NCBI GenBank assembly: GCA_016192705.1
Contig: JACPTQ010000036.1
Coordinates: forward strand, 1 to 50,526
Source of the DNA: Deltaproteobacteria bacterium
GTDB taxonomy: Bacteria > Myxococcota > JACPTQ01
Direction of reading: 5' to 3'
DNA: 50,526 nt
The position numbers were made by a program, and so were the translations under genes. Every line of letters starts with the position of its first letter. Position 1 is the stretch's first letter. The notes under the pieces were generated by a model that saw nothing but the letters and a program-made list of their open reading frames with translations, ran no database searches and was not told the origin of the DNA. Below, one piece after another: positions 1-50,526 of the stretch.

Positions 1-1
1 A

Positions 2-1471
2 ACGAACCAGGTCGCGCTCGCGTGGTCCGCGCCTCCGGGCGGCGCCGGGAGCTACAACGTCTATCGAGGCACGGCGACGGGCGTCACGCGCTTTGCGGGC
101 GCCGACGCGGGGTCGACGACATCGACGACGTTCACAAACACAGGGCTTTCAAACGGCACGCCCTACTTCTTCGTCGTAACCGCGGTAAACGACGCCGGCG
201 AATCGGCCGAATCGTTCGAAGTGACCGCGACACCGGGCTCGTCTTGGACGGTGCAATTCGGCACAACGGTCGCGGATTCAGTGGCCGGAGTCGGAGTCGA
301 CACCTCCGGGAATATCTTCGCATACGGGCAGACAGACGGGACGCTCGACGGAACGAACGCGGGCGGAACCGACATCTTTATTCGGAAATATAAGCCGGAC
401 GGCGGGTTCACGTGGGGTGTTCAGCGCGGGACCTCGGCGAACGACACCGCGGCCGCTTATTCAGCGGCCGTCGATCCGACCGGTCACGTTATGGTCGCGG
501 GCCACACCACCGGTATTCTCGTTTCCGGAGAAGACGCCGGAAAGGTGTTTCTCCTCAAGTACGATTCGAGCGGAACCATGGTTTGGGAACGACAGTTCCG
601 CGGTACAGGGACGGCGGCCGAATCAGACGCGCCGCGTGGCGTGACCGTCGATTCGGTCGGCGATATCTATATCGCCGGATTCTCCGCGGGTGGGATCGAC
701 GGTGTCGCTTCGGCGGGTGGAAACAACGACCCGATGCTTGTCAAATACTCGAGCGCTGGTGCGCGGCAATGGACGCGGCTCATCGGCACGTCCGGGTCAA
801 ACGAATATGCCTACTCCGTCGCCGTCGCGTCGAATGGGGATCCCGTCATCACCGGCTTCACGACGGGGAATTTGGTCGGCGGTGCGTACGCCGGGCAGGC
901 GGACATATTCGTCGCGCGGTTTGATTCGAGCGGCACCGAGAAATGGCGGCGTCAATACGGCACGACGACGTACGATTATGGCGTTGGAATCGCGATCGCG
1001 GGCGTTGCTGGTGACATTTACGTATCCGGCATGACGCTAGGCGGACTGAACGGTCAAACGAATCTCGGGGGATGGGACGCGGTGCTCTTGCGGCTGGACT
1101 CCGACGGCGGGCACGTTTGGACGCGCCAGTACGGCTCCAGCGCGAACGACTATGGAGGCTCAGTCGTCACCAACGCCGTCGACAGTATCTTTGTGGGCGG
1201 TCGAACAGATGGAAACCTTGACGCGGGCGGGGTTGGCGGTGGAACGGACGTCTACGTTGCAAGGTTCGACACGGACGGTGGGATCGTTTGGATTCGTCAG
1301 AGCGGCACGAGCTTAAACGAAGACGGGCCTGGGATTGCGCTCGATCCGTTCGGTTTCCTATATGTTGGCGGAAACACTTACGGCGGGCTCGATGGGAATC
1401 TGCACCAGGGAAGCACGTCGTTCAGCGACGCGTTCATCATGAAGTTCTCGACGGGCGGCGTTAAGCAGTAA
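2..1471 (+). CDS. Secreted fn3 + SBBP beta-propeller protein (5' end outside window)
   Basis: The frame is open from the first complete codon of the window to the TAA at 1469-1471, so this is the C-terminal part of a longer protein. The first ~70 residues read as a fibronectin type III domain (LAWSAPPGGAGSYNVYRG, then YFFVVTAVNDAGES). About seven repeats of roughly 50-60 residues follow, with the SBBP pattern: W.RQ.GTS.ND, G..V.G.T.G.LDG and D.F..KFD..G. Such repeats build beta-propellers in extracellular proteins of Myxococcota and relatives. The partner or ligand cannot be inferred. The GTG at 221 lies inside the fn3 domain and is not a real start. The next gene has its own promoter at 1496, so the two are probably separate transcription units. 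Confidence 0.8.
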   Translation, partial: TNQVALAWSAPPGGAGSYNVYRGTATGVTRFAGADAGSTTSTTFTNTGLSNGTPYFFVVTAVNDAGESAESFEVTATPGSSWTVQFGTTVADSVAGVGVDTSGNIFAYGQTDGTLDGTNAGGTDIFIRKYKPDGGFTWGVQRGTSANDTAAAYSAAVDPTGHVMVAGHTTGILVSGEDAGKVFLLKYDSSGTMVWERQFRGTGTAAESDAPRGVTVDSVGDIYIAGFSAGGIDGVASAGGNNDPMLVKYSSAGARQWTRLIGTSGSNEYAYSVAVASNGDPVITGFTTGNLVGGAYAGQADIFVARFDSSGTEKWRRQYGTTTYDYGVGIAIAGVAGDIYVSGMTLGGLNGQTNLGGWDAVLLRLDSDGGHVWTRQYGSSANDYGGSVVTNAVDSIFVGGRTDGNLDAGGVGGGTDVYVARFDTDGGIVWIRQSGTSLNEDGPGIALDPFGFLYVGGNTYGGLDGNLHQGSTSFSDAFIMKFSTGGVKQ

Positions 1472-1495
1472 CGCAACAAGAAAAGACGCGGCGCG

Positions 1496-1524
1496 TTGAC
1501 AAGAGTTAGCGGGTCCATTATACG
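1496..1524 (+). promoter_or_regulatory. Sigma70-type promoter of the Rieske/cytochrome b operon
   Basis: A perfect -35 box TTGACA (1496-1501), a 17-nt spacer and the -10 box TATACG (1519-1524) lie in the 80-nt gap after the propeller gene. The predicted transcript starts near 1531, about 60 nt before the preferred Rieske start at 1594. Position and 17-nt spacing make this one of the most convincing promoters in the window. Confidence 0.65.
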
Positions 1525-1593
1525 AAGAACGCTTTGTGAGTTCGGTGGGTTATGGGGGCGCTGAACGGTGTAGGATTCGCATGGGAGGACGCG

Positions 1594-2154
1594 GTGCCCA
1601 TCATTAAACCGGTGAACCCTGACGGGACCGACCCGTCGCAAGCGACTTGGTCGCGGCGTGATTTCTTTGCGCTCACGGGCTGGGCCGGGTTTTTGGGCGG
1701 CATCTCTGCGGGCCTCCTCGCGTTTGGGCGATTCATGTTCCCGCGCGTGTTGTTCGAGCCGGCGACGGCGTTCAAAGCTGGCTTTCCAGTCGAGTACAGC
1801 TCGGGCGAGGTCAGCGAGCGGTGGATCAAGGCACAGCGCACGTGGATCATCCGCGATGGAAAAGGGTTCTGCGCGATCGAAGCGAAGTGCACGCACCTCG
1901 GCTGTACGCCGCGTTGGTTCAAAGACGCAAACAAGTTTAAGTGCCCGTGCCACGGGTCGGGGTTCAAGGGGTTCGCGGAAGGGATGGATTCGGTCACCGT
2001 CGGCATCAACTTCGAAGGGCCGGCGCCGCGCCCGCTCGAGCGCATCAAAGTCGCGCTCGCGGAGGACGGGCAGCTGCTCATCGACAAGGGGCCACGGTTT
2101 CGGTTTGAGAAGGATGAGTGGGGGAAACCGGGTTCGTTTTTAAAGGTGGGTTGA
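1594..2154 (+). CDS. qcrA: Rieske [2Fe-2S] subunit of a quinol:cytochrome reductase
   Basis: This is the electron-transferring iron-sulfur subunit of a cytochrome bc/b6f-type complex. It takes an electron from quinol at the Qo site of cytochrome b. Both cluster-binding boxes are present, CTHLGC and CPCHGSGF, giving the 2 Cys + 2 His ligands and the bridging cysteines. An N-terminal membrane anchor (FFALTGWAGFLGGISAGLLA) follows a twin-arginine-like SRRDF, in keeping with Tat-dependent folding before insertion. I chose the GTG at 1594 because GGAGG (1584-1588) sits 5 nt upstream. The in-frame ATG at 1552 lacks a good ribosome site and would add 14 residues. The gene is first of three, with a 6-nt gap to the cytochrome b gene. 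The symbol follows the Bacillus menaquinol complex and is by analogy. Confidence 0.9.
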   Translation: MPIIKPVNPDGTDPSQATWSRRDFFALTGWAGFLGGISAGLLAFGRFMFPRVLFEPATAFKAGFPVEYSSGEVSERWIKAQRTWIIRDGKGFCAIEAKCTHLGCTPRWFKDANKFKCPCHGSGFKGFAEGMDSVTVGINFEGPAPRPLERIKVALAEDGQLLIDKGPRFRFEKDEWGKPGSFLKVG

Positions 2155-2160
2155 GTCGAT

Positions 2161-2937
2161 ATGGCCGAGAACGAAAAACAAAGCCTCAAAGATAAGGTCT
2201 TCGAGTCGCAGGTGTGGCGATCGATTTTTCGCCACGGCTACGCCGACACGCACCGCAACCGCGTGCTCCAGGTCGCGGGCAACGTGTTTTTGCACTTGCA
2301 CCCGACAAAAACGCGGCGCCACGCGCTTCGCATCCGATTCACGTGGTGCGCGGGCGGCGTCACGTTTTTGCTGTTTCTCGTGACCGTCGTCACGGGCGTC
2401 ATCCTGATGTTCTATTACCGCCCAACCGGCGAGCACGCGTACATCGACATTAAGATGCTCGAGTTCGACGTGCCGTTTGGCATGGTCATCCGCAACATGC
2501 ACCGCTGGGCGGCACACGCGATGGTCATCGCCGTCTGGGTCCACATGTTCCGCGTCTTTATGACGGGCTCCTACAAACCGCCGCGCGAATTCAACTGGGT
2601 CATCGGCGTCATTCTGCTCGTCTTGACGCTGCTTTTGTCGTTCACGGGCTACCTCCTGCCGTGGGACCAGCTTGCGATTTGGGCCGTCACGGTCGGCACG
2701 AACATGGCGCGCGCGACGCCGCTCCTTGGTCACGAGGGGCCGTTCTACGAGCTCGTTGGCGTCAACGCACGTTACGATGCGCGGTCGTTTCTTATCGCGG
2801 GGCAAGTCGTCGGGCCGCCCGCGCTGTTGCGGTTTTACGTGCTTCATTGCATCTTCATCCCGATCGCCGCGTCGGTCTTGATGATCGTCCACTTTTGGCG
2901 CGTGCGTAAGGATGGCGGTATTTCGGGGCCGATGTGA
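2161..2937 (+). CDS. qcrB: Cytochrome b6-type subunit of quinol:cytochrome reductase
   Basis: This is the di-heme membrane subunit of a split (b6f-like) complex, 258 residues with four helices. Heme-ligand histidines are visible: helix [16 protein letters not shown] (14 apart) and helix [17 protein letters not shown] (15 apart). The 15-residue spacing in helix D is that of cytochrome b6 and Bacillus QcrB, not mitochondrial bc1. The Cys in FTWCAGG, before ...[11 protein letters not shown], matches the position that binds the extra heme c(i)/c(n) in cytochrome b6, so that heme is probably present (inference). The stop codon overlaps the next start as TGATG, indicating translational coupling. 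No cytochrome c1 or f gene follows the operon, so the electron acceptor must be encoded elsewhere. Confidence 0.92.
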
Positions 2938-3782
2938 TGGCGGACGCGAGCGGTACAGCGACAGCGGCAACGTCACCAGCGGTCGCAAAAGTCGGGGCGG
3001 CAGCCGAGGCGCGCGCGGTTTCCAAGGCCCAGGCGCCGGCGAAAACGATTGAGCTCGCCGACAAGGCGCACACGTGGCCGTACCTTGTGCGGCTCGAGTT
3101 TTTGGCCGGCCTCATCGTCATGATCGTTCTCACGGTTTGGTCGATCGCGCTCGATGCGCCGCTCGAAGAAATTGCGCAGCCAAACCGCACACCAAACCCA
3201 TCCAAGGCGCCGTGGTACTTCCTCGGGCTGCAAGACATGCTCGTTTATTTCGACCCGTGGCTCGCGGGCGTCGTCTTGCCGTCGCTCATCATTGTCGGCC
3301 TTATGGTCATCCCGTACGTCGACGTGAATCCGAAAGGGAATGGTTACTACACCTTCAAATACCGGAAGTTCGCAATTTCGACCTTCATTTTCGGTTTCTT
3401 CTTTTTGTGGATCGTGCTCATCGTCATGGGGACGTTTTTACGCGGTCCGGGGTGGAACCTCTTCGCGCCGTGGGATTATTGGGACCCGCACAAAGTCGTC
3501 CCGCTCACGAGCGTTGATCTTTCTGAATTCCTATTTGGCATCCCCGCGTCATCCGCAGGCGGCGTCCTGTTGGGGCTCGCGGCGATCGGCGGATGGTTCT
3601 CGCTCGGTGCGGTTTTCTACATCTGGAAACGAAATTCACCAACGATGAAGAAGCTTGGGTTCGTGCGCTATGCGATCGTGGCGGGGCTTTGGCTCACCAT
3701 GATGGCGTTACCCGCGAAGATGGTGCTGCGCATTGGCTTCAACATCAAATACGTTCTCGTCACGCCCTGGTTCAATATATAG
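2937..3782 (+). CDS. Subunit IV-like C-terminal half of cytochrome b
   Basis: This 281-residue protein completes the split cytochrome b and forms the Qo pocket with the b6 subunit. An Ala-rich N-terminal tail (~35 residues) precedes membrane helices at about 50-75, 100-125, 145-170, 205-230 and 240-260. The region of the Qo motif reads NPSKAPWYFLGLQ: where most bc complexes have PEWY, this protein has APWY, so the usual proton-accepting Glu is absent. Similar non-PEWY variants occur in some menaquinol-oxidising complexes, as far as I recall. There is no CxxCH, so unlike Bacillus QcrC no cytochrome c domain is fused on. A GTG codon immediately before the ATG is the alternative start. The gene is convergent with the next one, 5 nt away. 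Confidence 0.85.
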   Translation: MADASGTATAATSPAVAKVGAAAEARAVSKAQAPAKTIELADKAHTWPYLVRLEFLAGLIVMIVLTVWSIALDAPLEEIAQPNRTPNPSKAPWYFLGLQDMLVYFDPWLAGVVLPSLIIVGLMVIPYVDVNPKGNGYYTFKYRKFAISTFIFGFFFLWIVLIVMGTFLRGPGWNLFAPWDYWDPHKVVPLTSVDLSEFLFGIPASSAGGVLLGLAAIGGWFSLGAVFYIWKRNSPTMKKLGFVRYAIVAGLWLTMMALPAKMVLRIGFNIKYVLVTPWFNI

Positions 3783-3787
3783 GTCGA

Positions 3788-5581
3788 TTACTTAGCGGTG
3801 AGGCCGCCAAGGTTCGGGACGCCAACGCCCGGCGTCGTGTCTTCATCGCCCTTCTTGAACACCGTGAAGTACAAAACGATTCCCGTCGCGGCCAGCGTTC
3901 CAACGGTGATGAGCGACCAAACCCACCCCTTTTCGTACCACTTGGGTTTATAGACGGCCCGCACCCCGTTTAGCTTCGCATCGGTCATCACCTTCGCGAG
4001 CCGCGTCTCCATATCCTTGCGGAACTTGTCTTGTTCTTTTTTCAGGTCGTCGATCACCTTGTTCTGCGATTCGTCCGACTTCTTAATCTCCTGAATGCGC
4101 GTATCGAGCTCCGCGATGATCGCTTTCACCTCTGAAACGTCGCGCGCAAGCTGCTGGAAAAGCGACTCCGTCTTCGATGCGAGCTGCCGAATCTTGAACT
4201 CCGTGTCTTGAATTTCGTGCGGCTCTAAGATTGGCGCATGCTCCGCGAGAATCCCGTTCAGCATCTTGAGTTGCTTTGTTCGCAGCGACGCCGCCTCCTC
4301 CCACGGTTTCGACATCTCGGTCGTCGCCGTCGCCTGCTCAGCCTTCAGGCGCTCTTCCTCGGCCGCAAGCGGAGCCAGCTTCTCCTTGAGTTCCATCTTT
4401 TTCTTGAGCCGCTTTTTTGTTTCTTTTTTAGCGTCAAGCTCTTTAAGTTCTGCGGTCAGCGCCGCGCGGGAGCTCGCTATCTCTTTCACCCGTGTGTCGA
4501 TCTTGTCGACCTTTCCCGTCAGGCCGCCGCGCTTTTTCTCCCGCTCCTTCGCGGTTGCCTCCGCGACTTCTGCCTGCACCGCGACCTCACGGATGTCGTT
4601 CTGCGCGCGCTCAAGGTTCTTCTCGCGCTGCGTGAGAACTTTGTCGTTCGCAATCTCGACGTTGATGGTTTTCAAAATCGTTGGGACCATCTCAAAGTTC
4701 CGCTCGTCGATGAACTTGTCGGCCTGCTTTCGCGCCTGCGCGAGCTTCGTGTCGTCCTGCGTTGGGTAACGCTTGAACCGCGTGATGTTCAGCACGATGT
4801 AAGGCGAATCAACAAAGTCCTCACCGTTCCTCGAATCGATGAGGCGATTGCCACGCATCTTGAGGTGCTCGATGAGTTTGTACGGATTGAGTTTCGCCCG
4901 AAGCGCTTTCGGCGCGTCGGCCGGCGGAATCGCGAGGAGAACGTGTCGCGTCGCGGTGAACAGCATCTCGGGCTTGTCCTTGTGCGTCGAATCCGGCGGA
5001 TACAACGTGAAGGAGTACGACCACGTCTTCGTGCCGCCGCCCAGCGCGCCCAGCACTTGCGTAAATTTCTCGCCCGCCTGATCGACCATGTCTCTCTTGA
5101 GTGGGTCGAGCTTCGCGCCAAGTTTCGCGAGCGTCGCCTGCGAAACAATCGGCACGTCGTTCTTCGGAATCGCGCGGAAGTGCACCGTAATCGTGATCGC
5201 GCGCCCGCGATAAAGGAACGGCTGCACCGCCATCACGTTGTCAAACGACAAGAACGCGTGCTTCGACACCGATTCCTTAACATCGAGGACGCCCCTCAAC
5301 TTCTTGTTGTCGTCAAGCACGCCGTCGATTTCGATTCCCATGACGACGCTGCGATCGCGAAGCCCCGGCAAATCGCGAAAGAAGACGGTGTCGAGGGCGA
5401 CGGCGACGTAATGAACGTTTTGCGAGATGCCGGCCTTGACGTTTTCGCCTGGCTCAATCTGCGCAATCTTCACATCTTGTCCCGCTCCAGACGTTCGGAA
5501 CGACGCGTGATTTCTCCAGTCGAGCGCCGCGGCGCCACAACCAACCGACAAGAGAACGAGCAACAGACCGGCACGCTTCAT
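3788..5581 (-). CDS. Coiled-coil lipoprotein with C-terminal membrane segment
   Basis: This 597-residue protein is of unknown function. The N-terminus (MKRAGLLLVLLSVGC) looks like a lipoprotein signal, though the lipobox is imperfect (S-V-G-C). Residues ~25-280 form a mixed, probably beta-rich domain. Residues ~280-540 are highly charged, long coiled coil, rich in Lys/Glu/Arg heptads. A single hydrophobic segment (VWSLITVGTLAATGIVLYF) near residue 560 precedes a short acidic, Gly-rich tail. A protein tethered at both ends with a long rod between could span the periplasm or organise envelope layers; this is inference. The start is supported by GGAGGGAGGAAGCCC just upstream. A -10-like TATAAT (complement of 5623-5628) lies further upstream without a clear -35 box. 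Confidence 0.75.
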   Translation of the reverse strand: MKRAGLLLVLLSVGCGAAALDWRNHASFRTSGAGQDVKIAQIEPGENVKAGISQNVHYVAVALDTVFFRDLPGLRDRSVVMGIEIDGVLDDNKKLRGVLDVKESVSKHAFLSFDNVMAVQPFLYRGRAITITVHFRAIPKNDVPIVSQATLAKLGAKLDPLKRDMVDQAGEKFTQVLGALGGGTKTWSYSFTLYPPDSTHKDKPEMLFTATRHVLLAIPPADAPKALRAKLNPYKLIEHLKMRGNRLIDSRNGEDFVDSPYIVLNITRFKRYPTQDDTKLAQARKQADKFIDERNFEMVPTILKTINVEIANDKVLTQREKNLERAQNDIREVAVQAEVAEATAKEREKKRGGLTGKVDKIDTRVKEIASSRAALTAELKELDAKKETKKRLKKKMELKEKLAPLAAEEERLKAEQATATTEMSKPWEEAASLRTKQLKMLNGILAEHAPILEPHEIQDTEFKIRQLASKTESLFQQLARDVSEVKAIIAELDTRIQEIKKSDESQNKVIDDLKKEQDKFRKDMETRLAKVMTDAKLNGVRAVYKPKWYEKGWVWSLITVGTLAATGIVLYFTVFKKGDEDTTPGVGVPNLGGLTAK

Positions 5582-5622
5582 GGGCTTCCTCCCTCCGAGA
5601 CCTATTCCCCCAGTCCTCCTGA

Positions 5623-5628
5623 ATTATA
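5623..5628 (-). promoter_or_regulatory. Candidate -10 box for the coiled-coil lipoprotein gene
   Basis: The minus strand reads TATAAT here, about 40 nt upstream of the lipoprotein start codon. No convincing -35 hexamer stands 16-18 nt further upstream. The rest of the 150-nt gap down from transketolase (5582-5731) holds nothing else I can identify. Confidence 0.35.
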
Positions 5629-5731
5629 CGGAGAGAGCAAGCCGGAAGCCAGTCGCTCCTCGAAAAAAATCGAAGCGAATCGCACTGCCAATTTATCGAA
5701 TCTAACGGCGCCGATTGGAATCAGCTTAGAG

Positions 5732-7795
5732 CTACAACGATCTCAGCCAGTGTCGCACCTTATCCGACACGGCCTCGGGAATGAATCCGAAGGCGCGTGC
5801 GAGCGACTCTGCGGGCGCGCTTTGCCCAAAAGTCTCGACGCCAACGTGAAGTCCGTCTCGACCCATGATGCGGTGCCATCCGACCGAACGCCCCGCCTCA
5901 ACGACTGCCACACAACTCGCGCGCGGAATAAGCGCCTCCCGATACGCCGCGGGTTGCGCGTCGAAGAGCTCAACCGACGGCATCGACACGACGCGAACGC
6001 CGATGTCCGTGAGGCGTTTCGCCGTATCGATGGTGAGCGCGACTTCAGAACCCGTCGCGACGAGAACCACTCGGGGTGCCGCATCTTTTGTCGTCGCGCA
6101 CGCTTCATTTTCAAACACGGTGTACGCTCCGCGCAGAACATCGGCGCGTTCGAACGACGCGGGGCGCTCGAGTGCGGGCAGTTTTTGGCGCGTCAGGCAA
6201 AGAACCGTCGGGCCGTCCGTTCGACGAAGCGCAAACGCCCACGCCATCGCGGTTTCGAGGCCGTCGGCCGGGCGAAAGAGCGTCACACCCGGAATCGCGC
6301 GCAACGCCGCGAGGTGTTCAACCGGTTGGTGCGTCGGGCCATCCTCGCCAAGAAAGATCGAATCGTGCGTAAAGACAAAAACCGAATGCGCGTGCGAGAG
6401 CGCCGCGAGCCGAATGGCCGGGCGCATGTAATCCGCGAACTGCAAGAACGTCGCGCCAAACGGGATGAAGCCACCGTGAAGCGCGATGCCGTTCACAATG
6501 GCGCCCATGGCGTGCTCGCGAATCCCAAAGTGAATGTTGCGCCCCGTCGTCGCGGAGAGATTTCCAGATTGCCCGTCGCGCACACCGAACGATCCGCCAC
6601 CATCGATCAAGGTGAGCGTCGATGGTTCGAGATCGGCCGAACCCCCAACGAGTGCCGGAACGGCTGCCGCCGCGCGCTGGATCACCTTCTGCGAGTGCTG
6701 GCGCGTCGCCAGAGCCGCACCCGCAACGCCTTCCGCTAACCGCGCTTCGATGTCCTCAGGGACTTTTCGCTCGAGATGTGCATCGAGCGCCTCCGCAAGC
6801 GCCGCGTGTCGCCGCCGCCACTCAGCGTACTTCGCGCGCCACGTCTCCGCAGCCACGCGCTTCTCCTCGCCAACCCGCGCAAACACGGCGCGCACATCGT
6901 CCGGCACGAGAAACGTCGGCTCAAGCGGCCAACCGATCGCTTCCTTGGTTCGCCGCGCCTCATCACCGCCGAGCGGCGCCCCGTGCGCCTCCGCTGTGTT
7001 CGCCTTCCCCGGGCTACCGCGCCCAATCGTCGTTCGCGCGATAATGAGCGACGGCCTCCCATCCACACCGGCCGCTTGCGCCCGCGCCGCACTAAGCGCC
7101 CGCGCAACATCGGCCGCGCTGTGCCCATCGATTCGCGTCGTCCACCACTCATAAGCTTCGAACCGCTTCGCCACATTTTCGCTAAACGTCAACGCTGTGC
7201 TGCCAGCGATCGTGATCTTGTTGTCGTCGTAGAAAAAAACGAGGTTCGAAAGCCGCGCGTGCCCTGCGTACGACGCCGCCTCCGACGCGACGCCTTCCAT
7301 CAAATCGCCGTCGCCGGCGATGCCATAAATCGTGGTGTCGAACGGCGCGAAATCCGGCGTATTGAATCGCGCGCTCAGCATCCGCGCGGCGATCGCCATA
7401 CCGACCGCGTTTCCAACCCCCTGCCCGAGCGGCCCCGTTGTGACTTCAACTCCGGGCGTAAGATGGTTCTCGGGGTGACCTGGCGTCTTGCTGCCAAGCT
7501 GTCGAAACGCCCGCAGATCGTCGAGCGTCAACGCGTAACCGAACGCGTGCAAAAGCGAGTAAAGGAGCATCGAGGCGTGCCCGTTCGACAAAATGAACCG
7601 GTCGCGCCCAATCCACGCCGGGTCGCGCGGATCAAAGCGAAGCGCGTCGGTCCAAAGCGTGAACGCCAGCTCCGCGAGCCCCATCGGCGCGCCTGGGTGC
7701 CCCGATTTCGCTTTCTCCACGGCGTCGACCGCCAGCATCTGAATCGTCTGGACGCAACGTTCCCGTAGTTTTGGGTCGAGATCGGCCGTCTTCAT
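5732..7795 (-). CDS. tkt: Transketolase
   Basis: Transketolase moves two-carbon ketol units between sugar phosphates in the pentose phosphate pathway, using thiamine diphosphate and a divalent metal, in the cytoplasm. The 687-residue length is normal. Visible motifs are the TPP/metal site GDGDLMEGVASEAASYAGH...DDN, the GHPENH and GPLGQG segments lining the active site, the transition to the pyrimidine domain, and the catalytic Glu in FGIREHAMG. The C-terminal domain runs from about residue 550. The start codon has a strong ribosome site (AAAGGAGAGCGC-ATG). It lies 63 nt downstream of the cytochrome c/monooxygenase-like gene on the same strand; co-transcription is possible but there is no functional link. 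Confidence 0.97.
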   Translation of the reverse strand: MKTADLDPKLRERCVQTIQMLAVDAVEKAKSGHPGAPMGLAELAFTLWTDALRFDPRDPAWIGRDRFILSNGHASMLLYSLLHAFGYALTLDDLRAFRQLGSKTPGHPENHLTPGVEVTTGPLGQGVGNAVGMAIAARMLSARFNTPDFAPFDTTIYGIAGDGDLMEGVASEAASYAGHARLSNLVFFYDDNKITIAGSTALTFSENVAKRFEAYEWWTTRIDGHSAADVARALSAARAQAAGVDGRPSLIIARTTIGRGSPGKANTAEAHGAPLGGDEARRTKEAIGWPLEPTFLVPDDVRAVFARVGEEKRVAAETWRAKYAEWRRRHAALAEALDAHLERKVPEDIEARLAEGVAGAALATRQHSQKVIQRAAAAVPALVGGSADLEPSTLTLIDGGGSFGVRDGQSGNLSATTGRNIHFGIREHAMGAIVNGIALHGGFIPFGATFLQFADYMRPAIRLAALSHAHSVFVFTHDSIFLGEDGPTHQPVEHLAALRAIPGVTLFRPADGLETAMAWAFALRRTDGPTVLCLTRQKLPALERPASFERADVLRGAYTVFENEACATTKDAAPRVVLVATGSEVALTIDTAKRLTDIGVRVVSMPSVELFDAQPAAYREALIPRASCVAVVEAGRSVGWHRIMGRDGLHVGVETFGQSAPAESLARAFGFIPEAVSDKVRHWLRSL

Positions 7796-7858
7796 GCGCT
7801 CTCCTTTGTTGGAGACGCTTCGGATACCAAGCGCGACGGTCCTCCGTCAAACGCGCGA

Positions 7859-9115
7859 CTACAAGGTCACGTACGCGCTCGTGAAGCACATTTCGTCTTC
7901 GGTGCCCTCACCCCATCTGACGGGTTCGGTCCGACTCGACGTATCGAACGTGCACGTCAGCCTGAGAACGTCCCCCGATTCCATGCGTATCGGTTGCGAA
8001 TAAAAATAGAAAAGCTGCCAATCGAAATCCCAGCGCGGCACGTCGATCACGCACGCGGTCACGCCCGCCCGCACGCGTTCGACGCGCAACTTCCGCCCGA
8101 GGCGATGCATATGCGGAATAATCCCGTGCAGCGTAAACCCCAGCGGCGCTGGCGTCTGAACCGTGGTCGACACGCTCGCCTGACCCGGCGCGAGCACCAT
8201 TTCGTAATCGCCCGCGGGAATCATGTACGCCTCTTTGTCGACCGAATCGGCGAGCTGCATATCGAAACGCGTTCGATCGGGCGTGACTCCCGCCTTGGTG
8301 TTGTAGTGAACTTGGATGATGAGTTTTCGCCCTTGCGCAAGCCGAATCCCTGTTCCGTCCGGGTAACGGGTCGCAGGCATCCCTGGCGCCCAGCCGGCAA
8401 CGGGCAAACCAGAAATCCGTGGGCCGCCGAAGCAGGTGTAGCCCGGCCCCGCTTCGCGGCTGTCGAGGCGCACCGCCTGAGCCTCGGCGCTCGCGTTTTG
8501 CGGCGCGTAAACAATGACGTGGTGCACGATTGCGGTTGCACCAGGGCGCACCTGAACGCCCGTCAAGAAGCGGTCGGTCGCAAAGGCCGGGTCAACAACA
8601 AAACACCGATAGTCGTCGTCGAGCGCGGCGTTCGGTGTGTAATCAACCCCGATGTCGATCGACGCGCTCACGCTGGGAAGCGCGCGCTCGGGTGGCGTCG
8701 GAAGCTCCGGCGCTCGCTTTGGGTCCCCGGGCAACTTCCCGTCGTCAAACCAGCGGCCGATGGTCGCAATCTCCATGTCGGTCAACCACATCGCATCTTT
8801 GTACGTGTTGCACGCGCCCGTGTTGTCCGCGAGAAACGGTGGCATGATTCGCGTCTGTGTCACATGCTTCATCTTCCCCGCGCGTTCGGCGACCGCTTCG
8901 TACGTATCAAGCGAAAACGGTGCGATGCCGCCCGCGCTATGACAGCCGACACAATTCTTCGCGAGAATCGGCGCGACGAGCTCGTAATAGCCCTCGGGGA
9001 TCGGCTCGTGGTGCGGCGCCGAACCACCGCAAGCCGTGATGCCCGCGACGCTCACCGAAAAGATCGCCGCACCCAAATGTATCTGGATTCGCTGGGGTTG
9101 CTGAAGATGCGCCAC
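7859..9115 (-). CDS. Lipoprotein with cytochrome c and copper-monooxygenase-like domains
   Basis: The 418-residue protein starts with a signal peptide ending in a good lipobox (GITAC), so it is probably lipid-anchored outside the inner membrane. A mono-heme cytochrome c domain follows: CVGCH at residues 55-59 and a likely Met ligand in RIMPPFLAD. The C-terminal two thirds resemble the copper type II ascorbate-dependent monooxygenase fold: HHVIVY, a Cys-containing middle segment and PHMHRLGRKL. Such fusions are frequent in Myxococcota; substrates are unknown. I chose GTG 9115 because AGGAGG (9130-9125) lies 9 nt upstream and the promoter's -10 box overlaps the longer ATG start at 9154. ATG 9133 is possible but poorly served. 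Confidence 0.82.
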   Translation of the reverse strand: MAHLQQPQRIQIHLGAAIFSVSVAGITACGGSAPHHEPIPEGYYELVAPILAKNCVGCHSAGGIAPFSLDTYEAVAERAGKMKHVTQTRIMPPFLADNTGACNTYKDAMWLTDMEIATIGRWFDDGKLPGDPKRAPELPTPPERALPSVSASIDIGVDYTPNAALDDDYRCFVVDPAFATDRFLTGVQVRPGATAIVHHVIVYAPQNASAEAQAVRLDSREAGPGYTCFGGPRISGLPVAGWAPGMPATRYPDGTGIRLAQGRKLIIQVHYNTKAGVTPDRTRFDMQLADSVDKEAYMIPAGDYEMVLAPGQASVSTTVQTPAPLGFTLHGIIPHMHRLGRKLRVERVRAGVTACVIDVPRWDFDWQLFYFYSQPIRMESGDVLRLTCTFDTSSRTEPVRWGEGTEDEMCFTSAYVTL

Positions 9116-9152
9116 GATGCTGACCCTCCTCATCCCATGACGTAAAGCACAC

Positions 9153-9181
9153 ATTGTAGACGATTTCGGTACATATTGAAA
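9153..9181 (-). promoter_or_regulatory. Promoter of the cytochrome c/monooxygenase-like gene
   Basis: On the minus strand, TTTCAA (complement of 9176-9181), a 17-nt spacer and TACAAT (complement of 9153-9158) make a fair sigma70 promoter. Its predicted start near 9146 excludes the open-frame ATG at 9154 as start codon. The same divergent gap has a weaker plus-strand candidate for the acyltransferase gene: TTGTCG 9197-9202, 17 nt, TACGCT 9220-9225. Confidence 0.5.
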
Positions 9182-9246
9182 CCGCCGCGGCGCGGCTTGT
9201 CGAATTCAGTGCCGACGACTACGCTCAAGCAGTCTCGATAAAACCG

Positions 9247-10635
9247 ATGTTAATCTATCGCGCCCTTCGCAAATTTCTTCGCTTCGTCGCGCGCGTCTTT
9301 TTTCGAGACGTCGACGTCGTGGGACTCGAGCATGTTCCCGACGAAGGCGCGGGCGCCGTCATCTTTGTCGGCAACCACCCGAACTCGCTCATCGACCCCG
9401 TCCTCATGATCGCGTTTTCGGGCCGCATCATGCACTTCGCCGCAAAAGACACTCTCTTCCAAAGCCGCCTCCTCCGCCTCTTCCTTCGTCCATTGGGCGC
9501 CGTGCCCGTCGCACGCCGCGCCGACCACGCCGACGGGGCAACCGCGCTCGCCAACGACCTCGCCTTCGAATCGATGTGGGGCGTCCTCGCGAAAGGCCGG
9601 GCGATCGGGGTTTTCCCCGAAGGGCTTTCGCACGACGGCGCCGAGATCGCGCGCCTCAAAACCGGCGCTGCCCGCATCGCCCTCGGATTCGCCGCGCGTC
9701 ACCCCGACGCCCCGCTTCGCATCGTGCCGTGCGGACTCACGTACGTTCGTCGCAAACGCTTTCGAAGCCGCGCCCTCATTCAGTTTGGCGCGCCGCTCTC
9801 GATCGACGCCGAACGCTCCGCGGCCTTCGCGAAGGACGATCGCGACGCCGTTCGCTCCCTGACCGCCGACATCGAAACCGCTCTCCGCGCGCTCACCGTC
9901 AACGCCCCCGATTGGGAAACGCTCCGCGTGCTCGACGGCGTGCGCCGCCTCTACCAACCGCCGAACGTCTCGCTCCCCGACCGCGTCGAGCTCCAACGCC
10001 GATTCACGACCGTTTATCAAACCGTCAAAAACGAACCGATCGTCGCGGACCTCTTTGCCCGCGTCGCGGCCTACATCGATCGCCTTCGCGAATCGGGACT
10101 CACGGACCGCGACTTGCGGCGCACCGCAGCCCCACGCGATGCGGCCTGGCGCGTGCTGCGCCACCTCGTCTTAATTCTCGTTTGGGTTCCGCTCGCGCTC
10201 CCGGGCGCCGTCTTAAACGCGCCGGTCGGCATCCTCGCGGTGTGGGCCGGCCAAAACTTAACGCCACGAAAAGACGTCATCGCGACCACGAAGCTCATCG
10301 CGGGGCTCTTCGGCTCCTTCCTCGTTTATGTGGCCATGATCGTGGCCACGGCTTATTGGGGAGACGCCGCGTTCGCCGTTCTCGCAGCCGTCGCAATTCC
10401 CGTCACCGGCATCGCAACGCTTCGCGTGCTTGACCGCGGCCCGCTCCTCATCCGTTGGTTTCGCACCTTCGCGCGCCTTCTCAACCTCCACGACGAAATC
10501 GCCGCACTTCGCGCCGAACGGGCAGAGCTCGAAGCCGACGTCGTCGCCGCGGTCGATCGCTTCCGACCGGCCGACATGATCCCGCTGTTCCCGCGTGGCG
10601 CGGCCGCATCAAATCCACCGAGACCGCCCGCATGA
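9247..10635 (+). CDS. PlsC-like glycerolipid acyltransferase with membrane tail
   Basis: This 462-residue membrane protein has the acyltransferase signature GNHPNSLIDP at residues 42-51 (His44, Asp50) and the substrate-binding FPEGLSHDG near residue 122. It should transfer an acyl chain to glycerol phosphate or lysophosphatidic acid. The His-x5-Asp spacing and NHPNSLIDP wording resemble GPAT/DHAPAT-type enzymes rather than the short bacterial PlsC. Two hydrophobic regions at about 305-335 and 350-395 anchor the C-terminal half, followed by a short charged helix. No clear ribosome site precedes ATG 9247. The gene overlaps the lipase-like gene by ATGA, so the two are translationally coupled and probably both act on lipids. 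Confidence 0.88.
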   Translation: MLIYRALRKFLRFVARVFFRDVDVVGLEHVPDEGAGAVIFVGNHPNSLIDPVLMIAFSGRIMHFAAKDTLFQSRLLRLFLRPLGAVPVARRADHADGATALANDLAFESMWGVLAKGRAIGVFPEGLSHDGAEIARLKTGAARIALGFAARHPDAPLRIVPCGLTYVRRKRFRSRALIQFGAPLSIDAERSAAFAKDDRDAVRSLTADIETALRALTVNAPDWETLRVLDGVRRLYQPPNVSLPDRVELQRRFTTVYQTVKNEPIVADLFARVAAYIDRLRESGLTDRDLRRTAAPRDAAWRVLRHLVLILVWVPLALPGAVLNAPVGILAVWAGQNLTPRKDVIATTKLIAGLFGSFLVYVAMIVATAYWGDAAFAVLAAVAIPVTGIATLRVLDRGPLLIRWFRTFARLLNLHDEIAALRAERAELEADVVAAVDRFRPADMIPLFPRGAAASNPPRPPA

Positions 10636-11291
10636 CGCCCACCGTCGTTCTCCTTCACGGCCTCGCGCGATCGCACCGTTCGATGGGAAGCCTTCGCCGC
10701 GCGATTGAAGCCGCTGGCTTCCAAACTTGGTCGCGCGGATACCCGTCGCGAAAGCTCAGCGTTGTCGAAGCGGCGCGCATTGTTGCGAAACAGATTCGTG
10801 ACGAAGTCGGAGACGGGCCGGTCCTGGCCGTCACCCATTCGCTCGGCGGCATTCTCGTGCGGCATATGGGTTCACTCGTCGCGTGGCGTGGCCTTGTGAT
10901 GCTTGCGCCCCCAAACGGCGGAAGTCGCGTCGCGCTTCGTTACCACGCGCACCCGCTCTACCGCTGGTTTTACGGCCCCGCGGGAAGCGACATCTGCGAC
11001 CCGTCCGCATGGCCACCGCCTCCGACGCCGTTCGCCGTTATCGCCGGCACGAAAAGCAGCTCGCTCGGAAACCCAACCAGCTGGTTTACGCATTCGCTCC
11101 GCCTCTTCGGCCCCGACGAACCAAACGACGGCACGCTTCTCGTTGACGAAACGAGACACCCCGCGATGGCGGCCTTCGCAACCGTCGACGCGAGCCACAC
11201 GTGGATCATGAACCATCCCGAAACGCATCGGCTGGTCGTCGAGTTCTTGAGGCGCGGCGATTTCACCGCAAGCGCCGCCCGCGTCGCTTAG
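10632..11291 (+). CDS. Alpha/beta hydrolase, lipase-like
   Basis: This is a 219-residue serine hydrolase. The oxyanion strand VVLLHGLARS opens the protein. The nucleophile elbow is THSLGG (Ser near residue 72), and a late His in DASHTWIMNH fits the triad. The architecture matches small triacylglycerol lipases/esterases of the EstA type. No signal peptide is seen, so it is probably cytoplasmic. The start ATG overlaps the acyltransferase stop (ATGA); an open frame continues upstream but is out of keeping with the fold. The pair looks like an acyl-lipid remodelling operon. The 3' end overlaps the convergent methyltransferase gene by 4 nt. Confidence 0.85.
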   Translation: MTPTVVLLHGLARSHRSMGSLRRAIEAAGFQTWSRGYPSRKLSVVEAARIVAKQIRDEVGDGPVLAVTHSLGGILVRHMGSLVAWRGLVMLAPPNGGSRVALRYHAHPLYRWFYGPAGSDICDPSAWPPPPTPFAVIAGTKSSSLGNPTSWFTHSLRLFGPDEPNDGTLLVDETRHPAMAAFATVDASHTWIMNHPETHRLVVEFLRRGDFTASAARVA

Positions 11292-12064
11292 CAGCGCTTC
11301 CGGCCGACGACCGCCCAAACGCGGTGCGGAACAATGAGCGGCTCACGAGGAAACTTGGTCTGCAAGAGAACCTCGAGATCACTATCAAACGCCTCAACAT
11401 CCGCATCGGAAAGAACACCCGAGCCAACGCCATTGCACGTTCGAATGCGCCCGCGCCACGCCTCGTGCGTGAACGGTTGAGCGTGGTCGTACACAAATTC
11501 AACAACGTTCGCGAAACCGGCTGCGGCGATTTCACCTTTGAGCTCAGGGTAATCACCCGAATGGTTTGCCATCGCCCACGTCGGATTCCATCGCAGCACA
11601 AGCGCTTCAGTTTCCCGCGCGACGGCGCTTTCAGCCGGCAAGTAATTGAAGTGCGCAACAACAAAGCGACCGCCAGATCTGAGCACCCGCATCGCCTCGC
11701 GCATCGCGGCCCCATGGTCGAGCCACGCCCAGCATTGGCACGCCGTAACGAGGTCAAACGATTCATTGGGCAAACCGGTCGCTTCCGCACGGCCAACAAC
11801 AAACCGCGCCCGGGCCGAAAGTTCTCGCTCGTGGGCCAGGCGCTCTGCTTCGGCGATCTGATTCGCCGCGACGTCGACGCCCACAACCCGCGCACCCCGC
11901 GCCGCGAGCTCGAGCGCCACAACACCCGGCCCAGTCCCGACGTCGAGCGCGTCGATCCCGTCGAGCGCGACGACCTCTGCGAGCCGATCGAAAAACGACG
12001 ACGGGAATCCCGGCCGAAAACGCGCGTAGTCGCCACTCCGACGGCCGAAATCAACACGGGCCAT
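11288..12064 (-). CDS. Class I SAM-dependent methyltransferase
   Basis: This 258-residue protein has the canonical SAM-binding motif I (ALDVGTGPGVVALELAARG), the acidic end of strand 2 (VVGVDVA) and motif FDLVTACQCWAWLDHGAAM. It belongs to the methyltransferase 11/25 group (UbiE/Ycg-like). The substrate cannot be told from sequence. Residues ~150-258 form a variable substrate-binding part with many aromatic residues. Proteins of this size and order (MARVDFGRRSGDYARFRPGFP start) are common single-gene enzymes in proteobacteria. The gene stands alone on the minus strand; its start is followed upstream by an AT-rich stretch and the small basic ORF. Confidence 0.88.
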   Translation of the reverse strand: MARVDFGRRSGDYARFRPGFPSSFFDRLAEVVALDGIDALDVGTGPGVVALELAARGARVVGVDVAANQIAEAERLAHERELSARARFVVGRAEATGLPNESFDLVTACQCWAWLDHGAAMREAMRVLRSGGRFVVAHFNYLPAESAVARETEALVLRWNPTWAMANHSGDYPELKGEIAAAGFANVVEFVYDHAQPFTHEAWRGRIRTCNGVGSGVLSDADVEAFDSDLEVLLQTKFPREPLIVPHRVWAVVGRKRC

Positions 12065-12110
12065 GCGAAAGTGATATCAGATTTGCGAGGATAAAATGAG
12101 ACGAGAGTTT

Positions 12111-12251
12111 TTACGCGGCGAGTCGCTTTTGCAGGCGGCGCTCAAATCGCATGCGTGTCGCGCCCCAAACCCGGCGCGCCTCCGAGCGAAGCAAGAGTCG
12201 CGCGAACCGCAAGTTCCAACGAATGCGGCGGATCTTGTCAAACACGAACAT
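12111..12251 (-). CDS. Candidate small Arg-rich protein (46 aa)
   Basis: The minus strand carries ATG 12251 to TAA 12111, 46 residues, about 30% arginine (start MFVFDKIRRIRWNLRFARLL, end QKRLAA). It is preceded by AAAGGAG (12264-12258) and a 6-nt spacer, a better ribosome site than many annotated genes here have. The peptide has alternating basic and hydrophobic residues and would form an amphipathic, strongly cationic helix. I do not recognise it. It occupies the otherwise empty 341-nt gap between the methyltransferase and aldo/keto-reductase genes and shares their strand. The caution is that Arg-rich frames are easily produced by chance in GC-rich DNA. Confidence 0.45.
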   Translation of the reverse strand: MFVFDKIRRIRWNLRFARLLLRSEARRVWGATRMRFERRLQKRLAA

Positions 12252-12405
12252 CAGGTTCTCCTTTCCAGTCACGGTCACGTAACAATGCATCCCGTTGGCC
12301 AGCTAATTCCCCCGTGAATTCAACCTGCTGGCACGCGCATGGGAGCCACCGGTGCGAAAATCGCCATCCCGTGCGAACGCCGGTTCGCAGAACCCGCTCC
12401 TGCGA

Positions 12406-13269
12406 TCAACCGCCGCGGAACATCCAACGAAATCCCCCACGCGCGTTTGCGTGGACGGCGTCACCAAACTTGCGGACTTCTGCAAGGCGAGCCGCATCGA
12501 GCGGACCGTTCAACGTGGCCTCGACGTTTTCGCGAATCTCTTGCAACGAACGCGCGCCACACATTACGGCGTCCACCGACGGATGACCCAGCGCGAACCG
12601 ATAGCACTCGCCCGCTGTCATCGGCGCGTCGAAGCCAGCCGTGGGAAGCGACTTCAAAAGCATTCCCCAGCGCGTCGCCGTGTAGCCGATGATCGCGGGG
12701 CGCGAATCGCCGAGCGGATCAAACACCTCGCGCTCCGCGCCGCGGTGTGCCGCGTTGTACCGGATCATCAGCGTATCGACTGGAAACTCTCGAGTGAGCT
12801 GCGTCGCGAGAACGCGGTCGTGGCAAGAGAATCCGATGGCACGGACTTTCCCTTCATCCCTGAGAGCAACGAACGTCTTCCACGTGTTGCCGGTCATGTG
12901 CCACCGTGCGCGCACCCAGCCGAGCAAAAACACGTCGATCGTTTCGACGCCAAGCGACCGCGATATCCGCTCGAAATCGCGGCGCACCCACCACCCGAAC
13001 GGAAAGCTAACTTCTGTCACGATCACGATTTCGTTCCGGTGCTCAGCTTTGACGAGACGACGCACCCCCTCGGCCATCGGTTTCATCATGGGAACGACGA
13101 GAAAGGTGTTAATCCCGTGATCATAAAACGCGCGCTCGACATCCTCAGGCGTAATTTTGAGATTCTCGGGGTTGGCCCCAAAAATCGCGCCGCCCGCGAG
13201 AACGAGCGGCGATACTGAAATCCCCGTGCGACCGAGCGGACGAGGAGTTAAGCGCAATGCTTCACCCAT
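12406..13269 (-). CDS. Aldo/keto-reductase-fold protein lacking the catalytic tetrad
   Basis: The 287-residue protein has an aldo/keto-reductase TIM barrel: LGRTGISVSPLVLAGGAIFG at the start, DEGKVRAIGFSCHD in the middle and SVDAVMCGARSLQEIRENV near the NADPH-binding end. However, the four catalytic positions look replaced. GINFIDTAxxY reads GINTFLVVPMM (Asp and Tyr lost), the strand-3 Lys (TK) is Glu in IVIVTE, and the His after strand 4 is Gly in VFLLGW. It may bind NAD(P)H or a ligand without classical reductase chemistry, or use other residues. It lies 12 nt downstream of the rhomboid gene on the same strand and is probably co-transcribed. Confidence 0.82.
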   Translation of the reverse strand: MGEALRLTPRPLGRTGISVSPLVLAGGAIFGANPENLKITPEDVERAFYDHGINTFLVVPMMKPMAEGVRRLVKAEHRNEIVIVTEVSFPFGWWVRRDFERISRSLGVETIDVFLLGWVRARWHMTGNTWKTFVALRDEGKVRAIGFSCHDRVLATQLTREFPVDTLMIRYNAAHRGAEREVFDPLGDSRPAIIGYTATRWGMLLKSLPTAGFDAPMTAGECYRFALGHPSVDAVMCGARSLQEIRENVEATLNGPLDAARLAEVRKFGDAVHANARGGFRWMFRGG

Positions 13270-13281
13270 GGCACACCTCCA

Positions 13282-14907
13282 TCATTTGCAAACCCCGAGG
13301 GACTTCAAGACGTCGGGGATCTTACCTTCGGGACCGGCCGCGCACACCGGCGAAGCAACGCTCTCGGCGTCGGGCTTCCGGCCGTCGGCGATCAGCAGCT
13401 CGGCCAAAAACGCGCGCAACAGAATCTCAACGTTCCGATTCGGAAACACGACGCGCAAGATGTCGCGCTCTTCGAGCCCGCGTCGCAGCTCACTTTCCGC
13501 TTCTCGCGGCTTCTGCTCGGTCTCGAGCAACCGCGCATGGAAGATACGCGCCCGCGGATCGCGCGGATACTTTTTGACGAGCGCTGCGGCGTTCGCCAAG
13601 ATGGCGCTGTCCGACTTCGGAAGCTGCTCGTCCGGGATCAAAAGCCGCGAATACGATTTAACCGCCGCGACGTCCCTGTACGAACCATAGTTCTTCGCAA
13701 CCAGTGAAAACCCGACGACGAGAAGGAGCGCTCCCGCTGCGGCGACCGCGCGCGCGACCTTCTGGAACCTCGGGAACGGTTCGGTTTGCGGCCACGTCTT
13801 GAGAAGAACGAGGCCCATCGCAGCGCCGACAAGCGCACCACCCAAGTGCGCGGCGAAATCGATCTTGCCGCCGACCTGCGTTGCGAGCGGAATGAGCGAC
13901 GGAATGAGGACGCGGACAAGCGGCATCTGCATCTGCGTGCGTGTGACGCCCGCGGGAAGCCGAAACGAGCTGACGAGCGCTGCCGCAAGAAGCGCCATGA
14001 TCGCGCCCGATGCGCCGACCGAGACGATGTTGGGTGGATTTATGATGACCGAGAGCACGCTGCCGCCAAGAGCCCCAACGACAAAAAGCGCGACGAGCCA
14101 CGCGCGACCGAAAAGCTTCTCGAGGACAATGCCCGCAAGGAAAAGCGCGACGCCATTGAAAACGAGGTGAATGATGTCGCCGTGCAAAAACGCGGCTGTG
14201 AAGAGGCGATGCCATTCGCCTTCCTGAAGGGCAGGGCGCACGACACCCCCCGCGGCAACGAGCGTGAGGATGTCTGGAGACAGAAGTCCCTTCCACGGGA
14301 GCACGCCGAAAACGAGTTCCGCTGTGAAGGCGAGCGCGAGCACCGCGAAGATGGAGATCGTGACCCACGGGCGCCGCGATGCTGTCGCGACGGCTGCTGG
14401 CTCCTCCCGAACGATTTCATGGTCGGCGCGACGCGGAGCAGCGAGAACGCGCTCGAGGTAACGCCGCCCCATAAAGACGCCACCCCATGGCGCCGTCGAA
14501 AAAACGTGGCCGCCCGTCGAGTCGATCGCCCACGCCGTAACTTGCACTTTCGCGAGTCCCGGCATTCGGCGCGACAGCGCCTTAAGCCGCGCACGCGCTT
14601 CGTTCGAGTCGGCGCCCGGCCCAACTTCCCACACCTGAATTCCAACCGGTTGCTTGGCGCCAAAGACAGTCCCCGTGTGGGCGAGACACCGCTTGCCGAT
14701 TTCGACAACGGTGGCGAGCTCAAGACCGAATGTGCGCGTCGGATTCGCCTCTCGATCTACGACGCAGATGATTTGAAGGCTCATCCCGTCCGACTTCGTG
14801 AGAATGCCGTCGCACGCATCGGCGAGCGCTTGCGCCTCGGGCACGGTGCCGCGTTCGTACCCGCGCTCGGCGCACATGAGTTTTGCGAGATACTCGGCCG
14901 TCGTCAT
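13282..14907 (-). CDS. Rhomboid-family intramembrane serine protease with N- and C-terminal extensions
   Basis: Rhomboids cut membrane proteins within the bilayer using a Ser/His dyad. Here the core spans residues ~180-375. HGDIIHLVFNG (His242, His247, Asn251) fits the conserved loop/helix, GASGAIMALLAA contains the nucleophile Ser300, and AAHLGGALVGAAMG supplies His354. Six hydrophobic segments are visible. Before the core is a ~170-residue soluble domain of unknown type, with alpha/beta character (LQIICVVDREANPTRTFGLE). After it comes a ~130-residue helical region resembling TPR repeats (PRDPRARIFHARLLETEQKPREAE). The length (541) is well above that of typical bacterial rhomboids. It overlaps the upstream membrane-protein gene by ATGA, so they form one operon. 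Confidence 0.9.
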   Translation of the reverse strand: MTTAEYLAKLMCAERGYERGTVPEAQALADACDGILTKSDGMSLQIICVVDREANPTRTFGLELATVVEIGKRCLAHTGTVFGAKQPVGIQVWEVGPGADSNEARARLKALSRRMPGLAKVQVTAWAIDSTGGHVFSTAPWGGVFMGRRYLERVLAAPRRADHEIVREEPAAVATASRRPWVTISIFAVLALAFTAELVFGVLPWKGLLSPDILTLVAAGGVVRPALQEGEWHRLFTAAFLHGDIIHLVFNGVALFLAGIVLEKLFGRAWLVALFVVGALGGSVLSVIINPPNIVSVGASGAIMALLAAALVSSFRLPAGVTRTQMQMPLVRVLIPSLIPLATQVGGKIDFAAHLGGALVGAAMGLVLLKTWPQTEPFPRFQKVARAVAAAGALLLVVGFSLVAKNYGSYRDVAAVKSYSRLLIPDEQLPKSDSAILANAAALVKKYPRDPRARIFHARLLETEQKPREAESELRRGLEERDILRVVFPNRNVEILLRAFLAELLIADGRKPDAESVASPVCAAGPEGKIPDVLKSLGVCK

Positions 14908-15737
14908 TTCGCATTCCTCATAACGTCTCCCGCATCAAAGACCGCGTCGGCCAGCCAAGAGTCGACCCGCGAATTGAAGTCGTCAAGCTCCCCGATGCGC
15001 GTGAACCAGAGCGTGACAATCCGACCGAGCCACATCGCAGCAATTTCGATGGAGGGCCCGCTCTTCTTGCTCCCGCCGTCACTCAACACCCACTCGGGAC
15101 CGAGTCGCCCGGCCCGCCACGTTGTACGCCCACCAAGGCTAAGTGCGAATCTTCCCCGTTCGCGCGTGGCGGCATACCCAACGAGCGCACCGTCGCGATG
15201 CGGATAGGCGTCGGCGTCGATGAGCGCAACAGATACGCGCACGCGTTCGGCGCCGGTCTCGTCGATCGCCGTGCCTTCGCGCCACGATTGCCGCCCGTAA
15301 CGAAATCGCCACCCGTCGGGCAATCGCAACCGAATCGTCGCCTCGCTGCCGCCGACACGTCCACCGTCGGGCCGAAAGCGCGCCTCGCCCCGCGTCTCGA
15401 GCGGACAAAACGCGTGAACCATGATTCCAATCGGCCCCGCAATGAATGAAAGCGTAAAGCCAACTGCGCTCACCACAATTCCAAAGTCTGCGGCGAGCTT
15501 GAGGCGGGTTCCGTTTCGATCGATTGCCCGCGCTTGAAGCATCGAAGACGCGACGAAGCCACCCACCGAGGCCGCGCCCACGCCCATAACAACAAAGAGC
15601 AGCGCATCAAGTTGCGTGCGCTCGTCAGGCGTCAACGCGCCTTTCAACGAAACCGCGAGCGCGCCGCCACCGCAGAGGACCGCCACCGCTGCGATGGCAA
15701 TGACAGCGCCAGCTTTCGAGAGCGGACGTCGATCCAC
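14904..15737 (-). CDS. Membrane protein of unknown function, coupled to the rhomboid gene
   Basis: The 277-residue protein has three predicted membrane segments (about residues 9-29, 43-63 and 84-107) and then a ~170-residue soluble domain, rich in beta strands. That domain contains several tryptophans and paired motifs such as GWRFRYGRQSWREG and TTWRAGRLGPEWVLSDGG. I do not recognise a family. Its stop overlaps the rhomboid start (ATGA), which suggests that it is a partner, regulator or substrate of the protease. It begins 9 nt downstream of the uvrA stop on the same strand, so read-through from uvrA is possible. Confidence 0.7.
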   Translation of the reverse strand: MDRRPLSKAGAVIAIAAVAVLCGGGALAVSLKGALTPDERTQLDALLFVVMGVGAASVGGFVASSMLQARAIDRNGTRLKLAADFGIVVSAVGFTLSFIAGPIGIMVHAFCPLETRGEARFRPDGGRVGGSEATIRLRLPDGWRFRYGRQSWREGTAIDETGAERVRVSVALIDADAYPHRDGALVGYAATRERGRFALSLGGRTTWRAGRLGPEWVLSDGGSKKSGPSIEIAAMWLGRIVTLWFTRIGELDDFNSRVDSWLADAVFDAGDVMRNAK

Positions 15738-15746
15738 GCGCGGCCC

Positions 15747-18700
15747 CTACGACTCCGCGGAAACCGCGCGCACGTCCTTGGTTTCCGCGCGTGCCGCCCC
15801 ACGTCCGCGCGCCGCGACCGCCGCAAGAAGTGGCGCAAGGTAGCGCCCCGTGTGGCTTCCCACGACACCCACAACGGCCTCTGGCGTCCCCTCGGCGACG
15901 ACGAAACCACCCGCGTCACCCGCGTCGGGACCGAGGTCGATGACGTGGTCGGCAACCTTAATGACGTCGAGGTTGTGCTCAATGACGATGACCGCGTTCC
16001 CGGCGTCCGCAAGGCGATGAAGGATGACGACAAGCTTTTCGACGTCCGCCAGATGAAGCCCCGTCGTTGGCTCGTCAAGAATGTAGACCGTGTCTCCCTG
16101 CGCGCGCTGACAAAGCTCGGCCGCAAGCTTCACGCGCTGCGCCTCGCCGCCCGAGAGCGTCACGGCGCTTTGACCAAGCCGCATATACCCAAGCCCCACG
16201 TCGACGAGCGTGTCGAGAATGCGCGCGATGCGCCGGTGCGCCGCGAAAAAATCACGCGCCACCGCGACCTCCATGTCGAGCAGATCGGCGATCGATTTCC
16301 CGCGATAAGCCACGGCGAGCGTTTCGTCGTTGTAACGCCGCCCGCGACACCCCTCGCACGTCACCCACACATCCGACAAAAAGTGCATCTCGATGAGGTT
16401 CGCGCCGTAACCGTTGCACGCTGCGCACTGCCCGGCGTAGCTGTTGAATGAGAAGCGCCCCTTGTCGTACCCACGCACCTTCGCTTCGCGCGTGCGGGCG
16501 AAAACGTCGCGAACGAGGTCGAAGAGGCCGGTGTACGTCGCCGTGTTGGAGGTCGGCGAGCGCCCGAGCGGCGACTGGTCGATCGCGACGACCTTGCGAA
16601 GTGCCTTGTCCCGCTTGAACGCGTCGTGCGGGCCGACCCGTTCGCCGCCCAGCGGAATCCGCAAACTCTGCATCAGCGCACGCGCGACAGTATCGACGAC
16701 AAGCGTCGATTTGCCCGAACCAGAAACGCCCGTCACGCACGTGATCGCTCCGCGACGAAATCCTGCCGCGACGCGTTTCAGGTTGTTTGCGCACGCGCCT
16801 TTCACGGCAAGGCCCGGCTTCCCCTTCCGTCGCACCGCGGGAATCGGAATCGCGCGAATCCCCGATAAAAACTCCAAGGTCTGCGAACGCGGTGCCGACG
16901 CAAGCCCGCGTTGAAGGAGCGCGCACGCACCGGAGAAAACAACTTCGCCACCGCGATCGCCCGCCCCAGGACCAAGATCGATGAGGCGGTCGGCCTCGCG
17001 AATTGTCTGCAAGTCGTGCTCGACGACAACGACGGTATTCCCAAGGTCGCGCAACCCTTTGAGCGTCTCAAGCAGTCGCGCCGTGTCACGCGGATGGAGG
17101 CCCACGGTTGGCTCATCGAGGACATACAGACACCCCGTAAGCCCAAGTCCAACTTGCGTCGCGAGCCGGATCCGCTGCGCCTCGCCGCCCGAGAGCGTCG
17201 ACGCCGCGCGGTCGAGTGTCAGATACGCGAGCCCCGACGCAACGAGGAAATCGAGGCGCGAACGAATCTCGCGCAACACATCCGCAGCAATGGTCTCGCC
17301 CGTCGCGCCCAACTGGAGCGCACCCAGAAACGCCGCGGCCTCAGCCACGGTGAGGCGCGTGACATCAATGATGTGCTTGCCCGCGATCTTCACGGCGAGC
17401 GGCTCCGGGGCGAGGCGATCCCCGCGGCACGCGGCGCACACTTTCCCAAACCAATCAACGCCAAGCCCATCGCACGCGCGGCACGCACCGTGGTGAGAGT
17501 TAAACGAAAACGTGCGCGGGTGAATCTCGCCGCGTCGCTCAAGTCCGCAGGCAGCGCAGGAGAGCGTCTCCGTCAGCGCGATCGTTTTTTCGCCAACACG
17601 AAACACCGCGCGCCCCTTCGCAAGCCCGTACGCGGCCTCGAATCCCTCCGCGAGCCGCTTGCGCAACGTCGCATCAACGACGACGCGATCGATGACGAGA
17701 TCGATTTCGCGCCGAACCGCGCTCGGATGGCGACCCGCATCGGCGATCTCCATGGCGACGCCATCGACCACAACCCGCTCATACCCGGCCCGCTCAAACG
17801 CCGCGGCCCGCGAGAAAACCGCCCGCGCCGTTTCGAAAACCGCCGGCCGCCCCACGCGAAAAAGTGGCGCCGCCAACACTCCGCGCTCACCCGCGCAACG
17901 CTCAACCACAAACCGCGCCGCCGCCGATGGCGTATATGCCGCAAGCGGAACGTCGCACCGCACGCAATGCGGCGTTCCAACGCGCGCAAACAGGATGCGC
18001 AAGTAGTCGTAAACTTCGGTCGCCGTCGCGACGGTTGAACGCGGCGTGCGAGGCGCCGTTTTCTGATCGATGGCAATCGCGGGCGCGAGGCCGTCCAACC
18101 GGTCGACCGGCGCTTTGTCGAGGCGCCCCAAGAAACGCCGCGCATACGTCGACAGCGATTCCACGTACCGCCGCTGACCCTCCGAAAACAGCGTGTCAAA
18201 CGCGAGCGACGTTTTCCCCGACCCCGACACCCCCGTTACCACCGTCAGCGATCCCTCGGGAATGTCGACGTCGATCGCACGCAGATTGTGCTTCCGCGCC
18301 CCCCGCACGCGAATCCCGTGGTACGTCTCACCCGCTCCCGCATCCGCTCCCGCCCGCGCATCCGCATCCGCTCCCGCTTCCGATCCCGCAGCCGCACCCG
18401 CACCAGCTTCCTCCTTCCTATCGCCTTTTTCTTCTCCCTCCGATCTCTGTGCTCTCTGTGCCTCTGTGGTTACTCCCCTCTTCTCTTCTCTTCTCTTTTC
18501 CCCCAACACCCCTCGCAGCGCCCACCCCGTATGCGTTTCCGTCGCCGCGACTCCCTCCGGCGTCCCCTCGGCCACGACAAGCCCACCGCCCGCGCCGCCC
18601 TCCGGCCCCAAATCGATCACGTGGTCAGCCACCTTTACGACGTCCAAACTGTGCTCAATCACAATCACCGTGTTCCCGCGGTCCACGAGCCGCTGCAGCG

Positions 18701-21257
18701 CGTCCAAAAGGTGCGTGATGTCCGCCACGTGCAACCCCGTCGTCGGCTCGTCCAAGATGTAAAGCGTCTTCCCCGTCGCCGGCCGCCTGAGCTCGCTCGC
18801 AAGCTTCACGCGCTGCGCCTCGCCACCCGACAGCGTCGTCGATGGCTGCCCGAGCTCAACGTACCCGAGCCCAACGCTCGCCATCGCCTCCAGAATCGCC
18901 CGAATCTTTGGCAGATTCTCAAAGTGCGCCCGCGCGTCATCGACCGTCATCGCGAGCACGTCGCGAATGTTCTTTTCGCGAAACGCGATCTCGAGCGTCT
19001 CCGCGTTAAACCGCCGCCCCTCGCACGCGTCACACACGACCTCGACCGGCGCCAAAAACTGCAGCTCAATTTCATTCACGCCCGCGCCGCAACACTCCTC
19101 GCACCGCCCGCCCTTCACGTTGAACGAAAACCGCCCCTTCTTGTACCCGCGCGCACGCGACTCCGGCAGCGCCGCAAACAAGTCGCGGATCAAATCGAAG
19201 ACCTTCGTGTAGGTCGCCGGATTCGAACGCGGCGTGCGTCCAATCGGGCTTTGATCGATCTCAATCAGTTTGTCGACCTGCGCAACGCCGTCGACACCAT
19301 CCCACGGCACGCGTGGCGCCTCGCCGTCCGCATCGTCCGAATCGCAAAAGTCATCCCGCCGCCGCGCGAAACTCTGCTCGATCGCGCGACGCAAAACACC
19401 ATCGATGAGCGTCGACTTCCCCGACCCCGACACCCCCGTCACCGCAACGAACCGTCCGAGCGGAATCCGCACATCGATCGATTTGAGGTTGTGCATACGC
19501 GCGCCTCGCACCACGAGCGCCGCCTCCGCTCGCGGCCGCCGGATCGCCGGCACCGCGATCGCAAGCTCCCCGTTCAAGCACTTCGCCGTTACCGACTCCG
19601 TGGTTCCATCCACCGCATCCCGCTTCAACGCCAAGACGCCAAGGCGCGAAGGCACCGTAACAGAAGCATCCGGCCTTTGCGTCTCTGCGTCTTTGCGTTG
19701 GATATTCACCATCTCCGCTGGCGGCCCTGCGAACGTCACCCGTCCGCCGAGCTTCCCAGCGCCCGGCCCAATGTCGATCACATGATCCGCCGCGCGAATC
19801 GTGTCGAGGTCGTGCTCGACAACAACCACCGTGTTCCCCTGATCGCGCAGCCGTTTCAGCGTCGTGAGCAGCCGCTCGTTATCACGGTGATGCAGTCCAA
19901 TCGACGGCTCATCGAGCACATACAAAACCCCCCGAAGCCCCGACCCAACCTGCGCCGCGAGCCGAATCCGTTGCGCCTCGCCACCCGACAGGGTCGCCGC
20001 GCGCCGATCGATCGTGAGGTAGTCGAGCCCCACATTCATCAAGAAAGCGAGCCGGGTGCCGATCTCTTTGACGACAGCGCGCCCAATTGCCTCTTCACGT
20101 GCCGACATCGAAACACCGCCAAAAAACACCGCGCACTCGGCGATGGTCATCCCAACAACGTCAGCGATGTTTCGCTCCCGAAACGTCACCGCGAGCGCGT
20201 TGCGATTCAAGCGCCGCCCTTCGCACCGCTTGCAAACGCGCGGCTCCGCGCGCATGAACCGAAACGCCTCGGGTATCCCCTTGAGCCCCGCGTCCCACGT
20301 CAACCCAAGCCCGTTGCAGGACGCACATGCCCCCTGCGGCGCATTGAACGAAAAAAGCCGCGGCTCCATCTCAGCAACCGACCGCCCGCACTTTCGACAC
20401 GCCCGCGCCGTCGCGTAGGTCGTGGCCTCCGCTCCCGCTCCCGCCTCCGCCCCCGCTCCCGCCTCCGCTCCCGTAGTCCTACTCGTCGTCGTTGTCGTGC
20501 GCGTACTCGTCTTCGTGCTCGTATCTTTCCGCTCTTCTCTTACATTCACCACGCCGTTCGCCATCAAGAGCGCCTTCTCCACCGCCGCCGCAAGCCGCGC
20601 CGCGTCCTCCCGCGTCACGACCAACCGATCAACAACCACCTCGATCGTGTGTTTCTTGTACCGCTCGAGCGCAATCTCCTCGTCACCCCGCTCATCATCT
20701 AGGCGCCGCGCTACGCCATCGATCCGCACGCGCCAGTACCCGTCCGCCCGCAGATTCGCCAACTCCTCGCGGTACTCCCCCTTCCGGTCGCGCACAATCG
20801 GCGCAAGCACCTCGACCATTCGCCCCGCAAAATCGACCAGCAAGCGTTCCGTAACGTCGCCAGGGCTCCGCGCCTCGATCGGAACTCCACACTTCGGGCA
20901 GTGCGGTGTCCCAAGCCGCGCGAACAACAATCGCAAGTAGTCGTACACCTCGGTCATCGTGCCGACCGTCGACCGCGGGTTTCGCCCCGCCGTCTTTTGA
21001 TCGATGCAGAGCGTCGGCGACAGCCCATCGATGAGGTCCGCGGCCGGCTTCTCAATCAACCCCAGAAACTGCCGCGCGTACGGCGACAGAGACTCGACAA
21101 ATCGCCGATACCCCTCCTTATAGATGGTGTCGAACGCGAGCGAGCTTTTCCCTGACCCCGAAACCCCCGTGATAACCGTCAGGCTCTCGTGCGGGATAAC
21201 GACGTCGACCCCGCAGAGGTTGTGCTCGCGCGCACCACGGATGATGAGGTCACGCAT
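15747..21257 (-). CDS. uvrA: Double-length UvrA (two UvrA monomers fused)
   Basis: UvrA is the damage-sensing ATPase of nucleotide excision repair and works as a dimer. Here 1836 residues hold two complete UvrA units in one chain. Each unit has two Walker A motifs (GVSGSGKSSLAFDTIY and GVSGSGKSTLIDG; GVSGSGKTSLAFDT and GVSGSGKSTLVVD) and two LSGGEAQR signatures. Each also has an insertion zinc module with CxxC pairs (CPKCG, CRKCG...CASC; GRCEECCGAG...CDAC; their counterparts in unit 2). The dimer is therefore built in. Chlamydial UvrA is a known double-length case. Low-complexity Ala-Gly-Glu inserts lie in unit 1 and in the linker, and a palindromic insert lies at 19626-19700. I start at ATG 21257 (MRDLIIRGAREHNL), the normal UvrA beginning, rather than GTG 21287. 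Element A begins ~33 nt upstream. Confidence 0.95.
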   Translation of the reverse strand: MRDLIIRGAREHNLCGVDVVIPHESLTVITGVSGSGKSSLAFDTIYKEGYRRFVESLSPYARQFLGLIEKPAADLIDGLSPTLCIDQKTAGRNPRSTVGTMTEVYDYLRLLFARLGTPHCPKCGVPIEARSPGDVTERLLVDFAGRMVEVLAPIVRDRKGEYREELANLRADGYWRVRIDGVARRLDDERGDEEIALERYKKHTIEVVVDRLVVTREDAARLAAAVEKALLMANGVVNVREERKDTSTKTSTRTTTTTSRTTGAEAGAGAEAGAGAEATTYATARACRKCGRSVAEMEPRLFSFNAPQGACASCNGLGLTWDAGLKGIPEAFRFMRAEPRVCKRCEGRRLNRNALAVTFRERNIADVVGMTIAECAVFFGGVSMSAREEAIGRAVVKEIGTRLAFLMNVGLDYLTIDRRAATLSGGEAQRIRLAAQVGSGLRGVLYVLDEPSIGLHHRDNERLLTTLKRLRDQGNTVVVVEHDLDTIRAADHVIDIGPGAGKLGGRVTFAGPPAEMVNIQRKDAETQRPDASVTVPSRLGVLALKRDAVDGTTESVTAKCLNGELAIAVPAIRRPRAEAALVVRGARMHNLKSIDVRIPLGRFVAVTGVSGSGKSTLIDGVLRRAIEQSFARRRDDFCDSDDADGEAPRVPWDGVDGVAQVDKLIEIDQSPIGRTPRSNPATYTKVFDLIRDLFAALPESRARGYKKGRFSFNVKGGRCEECCGAGVNEIELQFLAPVEVVCDACEGRRFNAETLEIAFREKNIRDVLAMTVDDARAHFENLPKIRAILEAMASVGLGYVELGQPSTTLSGGEAQRVKLASELRRPATGKTLYILDEPTTGLHVADITHLLDALQRLVDRGNTVIVIEHSLDVVKVADHVIDLGPEGGAGGGLVVAEGTPEGVAATETHTGWALRGVLGEKRREEKRGVTTEAQRAQRSEGEEKGDRKEEAGAGAAAGSEAGADADARAGADAGAGETYHGIRVRGARKHNLRAIDVDIPEGSLTVVTGVSGSGKTSLAFDTLFSEGQRRYVESLSTYARRFLGRLDKAPVDRLDGLAPAIAIDQKTAPRTPRSTVATATEVYDYLRILFARVGTPHCVRCDVPLAAYTPSAAARFVVERCAGERGVLAAPLFRVGRPAVFETARAVFSRAAAFERAGYERVVVDGVAMEIADAGRHPSAVRREIDLVIDRVVVDATLRKRLAEGFEAAYGLAKGRAVFRVGEKTIALTETLSCAACGLERRGEIHPRTFSFNSHHGACRACDGLGVDWFGKVCAACRGDRLAPEPLAVKIAGKHIIDVTRLTVAEAAAFLGALQLGATGETIAADVLREIRSRLDFLVASGLAYLTLDRAASTLSGGEAQRIRLATQVGLGLTGCLYVLDEPTVGLHPRDTARLLETLKGLRDLGNTVVVVEHDLQTIREADRLIDLGPGAGDRGGEVVFSGACALLQRGLASAPRSQTLEFLSGIRAIPIPAVRRKGKPGLAVKGACANNLKRVAAGFRRGAITCVTGVSGSGKSTLVVDTVARALMQSLRIPLGGERVGPHDAFKRDKALRKVVAIDQSPLGRSPTSNTATYTGLFDLVRDVFARTREAKVRGYDKGRFSFNSYAGQCAACNGYGANLIEMHFLSDVWVTCEGCRGRRYNDETLAVAYRGKSIADLLDMEVAVARDFFAAHRRIARILDTLVDVGLGYMRLGQSAVTLSGGEAQRVKLAAELCQRAQGDTVYILDEPTTGLHLADVEKLVVILHRLADAGNAVIVIEHNLDVIKVADHVIDLGPDAGDAGGFVVAEGTPEAVVGVVGSHTGRYLAPLLAAVAARGRGAARAETKDVRAVSAES
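18331..18412 (-). repeat. GCGGNN hexanucleotide repeat in the UvrA linker
   Basis: Degenerate hexamers, read on the coding strand as GCG followed by GGN, GAN or GCN, encode an alternating Ala-Gly/Asp/Glu tract in the linker between the two UvrA halves. The tract lies between the second ABC domain of unit 1 and the first of unit 2, where a flexible tether is needed. The same type of tract recurs at 20431-20472 and in meaB (47591-47652). Confidence 0.75.
18444..18502 (-). repeat. CTCTGTG-type repeat plus polypyrimidine run inside the UvrA linker
   Basis: The plus strand reads ctctgtgctctctgtgcc, then tctgtggtt and a run of ttctc pentamers. The coding strand gives VTTEAQRAQRSEGEEKGDR. This wording resembles a short repeat that I have met in intergenic DNA of many bacterial phyla. 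It has been absorbed in frame into the linker. Only one arm is visible, with no complementary arm nearby. Confidence 0.5.
19626..19700 (-). repeat. Palindromic repeat element inserted in frame in uvrA
   Basis: The arms 19626-19653 and 19673-19700 are 28 nt each, match at 23 of 28 positions when one is reverse-complemented, and enclose a 19-nt loop. In protein terms the element adds QRKDAETQRPDASVTVPSRL and the following residues between the nucleotide-binding domains of the first UvrA unit, where ordinary UvrA proteins have no such segment. The frame is kept open. It recalls the Rickettsia palindromic elements that also enter genes in frame. Confidence 0.7.
20431..20472 (-). repeat. GCGGNN hexanucleotide repeat in UvrA unit 1
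   Basis: Seven hexamers encode AEAGAGAEAGAGAEA, next to a Thr/Ser/Arg-rich stretch. The tract sits before the zinc module that starts CRKCG. It is in frame and the flanking UvrA sequence is intact, so it is tolerated in a surface loop. Confidence 0.75.
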
Positions 21258-21299
21258 ATCGCCAAGTCTCTTGGATTTCGACCGCACCCGTCAAGATGC

Positions 21300-21930
21300 C
21301 TCGATCCCCGGAGAAGCAGCCAGTTCTCTTCTGTGCGTAGGGTCGGCAGGTGCCGCTTCGGCGCGCCGACGTCCTCGGGTCTGAACTAACCCGCACGACA
21401 GAGCCGCTGTTGAGAGGCAAGCGAAACCTTAGCGATTCCAACCGATACCGCGCTGCAGACCCTGCGCAAAGGTGGGGCTGCGGGCTCCGTTCCGTCGCCC
21501 TCGCCATTCCGCTCGCGCCGGCAAGCCGCTGGCTTGCCGACAGACTGCTCGCAGAATAGGCGCGCCTATGCGTGCCCCTGCCGACTCTACGCCAATCCGG
21601 GCTGACCGCTTCCCGGGGACATTTTTCTAAGGCTTGAGGGCGGTACGAAGGGTTCACCCGTTTGGTGTCGGCCAGCGTTCGATCGACCCCCAAGTCTCTC
21701 AACCGCCGTTCCAGGGAAACGGCTGGTTTCTGGTTGGGCGGATTGGGCAAGCGAAGGCTCGCGTCCGCAGGGGATGAGGTGCCGATGGGGCGCGGCATTG
21801 CCGCTCTCATGAGGTTTGATTCATTCTGTCCAGGCTCGCATCTAATGTCAGACCCGAGGACTTCCGCGAGCCGTAGCGAGCCCAAACCCGACCGCCCCAC
21901 GCAAATATTTCCCGTTATCCGGGAATCAGG
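21300..21930. mobile_element. MITE-like repeat element, copy A
   Basis: This fills the ~730-nt gap between uvrA and tRNA-Pro. The right end CCGGGAATCAGG (21919-21930) is the inverse of the family end CCTGATTCCCGG; the left end (ctcgatccccgg) is eroded. Subterminal inverted copies of GTCCTCGGGTCTGA are at 21371-21384 and 21848-21861. The flanks carry GTCAAGATGC (21290-21299) and GTCAAGACGC (21932-21941), a likely 10-bp target duplication with one change. About 365 nt (from ~21568) align well with copy B in reverse orientation. It is the longest of the three copies (~630 nt). No transposase is encoded; a minus-strand frame with shared wording exists but is probably not a gene. Confidence 0.7.
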
Positions 21931-21990
21931 GGTCAAGACGCAGTATCTCGACGCTGGCCTATGGGCGCGTGTATGCTGACACTCGAGAAT

Positions 21991-22064
21991 CGGGGCGTGG
22001 CGCAGCCTGGTAGCGCACCTGCCTTGGGCGCAGGGGGTCGTTGGTTCAAATCCAATCGCCCCGA
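21991..22064 (+). tRNA. tRNA-Pro (anticodon UGG)
   Basis: The 74-nt cloverleaf has an acceptor CGGGGCG/CGCCCCG, D stem GCGC/GCGC, anticodon stem CCTGC/GCAGG with loop CTTGGGC (anticodon TGG) and T stem GTTGG/CCAAT around TTCAAAT. The discriminator is A and CCA is not encoded. A -10-like TATGCT (21972-21977) lies 14 nt upstream, with a weak TCGACG -35 candidate, just outside element A. Confidence 0.95.
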
Positions 22065-22088
22065 TTTCGTTTTACTCTCGCTCGACCT

Positions 22089-22964
22089 TCACTTCACACA
22101 AACCTTTCCCTTTGCGCGACACGCCTGAAACTTCGCGCAAACTTCCGCGCTCGCGCAGTCGTCGTCGGTCTTCGCAATGCACGTTCGGTTAGCCGAATCA
22201 AAGCGACACTGACCCAGGTTGTGACACGCCACCGCTATCCGGCAGTCTTTGTCGCCGGCAATAACGCAGATCCCATCGCGCTCGGAGCACGCGCCAACTT
22301 CGCGGCACAGGCTCGATGCCAGGCAGTCGCCGCGCGATGCCGCAACGCAGCGATCGCCACGCGCCGTGCAAACCCCACTCTTCTTGCACCAGAGCGACTC
22401 AAGGCAATCGGACGGGCGCACCGCAACGCATTCATTCCCGCGCAGTGAGCAATCGCCGCGATAACGGCAGCCGTTCGACGCGCGACAATCGGCGCCATCC
22501 GTCGCCACACACGCGCCCCCCTTGAGACCGCATCGCCCTTCAGCGCGACAAAACATCGAACGCCGACAGTCGGCCGCCGAAACCGCGACACACTCGCCAC
22601 CGCCTTCGGCACACCGCCCCATAAGCGTGCATCGCTGCGACTTCGGACCGCACCCATCGTTGAAAACCATCGCCGGCACCATGCGGTAGTTGAAGTTCAG
22701 CGCGGGTTCACCCCCATCAGGGCCATCACCCACGGCCGGTCGAGTCGGCGGCGGCTCGGGCGCACCCTCACGCGCGGCGGTGGGCGTCTCTCCACGTCGT
22801 GGCTCCAACCCCGCACGTCGCGCACGGGAAATCGCCGCAAGATCTTCGAGGGTTAACGTCTTCAAGCCGCCATCGGGCAGCCGTTCCACGGCGTTTCGTG
22901 TTCGGCATCCAGAAACCGCGGCCAGCGAAACCGTCATCAGAATGACGCATCGTAACCACATCAT
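22089..22964 (-). CDS. Cysteine-rich repeat lipoprotein
   Basis: The 291-residue protein has a lipoprotein signal (LAAVSGC lipobox, Cys20), a Pro/Gly-rich spacer to about residue 90, and then seven or so repeats of 24-26 residues. Each follows the pattern GxC..xGxxCVA...xDC..S..C, with 4 Cys per repeat. The even number of cysteines suggests a disulfide-braced rod exposed outside the cytoplasm. Related Cys-rich repeat lipoproteins are common in Myxococcota genomes, with no assigned function. No strong ribosome site is seen; two adjacent ATG codons (22964, 22961) are equally possible. Its 3' end stops 25 nt short of tRNA-Pro, on the opposite strand. Confidence 0.8.
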   Translation of the reverse strand: MMWLRCVILMTVSLAAVSGCRTRNAVERLPDGGLKTLTLEDLAAISRARRAGLEPRRGETPTAAREGAPEPPPTRPAVGDGPDGGEPALNFNYRMVPAMVFNDGCGPKSQRCTLMGRCAEGGGECVAVSAADCRRSMFCRAEGRCGLKGGACVATDGADCRASNGCRYRGDCSLRGNECVAVRPSDCLESLWCKKSGVCTARGDRCVAASRGDCLASSLCREVGACSERDGICVIAGDKDCRIAVACHNLGQCRFDSANRTCIAKTDDDCASAEVCAKFQACRAKGKVCVK

Positions 22965-23062
22965 GGGTACAATCGAACCCGGGCGCGCCGGATTGTCAAT
23001 TCAAGGAACACCGGTCTCAATGCGAGTGGAATGCAGTCAGGACCAAAGACGTTGCCATCGAT

Positions 23063-23100
23063 CGCAAACCAGGCGAAAGTACCGAGAAGCCAGGTTTGCG
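23063..23100 (+). other. Hairpin overlapping the 5' end of tRNA-Arg
   Basis: CGCAAACC (23063-23070) and GGTTTGCG (23093-23100) are perfect inverse complements. One A/A mismatch and GGC/GCC extend the stem to 12 positions. The 3' arm includes the first three tRNA bases (GCG), so this leader hairpin competes with the acceptor stem and covers the RNase P cleavage point. Confidence 0.5.
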
Positions 23101-23186
23101 CCTGTAGCTCAGCAGGATAGAGCAAAGCAGGATAGAGCAACGGCCTTCTAAGCCGTAGGTTGGGCGTTCGAGTCGCCCCAGGCGCG
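23098..23186 (+). tRNA. tRNA-Arg (anticodon UCU) with duplicated D arm
   Basis: Acceptor GCGCCTG/CAGGCGC, anticodon stem ACGGC/GCCGT with loop CTTCTAA (anticodon TCT) and T stem GGGCG/CGCCC around TTCGAGT are all sound. However, AGCAGGATAGAGCAA occurs twice in exact tandem (23111-23125 and 23126-23140), giving 89 nt instead of 74. Removing either copy restores a perfect tRNA. The D stem GCTC can pair with either GAGC, leaving a 15-nt bulge in the D loop or between D and anticodon stems. It may be a processed functional variant, a pseudogene or a sequence error. CCA is not encoded. Confidence 0.8.
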
Positions 23187-23233
23187 TGTTTTCCATTCTG
23201 TGTTATAAGCCCCGCGGTTCGGGAGGAGAGACG

Positions 23234-23530
23234 ATGTCCGACAAGACGCAAGCTGACACCAGCAAGTTGCACATCCAAATCGACGACGACGTCGCGAACG
23301 GTGTTTACTCAAATCTCGCGATGGTCAATCACACCGAGACCGAATTCACGTTCGACTTCATCTACGTTCAACCGCAGCAACCGCGCGCCAAAGTTCGCGC
23401 CCGCATCATCACAAACGCCAAACACACAAAGCGCATCCTCATCGCGCTCACCGAGAACATCGCGCGCTACGAGCAGCGTTTTGGCGTCATCGACGTCACC
23501 CCATCCCCTGGCGAACCGGAATACCACTAA
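23234..23530 (+). CDS. DUF3467 family protein
   Basis: The 98-residue protein carries the compact DUF3467 domain: IQIDDDVANGVYSNLAMVNH, then TEFTFDFIYVQP and the helical end NIARYEQRFG. The domain is widespread in bacteria, and its molecular role is not established. It is probably cytoplasmic. ATG 23234 is preceded by GGGAGGAGAG, a strong ribosome site; an upstream in-frame ATG at 23186 would begin inside the tRNA and is rejected. It lies 47 nt after tRNA-Arg and 32 nt before the tiny basic gene, with which it probably forms an operon. Confidence 0.88.
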   Translation: MSDKTQADTSKLHIQIDDDVANGVYSNLAMVNHTETEFTFDFIYVQPQQPRAKVRARIITNAKHTKRILIALTENIARYEQRFGVIDVTPSPGEPEYH

Positions 23531-23562
23531 CTAACCCACACAATTAAGAAAAGGAGAGGACC

Positions 23563-23682
23563 ATGTCGACGAAAAAGAAGAAACCATCAGGCCGTACCCG
23601 CAAGAAGTCCGTACGCCATCGCGCAAAACTGAAGCAGAAGGAAAAGAAGCGCCGCGCGCGCCTATTCGGTAAAAAAGCCTAA
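23563..23682 (+). CDS. Very basic 39-residue protein
   Basis: ATG 23563 to TAA 23680-23682 encodes 39 residues, of which more than half are Lys or Arg (MSTKKKKPSGRTRKKSVRHR, ending LFGKKA). A strong ribosome site AAGGAGAGG ends 3 nt before the ATG. Such composition fits an RNA- or ribosome-binding peptide or a nucleic-acid-compacting protein, but I do not recognise a family; it does not resemble bacterial ribosomal protein Thx. It follows the DUF3467 gene closely and is probably co-transcribed. Lys codons are AAG/AAA without the GC bias of neighbours, as expected for the composition. Confidence 0.7.
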   Translation: MSTKKKKPSGRTRKKSVRHRAKLKQKEKKRRARLFGKKA

Positions 23683-23769
23683 CGCCCGCTCACTCACCCG
23701 TTCGGCAGGTTTCTGCGCCTCCTCCGCGCGATTCGCACGCGTTTATGCGCACAATGTAAGCGCCGTTTC

Positions 23770-23798
23770 TTGAAAGGGCTCGCCTCGGCTGCTACGTT
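23770..23798 (+). promoter_or_regulatory. Promoter of the Ig-like surface protein gene
   Basis: TTGAAA (23770-23775), a 17-nt spacer and TACGTT (23793-23798) predict a transcript start near 23805. This is downstream of the first in-frame ATG (23801) and supports the start at 23834. The rest of the gap 23683-23769 shows nothing recognisable. Confidence 0.45.
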
Positions 23799-23833
23799 GA
23801 ATGAAGAGGCGAACCAAGGTTGGAGGCCCCGTC

Positions 23834-26656
23834 ATGAGGGACAGAATAAAATGGCCGGCGCTCGCAGTCCTCGCGATCGCATCGCTTGTGGTTTGCTCAA
23901 AGGACGAGGCCGACCTTTCGAGCGTCACCATTCAACTGAGCGCGTACCAGCTCGCCGTCGGCGGCGTTCAAAAAGTAACCGTGACCGTCACCGCCAAAGA
24001 CAAGGGCGGGAATTCCATGGGAACGTCAGAGGTGATGCGACTGTCTGTCTCCACGGGCACCCTGACCGACTTAACAGACAGCACGACGGGCACAAGCCTC
24101 GAAAAGAACTTCTCGTCAGGCGGAACTTACGTCGCTCAGCTTGCGTGCCCCGCAGCCCCAGTCGTCATCAAGCTCACGGCTTTTACCCGTTACAAAACCG
24201 CCGAGCAGTTTCTGACCTGTGTCGAGGACAACAGCGTCCAGATTACGCTTGCCGCGGGCGCGACCGCTTTGTCGTACAGCACGTCGACCCAACTGACGAC
24301 AACGGTGACCGACTCGAGCCTCGTTTCGTCTGACGGCGGTTCGAATTCGAACAACAAGACGATCACGATCAGCCAAAACCCGGTTGCCGGCTCCTTTTCG
24401 GGTGCGGGAATCCCGGTCGGCGCAGAACAGACATCCGTTGACGTCCCCCTTTATGGCGGCGTCGGTTCGGTCGTGGTCACGTACACGGCGTGGAACAAAG
24501 GCGATCTCACCACGAATCTCACGTCGTGCATAAAGGGGTCTTCGAAATGTGCAACGCTGAACAACATCTCGATTCAGAACGGGCGGATCGTGCAACTCTC
24601 GTCAAGCATTTCGACGCTTACGTACGGCTCCACCGCAACGCTGACCGCTAATGTGAAGTCGGGCGGCGTCGGGGCGAGCGCGGTCCCCGTGAAGTTCGAG
24701 ATGTACCAAAACGCGGGGACGTTTTCCGTGCCGGACGGCGGAAGCGGCATTACCGTCACGCAAAACACCGACAGCCAAGGAAACGCCATCGTCTCATTCA
24801 CCGCGGGCTCAACAACGTACGCTTCCACAACGCTCCTCGCATCGATTGTGGGCGGCCTCACGAGCGAAGCCGACACCGAAAACATCGGCGTCGTCGAAGG
24901 GAAAACGCTCACGCTCACAACACCGGTTTCGCTGCCCACAAGTGGCGTCGGCGACATCTCGCTTCTTGTGACGCAGGGAAGCACCGACGGCGGAACGCCA
25001 GTCTCGACGCCGGTAACGATCCGCTTCTCGTCAACGCCCACCGACGGCGGCGGGGCGTTCAGCACCGATGGGATCGCGGCTTACACGGCGACGCTCGACA
25101 AGGCGACAACACAAGGGACCGGCGTCGTCACGGCGAAGTACAAGGCGGGGACCGTCGAAGGCGTGCAAACGGTCAAAGCGGAGATTGTTGGAAGCACGGA
25201 GCAAACAACGAAGGGGATTACGATCACCCCGGCGGCCGTCGGGTCGATCGAGTTTTGTGCGTCGGATTCGACAACGACATGTGGGAGCGTCAAATCATCG
25301 CCCAACCCGCTCATCCTCGGCGTTATTGGGTCGCGAAAGCCACAGCAGGCGCAGCTTTATTTCATGGTCAAAAACGAGCTCGGCCAAGCGTACACCGATG
25401 GGCAAAGCGTGACCTTCACGCTGAGCGAGGTTTCGAACACCGGGGCGCGCCTCGTCTACACAACCGGAACCACCGGCAATGGCACGGGGCTCGTCACGAC
25501 GACGCTCACGGCCGGGTCGAACCTGCAAAACGTCACGGTCACCGCGACGACCGGATTTGGCGCGCAAACGCGGTCGGTCAACTCGCAGCGCGTGAGTATC
25601 GTGGGCGGCGTCCCGGCCATTCACCGGTCCGACATGCGTTGCTGGGATTCGGTGACGGGTGTCAATGTCATCGCGGGAAGCGCCTTCAACTGTTCCGTGA
25701 ATTTGGGCGATCGCTTCGGAAACTACGCCGACCCGTCGCAGGTTAACTTTTTGGTGGAGGCAGGCCTTATCACGGCCAACGCAACATCTAACTCAACGGG
25801 TCTCGCATCCGTCAGCGGATACCGGCTCGATCCACCGTTTGGCCAGCCGTATTATTGGGGTCCAGCTCGCCCCGAAAACGGACTCGTCTCCACGATCGCA
25901 TTCACGCGCGGCGAGGAGTATTTCTACGATCGAAACTCGAACGGCGTTCTCGACATGAACGGCGGCGGTACTTACGATAAATGCCCATCGAGTGGAAACA
26001 ATCTTTGCTACAACAATCCAACCGACGGTGGTGTTGTCGCTTACGACTGCTATTGCGACATCAAGGAGCCGTTTGTCGACAAGAACGACAACACTCTCTT
26101 CGACCCGGCGATCGCCGAGGAGTTCCGCGACGCACCACCGGAGGACGGCGGCTTCGATCTCGGTAACAACAAGTGGGACAACGACACGCTGATCTGGTTC
26201 GAGCAAAAGATGCTGTTCTTGTATGGTCCCATCGGCGCCGAAGCCTTCAAGAAAACTGCGGCGTCGTGCGAGGCGTCGTCCAAATCGAGCAATTTTGGGT
26301 TGCTGTCCCAGAATACGACCATGACGATCTGTGTTCGTTACACCGACGGGTATCTCAACTGCGCGGGGGTCGGGGGCACGATCGCCATCGCTTCCGACGT
26401 CGCTGATGTGGCCACCCTCGGGATTGTAGGCAGTGCCGAGAACCCGTATGTGGGCGAATCGAGGGACTACTGTTTCAGCGCGTTTTCGCAAAACCCGGCC
26501 AAACTGCCGTATTTCGAATTTCTGATGAAAAACAAACACGTAACCGCGGCGGGCGATACGGCCAAGGACGTCACGCTCACGATCTCGCGAACGGGTGGCA
26601 ATCTTGCCGGTGGACCAACCATCTTCCTTTTCGGACAAGCGATGGTCGCGCCGTAG
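23834..26656 (+). CDS. Large secreted protein with bacterial Ig-like repeats
   Basis: The 940-residue protein has a signal sequence (MRDRIKWPALAVLAIASLVV, then Cys), possibly a lipoprotein although the lipobox has Val before Cys. About residues 25-610 hold five to six Ig-like (Big_1/invasin type) domains, with recurring patterns such as GNAIVSFTAG and TTTLTAGSNLQNVTVTA. The C-terminal third has Asp-rich loops (DRNSNGVLD, DKNDNTLFDP) that look like calcium sites and a Cys-rich segment (YDCYCD). This suggests a rod-like adhesin or surface protein. ATG 23834 has GGAGG 7 nt upstream and agrees with the promoter; the ATG at 23801 lies before the predicted transcript start. Confidence 0.82.
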   Translation: MRDRIKWPALAVLAIASLVVCSKDEADLSSVTIQLSAYQLAVGGVQKVTVTVTAKDKGGNSMGTSEVMRLSVSTGTLTDLTDSTTGTSLEKNFSSGGTYVAQLACPAAPVVIKLTAFTRYKTAEQFLTCVEDNSVQITLAAGATALSYSTSTQLTTTVTDSSLVSSDGGSNSNNKTITISQNPVAGSFSGAGIPVGAEQTSVDVPLYGGVGSVVVTYTAWNKGDLTTNLTSCIKGSSKCATLNNISIQNGRIVQLSSSISTLTYGSTATLTANVKSGGVGASAVPVKFEMYQNAGTFSVPDGGSGITVTQNTDSQGNAIVSFTAGSTTYASTTLLASIVGGLTSEADTENIGVVEGKTLTLTTPVSLPTSGVGDISLLVTQGSTDGGTPVSTPVTIRFSSTPTDGGGAFSTDGIAAYTATLDKATTQGTGVVTAKYKAGTVEGVQTVKAEIVGSTEQTTKGITITPAAVGSIEFCASDSTTTCGSVKSSPNPLILGVIGSRKPQQAQLYFMVKNELGQAYTDGQSVTFTLSEVSNTGARLVYTTGTTGNGTGLVTTTLTAGSNLQNVTVTATTGFGAQTRSVNSQRVSIVGGVPAIHRSDMRCWDSVTGVNVIAGSAFNCSVNLGDRFGNYADPSQVNFLVEAGLITANATSNSTGLASVSGYRLDPPFGQPYYWGPARPENGLVSTIAFTRGEEYFYDRNSNGVLDMNGGGTYDKCPSSGNNLCYNNPTDGGVVAYDCYCDIKEPFVDKNDNTLFDPAIAEEFRDAPPEDGGFDLGNNKWDNDTLIWFEQKMLFLYGPIGAEAFKKTAASCEASSKSSNFGLLSQNTTMTICVRYTDGYLNCAGVGGTIAIASDVADVATLGIVGSAENPYVGESRDYCFSAFSQNPAKLPYFEFLMKNKHVTAAGDTAKDVTLTISRTGGNLAGGPTIFLFGQAMVAP

Positions 26657-26702
26657 ACCGCACTTGCGCGAGGGGGGAGGATTGAATAGAGTTTGAGCCC
26701 GC

Positions 26703-26731
26703 TTGCTTAGGAAAGGGTGAGCGGGGATACT
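26703..26731 (+). promoter_or_regulatory. Promoter candidate for the lipoprotein/transglycosylase operon
   Basis: TTGCTT (26703-26708), a 17-nt spacer and GATACT (26726-26731) lie 45 nt before the first gene. This is moderate: the -35 box matches only in part. Confidence 0.35.
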
Positions 26732-26775
26732 TAAGGTAAGCCCCCCGAAAACAAGCCCATTGGAGGAGTGAAACA

Positions 26776-27612
26776 ATGAAAAAGAGGTTTGGGATTTTGG
26801 CGATTTCGTTGCCGGCGGCGTTTGCCGTTGGGTGCAACCTCGACACGGGGATCAAAGTGAGCTGGACGGTGACCGGCGGTTGCCCGACGGGGGCGGTGAT
26901 CCAAATTAAGGGGACGAGCACGTCGGGAGCAGCGGCACGCGAGTCGTGTGGAACGACGTCGGGCGCGTCGTGTATCGCGGGGTCGCAGGTCATCGCATGC
27001 AGCGCGGCAACCGTAACGATCCTCAACTGGGCATCCGGGAATTGGAACATCACGGTCAACTTGCTCGGGTCGACCGACACCTACGGGGCAAGTCCGCTCG
27101 CCACAGCGGCGCTGACGGGCAAGACGGTCACCGAAGGCCAGATAACCGATCTCGGGAGCGTGACGCTGACATCGGGCGGTGGCGGAACGACGTCGGTCAA
27201 CGTCACGGTTACGTTCGAAAGCGGCGCGTCGTGCACCGGAGCGGACCTGACAGGAACCGCGGGCGCGGGGGCGCAGTGCCGTGGGCTTCGTTACAAGCTG
27301 ACTTGCGGAAGCAACGTCTTCCGCAACACGAATGGTGACGCAACACCAACCACCGATCAGGTGAACGCGTGCGGCGCGACCGCGACGGCGTCAAACTCAA
27401 ACTTTGCCGGCTCGGGGTCGTGCACCCTTGAAGCGCAGCTCGTTTCGGCGACGGCGGCTTGCTCGGGAACCGCGCCGTCAACGTGGGAACATTGTGACTA
27501 TTACGGAACGGCGTCGGTCACGGTCACGGCGGGCCAGGCGAACAACATCAGCGTCAACACGACCAAGATGAGCCCTGGCGCAACGCCGTGTCCGCTCACA
27601 AAGCCCTGGTAA
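26776..27612 (+). CDS. Lipoprotein, first of a related pair
   Basis: The 278-residue protein has a clear lipoprotein signal (MKKRFGILAISLPAAFAVGC) with Cys20. After it comes DTGIKVSWTV and Ser/Thr/Gly-rich beta structure with about ten further cysteines, some in loops such as SCIAGSQVIACS and SCTLEAQLVSATAACS. No family is recognised. The start has GGAGGAG followed by TGAAACA. The next gene starts 4 nt after the stop and encodes a smaller protein with the same opening after the lipid Cys (TGIDFSW), so the two are probably paralogous. The operon continues with a transglycosylase and an anchored surface protein. Confidence 0.8.
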   Translation: MKKRFGILAISLPAAFAVGCNLDTGIKVSWTVTGGCPTGAVIQIKGTSTSGAAARESCGTTSGASCIAGSQVIACSAATVTILNWASGNWNITVNLLGSTDTYGASPLATAALTGKTVTEGQITDLGSVTLTSGGGGTTSVNVTVTFESGASCTGADLTGTAGAGAQCRGLRYKLTCGSNVFRNTNGDATPTTDQVNACGATATASNSNFAGSGSCTLEAQLVSATAACSGTAPSTWEHCDYYGTASVTVTAGQANNISVNTTKMSPGATPCPLTKPW

Positions 27613-27616
27613 ACCA

Positions 27617-28198
27617 ATGTGGTCAACGCCCCCGAAGGTTTTGCGCCCCGGGGGCGTGCCGCGCACGCAGCTAACTTCGCGAACAGCTCTAGTCGTTTCC
27701 GCGTCGCTTCTGGCGCTTGCGATGGTGCCCAGTTGTAAGCGCGGCACGGGAATCGATTTTTCTTGGGCGCTCACCGCGGCGCCGACGCTCGATGCGTCGG
27801 TTGGAGTTTGCGACGACGCGTCGACCGGGTGCGGAGATGCTTCGGTCGACTGCGCGAACTCGCGCATCAAATACATTCGCGTGCGGCTCACGGGCGAGCG
27901 TCTCGCCGACGCGGGACTTGGACAACCGGCAACCGTTAAGTTCGATTGCGACCAAGGGATTTCGCGTGTCGTCGATATCCCCGAAGATTCATACGCCGTC
28001 ACGCTCGAAGCGCTCGACTGTACCGACGCGGGGGCGACGCTCGGCTCGGGGACAACGACGACGGTGGTCTCAGAAGGGGTCGTCTCGCGAACGGACAAGG
28101 TAGACGTCGCGCTCACTGCGCTCGGCGATTTGAGCTGCGTCGCAGACGCGGGCGTGGATGGCGGCGAATCTGTGGACGCGGGCGACGGTGGAACGTGA
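27617..28198 (+). CDS. Lipoprotein, second of a related pair
   Basis: The protein has up to 193 residues. A signal region (LVVSASLLALAMVPSC) precedes KRGTGIDFSWALTAAP, matching the mature start of the gene before it (DTGIKVSWTV). An Asp/Ala/Gly-rich stretch with four cysteines follows, then a beta-rich domain and an acidic DAG-rich tail. The ATG at 27617 gives an unusually long n-region and has no ribosome site. GTG 27656 would give a 27-residue signal (MPRTQLTSRTALVV...), but it lies within the hairpin at 27626-27657. Translation may therefore be coupled to the upstream gene. The stop overlaps the next start as GTGA. Confidence 0.72.
   Translation: MWSTPPKVLRPGGVPRTQLTSRTALVVSASLLALAMVPSCKRGTGIDFSWALTAAPTLDASVGVCDDASTGCGDASVDCANSRIKYIRVRLTGERLADAGLGQPATVKFDCDQGISRVVDIPEDSYAVTLEALDCTDAGATLGSGTTTTVVSEGVVSRTDKVDVALTALGDLSCVADAGVDGGESVDAGDGGT
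27626..27657 (+). other. Stable hairpin at the lipoprotein gene junction
   Basis: ACGCCCCCG (27626-27634) and CGGGGGCGT (27649-27657) form a perfect 9-bp GC-rich stem with a 14-nt loop. No T run follows, so it is not a standard terminator. Its place just after one stop codon and over a possible next start suggests RNA-stability or translational control. Confidence 0.45.
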
Positions 28199-30420
28199 TT
28201 GTCGCGCCGGCCATCGCCATGACCGCTTTCGCGATCACGGCCGCCCTACCATCGACGACCGAAACGAGCCCGCGCCTTTCGTCCACAGATTGGATGGAGC
28301 GAAAATCCGCGGCGATTGCGTCGGTCCGGGCGCGTGAAAAGGCACAGGTCCCGGCGCTTCGGGCGTGCATGAACGACGAATCGGTTGACGCGTTTGTCGC
28401 GTGCGCGTGGGCCGCGCACCGCCTCGGCGATCCAAACGCGCTCACGGTCGTCTCGCGCGAGCTCGAGGCGCGCCACATCCATCGCCGCGTCAACGCGGTC
28501 GACGACCTCGCCGAGTTCCAAGACGTTAAAACAATCCCGCTGCTCATCGCAGCGCAAAGGCGCTGGCCATGGCAAGCGCGCGCCAGAGCCGCAATCGCGC
28601 TCGGCGAGCTCGGCGACGAACGCTCGGCACCGGCGCTTGCCGAGAGGCTTGCCGACTCCGCGTGGGTCGTTCGATGGAGAGCCCTCGACGCCCTCGGGAA
28701 GCTTGCCCGCGGGCCGCTCCCCGTTGACTCGCCGCCCGCGCGTACGCCCGTCGCCCCAACCGGTGACCTATCGCCCTTTACCGTCGTTGACGTTGAACTC
28801 GACAGCGAGACGACCGTCGACCCCAAAGCTCTCGAATCGACGCTCGCTCCCCTTCCACCCGGTTTCTCGGCGCGGTTGCGTCCGCGGCTCTACGCTCTCC
28901 TTCGCGACGAATGGCCAGCCGTTCGTGGTGGTGCCCTTGCAGCGCTCGGCCGGTTTGGAACGCGCGCCGACCATTCGCTCATCGTCCGCGGCCTGAAAAG
29001 CCGCGAACCGCTCATTCGCGTGGGTGCCATGGTGGGTGCCGTCGCCGCAAACATCCCGGGTCTTGTAAAGCACCTTACGCGTCGCCTCGCCGACCCAAAC
29101 GCCGACGTCGCACTCGCCGCCGCACGCGCCCTCAAAAAACTCGGCGAAACGCTCCCGGCCTCATTTGGCGTCGCCCTTCTCGCGCGCGCCACCGATCGCG
29201 CCTCACTCGAAAGAACACACGCCGTCTTTACCGAGCTTGGTCCGGACGCGTCATCAAAGCTCTTCGCAAGCCTTGTCGACCCAGCGCTCCAGCGAAATCG
29301 CGCCGCGCGCCACGCGGCCCACTGGCTCTCGCGGCGAATGTCCACAACCGGCGTAGCAAGCCACACCTTGTGGCAACTCGCCGCGCACCATCGCACCGCA
29401 GCCGACCGACTTTACGCAACCGGACACGCGCCACACGCGTTCGCGACGATTGAGGTCGCTTCGTTCGCGTCACCGCTCCCGCTCGCGCCAACGATTGCGG
29501 CACGTGCCTCCGCGATATCAACGCATCTCCGCACGGCGACCGTCGCACGTCGTGGTCGTCGTGCCGCGCGACTCGCACGCATGCCACGCGATGAATCGAC
29601 CCCCGAATCTCCTCCCGGCGACGACCCAAGCCACCTCAACACGAGTTGGCCACGACACGCGGTCTACAACATGCGTGCACAAAACACCTTCAACGCCGAA
29701 ATCCTCGCCGCCGCGCGCGAACTTCCCGGTCTCGACCCACTCATCCTCAAGGCCCTCATCTTCCAAGAATCAAACTTCGACCCCTGGGCGCGCAACGACT
29801 ACGACTGCGCAGGGCTCGCCCAATTCTGCCCCTACGCAGGCCGTGACGAAGGCGTCCCCCCATCCCGCAAGAAAGAAGACTTCTTCAACGATCCACGCTA
29901 CATCCCACGCCGCGCCCTCATCGCCGCCGCGCGCCACTTGCGACGCAAACTCGCCGCACTCGACACAACCGCGTTTCGCCGGTTTGGCCGCCCCGCGGGC
30001 CGCGACCTATGGGCCTTCGTCCTCGCATCGTACAACGGAGGCGAGCGCCAAGTTCTAAACGCCATGCAACACACCTACGAAAAAGGGCTCGCGGTCTACG
30101 ACGAAACGCGCGGTGCGTCGGCAACAGCGACCCCCACCGACATCAACGCGCGCGACGAATTTGCGCGAGCGTACGCTCGCAAATGGGCGAACGTTATCGG
30201 CGACCTCGAATCGTTTGAGGACGCGCCCCTCTTCAAGATGACATCGAAGAGCTACTCCTGGTATCGTCCCTACGGTCGTTACGCGCCACTCGCCGGAGCC
30301 GCCGCGAAATATTTCGAGATCGGGCTGTTCCCGGTTGAAATTCTCGATCGAGCGGCGGGCGGCGCGAAGGGGGCCAATCGGGCCGAAAGTGGAAACGGAC
30401 CACCGCGCCCCTTAAACTGA
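28195..30420 (+). CDS. HEAT-repeat protein fused to a lytic transglycosylase (SLT) domain
   Basis: The 741-residue protein starts with a hydrophobic stretch (VAPAIAMTAFAITAALPS) that may act as signal. Residues ~30-400 contain HEAT-like helical repeats (RAAIALGELGDERSAPALAERLAD, in pieces such as VRGGALAALGRFG). The C-terminal domain is a soluble lytic transglycosylase of the Slt70 type: LKALIFQESNFDPWARN with the catalytic Glu, AGLAQFCP, and LASYNGGERQVLNAM. It should cleave peptidoglycan glycan strands to anhydromuramic ends; the HEAT part may hold partner proteins. The GTG at 28195 overlaps the upstream stop (GTGA). It is third of four secretion-related genes, which suggests local wall opening for an envelope structure. 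Confidence 0.85.
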   Translation: MIVAPAIAMTAFAITAALPSTTETSPRLSSTDWMERKSAAIASVRAREKAQVPALRACMNDESVDAFVACAWAAHRLGDPNALTVVSRELEARHIHRRVNAVDDLAEFQDVKTIPLLIAAQRRWPWQARARAAIALGELGDERSAPALAERLADSAWVVRWRALDALGKLARGPLPVDSPPARTPVAPTGDLSPFTVVDVELDSETTVDPKALESTLAPLPPGFSARLRPRLYALLRDEWPAVRGGALAALGRFGTRADHSLIVRGLKSREPLIRVGAMVGAVAANIPGLVKHLTRRLADPNADVALAAARALKKLGETLPASFGVALLARATDRASLERTHAVFTELGPDASSKLFASLVDPALQRNRAARHAAHWLSRRMSTTGVASHTLWQLAAHHRTAADRLYATGHAPHAFATIEVASFASPLPLAPTIAARASAISTHLRTATVARRGRRAARLARMPRDESTPESPPGDDPSHLNTSWPRHAVYNMRAQNTFNAEILAAARELPGLDPLILKALIFQESNFDPWARNDYDCAGLAQFCPYAGRDEGVPPSRKKEDFFNDPRYIPRRALIAAARHLRRKLAALDTTAFRRFGRPAGRDLWAFVLASYNGGERQVLNAMQHTYEKGLAVYDETRGASATATPTDINARDEFARAYARKWANVIGDLESFEDAPLFKMTSKSYSWYRPYGRYAPLAGAAAKYFEIGLFPVEILDRAAGGAKGANRAESGNGPPRPLN

Positions 30421-30432
30421 AGGAATAAGAAG

Positions 30433-33400
30433 ATGCGTTACTTAACAACTCTCGGAGCGGTGGTGACGATTGGCGTTGGGGCAGGCGTCGGCCCCGCGCG
30501 CGCGGCAACCTTCTCAGCGACGTGCGCCGATCTTCAGGCGACGCTCGACGGCGCAGACGCGGGTGACCTCGTCGTGCTCACGACCGACTGCCATCTCGGG
30601 GCGTCGAGCCCAGCGTTCGTGATGCGTCGCAACTTCGTCACGCTCGAGGGACTCGCGGATGGCGGCGCGGAGCCAGAGACATCGATCACTGCAGACGGGG
30701 GCGCGGCGATTCTCGGGCTGCAGATCACCGGAAACGACAACCAAGTGCGGCGACTTCGCTTCACGGGGTTTGGCCTCAATGCGATTCGAATCGAGGGCGC
30801 GGGCTTTGATGCCGGGACTGGCCTGCGTAACTTTCTCGGAATGGACGGCGGCGCGGCAAAGGATCAGGTTTTTGTTATCGGCACAACGTTCCCAGCGAGC
30901 TTCGGCGCCACAACGCCCTGCCAAGGGGCCGCCATCTGCATTCGCGGCAACGAGGCATCCGACAACATTGTCGACACCGCATTTCTCACGAACAACTTTA
31001 TCGGCGTCGAAATCATCGACAGCGCCCATAAGAACACTGTCCGAGGCTGCACCATCACGGGCAGCTCCGGCTTCGGTATCCTCGTTGCGCGTGGACGCGA
31101 CCCCGTCGTTGCGAGCGCCTCCTACCTTTACAACTTCCCAAACAACCTCCTCGGCAACACGATTCGCCAAAGCGGAATCGCTGGAATAGCCCTGTTCGGT
31201 ACAGACCCCCAAACACTCGTGGAGGATGCCGGCGACAGAGTTCTCGGCAACACCGTTCAATGTACAACCGGTGTTCTACCGAATGGCGGCGTCTTCCCGA
31301 GTTTCGGGTTCACCGAGTTGACCCGCCTCATGCAACTTGGCCGCCTCGGCGGAACCGGCATCATCGTGGGATCCGACGGCGACCGCGGTTCGTCGGGCAA
31401 CGCGCTTGTCGGCACCGCCGCGCAACCGAACATCGTCCAATGGAACGCGGGTTACGGCGTGCTGAATCTGCTCGCGTGGGACACCGTTTACGACAGCAAC
31501 GTTATCACCGACAATCAAAAGTCTGGGTTCGCCGACGTCCTATCGTTTGTTTGGTTTTACGTGCCGCAGTTTTACGCGCTGCAGACCCAGTACAATTCGA
31601 CGTTTGCCACCCAAACCCCTCCGCTCGTCGTTCGCAACACGATTCTTCGAAACGGCGCGGCGCTCGCACCCGGCAGCATCGCGTCGTGCACGATTGCACC
31701 AGCCGACGCTTCAGTTTGCGCGGTGACGCCGTTCGATGCGGGCGGTTGGATCGGAGACAACGACGGCGTTTTCCTGTTTGGTTCGACTGCGATCCTACGC
31801 GGAAACAACATTTCGTTTAACGCGGGGTACGGACTTTCAGCCCACATCGAATACGGACAGTATTTCGCCGACTTTTATAACCTTTCGACCTCTTTCATCG
31901 CCTCTCCCGCCGCAACGAACGACGACACGCGATCGTACCCGACGCTGGGTGCACCGCTTTCAATTCCGGCGAGTTCGTTTCCGTCGGCCGACAAAAACAT
32001 GTTCGAGGGAAATCGCCTGGGCGGCGCGTTGGCGCTCGACTGCATCACAACGGCGCAGGCGTACGTCGCCGATTACAACGACTTCAGTCGCGCCAATTGC
32101 GGAAATGCGTCGTTCACTCAGGCCTTCTATGGAGGTGTCGAGCTTCTTCGCGAGATCGACGCAGGCGTTTACATCTCCGTTGATTCGGGCGTTGATTTCA
32201 TCAGTATTCGCTCGCTTTACGACGCTTCGACCTTCAATGCAGCGGGCGATGGTGGGCCCGTGTTTTCGGGCGAGACAACGCTGCAAGGGGGCGCGACCGG
32301 AAACGGTATCTGGGGTCCACCGGGCGTCAACCACAACGACGCGCGCACATGGTTTCGCGTACCGGCGTTTGAGGTTTTGCCAAACGACGGCGGATATCGC
32401 ATTCATACACCGCATTCGGTCGAGGTCTTCATGAACGACGCCGGTGGTCGTGTCGCATCAACGGTTTACAGTTTCGATGGCGTTTCAAGTACGGAGCGTG
32501 GGATTCAACGTCGCCTCGCGCCTGGCGTAACCGACTCAAAATCGGGGCTCGACTCGTTTCAAATTGCGTCGGCCGTGATTCCGCTTCCGGGAGCCGTCGG
32601 GGCAACGGCGGTCATCGACACGGTTCCATCGTGCTTGGCCGCGCCGCTCGTTGACGTGCGCCACACGTACGCCGTTGCGGGCACTTACACGATGACGCTC
32701 ACGCTTCGCGATGCGGCCGGGCAAACGCTAGTTGGAACAAGGGGCGTCACAATTCTAACCACGAACGCGTTCGGTATCCCGGTCGGCCCGCCGCAACTTC
32801 GCATCATCGCGTTGCCAACCGAGGGGAATGCGCCGCTCGCGGTCAGCTTTAGTTCGGTCGCAACGCCCGGCCTCAACGCAACCTCAATCGATGGCTATCT
32901 CTGGGACTTTGGCGACGGGACGACGGCGACGACGGCGTCCACATCAAAGACGTTTGCATCGGCGGGAAGCCAGCGCGTCAAGTTGACCGTCGTCGACAAC
33001 AACGGCGTCACGACGCGGGTCGATGAGTTGATTCTTGTAACGGCGGACGGCGGGCGCCCACCCACGGTCGAGGCGTTCGCGTCGACGGTCTCGGGTGACG
33101 GGCCAATCACGGTCACATTTTCGGCGCTCACGAATCCAACCGAGGTTGCCTCCACGGTTTGGGATTTCGGCGACGACGCCGGCGCGCAAACGGGCAAAAC
33201 CGTTGTGCACTCGTTCTCAACACCTGGAATCTACACGACGCGCGTTACGGTGACGGACAATGGCGGCCTCACGGGACGCGACAGCGTTGAGGTGATCGTC
33301 ACGAAAAACGGGAAAATCCCGCCTAAAATCATCTCCATCGGCGGCGCCACCGCGGACGTCGGAATTTCATACGTCTACGACTCCGACAATCGCGTTGCGG

Positions 33401-33786
33401 TTCGAGGGACGCCGCCATTCGTTTTCCAGGTTGGCAAGAGTGTCGGCGGCGCCACGGTGAACACGGTCAGTGGATTCACAATCTCGCCGGCAACGGGGCT
33501 TGTCGACTGGGTTCCCATGGCGAGCCAGGGCGGGGGGCAAACGTTTGACCTCAGCGTCACGGTAACGGGCGCAAGCCAAACCACCGACACCACCTTCCTC
33601 ACGACGGCGGATTGGCGCGTCACAGTTTCAGGCGGTGCAAACGCCCTCAAGGCGGTTCGCGGATGCAGCTGCAGCTTGGATAGCCAGGGCGAACCCAACG
33701 GCATCGCCGCATTTGTTGCATTCGCAGCGCTGTTGTTCGCGATAAAGTTTTCGCGCAATCGATCGCGTCGACGCCGAGTCGCTTAA
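30433..33786 (+). CDS. Anchored surface protein: beta-helix, PKD domains, MYXO-CTERM-like tail
   Basis: The 1117-residue protein has a Sec signal ending ARA-ATF (residue ~25). Residues ~30-480 follow the right-handed beta-helix pattern (NTVRGCTITGSSGFGILV; NDNQVRRLRFTGFG). Two PKD domains show WDFGDGT and WDFGDD near residues 825 and 910, followed by a cadherin-like/putative-Ig domain. The last ~40 residues are GCSCS, a hydrophobic helix (IAAFVAFAALLFAIKF) and RNRSRRRR, the layout of MYXO-CTERM sorting signals. The start has AAGGAATAAGAAG upstream. It lies 12 nt after the transglycosylase gene, in the same operon. The likely role is a cell-surface or exported adhesin/enzyme; no catalytic site is recognised. 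Confidence 0.85.
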   Translation: MRYLTTLGAVVTIGVGAGVGPARAATFSATCADLQATLDGADAGDLVVLTTDCHLGASSPAFVMRRNFVTLEGLADGGAEPETSITADGGAAILGLQITGNDNQVRRLRFTGFGLNAIRIEGAGFDAGTGLRNFLGMDGGAAKDQVFVIGTTFPASFGATTPCQGAAICIRGNEASDNIVDTAFLTNNFIGVEIIDSAHKNTVRGCTITGSSGFGILVARGRDPVVASASYLYNFPNNLLGNTIRQSGIAGIALFGTDPQTLVEDAGDRVLGNTVQCTTGVLPNGGVFPSFGFTELTRLMQLGRLGGTGIIVGSDGDRGSSGNALVGTAAQPNIVQWNAGYGVLNLLAWDTVYDSNVITDNQKSGFADVLSFVWFYVPQFYALQTQYNSTFATQTPPLVVRNTILRNGAALAPGSIASCTIAPADASVCAVTPFDAGGWIGDNDGVFLFGSTAILRGNNISFNAGYGLSAHIEYGQYFADFYNLSTSFIASPAATNDDTRSYPTLGAPLSIPASSFPSADKNMFEGNRLGGALALDCITTAQAYVADYNDFSRANCGNASFTQAFYGGVELLREIDAGVYISVDSGVDFISIRSLYDASTFNAAGDGGPVFSGETTLQGGATGNGIWGPPGVNHNDARTWFRVPAFEVLPNDGGYRIHTPHSVEVFMNDAGGRVASTVYSFDGVSSTERGIQRRLAPGVTDSKSGLDSFQIASAVIPLPGAVGATAVIDTVPSCLAAPLVDVRHTYAVAGTYTMTLTLRDAAGQTLVGTRGVTILTTNAFGIPVGPPQLRIIALPTEGNAPLAVSFSSVATPGLNATSIDGYLWDFGDGTTATTASTSKTFASAGSQRVKLTVVDNNGVTTRVDELILVTADGGRPPTVEAFASTVSGDGPITVTFSALTNPTEVASTVWDFGDDAGAQTGKTVVHSFSTPGIYTTRVTVTDNGGLTGRDSVEVIVTKNGKIPPKIISIGGATADVGISYVYDSDNRVAVRGTPPFVFQVGKSVGGATVNTVSGFTISPATGLVDWVPMASQGGGQTFDLSVTVTGASQTTDTTFLTTADWRVTVSGGANALKAVRGCSCSLDSQGEPNGIAAFVAFAALLFAIKFSRNRSRRRRVA

Positions 33787-33802
33787 CCATGTGCACAAAC
33801 TG

Positions 33803-34720
33803 CTAAGCGGGCGTCGGCTTCGGTGCCACCAGAAGTCCGCGAATCTTGGCCAGCGCACGCGCCTCCACCTGGCGCACGCGCTCCCTCGACACGCCCCACT
33901 CGTCACCAATCTCCTGCAACGTCACCGGCTCGTCGGCCATCACACGACGCTCGACGATGGCGCGTTCCTTTTGAGACAGCGTCGCAAGAGCCGACTCCAC
34001 CTTCGCTGAGGCAACAGTCGCCTCCTCGCGAGACTCGAGGACCGCTTCCGGATCGGGCGTGGGTGATGCAAGCGTATCAACATACGTCGCCCTCCCGTCG
34101 TCGCCGACGACCGCATCGAGCGAAAAATCGCGCGCCGACAGCCGCATCTCCATCTCGACCACGTCCGCCTCGGGGACACGCAGCGCCTTCGCAACGCGCG
34201 CAATCTCGCGCTCGTCACCGCGGCCCGTGCCCGGCTGAAGCCCGAGCGCACGACGCAGTTTAAAAAACAGCTTTCGCTGCGCCTGCGTCGTCCCCATCTT
34301 CACGACGCTCCATGTCCGTATCAAGAAGCTGTGGATGTGCGCTCGAATCCACCAAACGGCGTATGAAATAAGGCGATACCCGCGCTCAGGGTCAAACTTC
34401 TTGACCGCCGTCATCAGCCCAACATTCCCCTCTTGAATCAGGTCGGCCAGGCGCGCGCCATACTGCCGATATTCGTACGCAACCTTGACGACAAAACGAA
34501 GGTGCGATGTCACGAGCCGATGAGCCGCCTGGAGATCGCCCGTTCGCCGGTATCGACGCGCCAAGTCCGCCTCGTCGTCGCGCGACAGCAGCGGAATCCG
34601 CTCGACCTCGCGCATGTAGCGATCGATCGAGCTGACGAGACCAAAACCAGCCTCCCGCGACTCGGTCCGCGCGTCGTTCTTATCGCGCTTGCTAGAGATA
34701 TCGTGCTCGCCGCTAAACAT
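33803..34720 (-). CDS. rpoH: RpoH-type (sigma-32) RNA polymerase sigma factor
   Basis: This 305-residue sigma-70 family protein directs transcription of heat-shock genes. Region 2 is complete (DLIQEGNVGLMTAVKKFDPERG, RLISYAVWWIRAHI), and QRKLFFKLR matches the RpoH box (QRKLFFNLR) that separates RpoH from RpoD. Region 4 ends in the helix-turn-helix EIGDEWGVSRERVRQVE. The start ATG has GAGGG 7 nt upstream. A perfect CIRCE operator ends 12 nt before the start codon, so HrcA probably represses the gene at normal temperature; the heat-shock sigma factor is then itself under the second heat-shock regulator. It is convergent with the surface-protein gene, 16 nt away. Confidence 0.93.
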   Translation of the reverse strand: MFSGEHDISSKRDKNDARTESREAGFGLVSSIDRYMREVERIPLLSRDDEADLARRYRRTGDLQAAHRLVTSHLRFVVKVAYEYRQYGARLADLIQEGNVGLMTAVKKFDPERGYRLISYAVWWIRAHIHSFLIRTWSVVKMGTTQAQRKLFFKLRRALGLQPGTGRGDEREIARVAKALRVPEADVVEMEMRLSARDFSLDAVVGDDGRATYVDTLASPTPDPEAVLESREEATVASAKVESALATLSQKERAIVERRVMADEPVTLQEIGDEWGVSRERVRQVEARALAKIRGLLVAPKPTPA

Positions 34721-34732
34721 CGTTTAACCCTC

Positions 34733-34759
34733 TTAGCACTCAACATAAGAGAGTGCTAA
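34733..34759 (-). promoter_or_regulatory. CIRCE operator (HrcA binding site)
   Basis: TTAGCACTC-N9-GAGTGCTAA is present without a mismatch (34733-34741, 34751-34759). It sits between the predicted transcript start (~34762) and the ribosome site of rpoH, so it lies in the 5' leader, the usual place for CIRCE. HrcA binding would block rpoH transcription. Confidence 0.95.
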
Positions 34760-34768
34760 TCCGGCATT

Positions 34769-34797
34769 AGGATAAGTCGCTCTCACCATTTCGTCAA
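34769..34797 (-). promoter_or_regulatory. rpoH promoter
   Basis: Minus strand TTGACG (complement of 34792-34797), a 17-nt spacer and TATCCT (complement of 34769-34774). The predicted start is about 3 nt before the CIRCE operator. Confidence 0.65.
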
Positions 34798-34812
34798 GAG
34801 CTCGTAACCATC

Positions 34813-35020
34813 TAACAGGTTGCTGAAAAACGCCCATCTATGCGGCACTGCCGCAACACCCACTTCATGTCTGCAATACCATCATTGGCCTCGCAAACCG
34901 CGCGATACATCTCGATGGCGTTGGCGCGCCGCCGCTCCCTTCCGCGTACATCTGAGTACAGCGTCCGGTCGCGGCTTTCCGCGCCTGCCTTGCATCTGGA
35001 CATTTTTCAGCAGCCTGTTA
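34813..35020. mobile_element. 208-bp MITE-like element with 18-bp terminal inverted repeats
   Basis: The ends are TAACAGGTTGCTGAAAAA (34813-34830) and the inverse of TAACAGGCTGCTGAAAAA (35003-35020), 17 of 18 identical. The interior has no credible gene. The wording of the ends resembles terminal repeats of insertion-sequence remnants in other deltaproteobacterial genomes, as far as I recall. It lies upstream of the rpoH promoter and abuts the end of the zinc-ribbon gene. The 34760-35033 gap is otherwise empty. Confidence 0.75.
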
Positions 35021-35037
35021 AAACCAGGAGGTTTTAA
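35018..35037 (-). terminator. Perfect 8-bp palindrome at the end of the zinc-ribbon-like gene
   Basis: TTAAAACC-AGGA-GGTTTTAA is a complete inverted repeat that includes the stop codon and the outermost bases of the MITE. It lacks a T run, so termination is uncertain. Confidence 0.3.
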
Positions 35038-35453
35038 TCCTGCGCCAGTTCGAGGACAGCCAAGTGACTCGGCGTCACGAACTCGGAGCCGCAGACGTCG
35101 CACGACACGCGCGTCGTCCCGAGCAAATTCGGTAACATCTCCTGACAATGCGGACACAGCCCCTCGCGAAGCCAATGATCGACCTCGGTGTCGAACGAAT
35201 CCCAAAGCGCATCGAGCTCGATGGCGTCGGGCGCTGGCACCGCCTCGGCCTCCCACGGCGGCGTTTCCGGTTCGCTCGCAGCGATTGACGCTGAAGCGAC
35301 GACGGGAGCCGGATCCCATGACGAAGCAAAAACAATTTCCGGCTCATCCGGCGGCGGCACCGCGGCATACGGGGCTGGCCCCCACACGCTCGCAAACACC
35401 TCCGCTTCGGCTTCGGTCTGAAGTTTCACAACTCTTTGGTTATCTAGTTCCAT
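35034..35453 (-). CDS. Acidic protein with a C-terminal zinc-ribbon-like motif
   Basis: The 139-residue protein has an acidic, Pro/Ala-rich N-terminal two thirds with two copies of a short unit (VFASVWGPAP and VFASSWDPAP). The C-terminal 45 residues hold CPHC and CDVC separated by 18 residues, a likely four-Cys zinc ribbon. It may bind protein or nucleic acid; no family is recognised. I use ATG 35453 (MELDNQRVV); the frame is open further upstream, but that part (FRHVFLCVGLKNV...) does not look coding. A G-rich stretch lies upstream of the ATG at an unusual distance (~12 nt). The upstream gap to the DUF4388 gene (149 nt) holds nothing recognisable. Confidence 0.65.
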   Translation of the reverse strand: MELDNQRVVKLQTEAEAEVFASVWGPAPYAAVPPPDEPEIVFASSWDPAPVVASASIAASEPETPPWEAEAVPAPDAIELDALWDSFDTEVDHWLREGLCPHCQEMLPNLLGTTRVSCDVCGSEFVTPSHLAVLELAQD

Positions 35454-35602
35454 GTTTAACCCAACCCCCTCGCTGCAGCCAGCAATTCCCGCGCCGACAA
35501 TCGCCCGTCTGAAATCGCGTGTCAAGGTCTTGTTTATTACGTTTTTCAAACCAACGCAAAGAAAGACGTGGCGAAAACCAACAACAAGTCCTAAAAGTGG
35601 AA

Positions 35603-36886
35603 TCAACCTGACGGCGGCGGCGAGAACGTCTGAAACAGCTCGTTGACCCGCTTCATGAGCCGCTTCTCGTCCGGCCCGCGCAAATTATCCCGCGCGTTAA
35701 AGAGCTGGAAAAACACGAGCTCATTGAGCGCCATATACAGGGCATCGGCGTGTGAGCCCTCCGAAAACCCAGCTAAATTCCGCACGATTACCGCGGGGTC
35801 GAGACCGCCGTCCGGACCTATCGGAACGCGCCGCAATAGGTCTGACGAGCCCCCCGCGCCCAGAAACCCCTCAACGGCCGACCGAAACGCGCGCTCGCGC
35901 CCAACGTCGACCATCGCCGCATAAACCTCGCGGTAAATCTCGTTGAAAACGCCAATAACCCGCTGGTACTCGGCCGTCGCGTCAACGCCCTTGAGGCGAG
36001 CACCAGGCGCCTCCTCGACGATGCGCACGAACCGCGTCTGGATGAGGCGAAACACGATTTTCGTCGTTTCGAACTCGCCGAGGTGAGACGCGAGCACCAA
36101 GTCGGCAACCGTCGTCGACTGTTGAACGAGAGCGAGGAGCTTCTCTTCGATCGGCTCGAGCTTTGTCGATGGAACGGGCTCACAACGAACGACGACGGTC
36201 TGGTCCGACGGAATCTTCTCGCGAAACGCCGACATCTCGTCGATGCGCCGAAGCCCGTCGAGGAGCAACGACTGCGCCGAGAGGGTGATCTGCGCTGGAA
36301 ACTGGTCCTCGGCGTTTGCTGAAAGCGCTGACAGAATGAACGCGCCATCGCGAAAAAGAAGCGTGCTGTAAAAAATCTCCTCGACCTGCTGGCGAATAAA
36401 GTTCCAGAGTTCGTTCGCGTTTATGTATCCATTGTCAACAAGGATTCTCCCAATCTTCCGCGTCGGCGACAACTGCTTAATGACGTTTTGAAGCTGTTCG
36501 TAACTGAGGCGCCCCGATCGGTACAGGAGTTCGCCCAGCCGATCCTCCGGCAAATTCGACGCAGCCGCCCGAATGTTGCCACGCTCGAACAGAATTGTTT
36601 TCCGCACGCGGCCGCGAATGAGAGTCAAAACGCCCGTCTTCGCCTGCGCCTGAATAAACGAGACGACATCGACGATACCCGCGGACCCCAGATCCCCGCA
36701 CAGGATAATCTCGTCGCCGCCCGCAATCGGTCGCCGCCCATCCTCGACGCGCTCTAAAATGACGATCGCCGGGTCCGACGCGAAAATCCGCCACGTGCCG
36801 GGCGACGCGAGCGCAACGTGGTCCGCCCCAGCGGGATCGATTCGCAACCGTCCGCCGGGCTCAACAATCAATCGCGTTCCAGCCAT
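35603..36886 (-). CDS. DUF4388 (PATAN) domain regulatory protein
   Basis: In this 427-residue protein, residues ~55-175 match the DUF4388/PATAN domain: DVVSFIQAQAKTGVLTLIRG, LFERGNIRAAASN, LGELLYRSGRLSYEQLQ and FIRQQVEEIFYSTLLFRDGAF. PATAN domains are found in bacterial signalling proteins, especially of Myxococcota and cyanobacteria, and are thought to mediate protein interactions downstream of receiver domains. The first ~50 residues and the helical C-terminal 250 residues (LVQQSTTVADLVLASHLGEFETTKIVFRLIQ, read in parts) resemble other DUF4388 proteins. The start lies 10 nt after the prkA stop, so it is expressed with PrkA and may be its partner or target. Confidence 0.82.
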   Translation of the reverse strand: MAGTRLIVEPGGRLRIDPAGADHVALASPGTWRIFASDPAIVILERVEDGRRPIAGGDEIILCGDLGSAGIVDVVSFIQAQAKTGVLTLIRGRVRKTILFERGNIRAAASNLPEDRLGELLYRSGRLSYEQLQNVIKQLSPTRKIGRILVDNGYINANELWNFIRQQVEEIFYSTLLFRDGAFILSALSANAEDQFPAQITLSAQSLLLDGLRRIDEMSAFREKIPSDQTVVVRCEPVPSTKLEPIEEKLLALVQQSTTVADLVLASHLGEFETTKIVFRLIQTRFVRIVEEAPGARLKGVDATAEYQRVIGVFNEIYREVYAAMVDVGRERAFRSAVEGFLGAGGSSDLLRRVPIGPDGGLDPAVIVRNLAGFSEGSHADALYMALNELVFFQLFNARDNLRGPDEKRLMKRVNELFQTFSPPPSG

Positions 36887-36896
36887 GGCCCTCGGA

Positions 36897-39140
36897 CTAC
36901 TCCGTGTACCGGTGCCTAAGCAACGTTGTCACCGTTTCGCGCGCGCAATCCTCGCAATACCCACGCGCCTTGACTGCCGTCATCATCGACGCCGCCTGCG
37001 TCAACTCAGCCGCCGCCAGCTCCGATTTCGATTCGCCGACGAACCTCAAAAAATTCTCGGCGTGCTTACGAATCGCCTTCTTTTGTTTTTCGTAATACGC
37101 CTCATTCAATCGCGTGATGTTTTTTGGAAAGAGCTGCCCATAACGAACCTTTTCCTTCGGGTGATCGATTGAATAGGCGGCAATCTGTGAAATCACAGCG
37201 GCCCGAAAGTTCGCCTTGTTTTCACCCGATGACAACAGGACTTCCTCGATTTCGTTCATCAGCGATTCGTCGGGCTCCTCCATCTCGCCGGTCATTCGAT
37301 TCCGCACCTTTTCCTTTTTCAACCAGTGAGAAATCTGCATCACATAACGCTCGAACAACCCCTCGGTGCGCGTCTCATCGACGAGCCCCATCGCCGCGCG
37401 CACGTCGAGGTCGGCCCAATCAAGGTACTCGTCCCACACGACGTCGATGAATTTCTCGTTGTCGTGAAACCCGTCGACAACTTCCTGATTCAAGAATTCG
37501 TACACCGATGGCTGGCGCACCAAAAGTCGCAGTTCGTCGAAAACCGCAATGGGATGCACGCACTTATACGACGCGCTCTGTGACGCGTTCAAAAGAACGG
37601 TCTTGATTTCGCGCGGCGATGCGCCCGTTCGCCCTTCGTAGTGTGGGTACGGGTACGATTCTGACCAGAGACTCGTGATGTTCGAGCGCAGGTCCTTCGC
37701 TTGCTGGGTCGAGAGACGGTCGGGGATCTCACCGTTGTCGTAAAGGCTCGCCTTCTCAAGCGGGCGGAGCGACGCGAGGATTTCGCGAATCGGCTGTTGA
37801 TAGCGATCGGTCATGGGGCGCTTTAAGCGCGTGAGAACCGCCCAGAGCGAAGCGACGCGTGTCGCGTGCGGCGTGATGTGGCGACCAATCCCCTCGCGGG
37901 ACGCTTGCTCGTCGTAAATTTGACGCTCGACGCGCGGTTGCAAAATGTACGGCACCTTGACGAGCTCGAGGCGTCCCTTGAACGACGGAAAATCGGGGAA
38001 CTCCTTGAACGCGGCGAGATGTTTCTCGTTGGATGTGCCGATGAGAACGAGGTCGAGAAACAGCGTGCACTCCTGCAGCGCGACGGTGCTCTTCTCGGAA
38101 GTCGCGAGCAAGTACTTGTAGCTCTCGAGCGGCCGCTTCAAGAGGTCGTTGAATTCGAGAATGCCGCGGTTGGCGTCGACGAGCTCGCCATGCGCCTCGA
38201 AGAGCGTCGTCATCTGAAGCGCCGTCGGGAGCGCCCCAAAACTGCGATCGACTGTGATTTGCCGAAGCCCCGCATCGACCGCCATTTGCGGCTCGACGCT
38301 GACGATTCCCTTGCGGTAGCGACGCGACGGATAAAACCGCTCAACTTGAACGTGCTGCAACACGCGCAAGTAATCGCCGTGATACGCGGAAAGGAGCGCT
38401 TCGAACATCGCCTTACATTTGTGGCAAAGGTCACCGAACTGAATGTAATCGGACAACACGAAGTTATGCTTCTTCGCGAGCGGCTCGACCGTGTCCTTCA
38501 GCAACCGCCGACGCTCGTCGTTCGGGAACAAAAAGAGCGGGTGGTCGCGCAATTCGCACGTCACGCGCGCGTCGATTTGGTTGTCCTCGAGGTGCGCGAA
38601 GCTCTTTGCACCCGCGGCCTCTGGGTCAACGCGCCGCTCCTTCTTTTCGCCAAAACCGATCTCGCCCTTCATGACCTTGACGGTCGGGAAGATCCAATTG
38701 AACTTGTAAATCGCGCCCTCGTCCGATTGCGAATACACCTTAAACGCACGCATGACGCACGCAATGAACGTCGACTTCGCGCTGCCGTTTGGGCCGTGAA
38801 GCAAAACGAGTTTGTTGATGCGCCCTTCGCGGATGAAGTTTTGGAGGATTCGGTAGACCTCCATCTGCGCAACTTCTTGGCCGACAAGGCGATCGCGACC
38901 GCCGTCGAATGGCGCGTCGAACAGCTTAAAACGCGTGAGCCGCGTCCCGAACGATTCGATCGCTTCCGTCCCGAAATAATCGAACGCGTCTTTCAGGTAC
39001 TGCGCCGCATTCCGAACGTGCCGAAGCGGATCCGCGGCAAACAGGCGAAGGTAATCCTCGTACGACAGAATGCGTCGGTTTTTGTCGAACGCCTCGCGAA
39101 CGTCGCCGCCTACACCCGCGAGAAACTTTCGTGCATCCAT
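36897..39140 (-). CDS. prkA: PrkA family serine protein kinase / AAA ATPase
   Basis: The 747-residue protein has a PrkA AAA domain: GQEVAQMEVYRILQNFIREG, Walker A HGPNGSAKST, a long insertion with CHKCK, and the downstream sensor region LVLIGTSNEKHLAAFKEFP. The C-terminal ~270 residues belong to the PrkA kinase-like domain. PrkA/YeaG proteins respond to nutrient and general stress in Bacillus and enterobacteria; the AAA part also has reported protease-like activity in Bacillus. I begin at ATG 39140 (MDARKFLAG), where PrkA proteins usually start; seven extra residues upstream are possible. The upstream gap to element B is only ~55 nt, so its promoter may be shaped by the element. Confidence 0.92.
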   Translation of the reverse strand: MDARKFLAGVGGDVREAFDKNRRILSYEDYLRLFAADPLRHVRNAAQYLKDAFDYFGTEAIESFGTRLTRFKLFDAPFDGGRDRLVGQEVAQMEVYRILQNFIREGRINKLVLLHGPNGSAKSTFIACVMRAFKVYSQSDEGAIYKFNWIFPTVKVMKGEIGFGEKKERRVDPEAAGAKSFAHLEDNQIDARVTCELRDHPLFLFPNDERRRLLKDTVEPLAKKHNFVLSDYIQFGDLCHKCKAMFEALLSAYHGDYLRVLQHVQVERFYPSRRYRKGIVSVEPQMAVDAGLRQITVDRSFGALPTALQMTTLFEAHGELVDANRGILEFNDLLKRPLESYKYLLATSEKSTVALQECTLFLDLVLIGTSNEKHLAAFKEFPDFPSFKGRLELVKVPYILQPRVERQIYDEQASREGIGRHITPHATRVASLWAVLTRLKRPMTDRYQQPIREILASLRPLEKASLYDNGEIPDRLSTQQAKDLRSNITSLWSESYPYPHYEGRTGASPREIKTVLLNASQSASYKCVHPIAVFDELRLLVRQPSVYEFLNQEVVDGFHDNEKFIDVVWDEYLDWADLDVRAAMGLVDETRTEGLFERYVMQISHWLKKEKVRNRMTGEMEEPDESLMNEIEEVLLSSGENKANFRAAVISQIAAYSIDHPKEKVRYGQLFPKNITRLNEAYYEKQKKAIRKHAENFLRFVGESKSELAAAELTQAASMMTAVKARGYCEDCARETVTTLLRHRYTE

Positions 39141-39209
39141 GTGGTCGTCAGTATAGCGCACGGCTATGCGTCGCCGCCACGATACGAAAGGTCACTCAGC
39201 GGTCGCATT

Positions 39210-39760
39210 CCCTGATTCCCGGTTAACGGCCAAGACCAGCGTGGGGCGGTCGGGGTTGGGCTCGCTCCGGCTCGCGGAAGTCCTCGGGTCTGACATTAAA
39301 TGTGGGTCTGCGCGAAATGAATCAAACATCATGAGAACGGCAATCCCACGCCCCATCGGCACCTCATCCCCTGCGGACGCGACCCGGAGCAAGCCCAATC
39401 GCCGCCCGCCCAATCAGAACCTGGCCGTTTTCCTGGAACGGCGGCTAAGAGACTTGGGGGTCGATCGATCGTTAGCCGACAACCAGCGGGTGAACTCTTC
39501 GAACCGCCCGCAAGCCTAAGGAATGCCTCCCGGGTAAGCGGTTCGCCCGGATTAGCGTTGGGTCGGCTGGAGCACAGCGTCGGCGCGCCTCCGCAGGGTC
39601 TGGGGTGCCATGCCTGCATGAAATTGCGCCTATTCGCATATTCTCGTTAGTGCGGGTCGCGCACGCGTTAAAAGCCAGACCCGAGGACGTCGGCGCGCCA
39701 GAGCGGGATCCTGCCGACCCTCACGCTCACAAGCGAACGAACCGCTTATCCGGGAATCAG
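39210..39760. mobile_element. MITE-like repeat element, copy B (best preserved)
   Basis: This fills the gap between prkA and the divergent lipoprotein gene. The left end CCTGATTCCCGGTTAACGG is at 39211-39229. The right end, ending CCGGGAATCAG (39750-39760), is its inverse with CTTATCCGGG in place of GTTAACCGGG. The flanks are TCAGCGGTCGCATT at 39196-39209 and again at 39757-39770, a perfect direct repeat of at least 10 bp. Subterminal inverted copies of GTCCTCGGGTCTGA lie at 39280-39293 and (one change) 39675-39688. Read in reverse, it aligns with copies A and C. About 550 nt long, with no transposase. Confidence 0.8.
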
Positions 39761-39813
39761 CGGTCGCATTGTGCGCAAGCGGCGAAAAGCCGAAATGTGT
39801 TAAGTGAAGCCGG

Positions 39814-41190
39814 ATGCCAAAATTAGAAACCGCCATTTCGGCATACTTGCTCTGCGTCATCGCATCGTCGTCGTGCAAACAAGATCGCTGCGTGACGGGA
39901 TTTCACGAATCCGGGGGTGAGTGCGTATCAGATGTTGCGCTCGACGCCGGGTGCAGCGTTGCCATCGGCGGCTGGAACGGTTCAACGGATCAATCGCTTC
40001 CGATCCGGTTTGTCGTCGGGAGTGGCGCTGCAAGCGTCACGGAGATTCACCTCGAAGCAAACGTGACGACCGCGTCGGGCTCGAAAAAGCTGACGGTCGA
40101 CAACAGCGGCCCCGTTGCGGTGACCGCGTGTCGATTCATCGCATCGGTGGGTGGCGGTCAAGTGAGCGCAACGCTCATCGAGGATGGCGGGACGGCATCG
40201 GGGACTTGGTCGCAGACGCTTGTTGAAGGCGAGACGGCGTACACGGCGAGCGGAACGTGGAGCGCGAATCCGTGCGACGCGGGGTGCACGGCGGGTGATG
40301 CGGGCGCTGCCGACGCGGGTGCCGTCGATTCGGGCACCGCGGTCGACGCGGGCGGTTGGCCGGTCGCTCGGGAGATCTCGGTCGTCACGGGATTCAGCGC
40401 ACGCGTTTTTGCCGATGCGCTCGTTTCGCCAACGGGCGTCGCGATCGATTCGGCCGGTCGCGTGTTCGTCGCGGAGTACGTCAACGACCGCGTTTTGCGA
40501 TTCGAGGCCGATGGCGGCGGCCGCCAAGTTTTTGCCGACCGCGACGCGGGCGTCATCGCACCCCTTGCGCTCGCCATCGGCGCCGGCGACGTGCTCCACA
40601 TCGCGTGCAGCGGTCGCATCGTCACGCTCTTCGATGGCGGCACGGGCCTTACGGTAACCGCGACCGGCTTTTCGGGCGGCGGACTCGTCGAACTGTCGCC
40701 GGGAACTTTAGCCATCACAGAGGCGGCGCTCTCGTCGGGCGGCTCGCGCCTCTTCCGGGTCGACGTGGGCGCTGACGCGTCCGTGATCGCGTCGACCTTT
40801 TCATCGCCGTACGGGGTTGGGGTTATTGACGCCGGTCGCGTTCTCGTGACCGAGGCCGACTTGGGATTTGGAAATGCGGACAGCGTCTCGTATTACGAAG
40901 TTTTGATGGACGATGGCGGCGCCGTTGTGAATCTGACACCCATCCCACTTATCGCGCTACCTGGTCCGATCGCGGGGCGCTCGGGCGGCTCGGTTTTTGC
41001 GGTCGGCGAGACACACGTTTTGTCAAGTTCAAGCGCGCGCGTTTTCCTTTACAACCGAGCGACAAACGCGACGAGCGAACTTGCGGCGGGCTTCATCGTG
41101 CCGATGGGCGTGGCGTTTTTTGGCACGACGCGCCTCTTCGTCACGGAGTTCAGCCGCGGGCGAATCGTCGTGATCGAAGGGAGTTTTTAG
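39814..41190 (+). CDS. Lipoprotein with NHL/SMP-30-like beta-propeller
   Basis: The 458-residue protein has a signal sequence ending in SSSC. A short Cys motif (CVTGFHESGGEC) and a beta domain of ~110 residues follow. An Asp/Ala/Gly linker (DAGAADAGAVDSG) leads to a C-terminal propeller of NHL or SMP-30 type: SPTGVAIDSAGRVFVAEYVNDRV, and later SPYGVGVIDAGRVLVTEAD. It is likely exposed on the cell surface or periplasmic. Ligand or substrate is unknown. No strong ribosome site precedes the ATG, which lies 43 nt after the end of element B's flanking repeat, so the promoter may lie within the element. Confidence 0.78.
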   Translation: MPKLETAISAYLLCVIASSSCKQDRCVTGFHESGGECVSDVALDAGCSVAIGGWNGSTDQSLPIRFVVGSGAASVTEIHLEANVTTASGSKKLTVDNSGPVAVTACRFIASVGGGQVSATLIEDGGTASGTWSQTLVEGETAYTASGTWSANPCDAGCTAGDAGAADAGAVDSGTAVDAGGWPVAREISVVTGFSARVFADALVSPTGVAIDSAGRVFVAEYVNDRVLRFEADGGGRQVFADRDAGVIAPLALAIGAGDVLHIACSGRIVTLFDGGTGLTVTATGFSGGGLVELSPGTLAITEAALSSGGSRLFRVDVGADASVIASTFSSPYGVGVIDAGRVLVTEADLGFGNADSVSYYEVLMDDGGAVVNLTPIPLIALPGPIAGRSGGSVFAVGETHVLSSSSARVFLYNRATNATSELAAGFIVPMGVAFFGTTRLFVTEFSRGRIVVIEGSF

Positions 41191-41205
41191 CCACTAAACT
41201 TTCAA

Positions 41206-41233
41206 TTGATCTTAGCGTTTTTGCGGGTAGAAT
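41206..41233 (+). promoter_or_regulatory. tRNA-Glu promoter
   Basis: TTGATC (41206-41211), a 16-nt spacer and TAGAAT (41228-41233) lie 13 nt before the tRNA. Confidence 0.6.
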
Positions 41234-41246
41234 GCCTGACCTTCGT

Positions 41247-41318
41247 GGCCCGTTAGTCTAGCGGTTAGGACGCTGGCCTCTCACGTCGGTAGCACGGGTT
41301 CGATTCCCGTACGGGCCA
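41247..41318 (+). tRNA. tRNA-Glu (anticodon CUC)
   Basis: The 72-nt cloverleaf has acceptor GGCCCGT/ACGGGCC, D stem GTCT/GGAC, anticodon loop CTCTCAC (anticodon CTC) and T stem ACGGG/CCCGT. The anticodon stem CTGGC/GTCGG contains two G-U pairs, where most tRNA-Glu genes have CCGGC/GCCGG or similar. The discriminator is A and no CCA is encoded. Confidence 0.93.
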
Positions 41319-41452
41319 ATTTTCCGAGCGATGAGCGGACAAGCCAGTGGCTTGTGCGTGTCGAAAAAATGGGTGAGCCCTGTTTACAGAGGCGAACCCC
41401 ACAGACGAAGTCGAACGCACAGCCCCACTTCGACCGTCTTCGAGCAAAAGCC

Positions 41453-43396
41453 CTACTTCCCGGACGCCCCCTCGTTCACCTCGGCGACCACACGCGTTGC
41501 CTTCACAAGCAGCAAATCGAAATTCGGCGGCTTGATGATGTAATCGTCGGCGCCCACCTCAAGCCCGCGCCGGATCTTCGCCGAATCGGCTTCACGGGTC
41601 ACAAAAAAGAACTTCACGTTCTTTGTTGACGAGTCGCTTCGGAGCGCCGCGCAGAGCCGAAACCCGTCGATGCCGGGGAGGTCTGTTTCGGCGATTACGA
41701 GTGCAACCCGCTTTCGCTGGCAAAGCGCGAGGGCCTCATTGCCATCCGAAACCACCTGCACCGCGCAATCGAGCGACGCGAGCCGCTCCTCGATTTGCGA
41801 CATCACTTGCGGATCGGTGTCGACGAGCAACACGGACGGACGCCCGTCGGTCGCATCCGGCACCGCGCGTCGGTCGAACGCGTGCAGCATCGCAACCGTC
41901 ACGCGCGAATCGTGACTCAACCGTTCAAGCGTCTGCACCGCTTGACGCGGGGAAACTTTGCCACCGCCCCGCGCCATAAGATGCCGGTACTCGATAACCG
42001 CGCGAACGATCTTCGTTGCCACCGACTCCGGCGCATCAGCTGAAGTGGGTGCGATTGGCGCGCGGGCTAACAGCGGGCGAAGATCGTAGGGGCATGCCGC
42101 CGACTCCAAAAAATGTAGGACGATCGAATTGGGCGATGCCCCAGCGACGGTTCCGGGCGGATAACCGTGCGACGTCAGCGTTTCGTCAATCCCGTCCAAA
42201 TAAACCGCCAAGAACACTTCATCTTGCCCACGAGGCGTCAGGCCGCACTCCCACGCGACCTCACGTGCGATCTCAGCCGCGTCGCGCGCTTCGGAGCGGT
42301 TGTCGCCTTGTCGACCTCTGAGCAACCTGAGAGTTTTATCAAAGCAGTTAAAAAAGAAGCGAAAGAGGCTCTCGCTGTCGACGCGCTCGCCAAAAACTTT
42401 TTCCGCGAGCGGCGGCAACACCATGAATTCGCCGAACGGATTTCGCGCGCGGAAAGCACTCGTGAGCGCCAATTCCGAAAGGACATTCGGCGAGCGGCCG
42501 AGCAGCACATCGAACGGCTGCGCCTCAATCGCTGCAAGCGCTTCGTCAACTGTGCCCGCGCTTCGAATCACGTGGGCGTCGGAGCCGAGCAGCGTCGCCA
42601 GTGCAGAGCGAAGCGCGGCGTCGGCCTCGACGAGCAACACCGAGACGCGGCGCCGGATCGGCCGAGCGGTGGCTCCTGTTTTTTCGGTCGGCGGCGGCGA
42701 TGGAGCTCGGGACGACTCGGCCACCCCGCGCGCCGAGGCCTTCGCGTCGGCAATCGCCCGATGCGGCTTCGGGGCTGACGCGTCGGGCGCCGGCGCTGAC
42801 GTGGACTTGGCCGAAGCGACCGGGGACACTGTACCCACGGGCGGCGTTCGCGCACCACGGCTCGTCTGCGCGGCCAGTGGATTCGGTTCAGCGTGGGCAT
42901 GAGCGACCGCTGTTAAATACGGCGGCGCCACGCCCGCAACTCCCAGGTGCCCAACGAGTCCTCGCAACACCGTCCGGCTCACGAGGACTGGTCGTCGCCG
43001 ATCTCCCGCAGAACCGCGCGGCGGCGGCGTCAAAACTCCGCTCACAATCCACTCGTCGGGCGGCAGTCCCAGTTCGCGCGCTGAGAAATCGACGGCCAGG
43101 GGAAAAACCAGATCCTCCTCGACAAGAAACTTGGAAATCTTCGCCGCAACTTCGTCGGGGACCTTTAAGCTCTCGAGATCGACGCGCCGAAGCGCCAGAA
43201 TTCCCATTTGTCGCGCGAGAACATCGAGGAGCTCGTCCTCGGTGACGCAGTTGAGCGAGACGAGGATTTCGCCCAGCCGCCCCCCTCTAACTTTCTGCAC
43301 CGAAACCGCCGACGCCATCTGGTCGTCGCTGATAAGCTGCGCCTTCCGAAGAATCTCGCCGATGCGAAGTCCAAGTCTTGCTGGTTCCGCCACCAC
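41453..43396 (-). CDS. MshEN-domain protein with degenerate receiver domains
   Basis: The 647-residue protein begins with a type II secretion ATPase N-terminal (MshEN-like) domain: LRIGEILRKAQLISDDQM, GGRLGEILVSLNCVTEDELLDVLARQ. Some MshEN domains bind cyclic-di-GMP. A Pro/Ala/Ser-rich linker (~190-240) leads to a degenerate receiver (VSVLLVEADAALRSAL) without a phospho-Asp and a helical part that faintly recalls an HD-GYP domain without its HD. A second receiver (521-647) has DTD and Lys622, but Glu570 stands where the phosphorylated Asp should be. It may be locked in an active-like state. GTG 43396 lies 1 nt after the sctV stop, with GGAGGGGG upstream, so the two are coupled. Confidence 0.8.
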   Translation of the reverse strand: MVAEPARLGLRIGEILRKAQLISDDQMASAVSVQKVRGGRLGEILVSLNCVTEDELLDVLARQMGILALRRVDLESLKVPDEVAAKISKFLVEEDLVFPLAVDFSARELGLPPDEWIVSGVLTPPPRGSAGDRRRPVLVSRTVLRGLVGHLGVAGVAPPYLTAVAHAHAEPNPLAAQTSRGARTPPVGTVSPVASAKSTSAPAPDASAPKPHRAIADAKASARGVAESSRAPSPPPTEKTGATARPIRRRVSVLLVEADAALRSALATLLGSDAHVIRSAGTVDEALAAIEAQPFDVLLGRSPNVLSELALTSAFRARNPFGEFMVLPPLAEKVFGERVDSESLFRFFFNCFDKTLRLLRGRQGDNRSEARDAAEIAREVAWECGLTPRGQDEVFLAVYLDGIDETLTSHGYPPGTVAGASPNSIVLHFLESAACPYDLRPLLARAPIAPTSADAPESVATKIVRAVIEYRHLMARGGGKVSPRQAVQTLERLSHDSRVTVAMLHAFDRRAVPDATDGRPSVLLVDTDPQVMSQIEERLASLDCAVQVVSDGNEALALCQRKRVALVIAETDLPGIDGFRLCAALRSDSSTKNVKFFFVTREADSAKIRRGLEVGADDYIIKPPNFDLLLVKATRVVAEVNEGASGK

Positions 43397-43397
43397 G

Positions 43398-45518
43398 TTA
43401 TGCCCCCTCCGCCATCATGACTCGCCCCAAAGGCTGGAGCGACGCCTCATTCGCAAGCTCATGATACGACAGCACCACGAGGTCGGGAAATTCAATCTCG
43501 ACCAACTTTCGCAAAAACCGCCGCACTTCGACGTTTGTTACAACCACCGGCGGACCCACCGACGGATCGCGATCCGCGAGAATGCGCCGAAACGCCGCCA
43601 AAATCTCGCTTGACGCGTTCGGGTCGAGCGCCAAGTACTGCCCCACGGGCGTCTTTTGGACCGCGCCGCGAATCGCTTCTTCAATGTCGGGATCGAGCAA
43701 GTACACCGCCAGCGTTCCATCGGCACGGCTAAAGCGGTGCGACACCTGGCGCTTGAGCGCCGTTCGCGCATACTCCGCAAGCATCGCCGGATCTTTTTCG
43801 TTTTGCGCGTAGTCGGCAAGTGCGTTCAAGATGGCGCGCATGTCGCGAATCGGAATCTGCTCATCGAGCATTCGCCGAAGCACGTCGGTCACGCGGAAGA
43901 GCGATAGAAGTTTGGGCACGACTTCCCGGACCGAAGCCGGCGCAACCTTCTCAACTTGGTCGAGCATCTGCTGGACCTCTTCGAGTCCAAGAAATTCCCC
44001 CGCGCGGCGACGAGCCACAACCCCCAAGTGTTTCAAAATCGTCGTTGGCGCATCCCAGAGCGGAATCCCGGCCTCGGCGAGCGGTCGCGCGGCGAGCACA
44101 TCAACCCAGGCGCCCGGCCGGTCGGTTCCCGGAAGTTGCGCCGCGACCGGTGTGCGCTCGAGCGGCGGCAACGCATCGGCCGCCATCGGCACGAAGTACG
44201 CGCCGTGAGGAATCTGTCCTTCGCAAACCGGCACCTCGTGCAATCGAATTCGATATGTCCCGGGCGGGAGCGCGCCGCCGACGACAAGCCGCACCGCGGG
44301 GAGACGCAACCCGAGGTCGTGAAACACTTCGTCTCGCAGCGCAGGCACACGCTCCTTGAGAAACGCCGTCGCGCCTCCCTGCCCTTCGATCGCGGCCGCT
44401 AGGTCGCTCGCAACCTCAACGAGAATCGGCGTCACGACCGGCAAGTAGCGATCGTCTCGCTCATCACGCGCGCCCGGCAACTTTCCTTGAAGGGCCGCGG
44501 CCCGCGCGTCTCCAACCACCGCTGAGGCCGCCGCCGCGCGCTTCGACAAGCGGTACGCGAGAAACCCAGAGCCAGCCCCCAACAGCACGAACGGAAGGGT
44601 CGGCATGCCCGGCACCACCGCAAGCAAAAGCAAAAGGCCCGCAGCCATCGCCACAGCGCGCGGATGCCCGAGCACCTGGCCGCCGATTTCATCCGCGAGT
44701 TGTTGCCCCGCCTCTTCGCTCTTCACCCGCGTCACAACCAGCCCCGCGGCGACCGTAATGAGAAGCGCCGGAATTTGAGAAACAAGCCCGTCGCCAATCG
44801 TCAGCAACGTGTAGACCTTCGCCGCCTCGCCGATTTCCAGATTGCGCTGCGTCACGCCAATCACGAGCCCCGCGACAATGTTCACGACGGCGATAAGAAT
44901 CCCCGCGATGGCGTCGCCCTTCACAAACTTCATCGCGCCGTCCATCGACCCATACAACTCCGACTCGCGCTGCACCTCGCGCCGTCGGCGCCGCGCCTCG
45001 TCCATATCGACCGCGCCCGCGCGCAAATCGGCGTCGATCGCCATCTGTTTTCCCGGCATCGCATCGAGCGTAAACCGCGCCGATACTTCTGCGACGCGCT
45101 CCGCGCCCTTCGCGACAACGATGAACTGGATGAGCGTGAGCACGACGAAGATGACGGCGCCAACGACGTAGTTTCCCCCAACGACGAAACTGCCAAACGA
45201 GCGAATCACCTCGCCCGCATCGGCCTGGAGCAAGATGAGACGCGTTGAGCTCACATTGAGGGCCAAGCGAAAGAGCGTCGTGATGAGAAGGATGGTCGGG
45301 AACGACGAGATGCGCAAAATGTCGGTGACGTACGTTGCGGTCAGGAGCAGCACGACGGCGATGGTGATGTTGAACGTGATGAGGATGTCGAGGAGCCACG
45401 TCGGAAGCGGGAGGATCATCATGCCGATGATCCCGACCACAAGCGCCGCGAGCAGCATGTCGGCGCCGCGTTTAAACGGCATTCGCAAATTCGCGAGCAG
45501 TCCAGTGGACCTACTCAC
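43398..45518 (-). CDS. sctV: Type III export gate protein, SctV/FlhA family
   Basis: The 706-residue protein is the large export gate at the inner membrane of type III secretion or flagellar systems. Helices run from ~18 to 320, with signatures DILRISSFPTILLITTLFRL, MPGKQMAIDADLRAG, YGSMDGAMKFVKGDAIAG and LLTIGDGLVSQIPAL. The cytoplasmic C-terminal domain follows a linker near residue 330. The wording SELYGSMDGAMKFVKGD and VTRV favours the non-flagellar SctV over FlhA. No other secretion genes are nearby, so it is detached from its cluster. The start is a GTG at 45518; a -10-like TATAAC lies in the flanking repeat of element C, 15 nt upstream. Confidence 0.92.
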   Translation of the reverse strand: MSRSTGLLANLRMPFKRGADMLLAALVVGIIGMMILPLPTWLLDILITFNITIAVVLLLTATYVTDILRISSFPTILLITTLFRLALNVSSTRLILLQADAGEVIRSFGSFVVGGNYVVGAVIFVVLTLIQFIVVAKGAERVAEVSARFTLDAMPGKQMAIDADLRAGAVDMDEARRRRREVQRESELYGSMDGAMKFVKGDAIAGILIAVVNIVAGLVIGVTQRNLEIGEAAKVYTLLTIGDGLVSQIPALLITVAAGLVVTRVKSEEAGQQLADEIGGQVLGHPRAVAMAAGLLLLLAVVPGMPTLPFVLLGAGSGFLAYRLSKRAAAASAVVGDARAAALQGKLPGARDERDDRYLPVVTPILVEVASDLAAAIEGQGGATAFLKERVPALRDEVFHDLGLRLPAVRLVVGGALPPGTYRIRLHEVPVCEGQIPHGAYFVPMAADALPPLERTPVAAQLPGTDRPGAWVDVLAARPLAEAGIPLWDAPTTILKHLGVVARRRAGEFLGLEEVQQMLDQVEKVAPASVREVVPKLLSLFRVTDVLRRMLDEQIPIRDMRAILNALADYAQNEKDPAMLAEYARTALKRQVSHRFSRADGTLAVYLLDPDIEEAIRGAVQKTPVGQYLALDPNASSEILAAFRRILADRDPSVGPPVVVTNVEVRRFLRKLVEIEFPDLVVLSYHELANEASLQPLGRVMMAEGA

Positions 45519-45541
45519 GATGATGCACCAATGTTATATCC

Positions 45542-45826
45542 CATTCCCCCGGTTAAGCGGTCCGTTCGCCCGTGAGCGTGAGGGTCGACAGGAGCCCGCT
45601 TCGGCGCGCCAACGTCCTCGGGTCTGATTTGAAACGTGCGAACGATCCGCGGGTCAGAGGCTCGCGAAAGCTCGGTGCCGATGGGGCGTGGAATTGCCGT
45701 TCTCATGATGTTTGATTGATTTCGTGCAGACTCACATTTCATGTCAGACCCGAGGACTTTCGCGAGCCGGAGCGAGCCCAAACCCGACCGCCCCATTCTG
45801 GTCTTGGCCGTTAACCGGGAATCAGG
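45542..45826. mobile_element. MITE-like repeat element, copy C (internally deleted)
   Basis: The element is 285 bp between sctV and the divergent reductase gene. The right end CCGTTAACCGGGAATCAGG (45808-45826) and left end (ATTCCCCCGGTTAAGCGG) are inverse to each other with small changes. Perfect 13-bp direct repeats CAATGTTATATCC flank it (45529-45541, 45827-45839), the best target duplication of the three. Inverted copies of GTCCTCGGGTCTGA lie at 45614-45627 and 45744-45757. Compared with copy B it lacks about 260 bp of the middle. Confidence 0.8.
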
Positions 45827-45890
45827 CAATGTTATATCCATCATCGGCCGACAACGCTGCGATGCTAGTCGACCAATGCGGAGGGTGCAA

Positions 45891-46613
45891 ATGACGTTGA
45901 CCGCAGCAACTTCCTATCGCGTTGTCATCGATCGCATCGAACGGCTGTCGCCCACGGCGAAGGCGTTTTCGTTTGTCGTGCCCGATGTGCCGCGCTTTGA
46001 GTTTGAGGCGGGGCAGTGGGTTTCGCTCCTTCTCCCGATCGACGCCCCGGACCGCAAACGCGCCTATTCGATCGCGTCAGCACCGCGCGGCGACAACCGA
46101 TTCGAGCTCGCGGTCACGCTGATTCCCGGCGGGCCTGGGTCGACCTTCATGTTCAATCTCAAGCCCAGCGACGAACTCCAGATGGTTGGCCCGTACGGCT
46201 TTTTCACGGCGCGCGACGTCGGGACGCGCCCGCAAGTCTTCGTTGCGACGGGCACCGGCGTCACGCCGTGTCGCTCAATCATTCAGAAGCTCGCCGGTGC
46301 GCAGTTCCCTGCACCGACGACGCTCATTTTCGGCGCGCGAACCGAGGAGAACATCCTTTATCGCGCAGAGTGGGAGGACCTCGCGCGTGCGAACCCGTCG
46401 TTCACATTCATTCCGACGCTCTCAAAGCCCGGCGATGCGTGGCGCGGCAAAACGGGTTACGTTCAAGAGCGCGTGCGTGAGCACCTCGCGGCCGCGCGCG
46501 ACGCGGTCGTTTATATTTGCGGGCTGAAAAAAATGGTCAACGACGTCAAGACGATTTTGCGCGATGAGCTTGGTTTCGCGAGGGAACAAGTCGTCACCGA
46601 AAAATACGACTGA
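45891..46613 (+). CDS. FAD/NAD(P)-binding ferredoxin reductase-type oxidoreductase
   Basis: The 240-residue protein has the ferredoxin-NADP reductase fold. The FAD-binding barrel contains RAYSIASAP (the RxYS motif) and GPYGFF. The nucleotide-binding half has ATGTGVTPCRS (GTGxxP), FGARTEENI and YICGLKKMV. It should transfer electrons between a pyridine nucleotide and a one-electron carrier; the partner is unknown. The start ATG has GGAGGG 5 nt upstream. The frame continues upstream into element C, but that part is repeat sequence. The promoter probably lies between 45840 and 45880 or within the element. The gene is convergent with the HAD gene (9-nt gap). Confidence 0.9.
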   Translation: MTLTAATSYRVVIDRIERLSPTAKAFSFVVPDVPRFEFEAGQWVSLLLPIDAPDRKRAYSIASAPRGDNRFELAVTLIPGGPGSTFMFNLKPSDELQMVGPYGFFTARDVGTRPQVFVATGTGVTPCRSIIQKLAGAQFPAPTTLIFGARTEENILYRAEWEDLARANPSFTFIPTLSKPGDAWRGKTGYVQERVREHLAAARDAVVYICGLKKMVNDVKTILRDELGFAREQVVTEKYD

Positions 46614-46622
46614 GCCTCGGCG

Positions 46623-47294
46623 TCACCGCCGCGACAGCTTGAGGATCTCCCAGCCGCGGTCGCGCGCAACGCGGGCGAGCTTGCGATCTGGGTTCACGCA
46701 AATCGGGTGTGCGACGACTTCGAGCATCTCAATGTCGTGAATGCTGTCGGTGTAAAAGTAGCTTTGCGCGAGGTCGATTCCCTTTTCGTCGGCGAGTTTT
46801 TTTGCCCAATAGACTTTTCCGGGGCCGTGGCACGGCGGGCCTTCCGTCGCGCCCGTAAAAATCCCGTCGCGCACTTCGAGCGCGGTGAAGAGCGCCTCAT
46901 CGATGCCGAGGTGTCGCGCGACCGGGATCGCGGCGTATCGCGTCGACGCCGTCAGGATCGACGTGAGGTGTCCCCGGGCGCGATGTTCGGCAATCTTGCC
47001 GTTCCACACGGGGAATAGCTTTTGCGCGACCATCGTGTCGAACCAGTGCTGGCAGCGGCGCGACATCTCGCCTTCGTTCATCCCCTTGAGAAGGGTGAGC
47101 GCGCGCTCGGTGACTTCGTATTGGTCGATGAGATGCAATTTGTACTCGAAGAGCCACGTGAGCGTTCGAAGCGCGTCGCGCAAACGAAGCTCGTGCGGAA
47201 CGTGCTTGCGAAGGTAGTTCACGTAGAGCCGCCCGGTGTTGCTGTCGACAAGCGTGTTGTCGAGGTCAAAGAAGGCGGCGATCCGACCAGCCAT
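46623..47294 (-). CDS. HAD-IB family phosphatase
   Basis: This is a 223-residue haloacid dehalogenase superfamily enzyme. Motif I FFDLDNTLVDSNTG carries the nucleophile Asp and general acid (DxDxT). Motif II is LTASTR, the motif III Lys is in GPGKVYWAKKL, and motif IV is YFYTDSIHDIEML. The helical cap between motifs I and II puts it in class IB, like phosphoserine phosphatase and the PGPP-type lipid phosphatases. The substrate cannot be fixed. ATG 47294 follows the meaB stop with one base between (TGA-A-ATG), so it is translated by coupling to meaB. Upstream residues in the same open frame are antisense noise from meaB. Confidence 0.9.
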   Translation of the reverse strand: MAGRIAAFFDLDNTLVDSNTGRLYVNYLRKHVPHELRLRDALRTLTWLFEYKLHLIDQYEVTERALTLLKGMNEGEMSRRCQHWFDTMVAQKLFPVWNGKIAEHRARGHLTSILTASTRYAAIPVARHLGIDEALFTALEVRDGIFTGATEGPPCHGPGKVYWAKKLADEKGIDLAQSYFYTDSIHDIEMLEVVAHPICVNPDRKLARVARDRGWEILKLSRR

Positions 47295-47295
47295 T

Positions 47296-48330
47296 TCAAT
47301 CCCCCAAAAGCCGCGCCACGGCTTGCTCGGTCGCGCTGTACGGGTCGAGTCGCCCCGCATTGACCTCCGCGGCGAGCGCGCGCCACGCATCGCCCAACCG
47401 TTCGATCGCCGCGTCGACAACGCGCGCCCGAAAAACCTCGCGCAACTCCGCCTCGCGCTGAACTTCGCGGCGCCTGCGACCCGCGTCACTCGTCGACAAA
47501 AACGCGCGGTGCGCGTCGATCGCCGCGACAAGCGCGTCAACACCCGTTCCGTCGGTCGAAACGGTCGTCAAAATCGGCGGCACCCATTCCGCTCCCGCAA
47601 CCGCTTCCGCTCCCGCTACCGCTCCCGCAACCGCAACCGCTTCCGCTACCGCCTGCGATCCTCCGTGGTGCATCTTCTCTTCCTCATCTGCCCGCGGCCG
47701 TAGCGACACCAGCATCTCGAGCTCACGCACAACTCTATCGACGCCCGGCCGGTCGGCCTTGTTCACCACGAAGACGTCCGCGATCTCGAGCACACCCGCT
47801 TTGAGCGCCTGCACATCATCACCGAGCCCCGGCACAACCACGACAACGCACGTCTCCGCGACGCGACTCACCTCGACCTCGTCCTGCCCGACGCCAACGG
47901 TCTCAATCAGCACCTCGTCCATCCCGAGCGCATCGAGCACCCGCGCCACATCGCGCGTCGATCGCGACAGCCCGCCCAAATGCCCGCGCGTTGCCAAACT
48001 CCGCACGAACACACCGTCATCGAGCCCGTGCCGCTGCATTCGAATCCGGTCGCCCAAAATCGCGCCCCCCGAAAACGGGCTCGTCGGATCGACCGCCACA
48101 ACGCCAACTTTCTTTCCGCGCTCCCTGTACTTCGCGATCAGCTGGTCAACGAGCGTCGACTTCCCCGAGCCCGGATTCCCGGTGACACCGACCCACGGCA
48201 CTTTTCCGGTGTGCGGGTAGAGCCGCGCCATCTCGCCAACCGCCGCCGGCATTCGGTCGTCGAGGTCGCGCATCAAGCGCGCCGCCGCACGCCGGTCCCC
48301 CGCGAGAATCTTGTCGGCAAGTTTCGCCAT
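47296..48330 (-). CDS. meaB: MeaB/ArgK-type G3E GTPase
   Basis: This 344-residue GTPase protects and loads adenosylcobalamin-dependent methylmalonyl-CoA mutase (or a related mutase) in the cytoplasm. Visible features are Walker A GVTGNPGSGKST, switch region DPTSPFSGGAILGDRIRM, GVGQDEVEV and the guanine-specificity motif NKAD. An unusual Ala-x dipeptide insert (AVAEAVAVAGAVAGAEAVAG) lies between NKAD and the last strand of the G domain. C-terminal dimerisation helices follow. ATG 48330 is preceded by GAAGG; the longer frame to 48369 lacks support. No mutase gene is in the window. It forms an operon with the HAD phosphatase. Confidence 0.93.
   Translation of the reverse strand: MAKLADKILAGDRRAAARLMRDLDDRMPAAVGEMARLYPHTGKVPWVGVTGNPGSGKSTLVDQLIAKYRERGKKVGVVAVDPTSPFSGGAILGDRIRMQRHGLDDGVFVRSLATRGHLGGLSRSTRDVARVLDALGMDEVLIETVGVGQDEVEVSRVAETCVVVVVPGLGDDVQALKAGVLEIADVFVVNKADRPGVDRVVRELEMLVSLRPRADEEEKMHHGGSQAVAEAVAVAGAVAGAEAVAGAEWVPPILTTVSTDGTGVDALVAAIDAHRAFLSTSDAGRRRREVQREAELREVFRARVVDAAIERLGDAWRALAAEVNAGRLDPYSATEQAVARLLGD
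47591..47652 (-). repeat. GCGGNN hexanucleotide repeat in meaB
   Basis: Ten tandem hexamers (GCGG followed by AA, GA, TA or TT) encode alternating Ala with Gly, Glu or Val. This is the same type as the two uvrA tracts. The reading frame is intact and the flanking GTPase sequence is normal, so the tract expands a surface loop. Confidence 0.75.
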
Positions 48331-48419
48331 CGAACCTTCATTAGTAGAATGCGGTTGGCGCAAGTGCAACGCCTCGCCAAAAACGATAGTGTCGAAACGC
48401 CTTTGGAGGACCCGTCGCC

Positions 48420-49289
48420 ATGAAGGTACTCGTCATTGGGGGAAACCGCTTCTTTGGCAAACGCCTCGTGGCGCTCCTTCTTGAGCAAGTCGGGACAGAA
48501 GTTACGTTGCTCAATCGCGGGCGGATGAACGATGGTTTCGAAAACAGAGTCGCGCGGATCAAACTCGATCGACAACAACTTCGGCCGGCGCATCCCGCCC
48601 TCGAGAACCACCGATGGGACGTTGTCTTTGACCAGGTTTGCTACGATGCGCGCGAAGCGCAGAGCGCGTGCGAGACTTTCAACGGACGGGTCGGGAAATT
48701 GATCTTCGTCTCCTCGCAATCGGTTTACGGACCGGGCCCCGCGCTGCCTGAGTCAGCCTTCGACCCGCGCGCGCATTCCTTCGGCCGCGCCTTCACCCGC
48801 GACGAAGACTACGGCGAAGCGAAACGTCAAGCCGAAGCCGTCTACTTTCGAGCCGCGACGTTCCCCGTCAGCGCCGTGAGATTTCCTATTGTTCTTGGCG
48901 AGGACGATTACACGGAACGACTCAAGTTTCATGTCGATCACATTCTTCAAGGCAAGCCGGTTTTCTTTCCCAATCTCGATGCACGGATTTCGCTCATCCG
49001 TTCGGCCGATGCGGCGCTCTTCTTAAAGGCGCTCGCATCAAGCTACGCCACGGGGCCGATCAACTGCTGCGCCCAAGACCCGATTCCCGTGCGCCGAATC
49101 ATCGAGACCATCGAAGCGCGAACCGGCAAGCGGGCCCACATCGCGCGGCGGTCCGACGAGGGCGACGATTCGCCTTTTGGCGTCGAGCGCGACTGGTTCA
49201 TGTCGACCGCTAAGCTGACGACGTACGGGTTCTCGGCGCAACCTATCGATGGTTGGCTGGCGGCGCTTATCGATCGTTACATGACGTAG
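48420..49289 (+). CDS. NAD-dependent epimerase/dehydratase family protein
   Basis: This 289-residue short-chain dehydrogenase (extended/atypical) has a Rossmann motif VLVIGGNRFFGKRLV, FVSSQSVYG with the catalytic Ser region, and YGEAKRQAE, giving YxxxK. It may act on a nucleotide sugar, or, as for the CSP41-like relatives it resembles, bind RNA or another substrate. The start has TGGAGGACCCGTCGCC upstream; GGAGGA lies about 8 nt away. It is divergent from meaB, with 89 nt between. It is convergent with the hypothetical gene at 49430-49924 across the repeat cluster. Confidence 0.88.
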   Translation: MKVLVIGGNRFFGKRLVALLLEQVGTEVTLLNRGRMNDGFENRVARIKLDRQQLRPAHPALENHRWDVVFDQVCYDAREAQSACETFNGRVGKLIFVSSQSVYGPGPALPESAFDPRAHSFGRAFTRDEDYGEAKRQAEAVYFRAATFPVSAVRFPIVLGEDDYTERLKFHVDHILQGKPVFFPNLDARISLIRSADAALFLKALASSYATGPINCCAQDPIPVRRIIETIEARTGKRAHIARRSDEGDDSPFGVERDWFMSTAKLTTYGFSAQPIDGWLAALIDRYMT

Positions 49290-49335
49290 CGTCCGCGCAG
49301 TTGGTTGCTCGTCACGATAAGTCACGGGGGCAATC

Positions 49336-49433
49336 GTTATCAGTCTCGCCTTGATAACGACGAGTCACCCGCTTATCAGTATCTATGGCCGACTGATCCT
49401 TATCAGGGACCGACTGATATCGATCGGTATCAG
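49336..49433. repeat. Cluster of TTATCAG inverted repeats between convergent genes
   Basis: Five sites (GTTATCAG 49336, TTGATAAC 49351, CTTATCAG 49372, CTTATCAG 49399, GGTATCAG 49426) lie in under 100 nt. They combine into dyads: GTTATCA-N9-TGATAAC (49336-49358), CTGATCCTTATCAG (49393-49406) and CTGATATCGATCGGTATCAG (49414-49433). The latter two share a preceding CGACTGAT. They look like repeated protein-binding sites rather than one terminator. Confidence 0.55.
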
Positions 49434-49924
49434 CGATTGGCGGTGTTCGCGGTGGGGGTCGTGTTCGTGTGCGCCGACGTCGGGCGCGGGCCGTTCGACA
49501 GCCAGTCGCGCACAAAGTCAATCTCGCCGTGGACTTCCTTGTCGTCGCGACCGATGGCGCTTGCGACGCGGTAGACGCGGTAGATGTCGTTCATCAGCTC
49601 GTCGCAAACGGCGAGGCGCGTCTCACGCACCATCTCGTAGATCTTCTCGACTTGCGCGGCGGCGCGCGTCAGCTCTTGGTAGCGCTCGAGCGTTTTCCCG
49701 AGACTGACCGGGTCGACGCCCTTGACCGGCACGCGCCCTTCGAACTTCGGAAGGAGGTCGATGAGCCCCTCGACGACGGGAACCAGCCCCTCGCGCGCTT
49801 TGTTGAACGCGCGTACTTCGTCGTCCGCGTAATCACGCAAGCCGAGCTTCGTCCCGTCGAACTTCAAATACTCATCGCGCGTCGTCGTCGGAATCCCCGC
49901 CTCTGTCTTTTTCTTGTCGTGCAT
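49430..49924 (-). CDS. Hypothetical helical protein
   Basis: This is a 164-residue cytoplasmic protein of unknown family. It is mostly alpha-helical: charged N-terminus (MHDKKKTEAGIPTTTRDEYL), amphipathic helices to about residue 140, then a Thr/Asn-rich disordered tail. No catalytic motif, Cys pair or membrane segment is visible. The ribosome site AAGGAAGGGG lies 6-7 nt before the ATG. The 3' end overlaps the last operator-like repeat by a few bases. A palindrome at 49947-49965 is upstream of its start. Confidence 0.75.
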   Translation of the reverse strand: MHDKKKTEAGIPTTTRDEYLKFDGTKLGLRDYADDEVRAFNKAREGLVPVVEGLIDLLPKFEGRVPVKGVDPVSLGKTLERYQELTRAAAQVEKIYEMVRETRLAVCDELMNDIYRVYRVASAIGRDDKEVHGEIDFVRDWLSNGPRPTSAHTNTTPTANTANR

Positions 49925-49946
49925 GCTTAACCCCTTCCTTGCCTTG

Positions 49947-49965
49947 CTGCGGTTCCATACCGCAG
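49947..49965. promoter_or_regulatory. Palindrome upstream of the hypothetical gene
   Basis: CTGCGGT-TCCAT-ACCGCAG is a perfect 7-bp inverted repeat with a 5-nt loop, 23 nt upstream of the ATG at 49924. It could be an operator or the end of the propeller gene's transcript; there is no T run. The rest of 49925-50037 shows nothing else. Confidence 0.4.
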
Positions 49966-50037
49966 TTGGGCGGGACCATCGCGCGAGGGGAGATGCGCGT
50001 CAAGCGGGCGGCGAAGTCGGTGCCGGTCGCGTGAGAT

Positions 50038-50526
50038 TTATTCGAGAAGCCCCGTCGTGGCGTTGATCGGCGCGAAATTGCGGTAGGGGATCCCGCCTAT
50101 CGTTTCAAAGGAGCCACCTGCGAAGACCGTCGACCCGATTACCGTAAGCGTATGGACATGGCCACCCCAGTACGACGACGCGCTCGGGTTCCAGTTCGTA
50201 TCGAGAACGCCGTAGTCGAACTTCGCCAAACGGTTCCACTGTGTTTGGCCACCAATCGACGTGAAGGAGCCGCCTGCGTAGACGGTCGACCCGCTGACCG
50301 CGAACGTATAGACATAGCCGTTCGGGCTCGGATCCCAGCTTTGGAGCGTGCCGTCAGTCCCGATCGCGGCGAGCCGATTCCTTGACCCACCGCCGATCGT
50401 CGTGAAGTCACCCGCCACGTAGACCGTCGACCCGCTGACCGCGAGCGCTGAGATCTCGCCGTTCGGGTTCGGGTCCCAGCCTTGGATCGTCGCGTTTCCG
50501 TTGACGTCGGTCCCGATCGCGGCGAG
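50038..50526 (-). CDS. Delta-60 repeat (DUF5122) beta-propeller protein, 3' part only
   Basis: The frame is open from the window edge (50526) to the TAA at 50040-50038; the true start lies beyond the window. The 162 visible residues hold repeats of ~55 residues with GTDG..Q.WDP.PNG, VSGSTVYAGG.F..IGG and RN.LA..D. This is the delta-60/DUF5122 pattern of large extracellular beta-propellers in Myxococcota and relatives. The last repeat ends TTGLLE. The ATG at 50418 lies within a repeat and is not the start. The function of such proteins is unknown. Confidence 0.8.
   Translation of the reverse strand, partial: LAAIGTDVNGNATIQGWDPNPNGEISALAVSGSTVYVAGDFTTIGGGSRNRLAAIGTDGTLQSWDPSPNGYVYTFAVSGSTVYAGGSFTSIGGQTQWNRLAKFDYGVLDTNWNPSASSYWGGHVHTLTVIGSTVFAGGSFETIGGIPYRNFAPINATTGLLE

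Follow-up and report, generated by a model that had tools for sequence, protein, structure and literature searches.

A probable MITE-like family of non-autonomous elements dispersed through the genome of a Deltaproteobacteria bacterium

Three related elements with inverted ends lie within a 50,526-nucleotide stretch of DNA from a Deltaproteobacteria bacterium (hereafter, the window, meaning the whole stretch analyzed), and they raise the question of what kind of element this is and how it came to be spread. The original prediction described a three-copy, possibly undescribed MITE family with long target duplications, encoding no transposase, with an IS4-like enzyme as the first suspect for its movement. 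Copy B, of the ~550-bp class, occupies positions 39210..39760 of the forward strand (CCCTGATTCCCGG ... CCGGGAATCAG) and is flanked on the left (39200..39209) and on the right (39761..39770) by the 10-bp target-site duplication CGGTCGCATT. Its left inner repeat, GTCCTCGGGTCTGA (39280..39293, +; core block L14), pairs in a predicted left arm with core block 2, CACCTCATCCCCTGCGGA (39360..39377, +), and core block 3, TCCGCAGGGTCTG (39590..39602, +), pairs in a predicted right arm with the right inner repeat, CCAGACCCGAGGAC (39675..39688, +; core block R14). Copy A, a long variant, is oriented the other way (21300..21931, -), with flanks GTCAAGATGC (21290-21299) and GTCAAGACGC (21932-21941) that match over 10 bp with one mismatch, inner repeats at 21371..21384 (-) and 21848..21861 (-), and a palindromic cassette of ~91 bp at the second of two mirror sites (21467..21557, -). 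Copy C is a short variant without the middle of the element (45542..45826, -), flanked on both sides by an exact 13-bp repeat, CAATGTTATATCC (45529-45541 and 45827-45839), with inner repeats at 45614..45627 (-) and 45744..45757 (-).

Copies A and C carry the inner repeat, GTCCTCGGGTCTGA/TCAGACCCGAGGAC, without any change, and the right one of copy B differs from the family form by one base. The three copies and the inner inverted repeat were all found in the window where they had been predicted. The flanking repeats were likewise as described for copies A and C; that of copy B is 10 bp and not up to 14 bp, the longer value including four bases, TCAG, that belong to the right end of the element itself.

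The genome assembly comprises 5.21 Mb in 88 contigs with an estimated completeness of 96.65%, and genome searches covered all of these other than two short contigs that read as N (C18 and C59); the stretches sampled comprised the starts of contigs, the surroundings of copies, and a single sample of 400 kb. A blastn search of copy B against its own genome returned at least 58 matches, representing ~40 distinct copies with 79-100% identity, where 40 of 236 candidates were scored in a first look. The inner 14-mer TCAGACCCGAGGAC, allowing at most one mismatch, occurred 256 times genome-wide (123 + 133), whereas its reversed control occurred 0 times, implying a family of ~128 copies or more. This number is probably too low because contigs break inside copies: in one survey 16 of 62 checked contig starts fell in a copy, in addition to many found earlier, and several contig ends have in common exact 141-bp overlaps that lie inside copies. 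We collected 69 complete copies. The family is thus far larger than the three copies in the window had suggested. Identity to the nearest relative had a median of 91% and a maximum of 93.8%; since identical copies would break the assembly, young copies may be hidden. On one contig (C9:127500-134500), three separate copies were found within ~3.3 kb with genes in between.

Comparison of the 69 complete copies reveals a common class of ~550 bp (38 of 69) with an inner span of 400-410 bp. The outer inverted ends CCTGATTCCCGG / CCGGGAATCAGG, or the variants CCCAATCCCCGG and CTCGATCCCCGG, are present in nearly all of them, and the 14-bp inner repeat lies ~72 bp in from these ends; each end, as judged by eye, is repeated further in, inverted and diverged. 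The predicted fold of the element has two self-complementary arms, which the outer ends close. The element comprises three modules (consensus positions 1-168, 170-383, and 385-552), and the two junction sites between them are inverted copies of each other. In some copies a ~90-bp palindromic cassette is present, in one orientation at the second site and in the opposite orientation at the first, and some cassettes hold further nested pieces. In short copies such as copy C the middle of the element is gone. The spacing between paired inner 14-mers varies (113-743 bp), with the longest complete copy at or below ~890 bp. The GC content of the element (61-63%) is like that of the genome.

The element encodes no protein, as had been predicted for a transposase. 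Divergence over the interior was similar at the three codon positions (0.086/0.098/0.090), indicating no codon periodicity, and a Pfam search of the element reading frames gave no match, and on these grounds a coding element was rejected. An open frame of 228 codons that spans all of copy A (21250-21936, -) has no coding sign. Screening of copy B for terminators and promoters identified none beyond those in shuffled sequences.

The flanks of the copies bear directly on how the family was spread. Flanking direct repeats that match exactly over 8 bp or more (8-14 bp) were identified at 43 of 65 copies, compared to 0 of 500 control trials in which the flanks of different copies were paired. Perfect 8-bp flank pairs were found at 41 of the 65 copies (1 of 300 controls), and 8-bp pairs with at most one mismatch at 54 (5 of 300 controls). 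These frequencies, far above those of controls, show that the copies are transposition products. Neither outcome named as refuting the prediction, an absence of further copies or a lack of flanking repeats in most copies, was observed. Exact duplications were most commonly 8 bp (17 copies), followed by 10 bp (8 copies), 12-14 bp (8 copies), 9 bp (6 copies), and 11 bp (4 copies). This spread in length looks real, since a fixed 8-bp duplication with chance extension would yield fewer duplications of at least 10 bp. The duplicated targets had a GC content of 47%, compared to 57% in the near flanks and 62% in a genome sample.

Placement of the copies was evaluated with a simple, crude reading-frame caller after rebuilding the empty site, and 65 copies were scorable. 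Of these, 47 were intergenic and 18 were inside a called frame, many near the frame end; some of the latter may disrupt genes or reflect miscalled starts. The 47 intergenic copies were in gaps between divergent (26) or tandem (21) genes and never between convergent genes (0), whereas gaps in the 400-kb sample were 57 divergent, 165 tandem, and 57 convergent (33/52/15% by intergenic length; p ~7e-4 for the comparison by length). The element thus likely prefers positions upstream of genes, as judged with a crude caller and a sample from element-poor contig middles. Copies A, B, and C each lie between divergent neighbors, these being a UvrA-like gene and a tRNA-Pro gene for copy A, a PrkA-like gene and an NHL-repeat gene for copy B, and an FHIPEP gene and an oxidoreductase gene for copy C. 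With 1846 aa, the UvrA-like protein (15747-21287, -) is roughly double the normal size, and two stretches of it match the UvrA interaction domain. A weak partial tRNA match at 23121-23178 (+; Rfam, 33 bits), with no ARAGORN call, is possibly a tRNA remnant.

Beyond its own genome, the family was not found in the collections searched. Among 195 genomes of the phylum, which included no other member of the same genus, family, or class, the element was found in its own genome and the other 194 gave only chance matches of 32-36 bp. Across 84,980 species genomes, the exact core 17-mer had 16 isolated matches; each lacked a proper partner repeat, and their number does not exceed that expected by chance for 257 billion bases. 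No match was found among the plasmids searched, and the viral contigs searched had one isolated match that was without a proper partner repeat. Rfam covariance models gave no match that reached the gathering score; the best had an E of 0.18 and fell far short of its cut-off. With no match in these sequence collections or in Rfam, and no description in the literature searched, the proposal that the family was undescribed was upheld.

Collectively, these observations make it probable that the elements constitute an old, genome-specific, MITE-like family of non-autonomous DNA elements whose spread depended on a transposase supplied in trans. This reading is based on the number of copies, their inverted ends and 8-14 bp duplications, the absence of coding, the AT-richer targets, the intergenic bias, the presence or absence of cassettes, and the internal deletion. 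In this scenario, a transposase making a staggered cut of ~8-10 bp would have attached to the ends, cut out or copied the element, and inserted it elsewhere; the transposase gene would have resided on an autonomous relative that has since been lost or has decayed, or that the assembly does not contain. The copies would then have diversified through internal deletion, gain of ~90-bp palindromic cassettes at the two mirror sites, and point change while the four-block core was kept. Three observations run against this explanation. The 18 of 65 scored copies in called frames are one, and a duplication length looser than most DDE enzymes give is another. The third is that the sequence examined around contig ends and unpaired inner repeats contained no autonomous relative with matching ends, so that the search for a transposase gene bounded by such ends yielded no candidate, and that five transposase domains are absent from the assembly. 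The IS4-type domain DDE_Tnp_1 (PF01609) had 0 matches, with the positive control detected in 9 of 14 genomes, and the Transposase_mut (IS256), Y1_Tnp (IS200/RAYT), IS66, and rve domains were likewise absent from the assembly, with positive controls that worked in other genomes. IS256, Y1/RAYT, IS66, and rve enzymes were rejected as the mobilizer on this basis. However, because the assembly breaks at repeats, a multi-copy transposase element may be missed by domain searches.

It is conceivable, as a special case of this explanation although not what we would most expect, that an autonomous parent is still present in the organism and is missing from the data because its near-identical copies broke the assembly or were left unbinned. 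The 141-bp overlaps inside copies common to several contig ends, the frequency of contig starts in copies, the incomplete assembly, and the two short contigs outside the search are all consistent with a hidden parent. However, those contig ends that carry longer element stretches hold only the known modules and cassettes, and no gene. Other repeats at contig ends (L214/L249 and L225/L230/L242) are ~77-89% alike over 0.6-1 kb, and their frames, as judged by eye, have the look of lipoproteins and RCC1-like repeat proteins and not of transposases.

A competing explanation, which we consider rather unlikely, is that the copies are functional host elements under selection, whether as structured RNAs or as double-stranded sites for protein binding, that were spread once by transposition and are now used near promoters. 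This possibility arises from the core, defined as four blocks (the left 14-mer, CACCTCATCCCCTGCGGA, TCCGCAGGGTCTG, and the right 13-mer) in 32 full-length copies from a whole-element search. The core had 7 changes among 1856 sites (0.4%), compared to 11.7% elsewhere in the element and 8.9% in the left outer end, and block 3, TCCGCAGGGTCTG, had no change in any of 38 full-length copies. The 8-bp duplications, 13 with one mismatch and 41 perfect, correspond to a difference of ~4% between paired flanks, and this ratio suggests a post-insertion change of ~2% per copy. A change of 1.5-2% per copy predicts 28-35 changes in the core, where 7 were observed. The core has thus changed less than would follow from the decay of the flanks, a hint that some function has been retained. 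This estimate is nevertheless derived from few sites, and the core blocks were picked post hoc.

Evidence from folding is similarly divided. In the predicted arms the four core blocks base-pair among themselves, folding energies are far under those of shuffled sequences (z ~ -8), and 16 pairs showed compensating changes compared to 6.5 in shuffles (0 of 500). The excess of copies upstream of genes would also be expected if the host made use of them. However, stable folding is expected of any element built from inverted repeats, covariation is inflated by sequence relatedness, and the consensus folds from the forward and reverse strands differ. Since these disagree, no strand could be chosen, and a single RNA fold derived from covariation was rejected. 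The lack of an Rfam match and the existence of short copies, such as copy C, without the element middle also argue against selection on host function.

A real function of the core is doubtful. If the core was kept, the likeliest reason may be a protein-binding site or a folded RNA or DNA arm, and it may have been needed first for mobility and perhaps be used now by the host near promoters. In its fullest form, which we regard as unlikely, such a function would make the family a transposon-spread network of ~128 or more structured copies, often near promoters and each selected after insertion, with a core that is bound by a host protein or that forms an RNA or DNA arm, in a genome without the five tested transposase types and with cassettes gained at two mirror sites.

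Duplications of 10-13 bp fall in the known range of IS4-group elements, and it was on this ground that an IS4-like transposase had been suspected. Such lengths are indeed found at copies B and C and at about one quarter of copies. However, that an IS4-type (DDE_Tnp_1) transposase moved the family now appears improbable, because PF01609 is absent from the assembly despite a working control, and because the duplications have a mode of 8 bp and a spread to 14 bp and are not fixed at 10-13 bp. We set aside as very improbable the idea that these are REPIN-like repeats, with two inverted short motifs at variable spacing, moved by a REP-associated tyrosine (Y1) transposase: the two hyperconserved inverted 14-mers, spaced 113-743 bp apart in intergenic DNA and with more than 200 motif copies, resemble such repeats, but the Y1_Tnp domain is lacking in the genome and the element has long outer inverted repeats and target duplications, the latter of which, to our knowledge, REP elements do not make.

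The MITE-like reading can be evaluated against families already described. The element has the inverted ends, target duplications, and lack of an internal transposase gene that define a MITE, and it falls within that definition except for a resident parent. It departs from the usual, if not strictly defining, traits of AT-richness and small size (GC 61-63%, ~550 bp), and YPAL is likewise not AT-rich among MITE-type repeats (PMC2229807). BOX of Streptococcus pneumoniae, at 67-637 bp and with 125 copies in the strain studied, is likewise an interspersed repeat built of modules, and it shares the inverted ends, the target duplications, and the strong predicted folding (PMC3049150). The likeness is one of layout; in the present element, which is usually ~550 bp and has genome-like GC, the modules take the form of ~90-bp palindromic cassettes placed at two mirror sites. 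CIR of Caulobacter and Brucella is intergenic and has two long inverted repeats that give two arms and a linker (PMC2229807); the present element has, in addition, target duplications of 8-14 bp and a structure closed by outer inverted ends. YPAL (RU-2) of Yersinia shares internal inverted repeats and variable-length target duplications, but it is 168 bp with duplications of 3-26 bp (PMC2229807), whereas the present element also has outer inverted ends. MITEAba12 of Acinetobacter, a non-autonomous element with inverted ends and 9-bp duplications kept by 40% of copies, is moved by ISAba12 (PMC6382973); it is 113 bp, AT-rich, and has a resident parent with matching ends, whereas no parent was found here. 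MITEAba12 thus illustrates how a parent is ordinarily identified. The families closest to the element in layout are BOX for its modules, CIR for its pair of arms, and YPAL for its loose duplications and its lack of AT-richness.

For the organism, the family accounts for the poor assembly of its genome. With ~128 copies of ~550 bp, or more than 1% of the genome, it would rank among the larger and longer MITE-like families known in a bacterium, and its layout would combine traits of separate families, namely the cassettes of BOX, the arms of CIR, and the loose duplications of YPAL. If the core is truly conserved after insertion, the family would offer a testable case of a mobile repeat that has turned into a regulatory or structural site.
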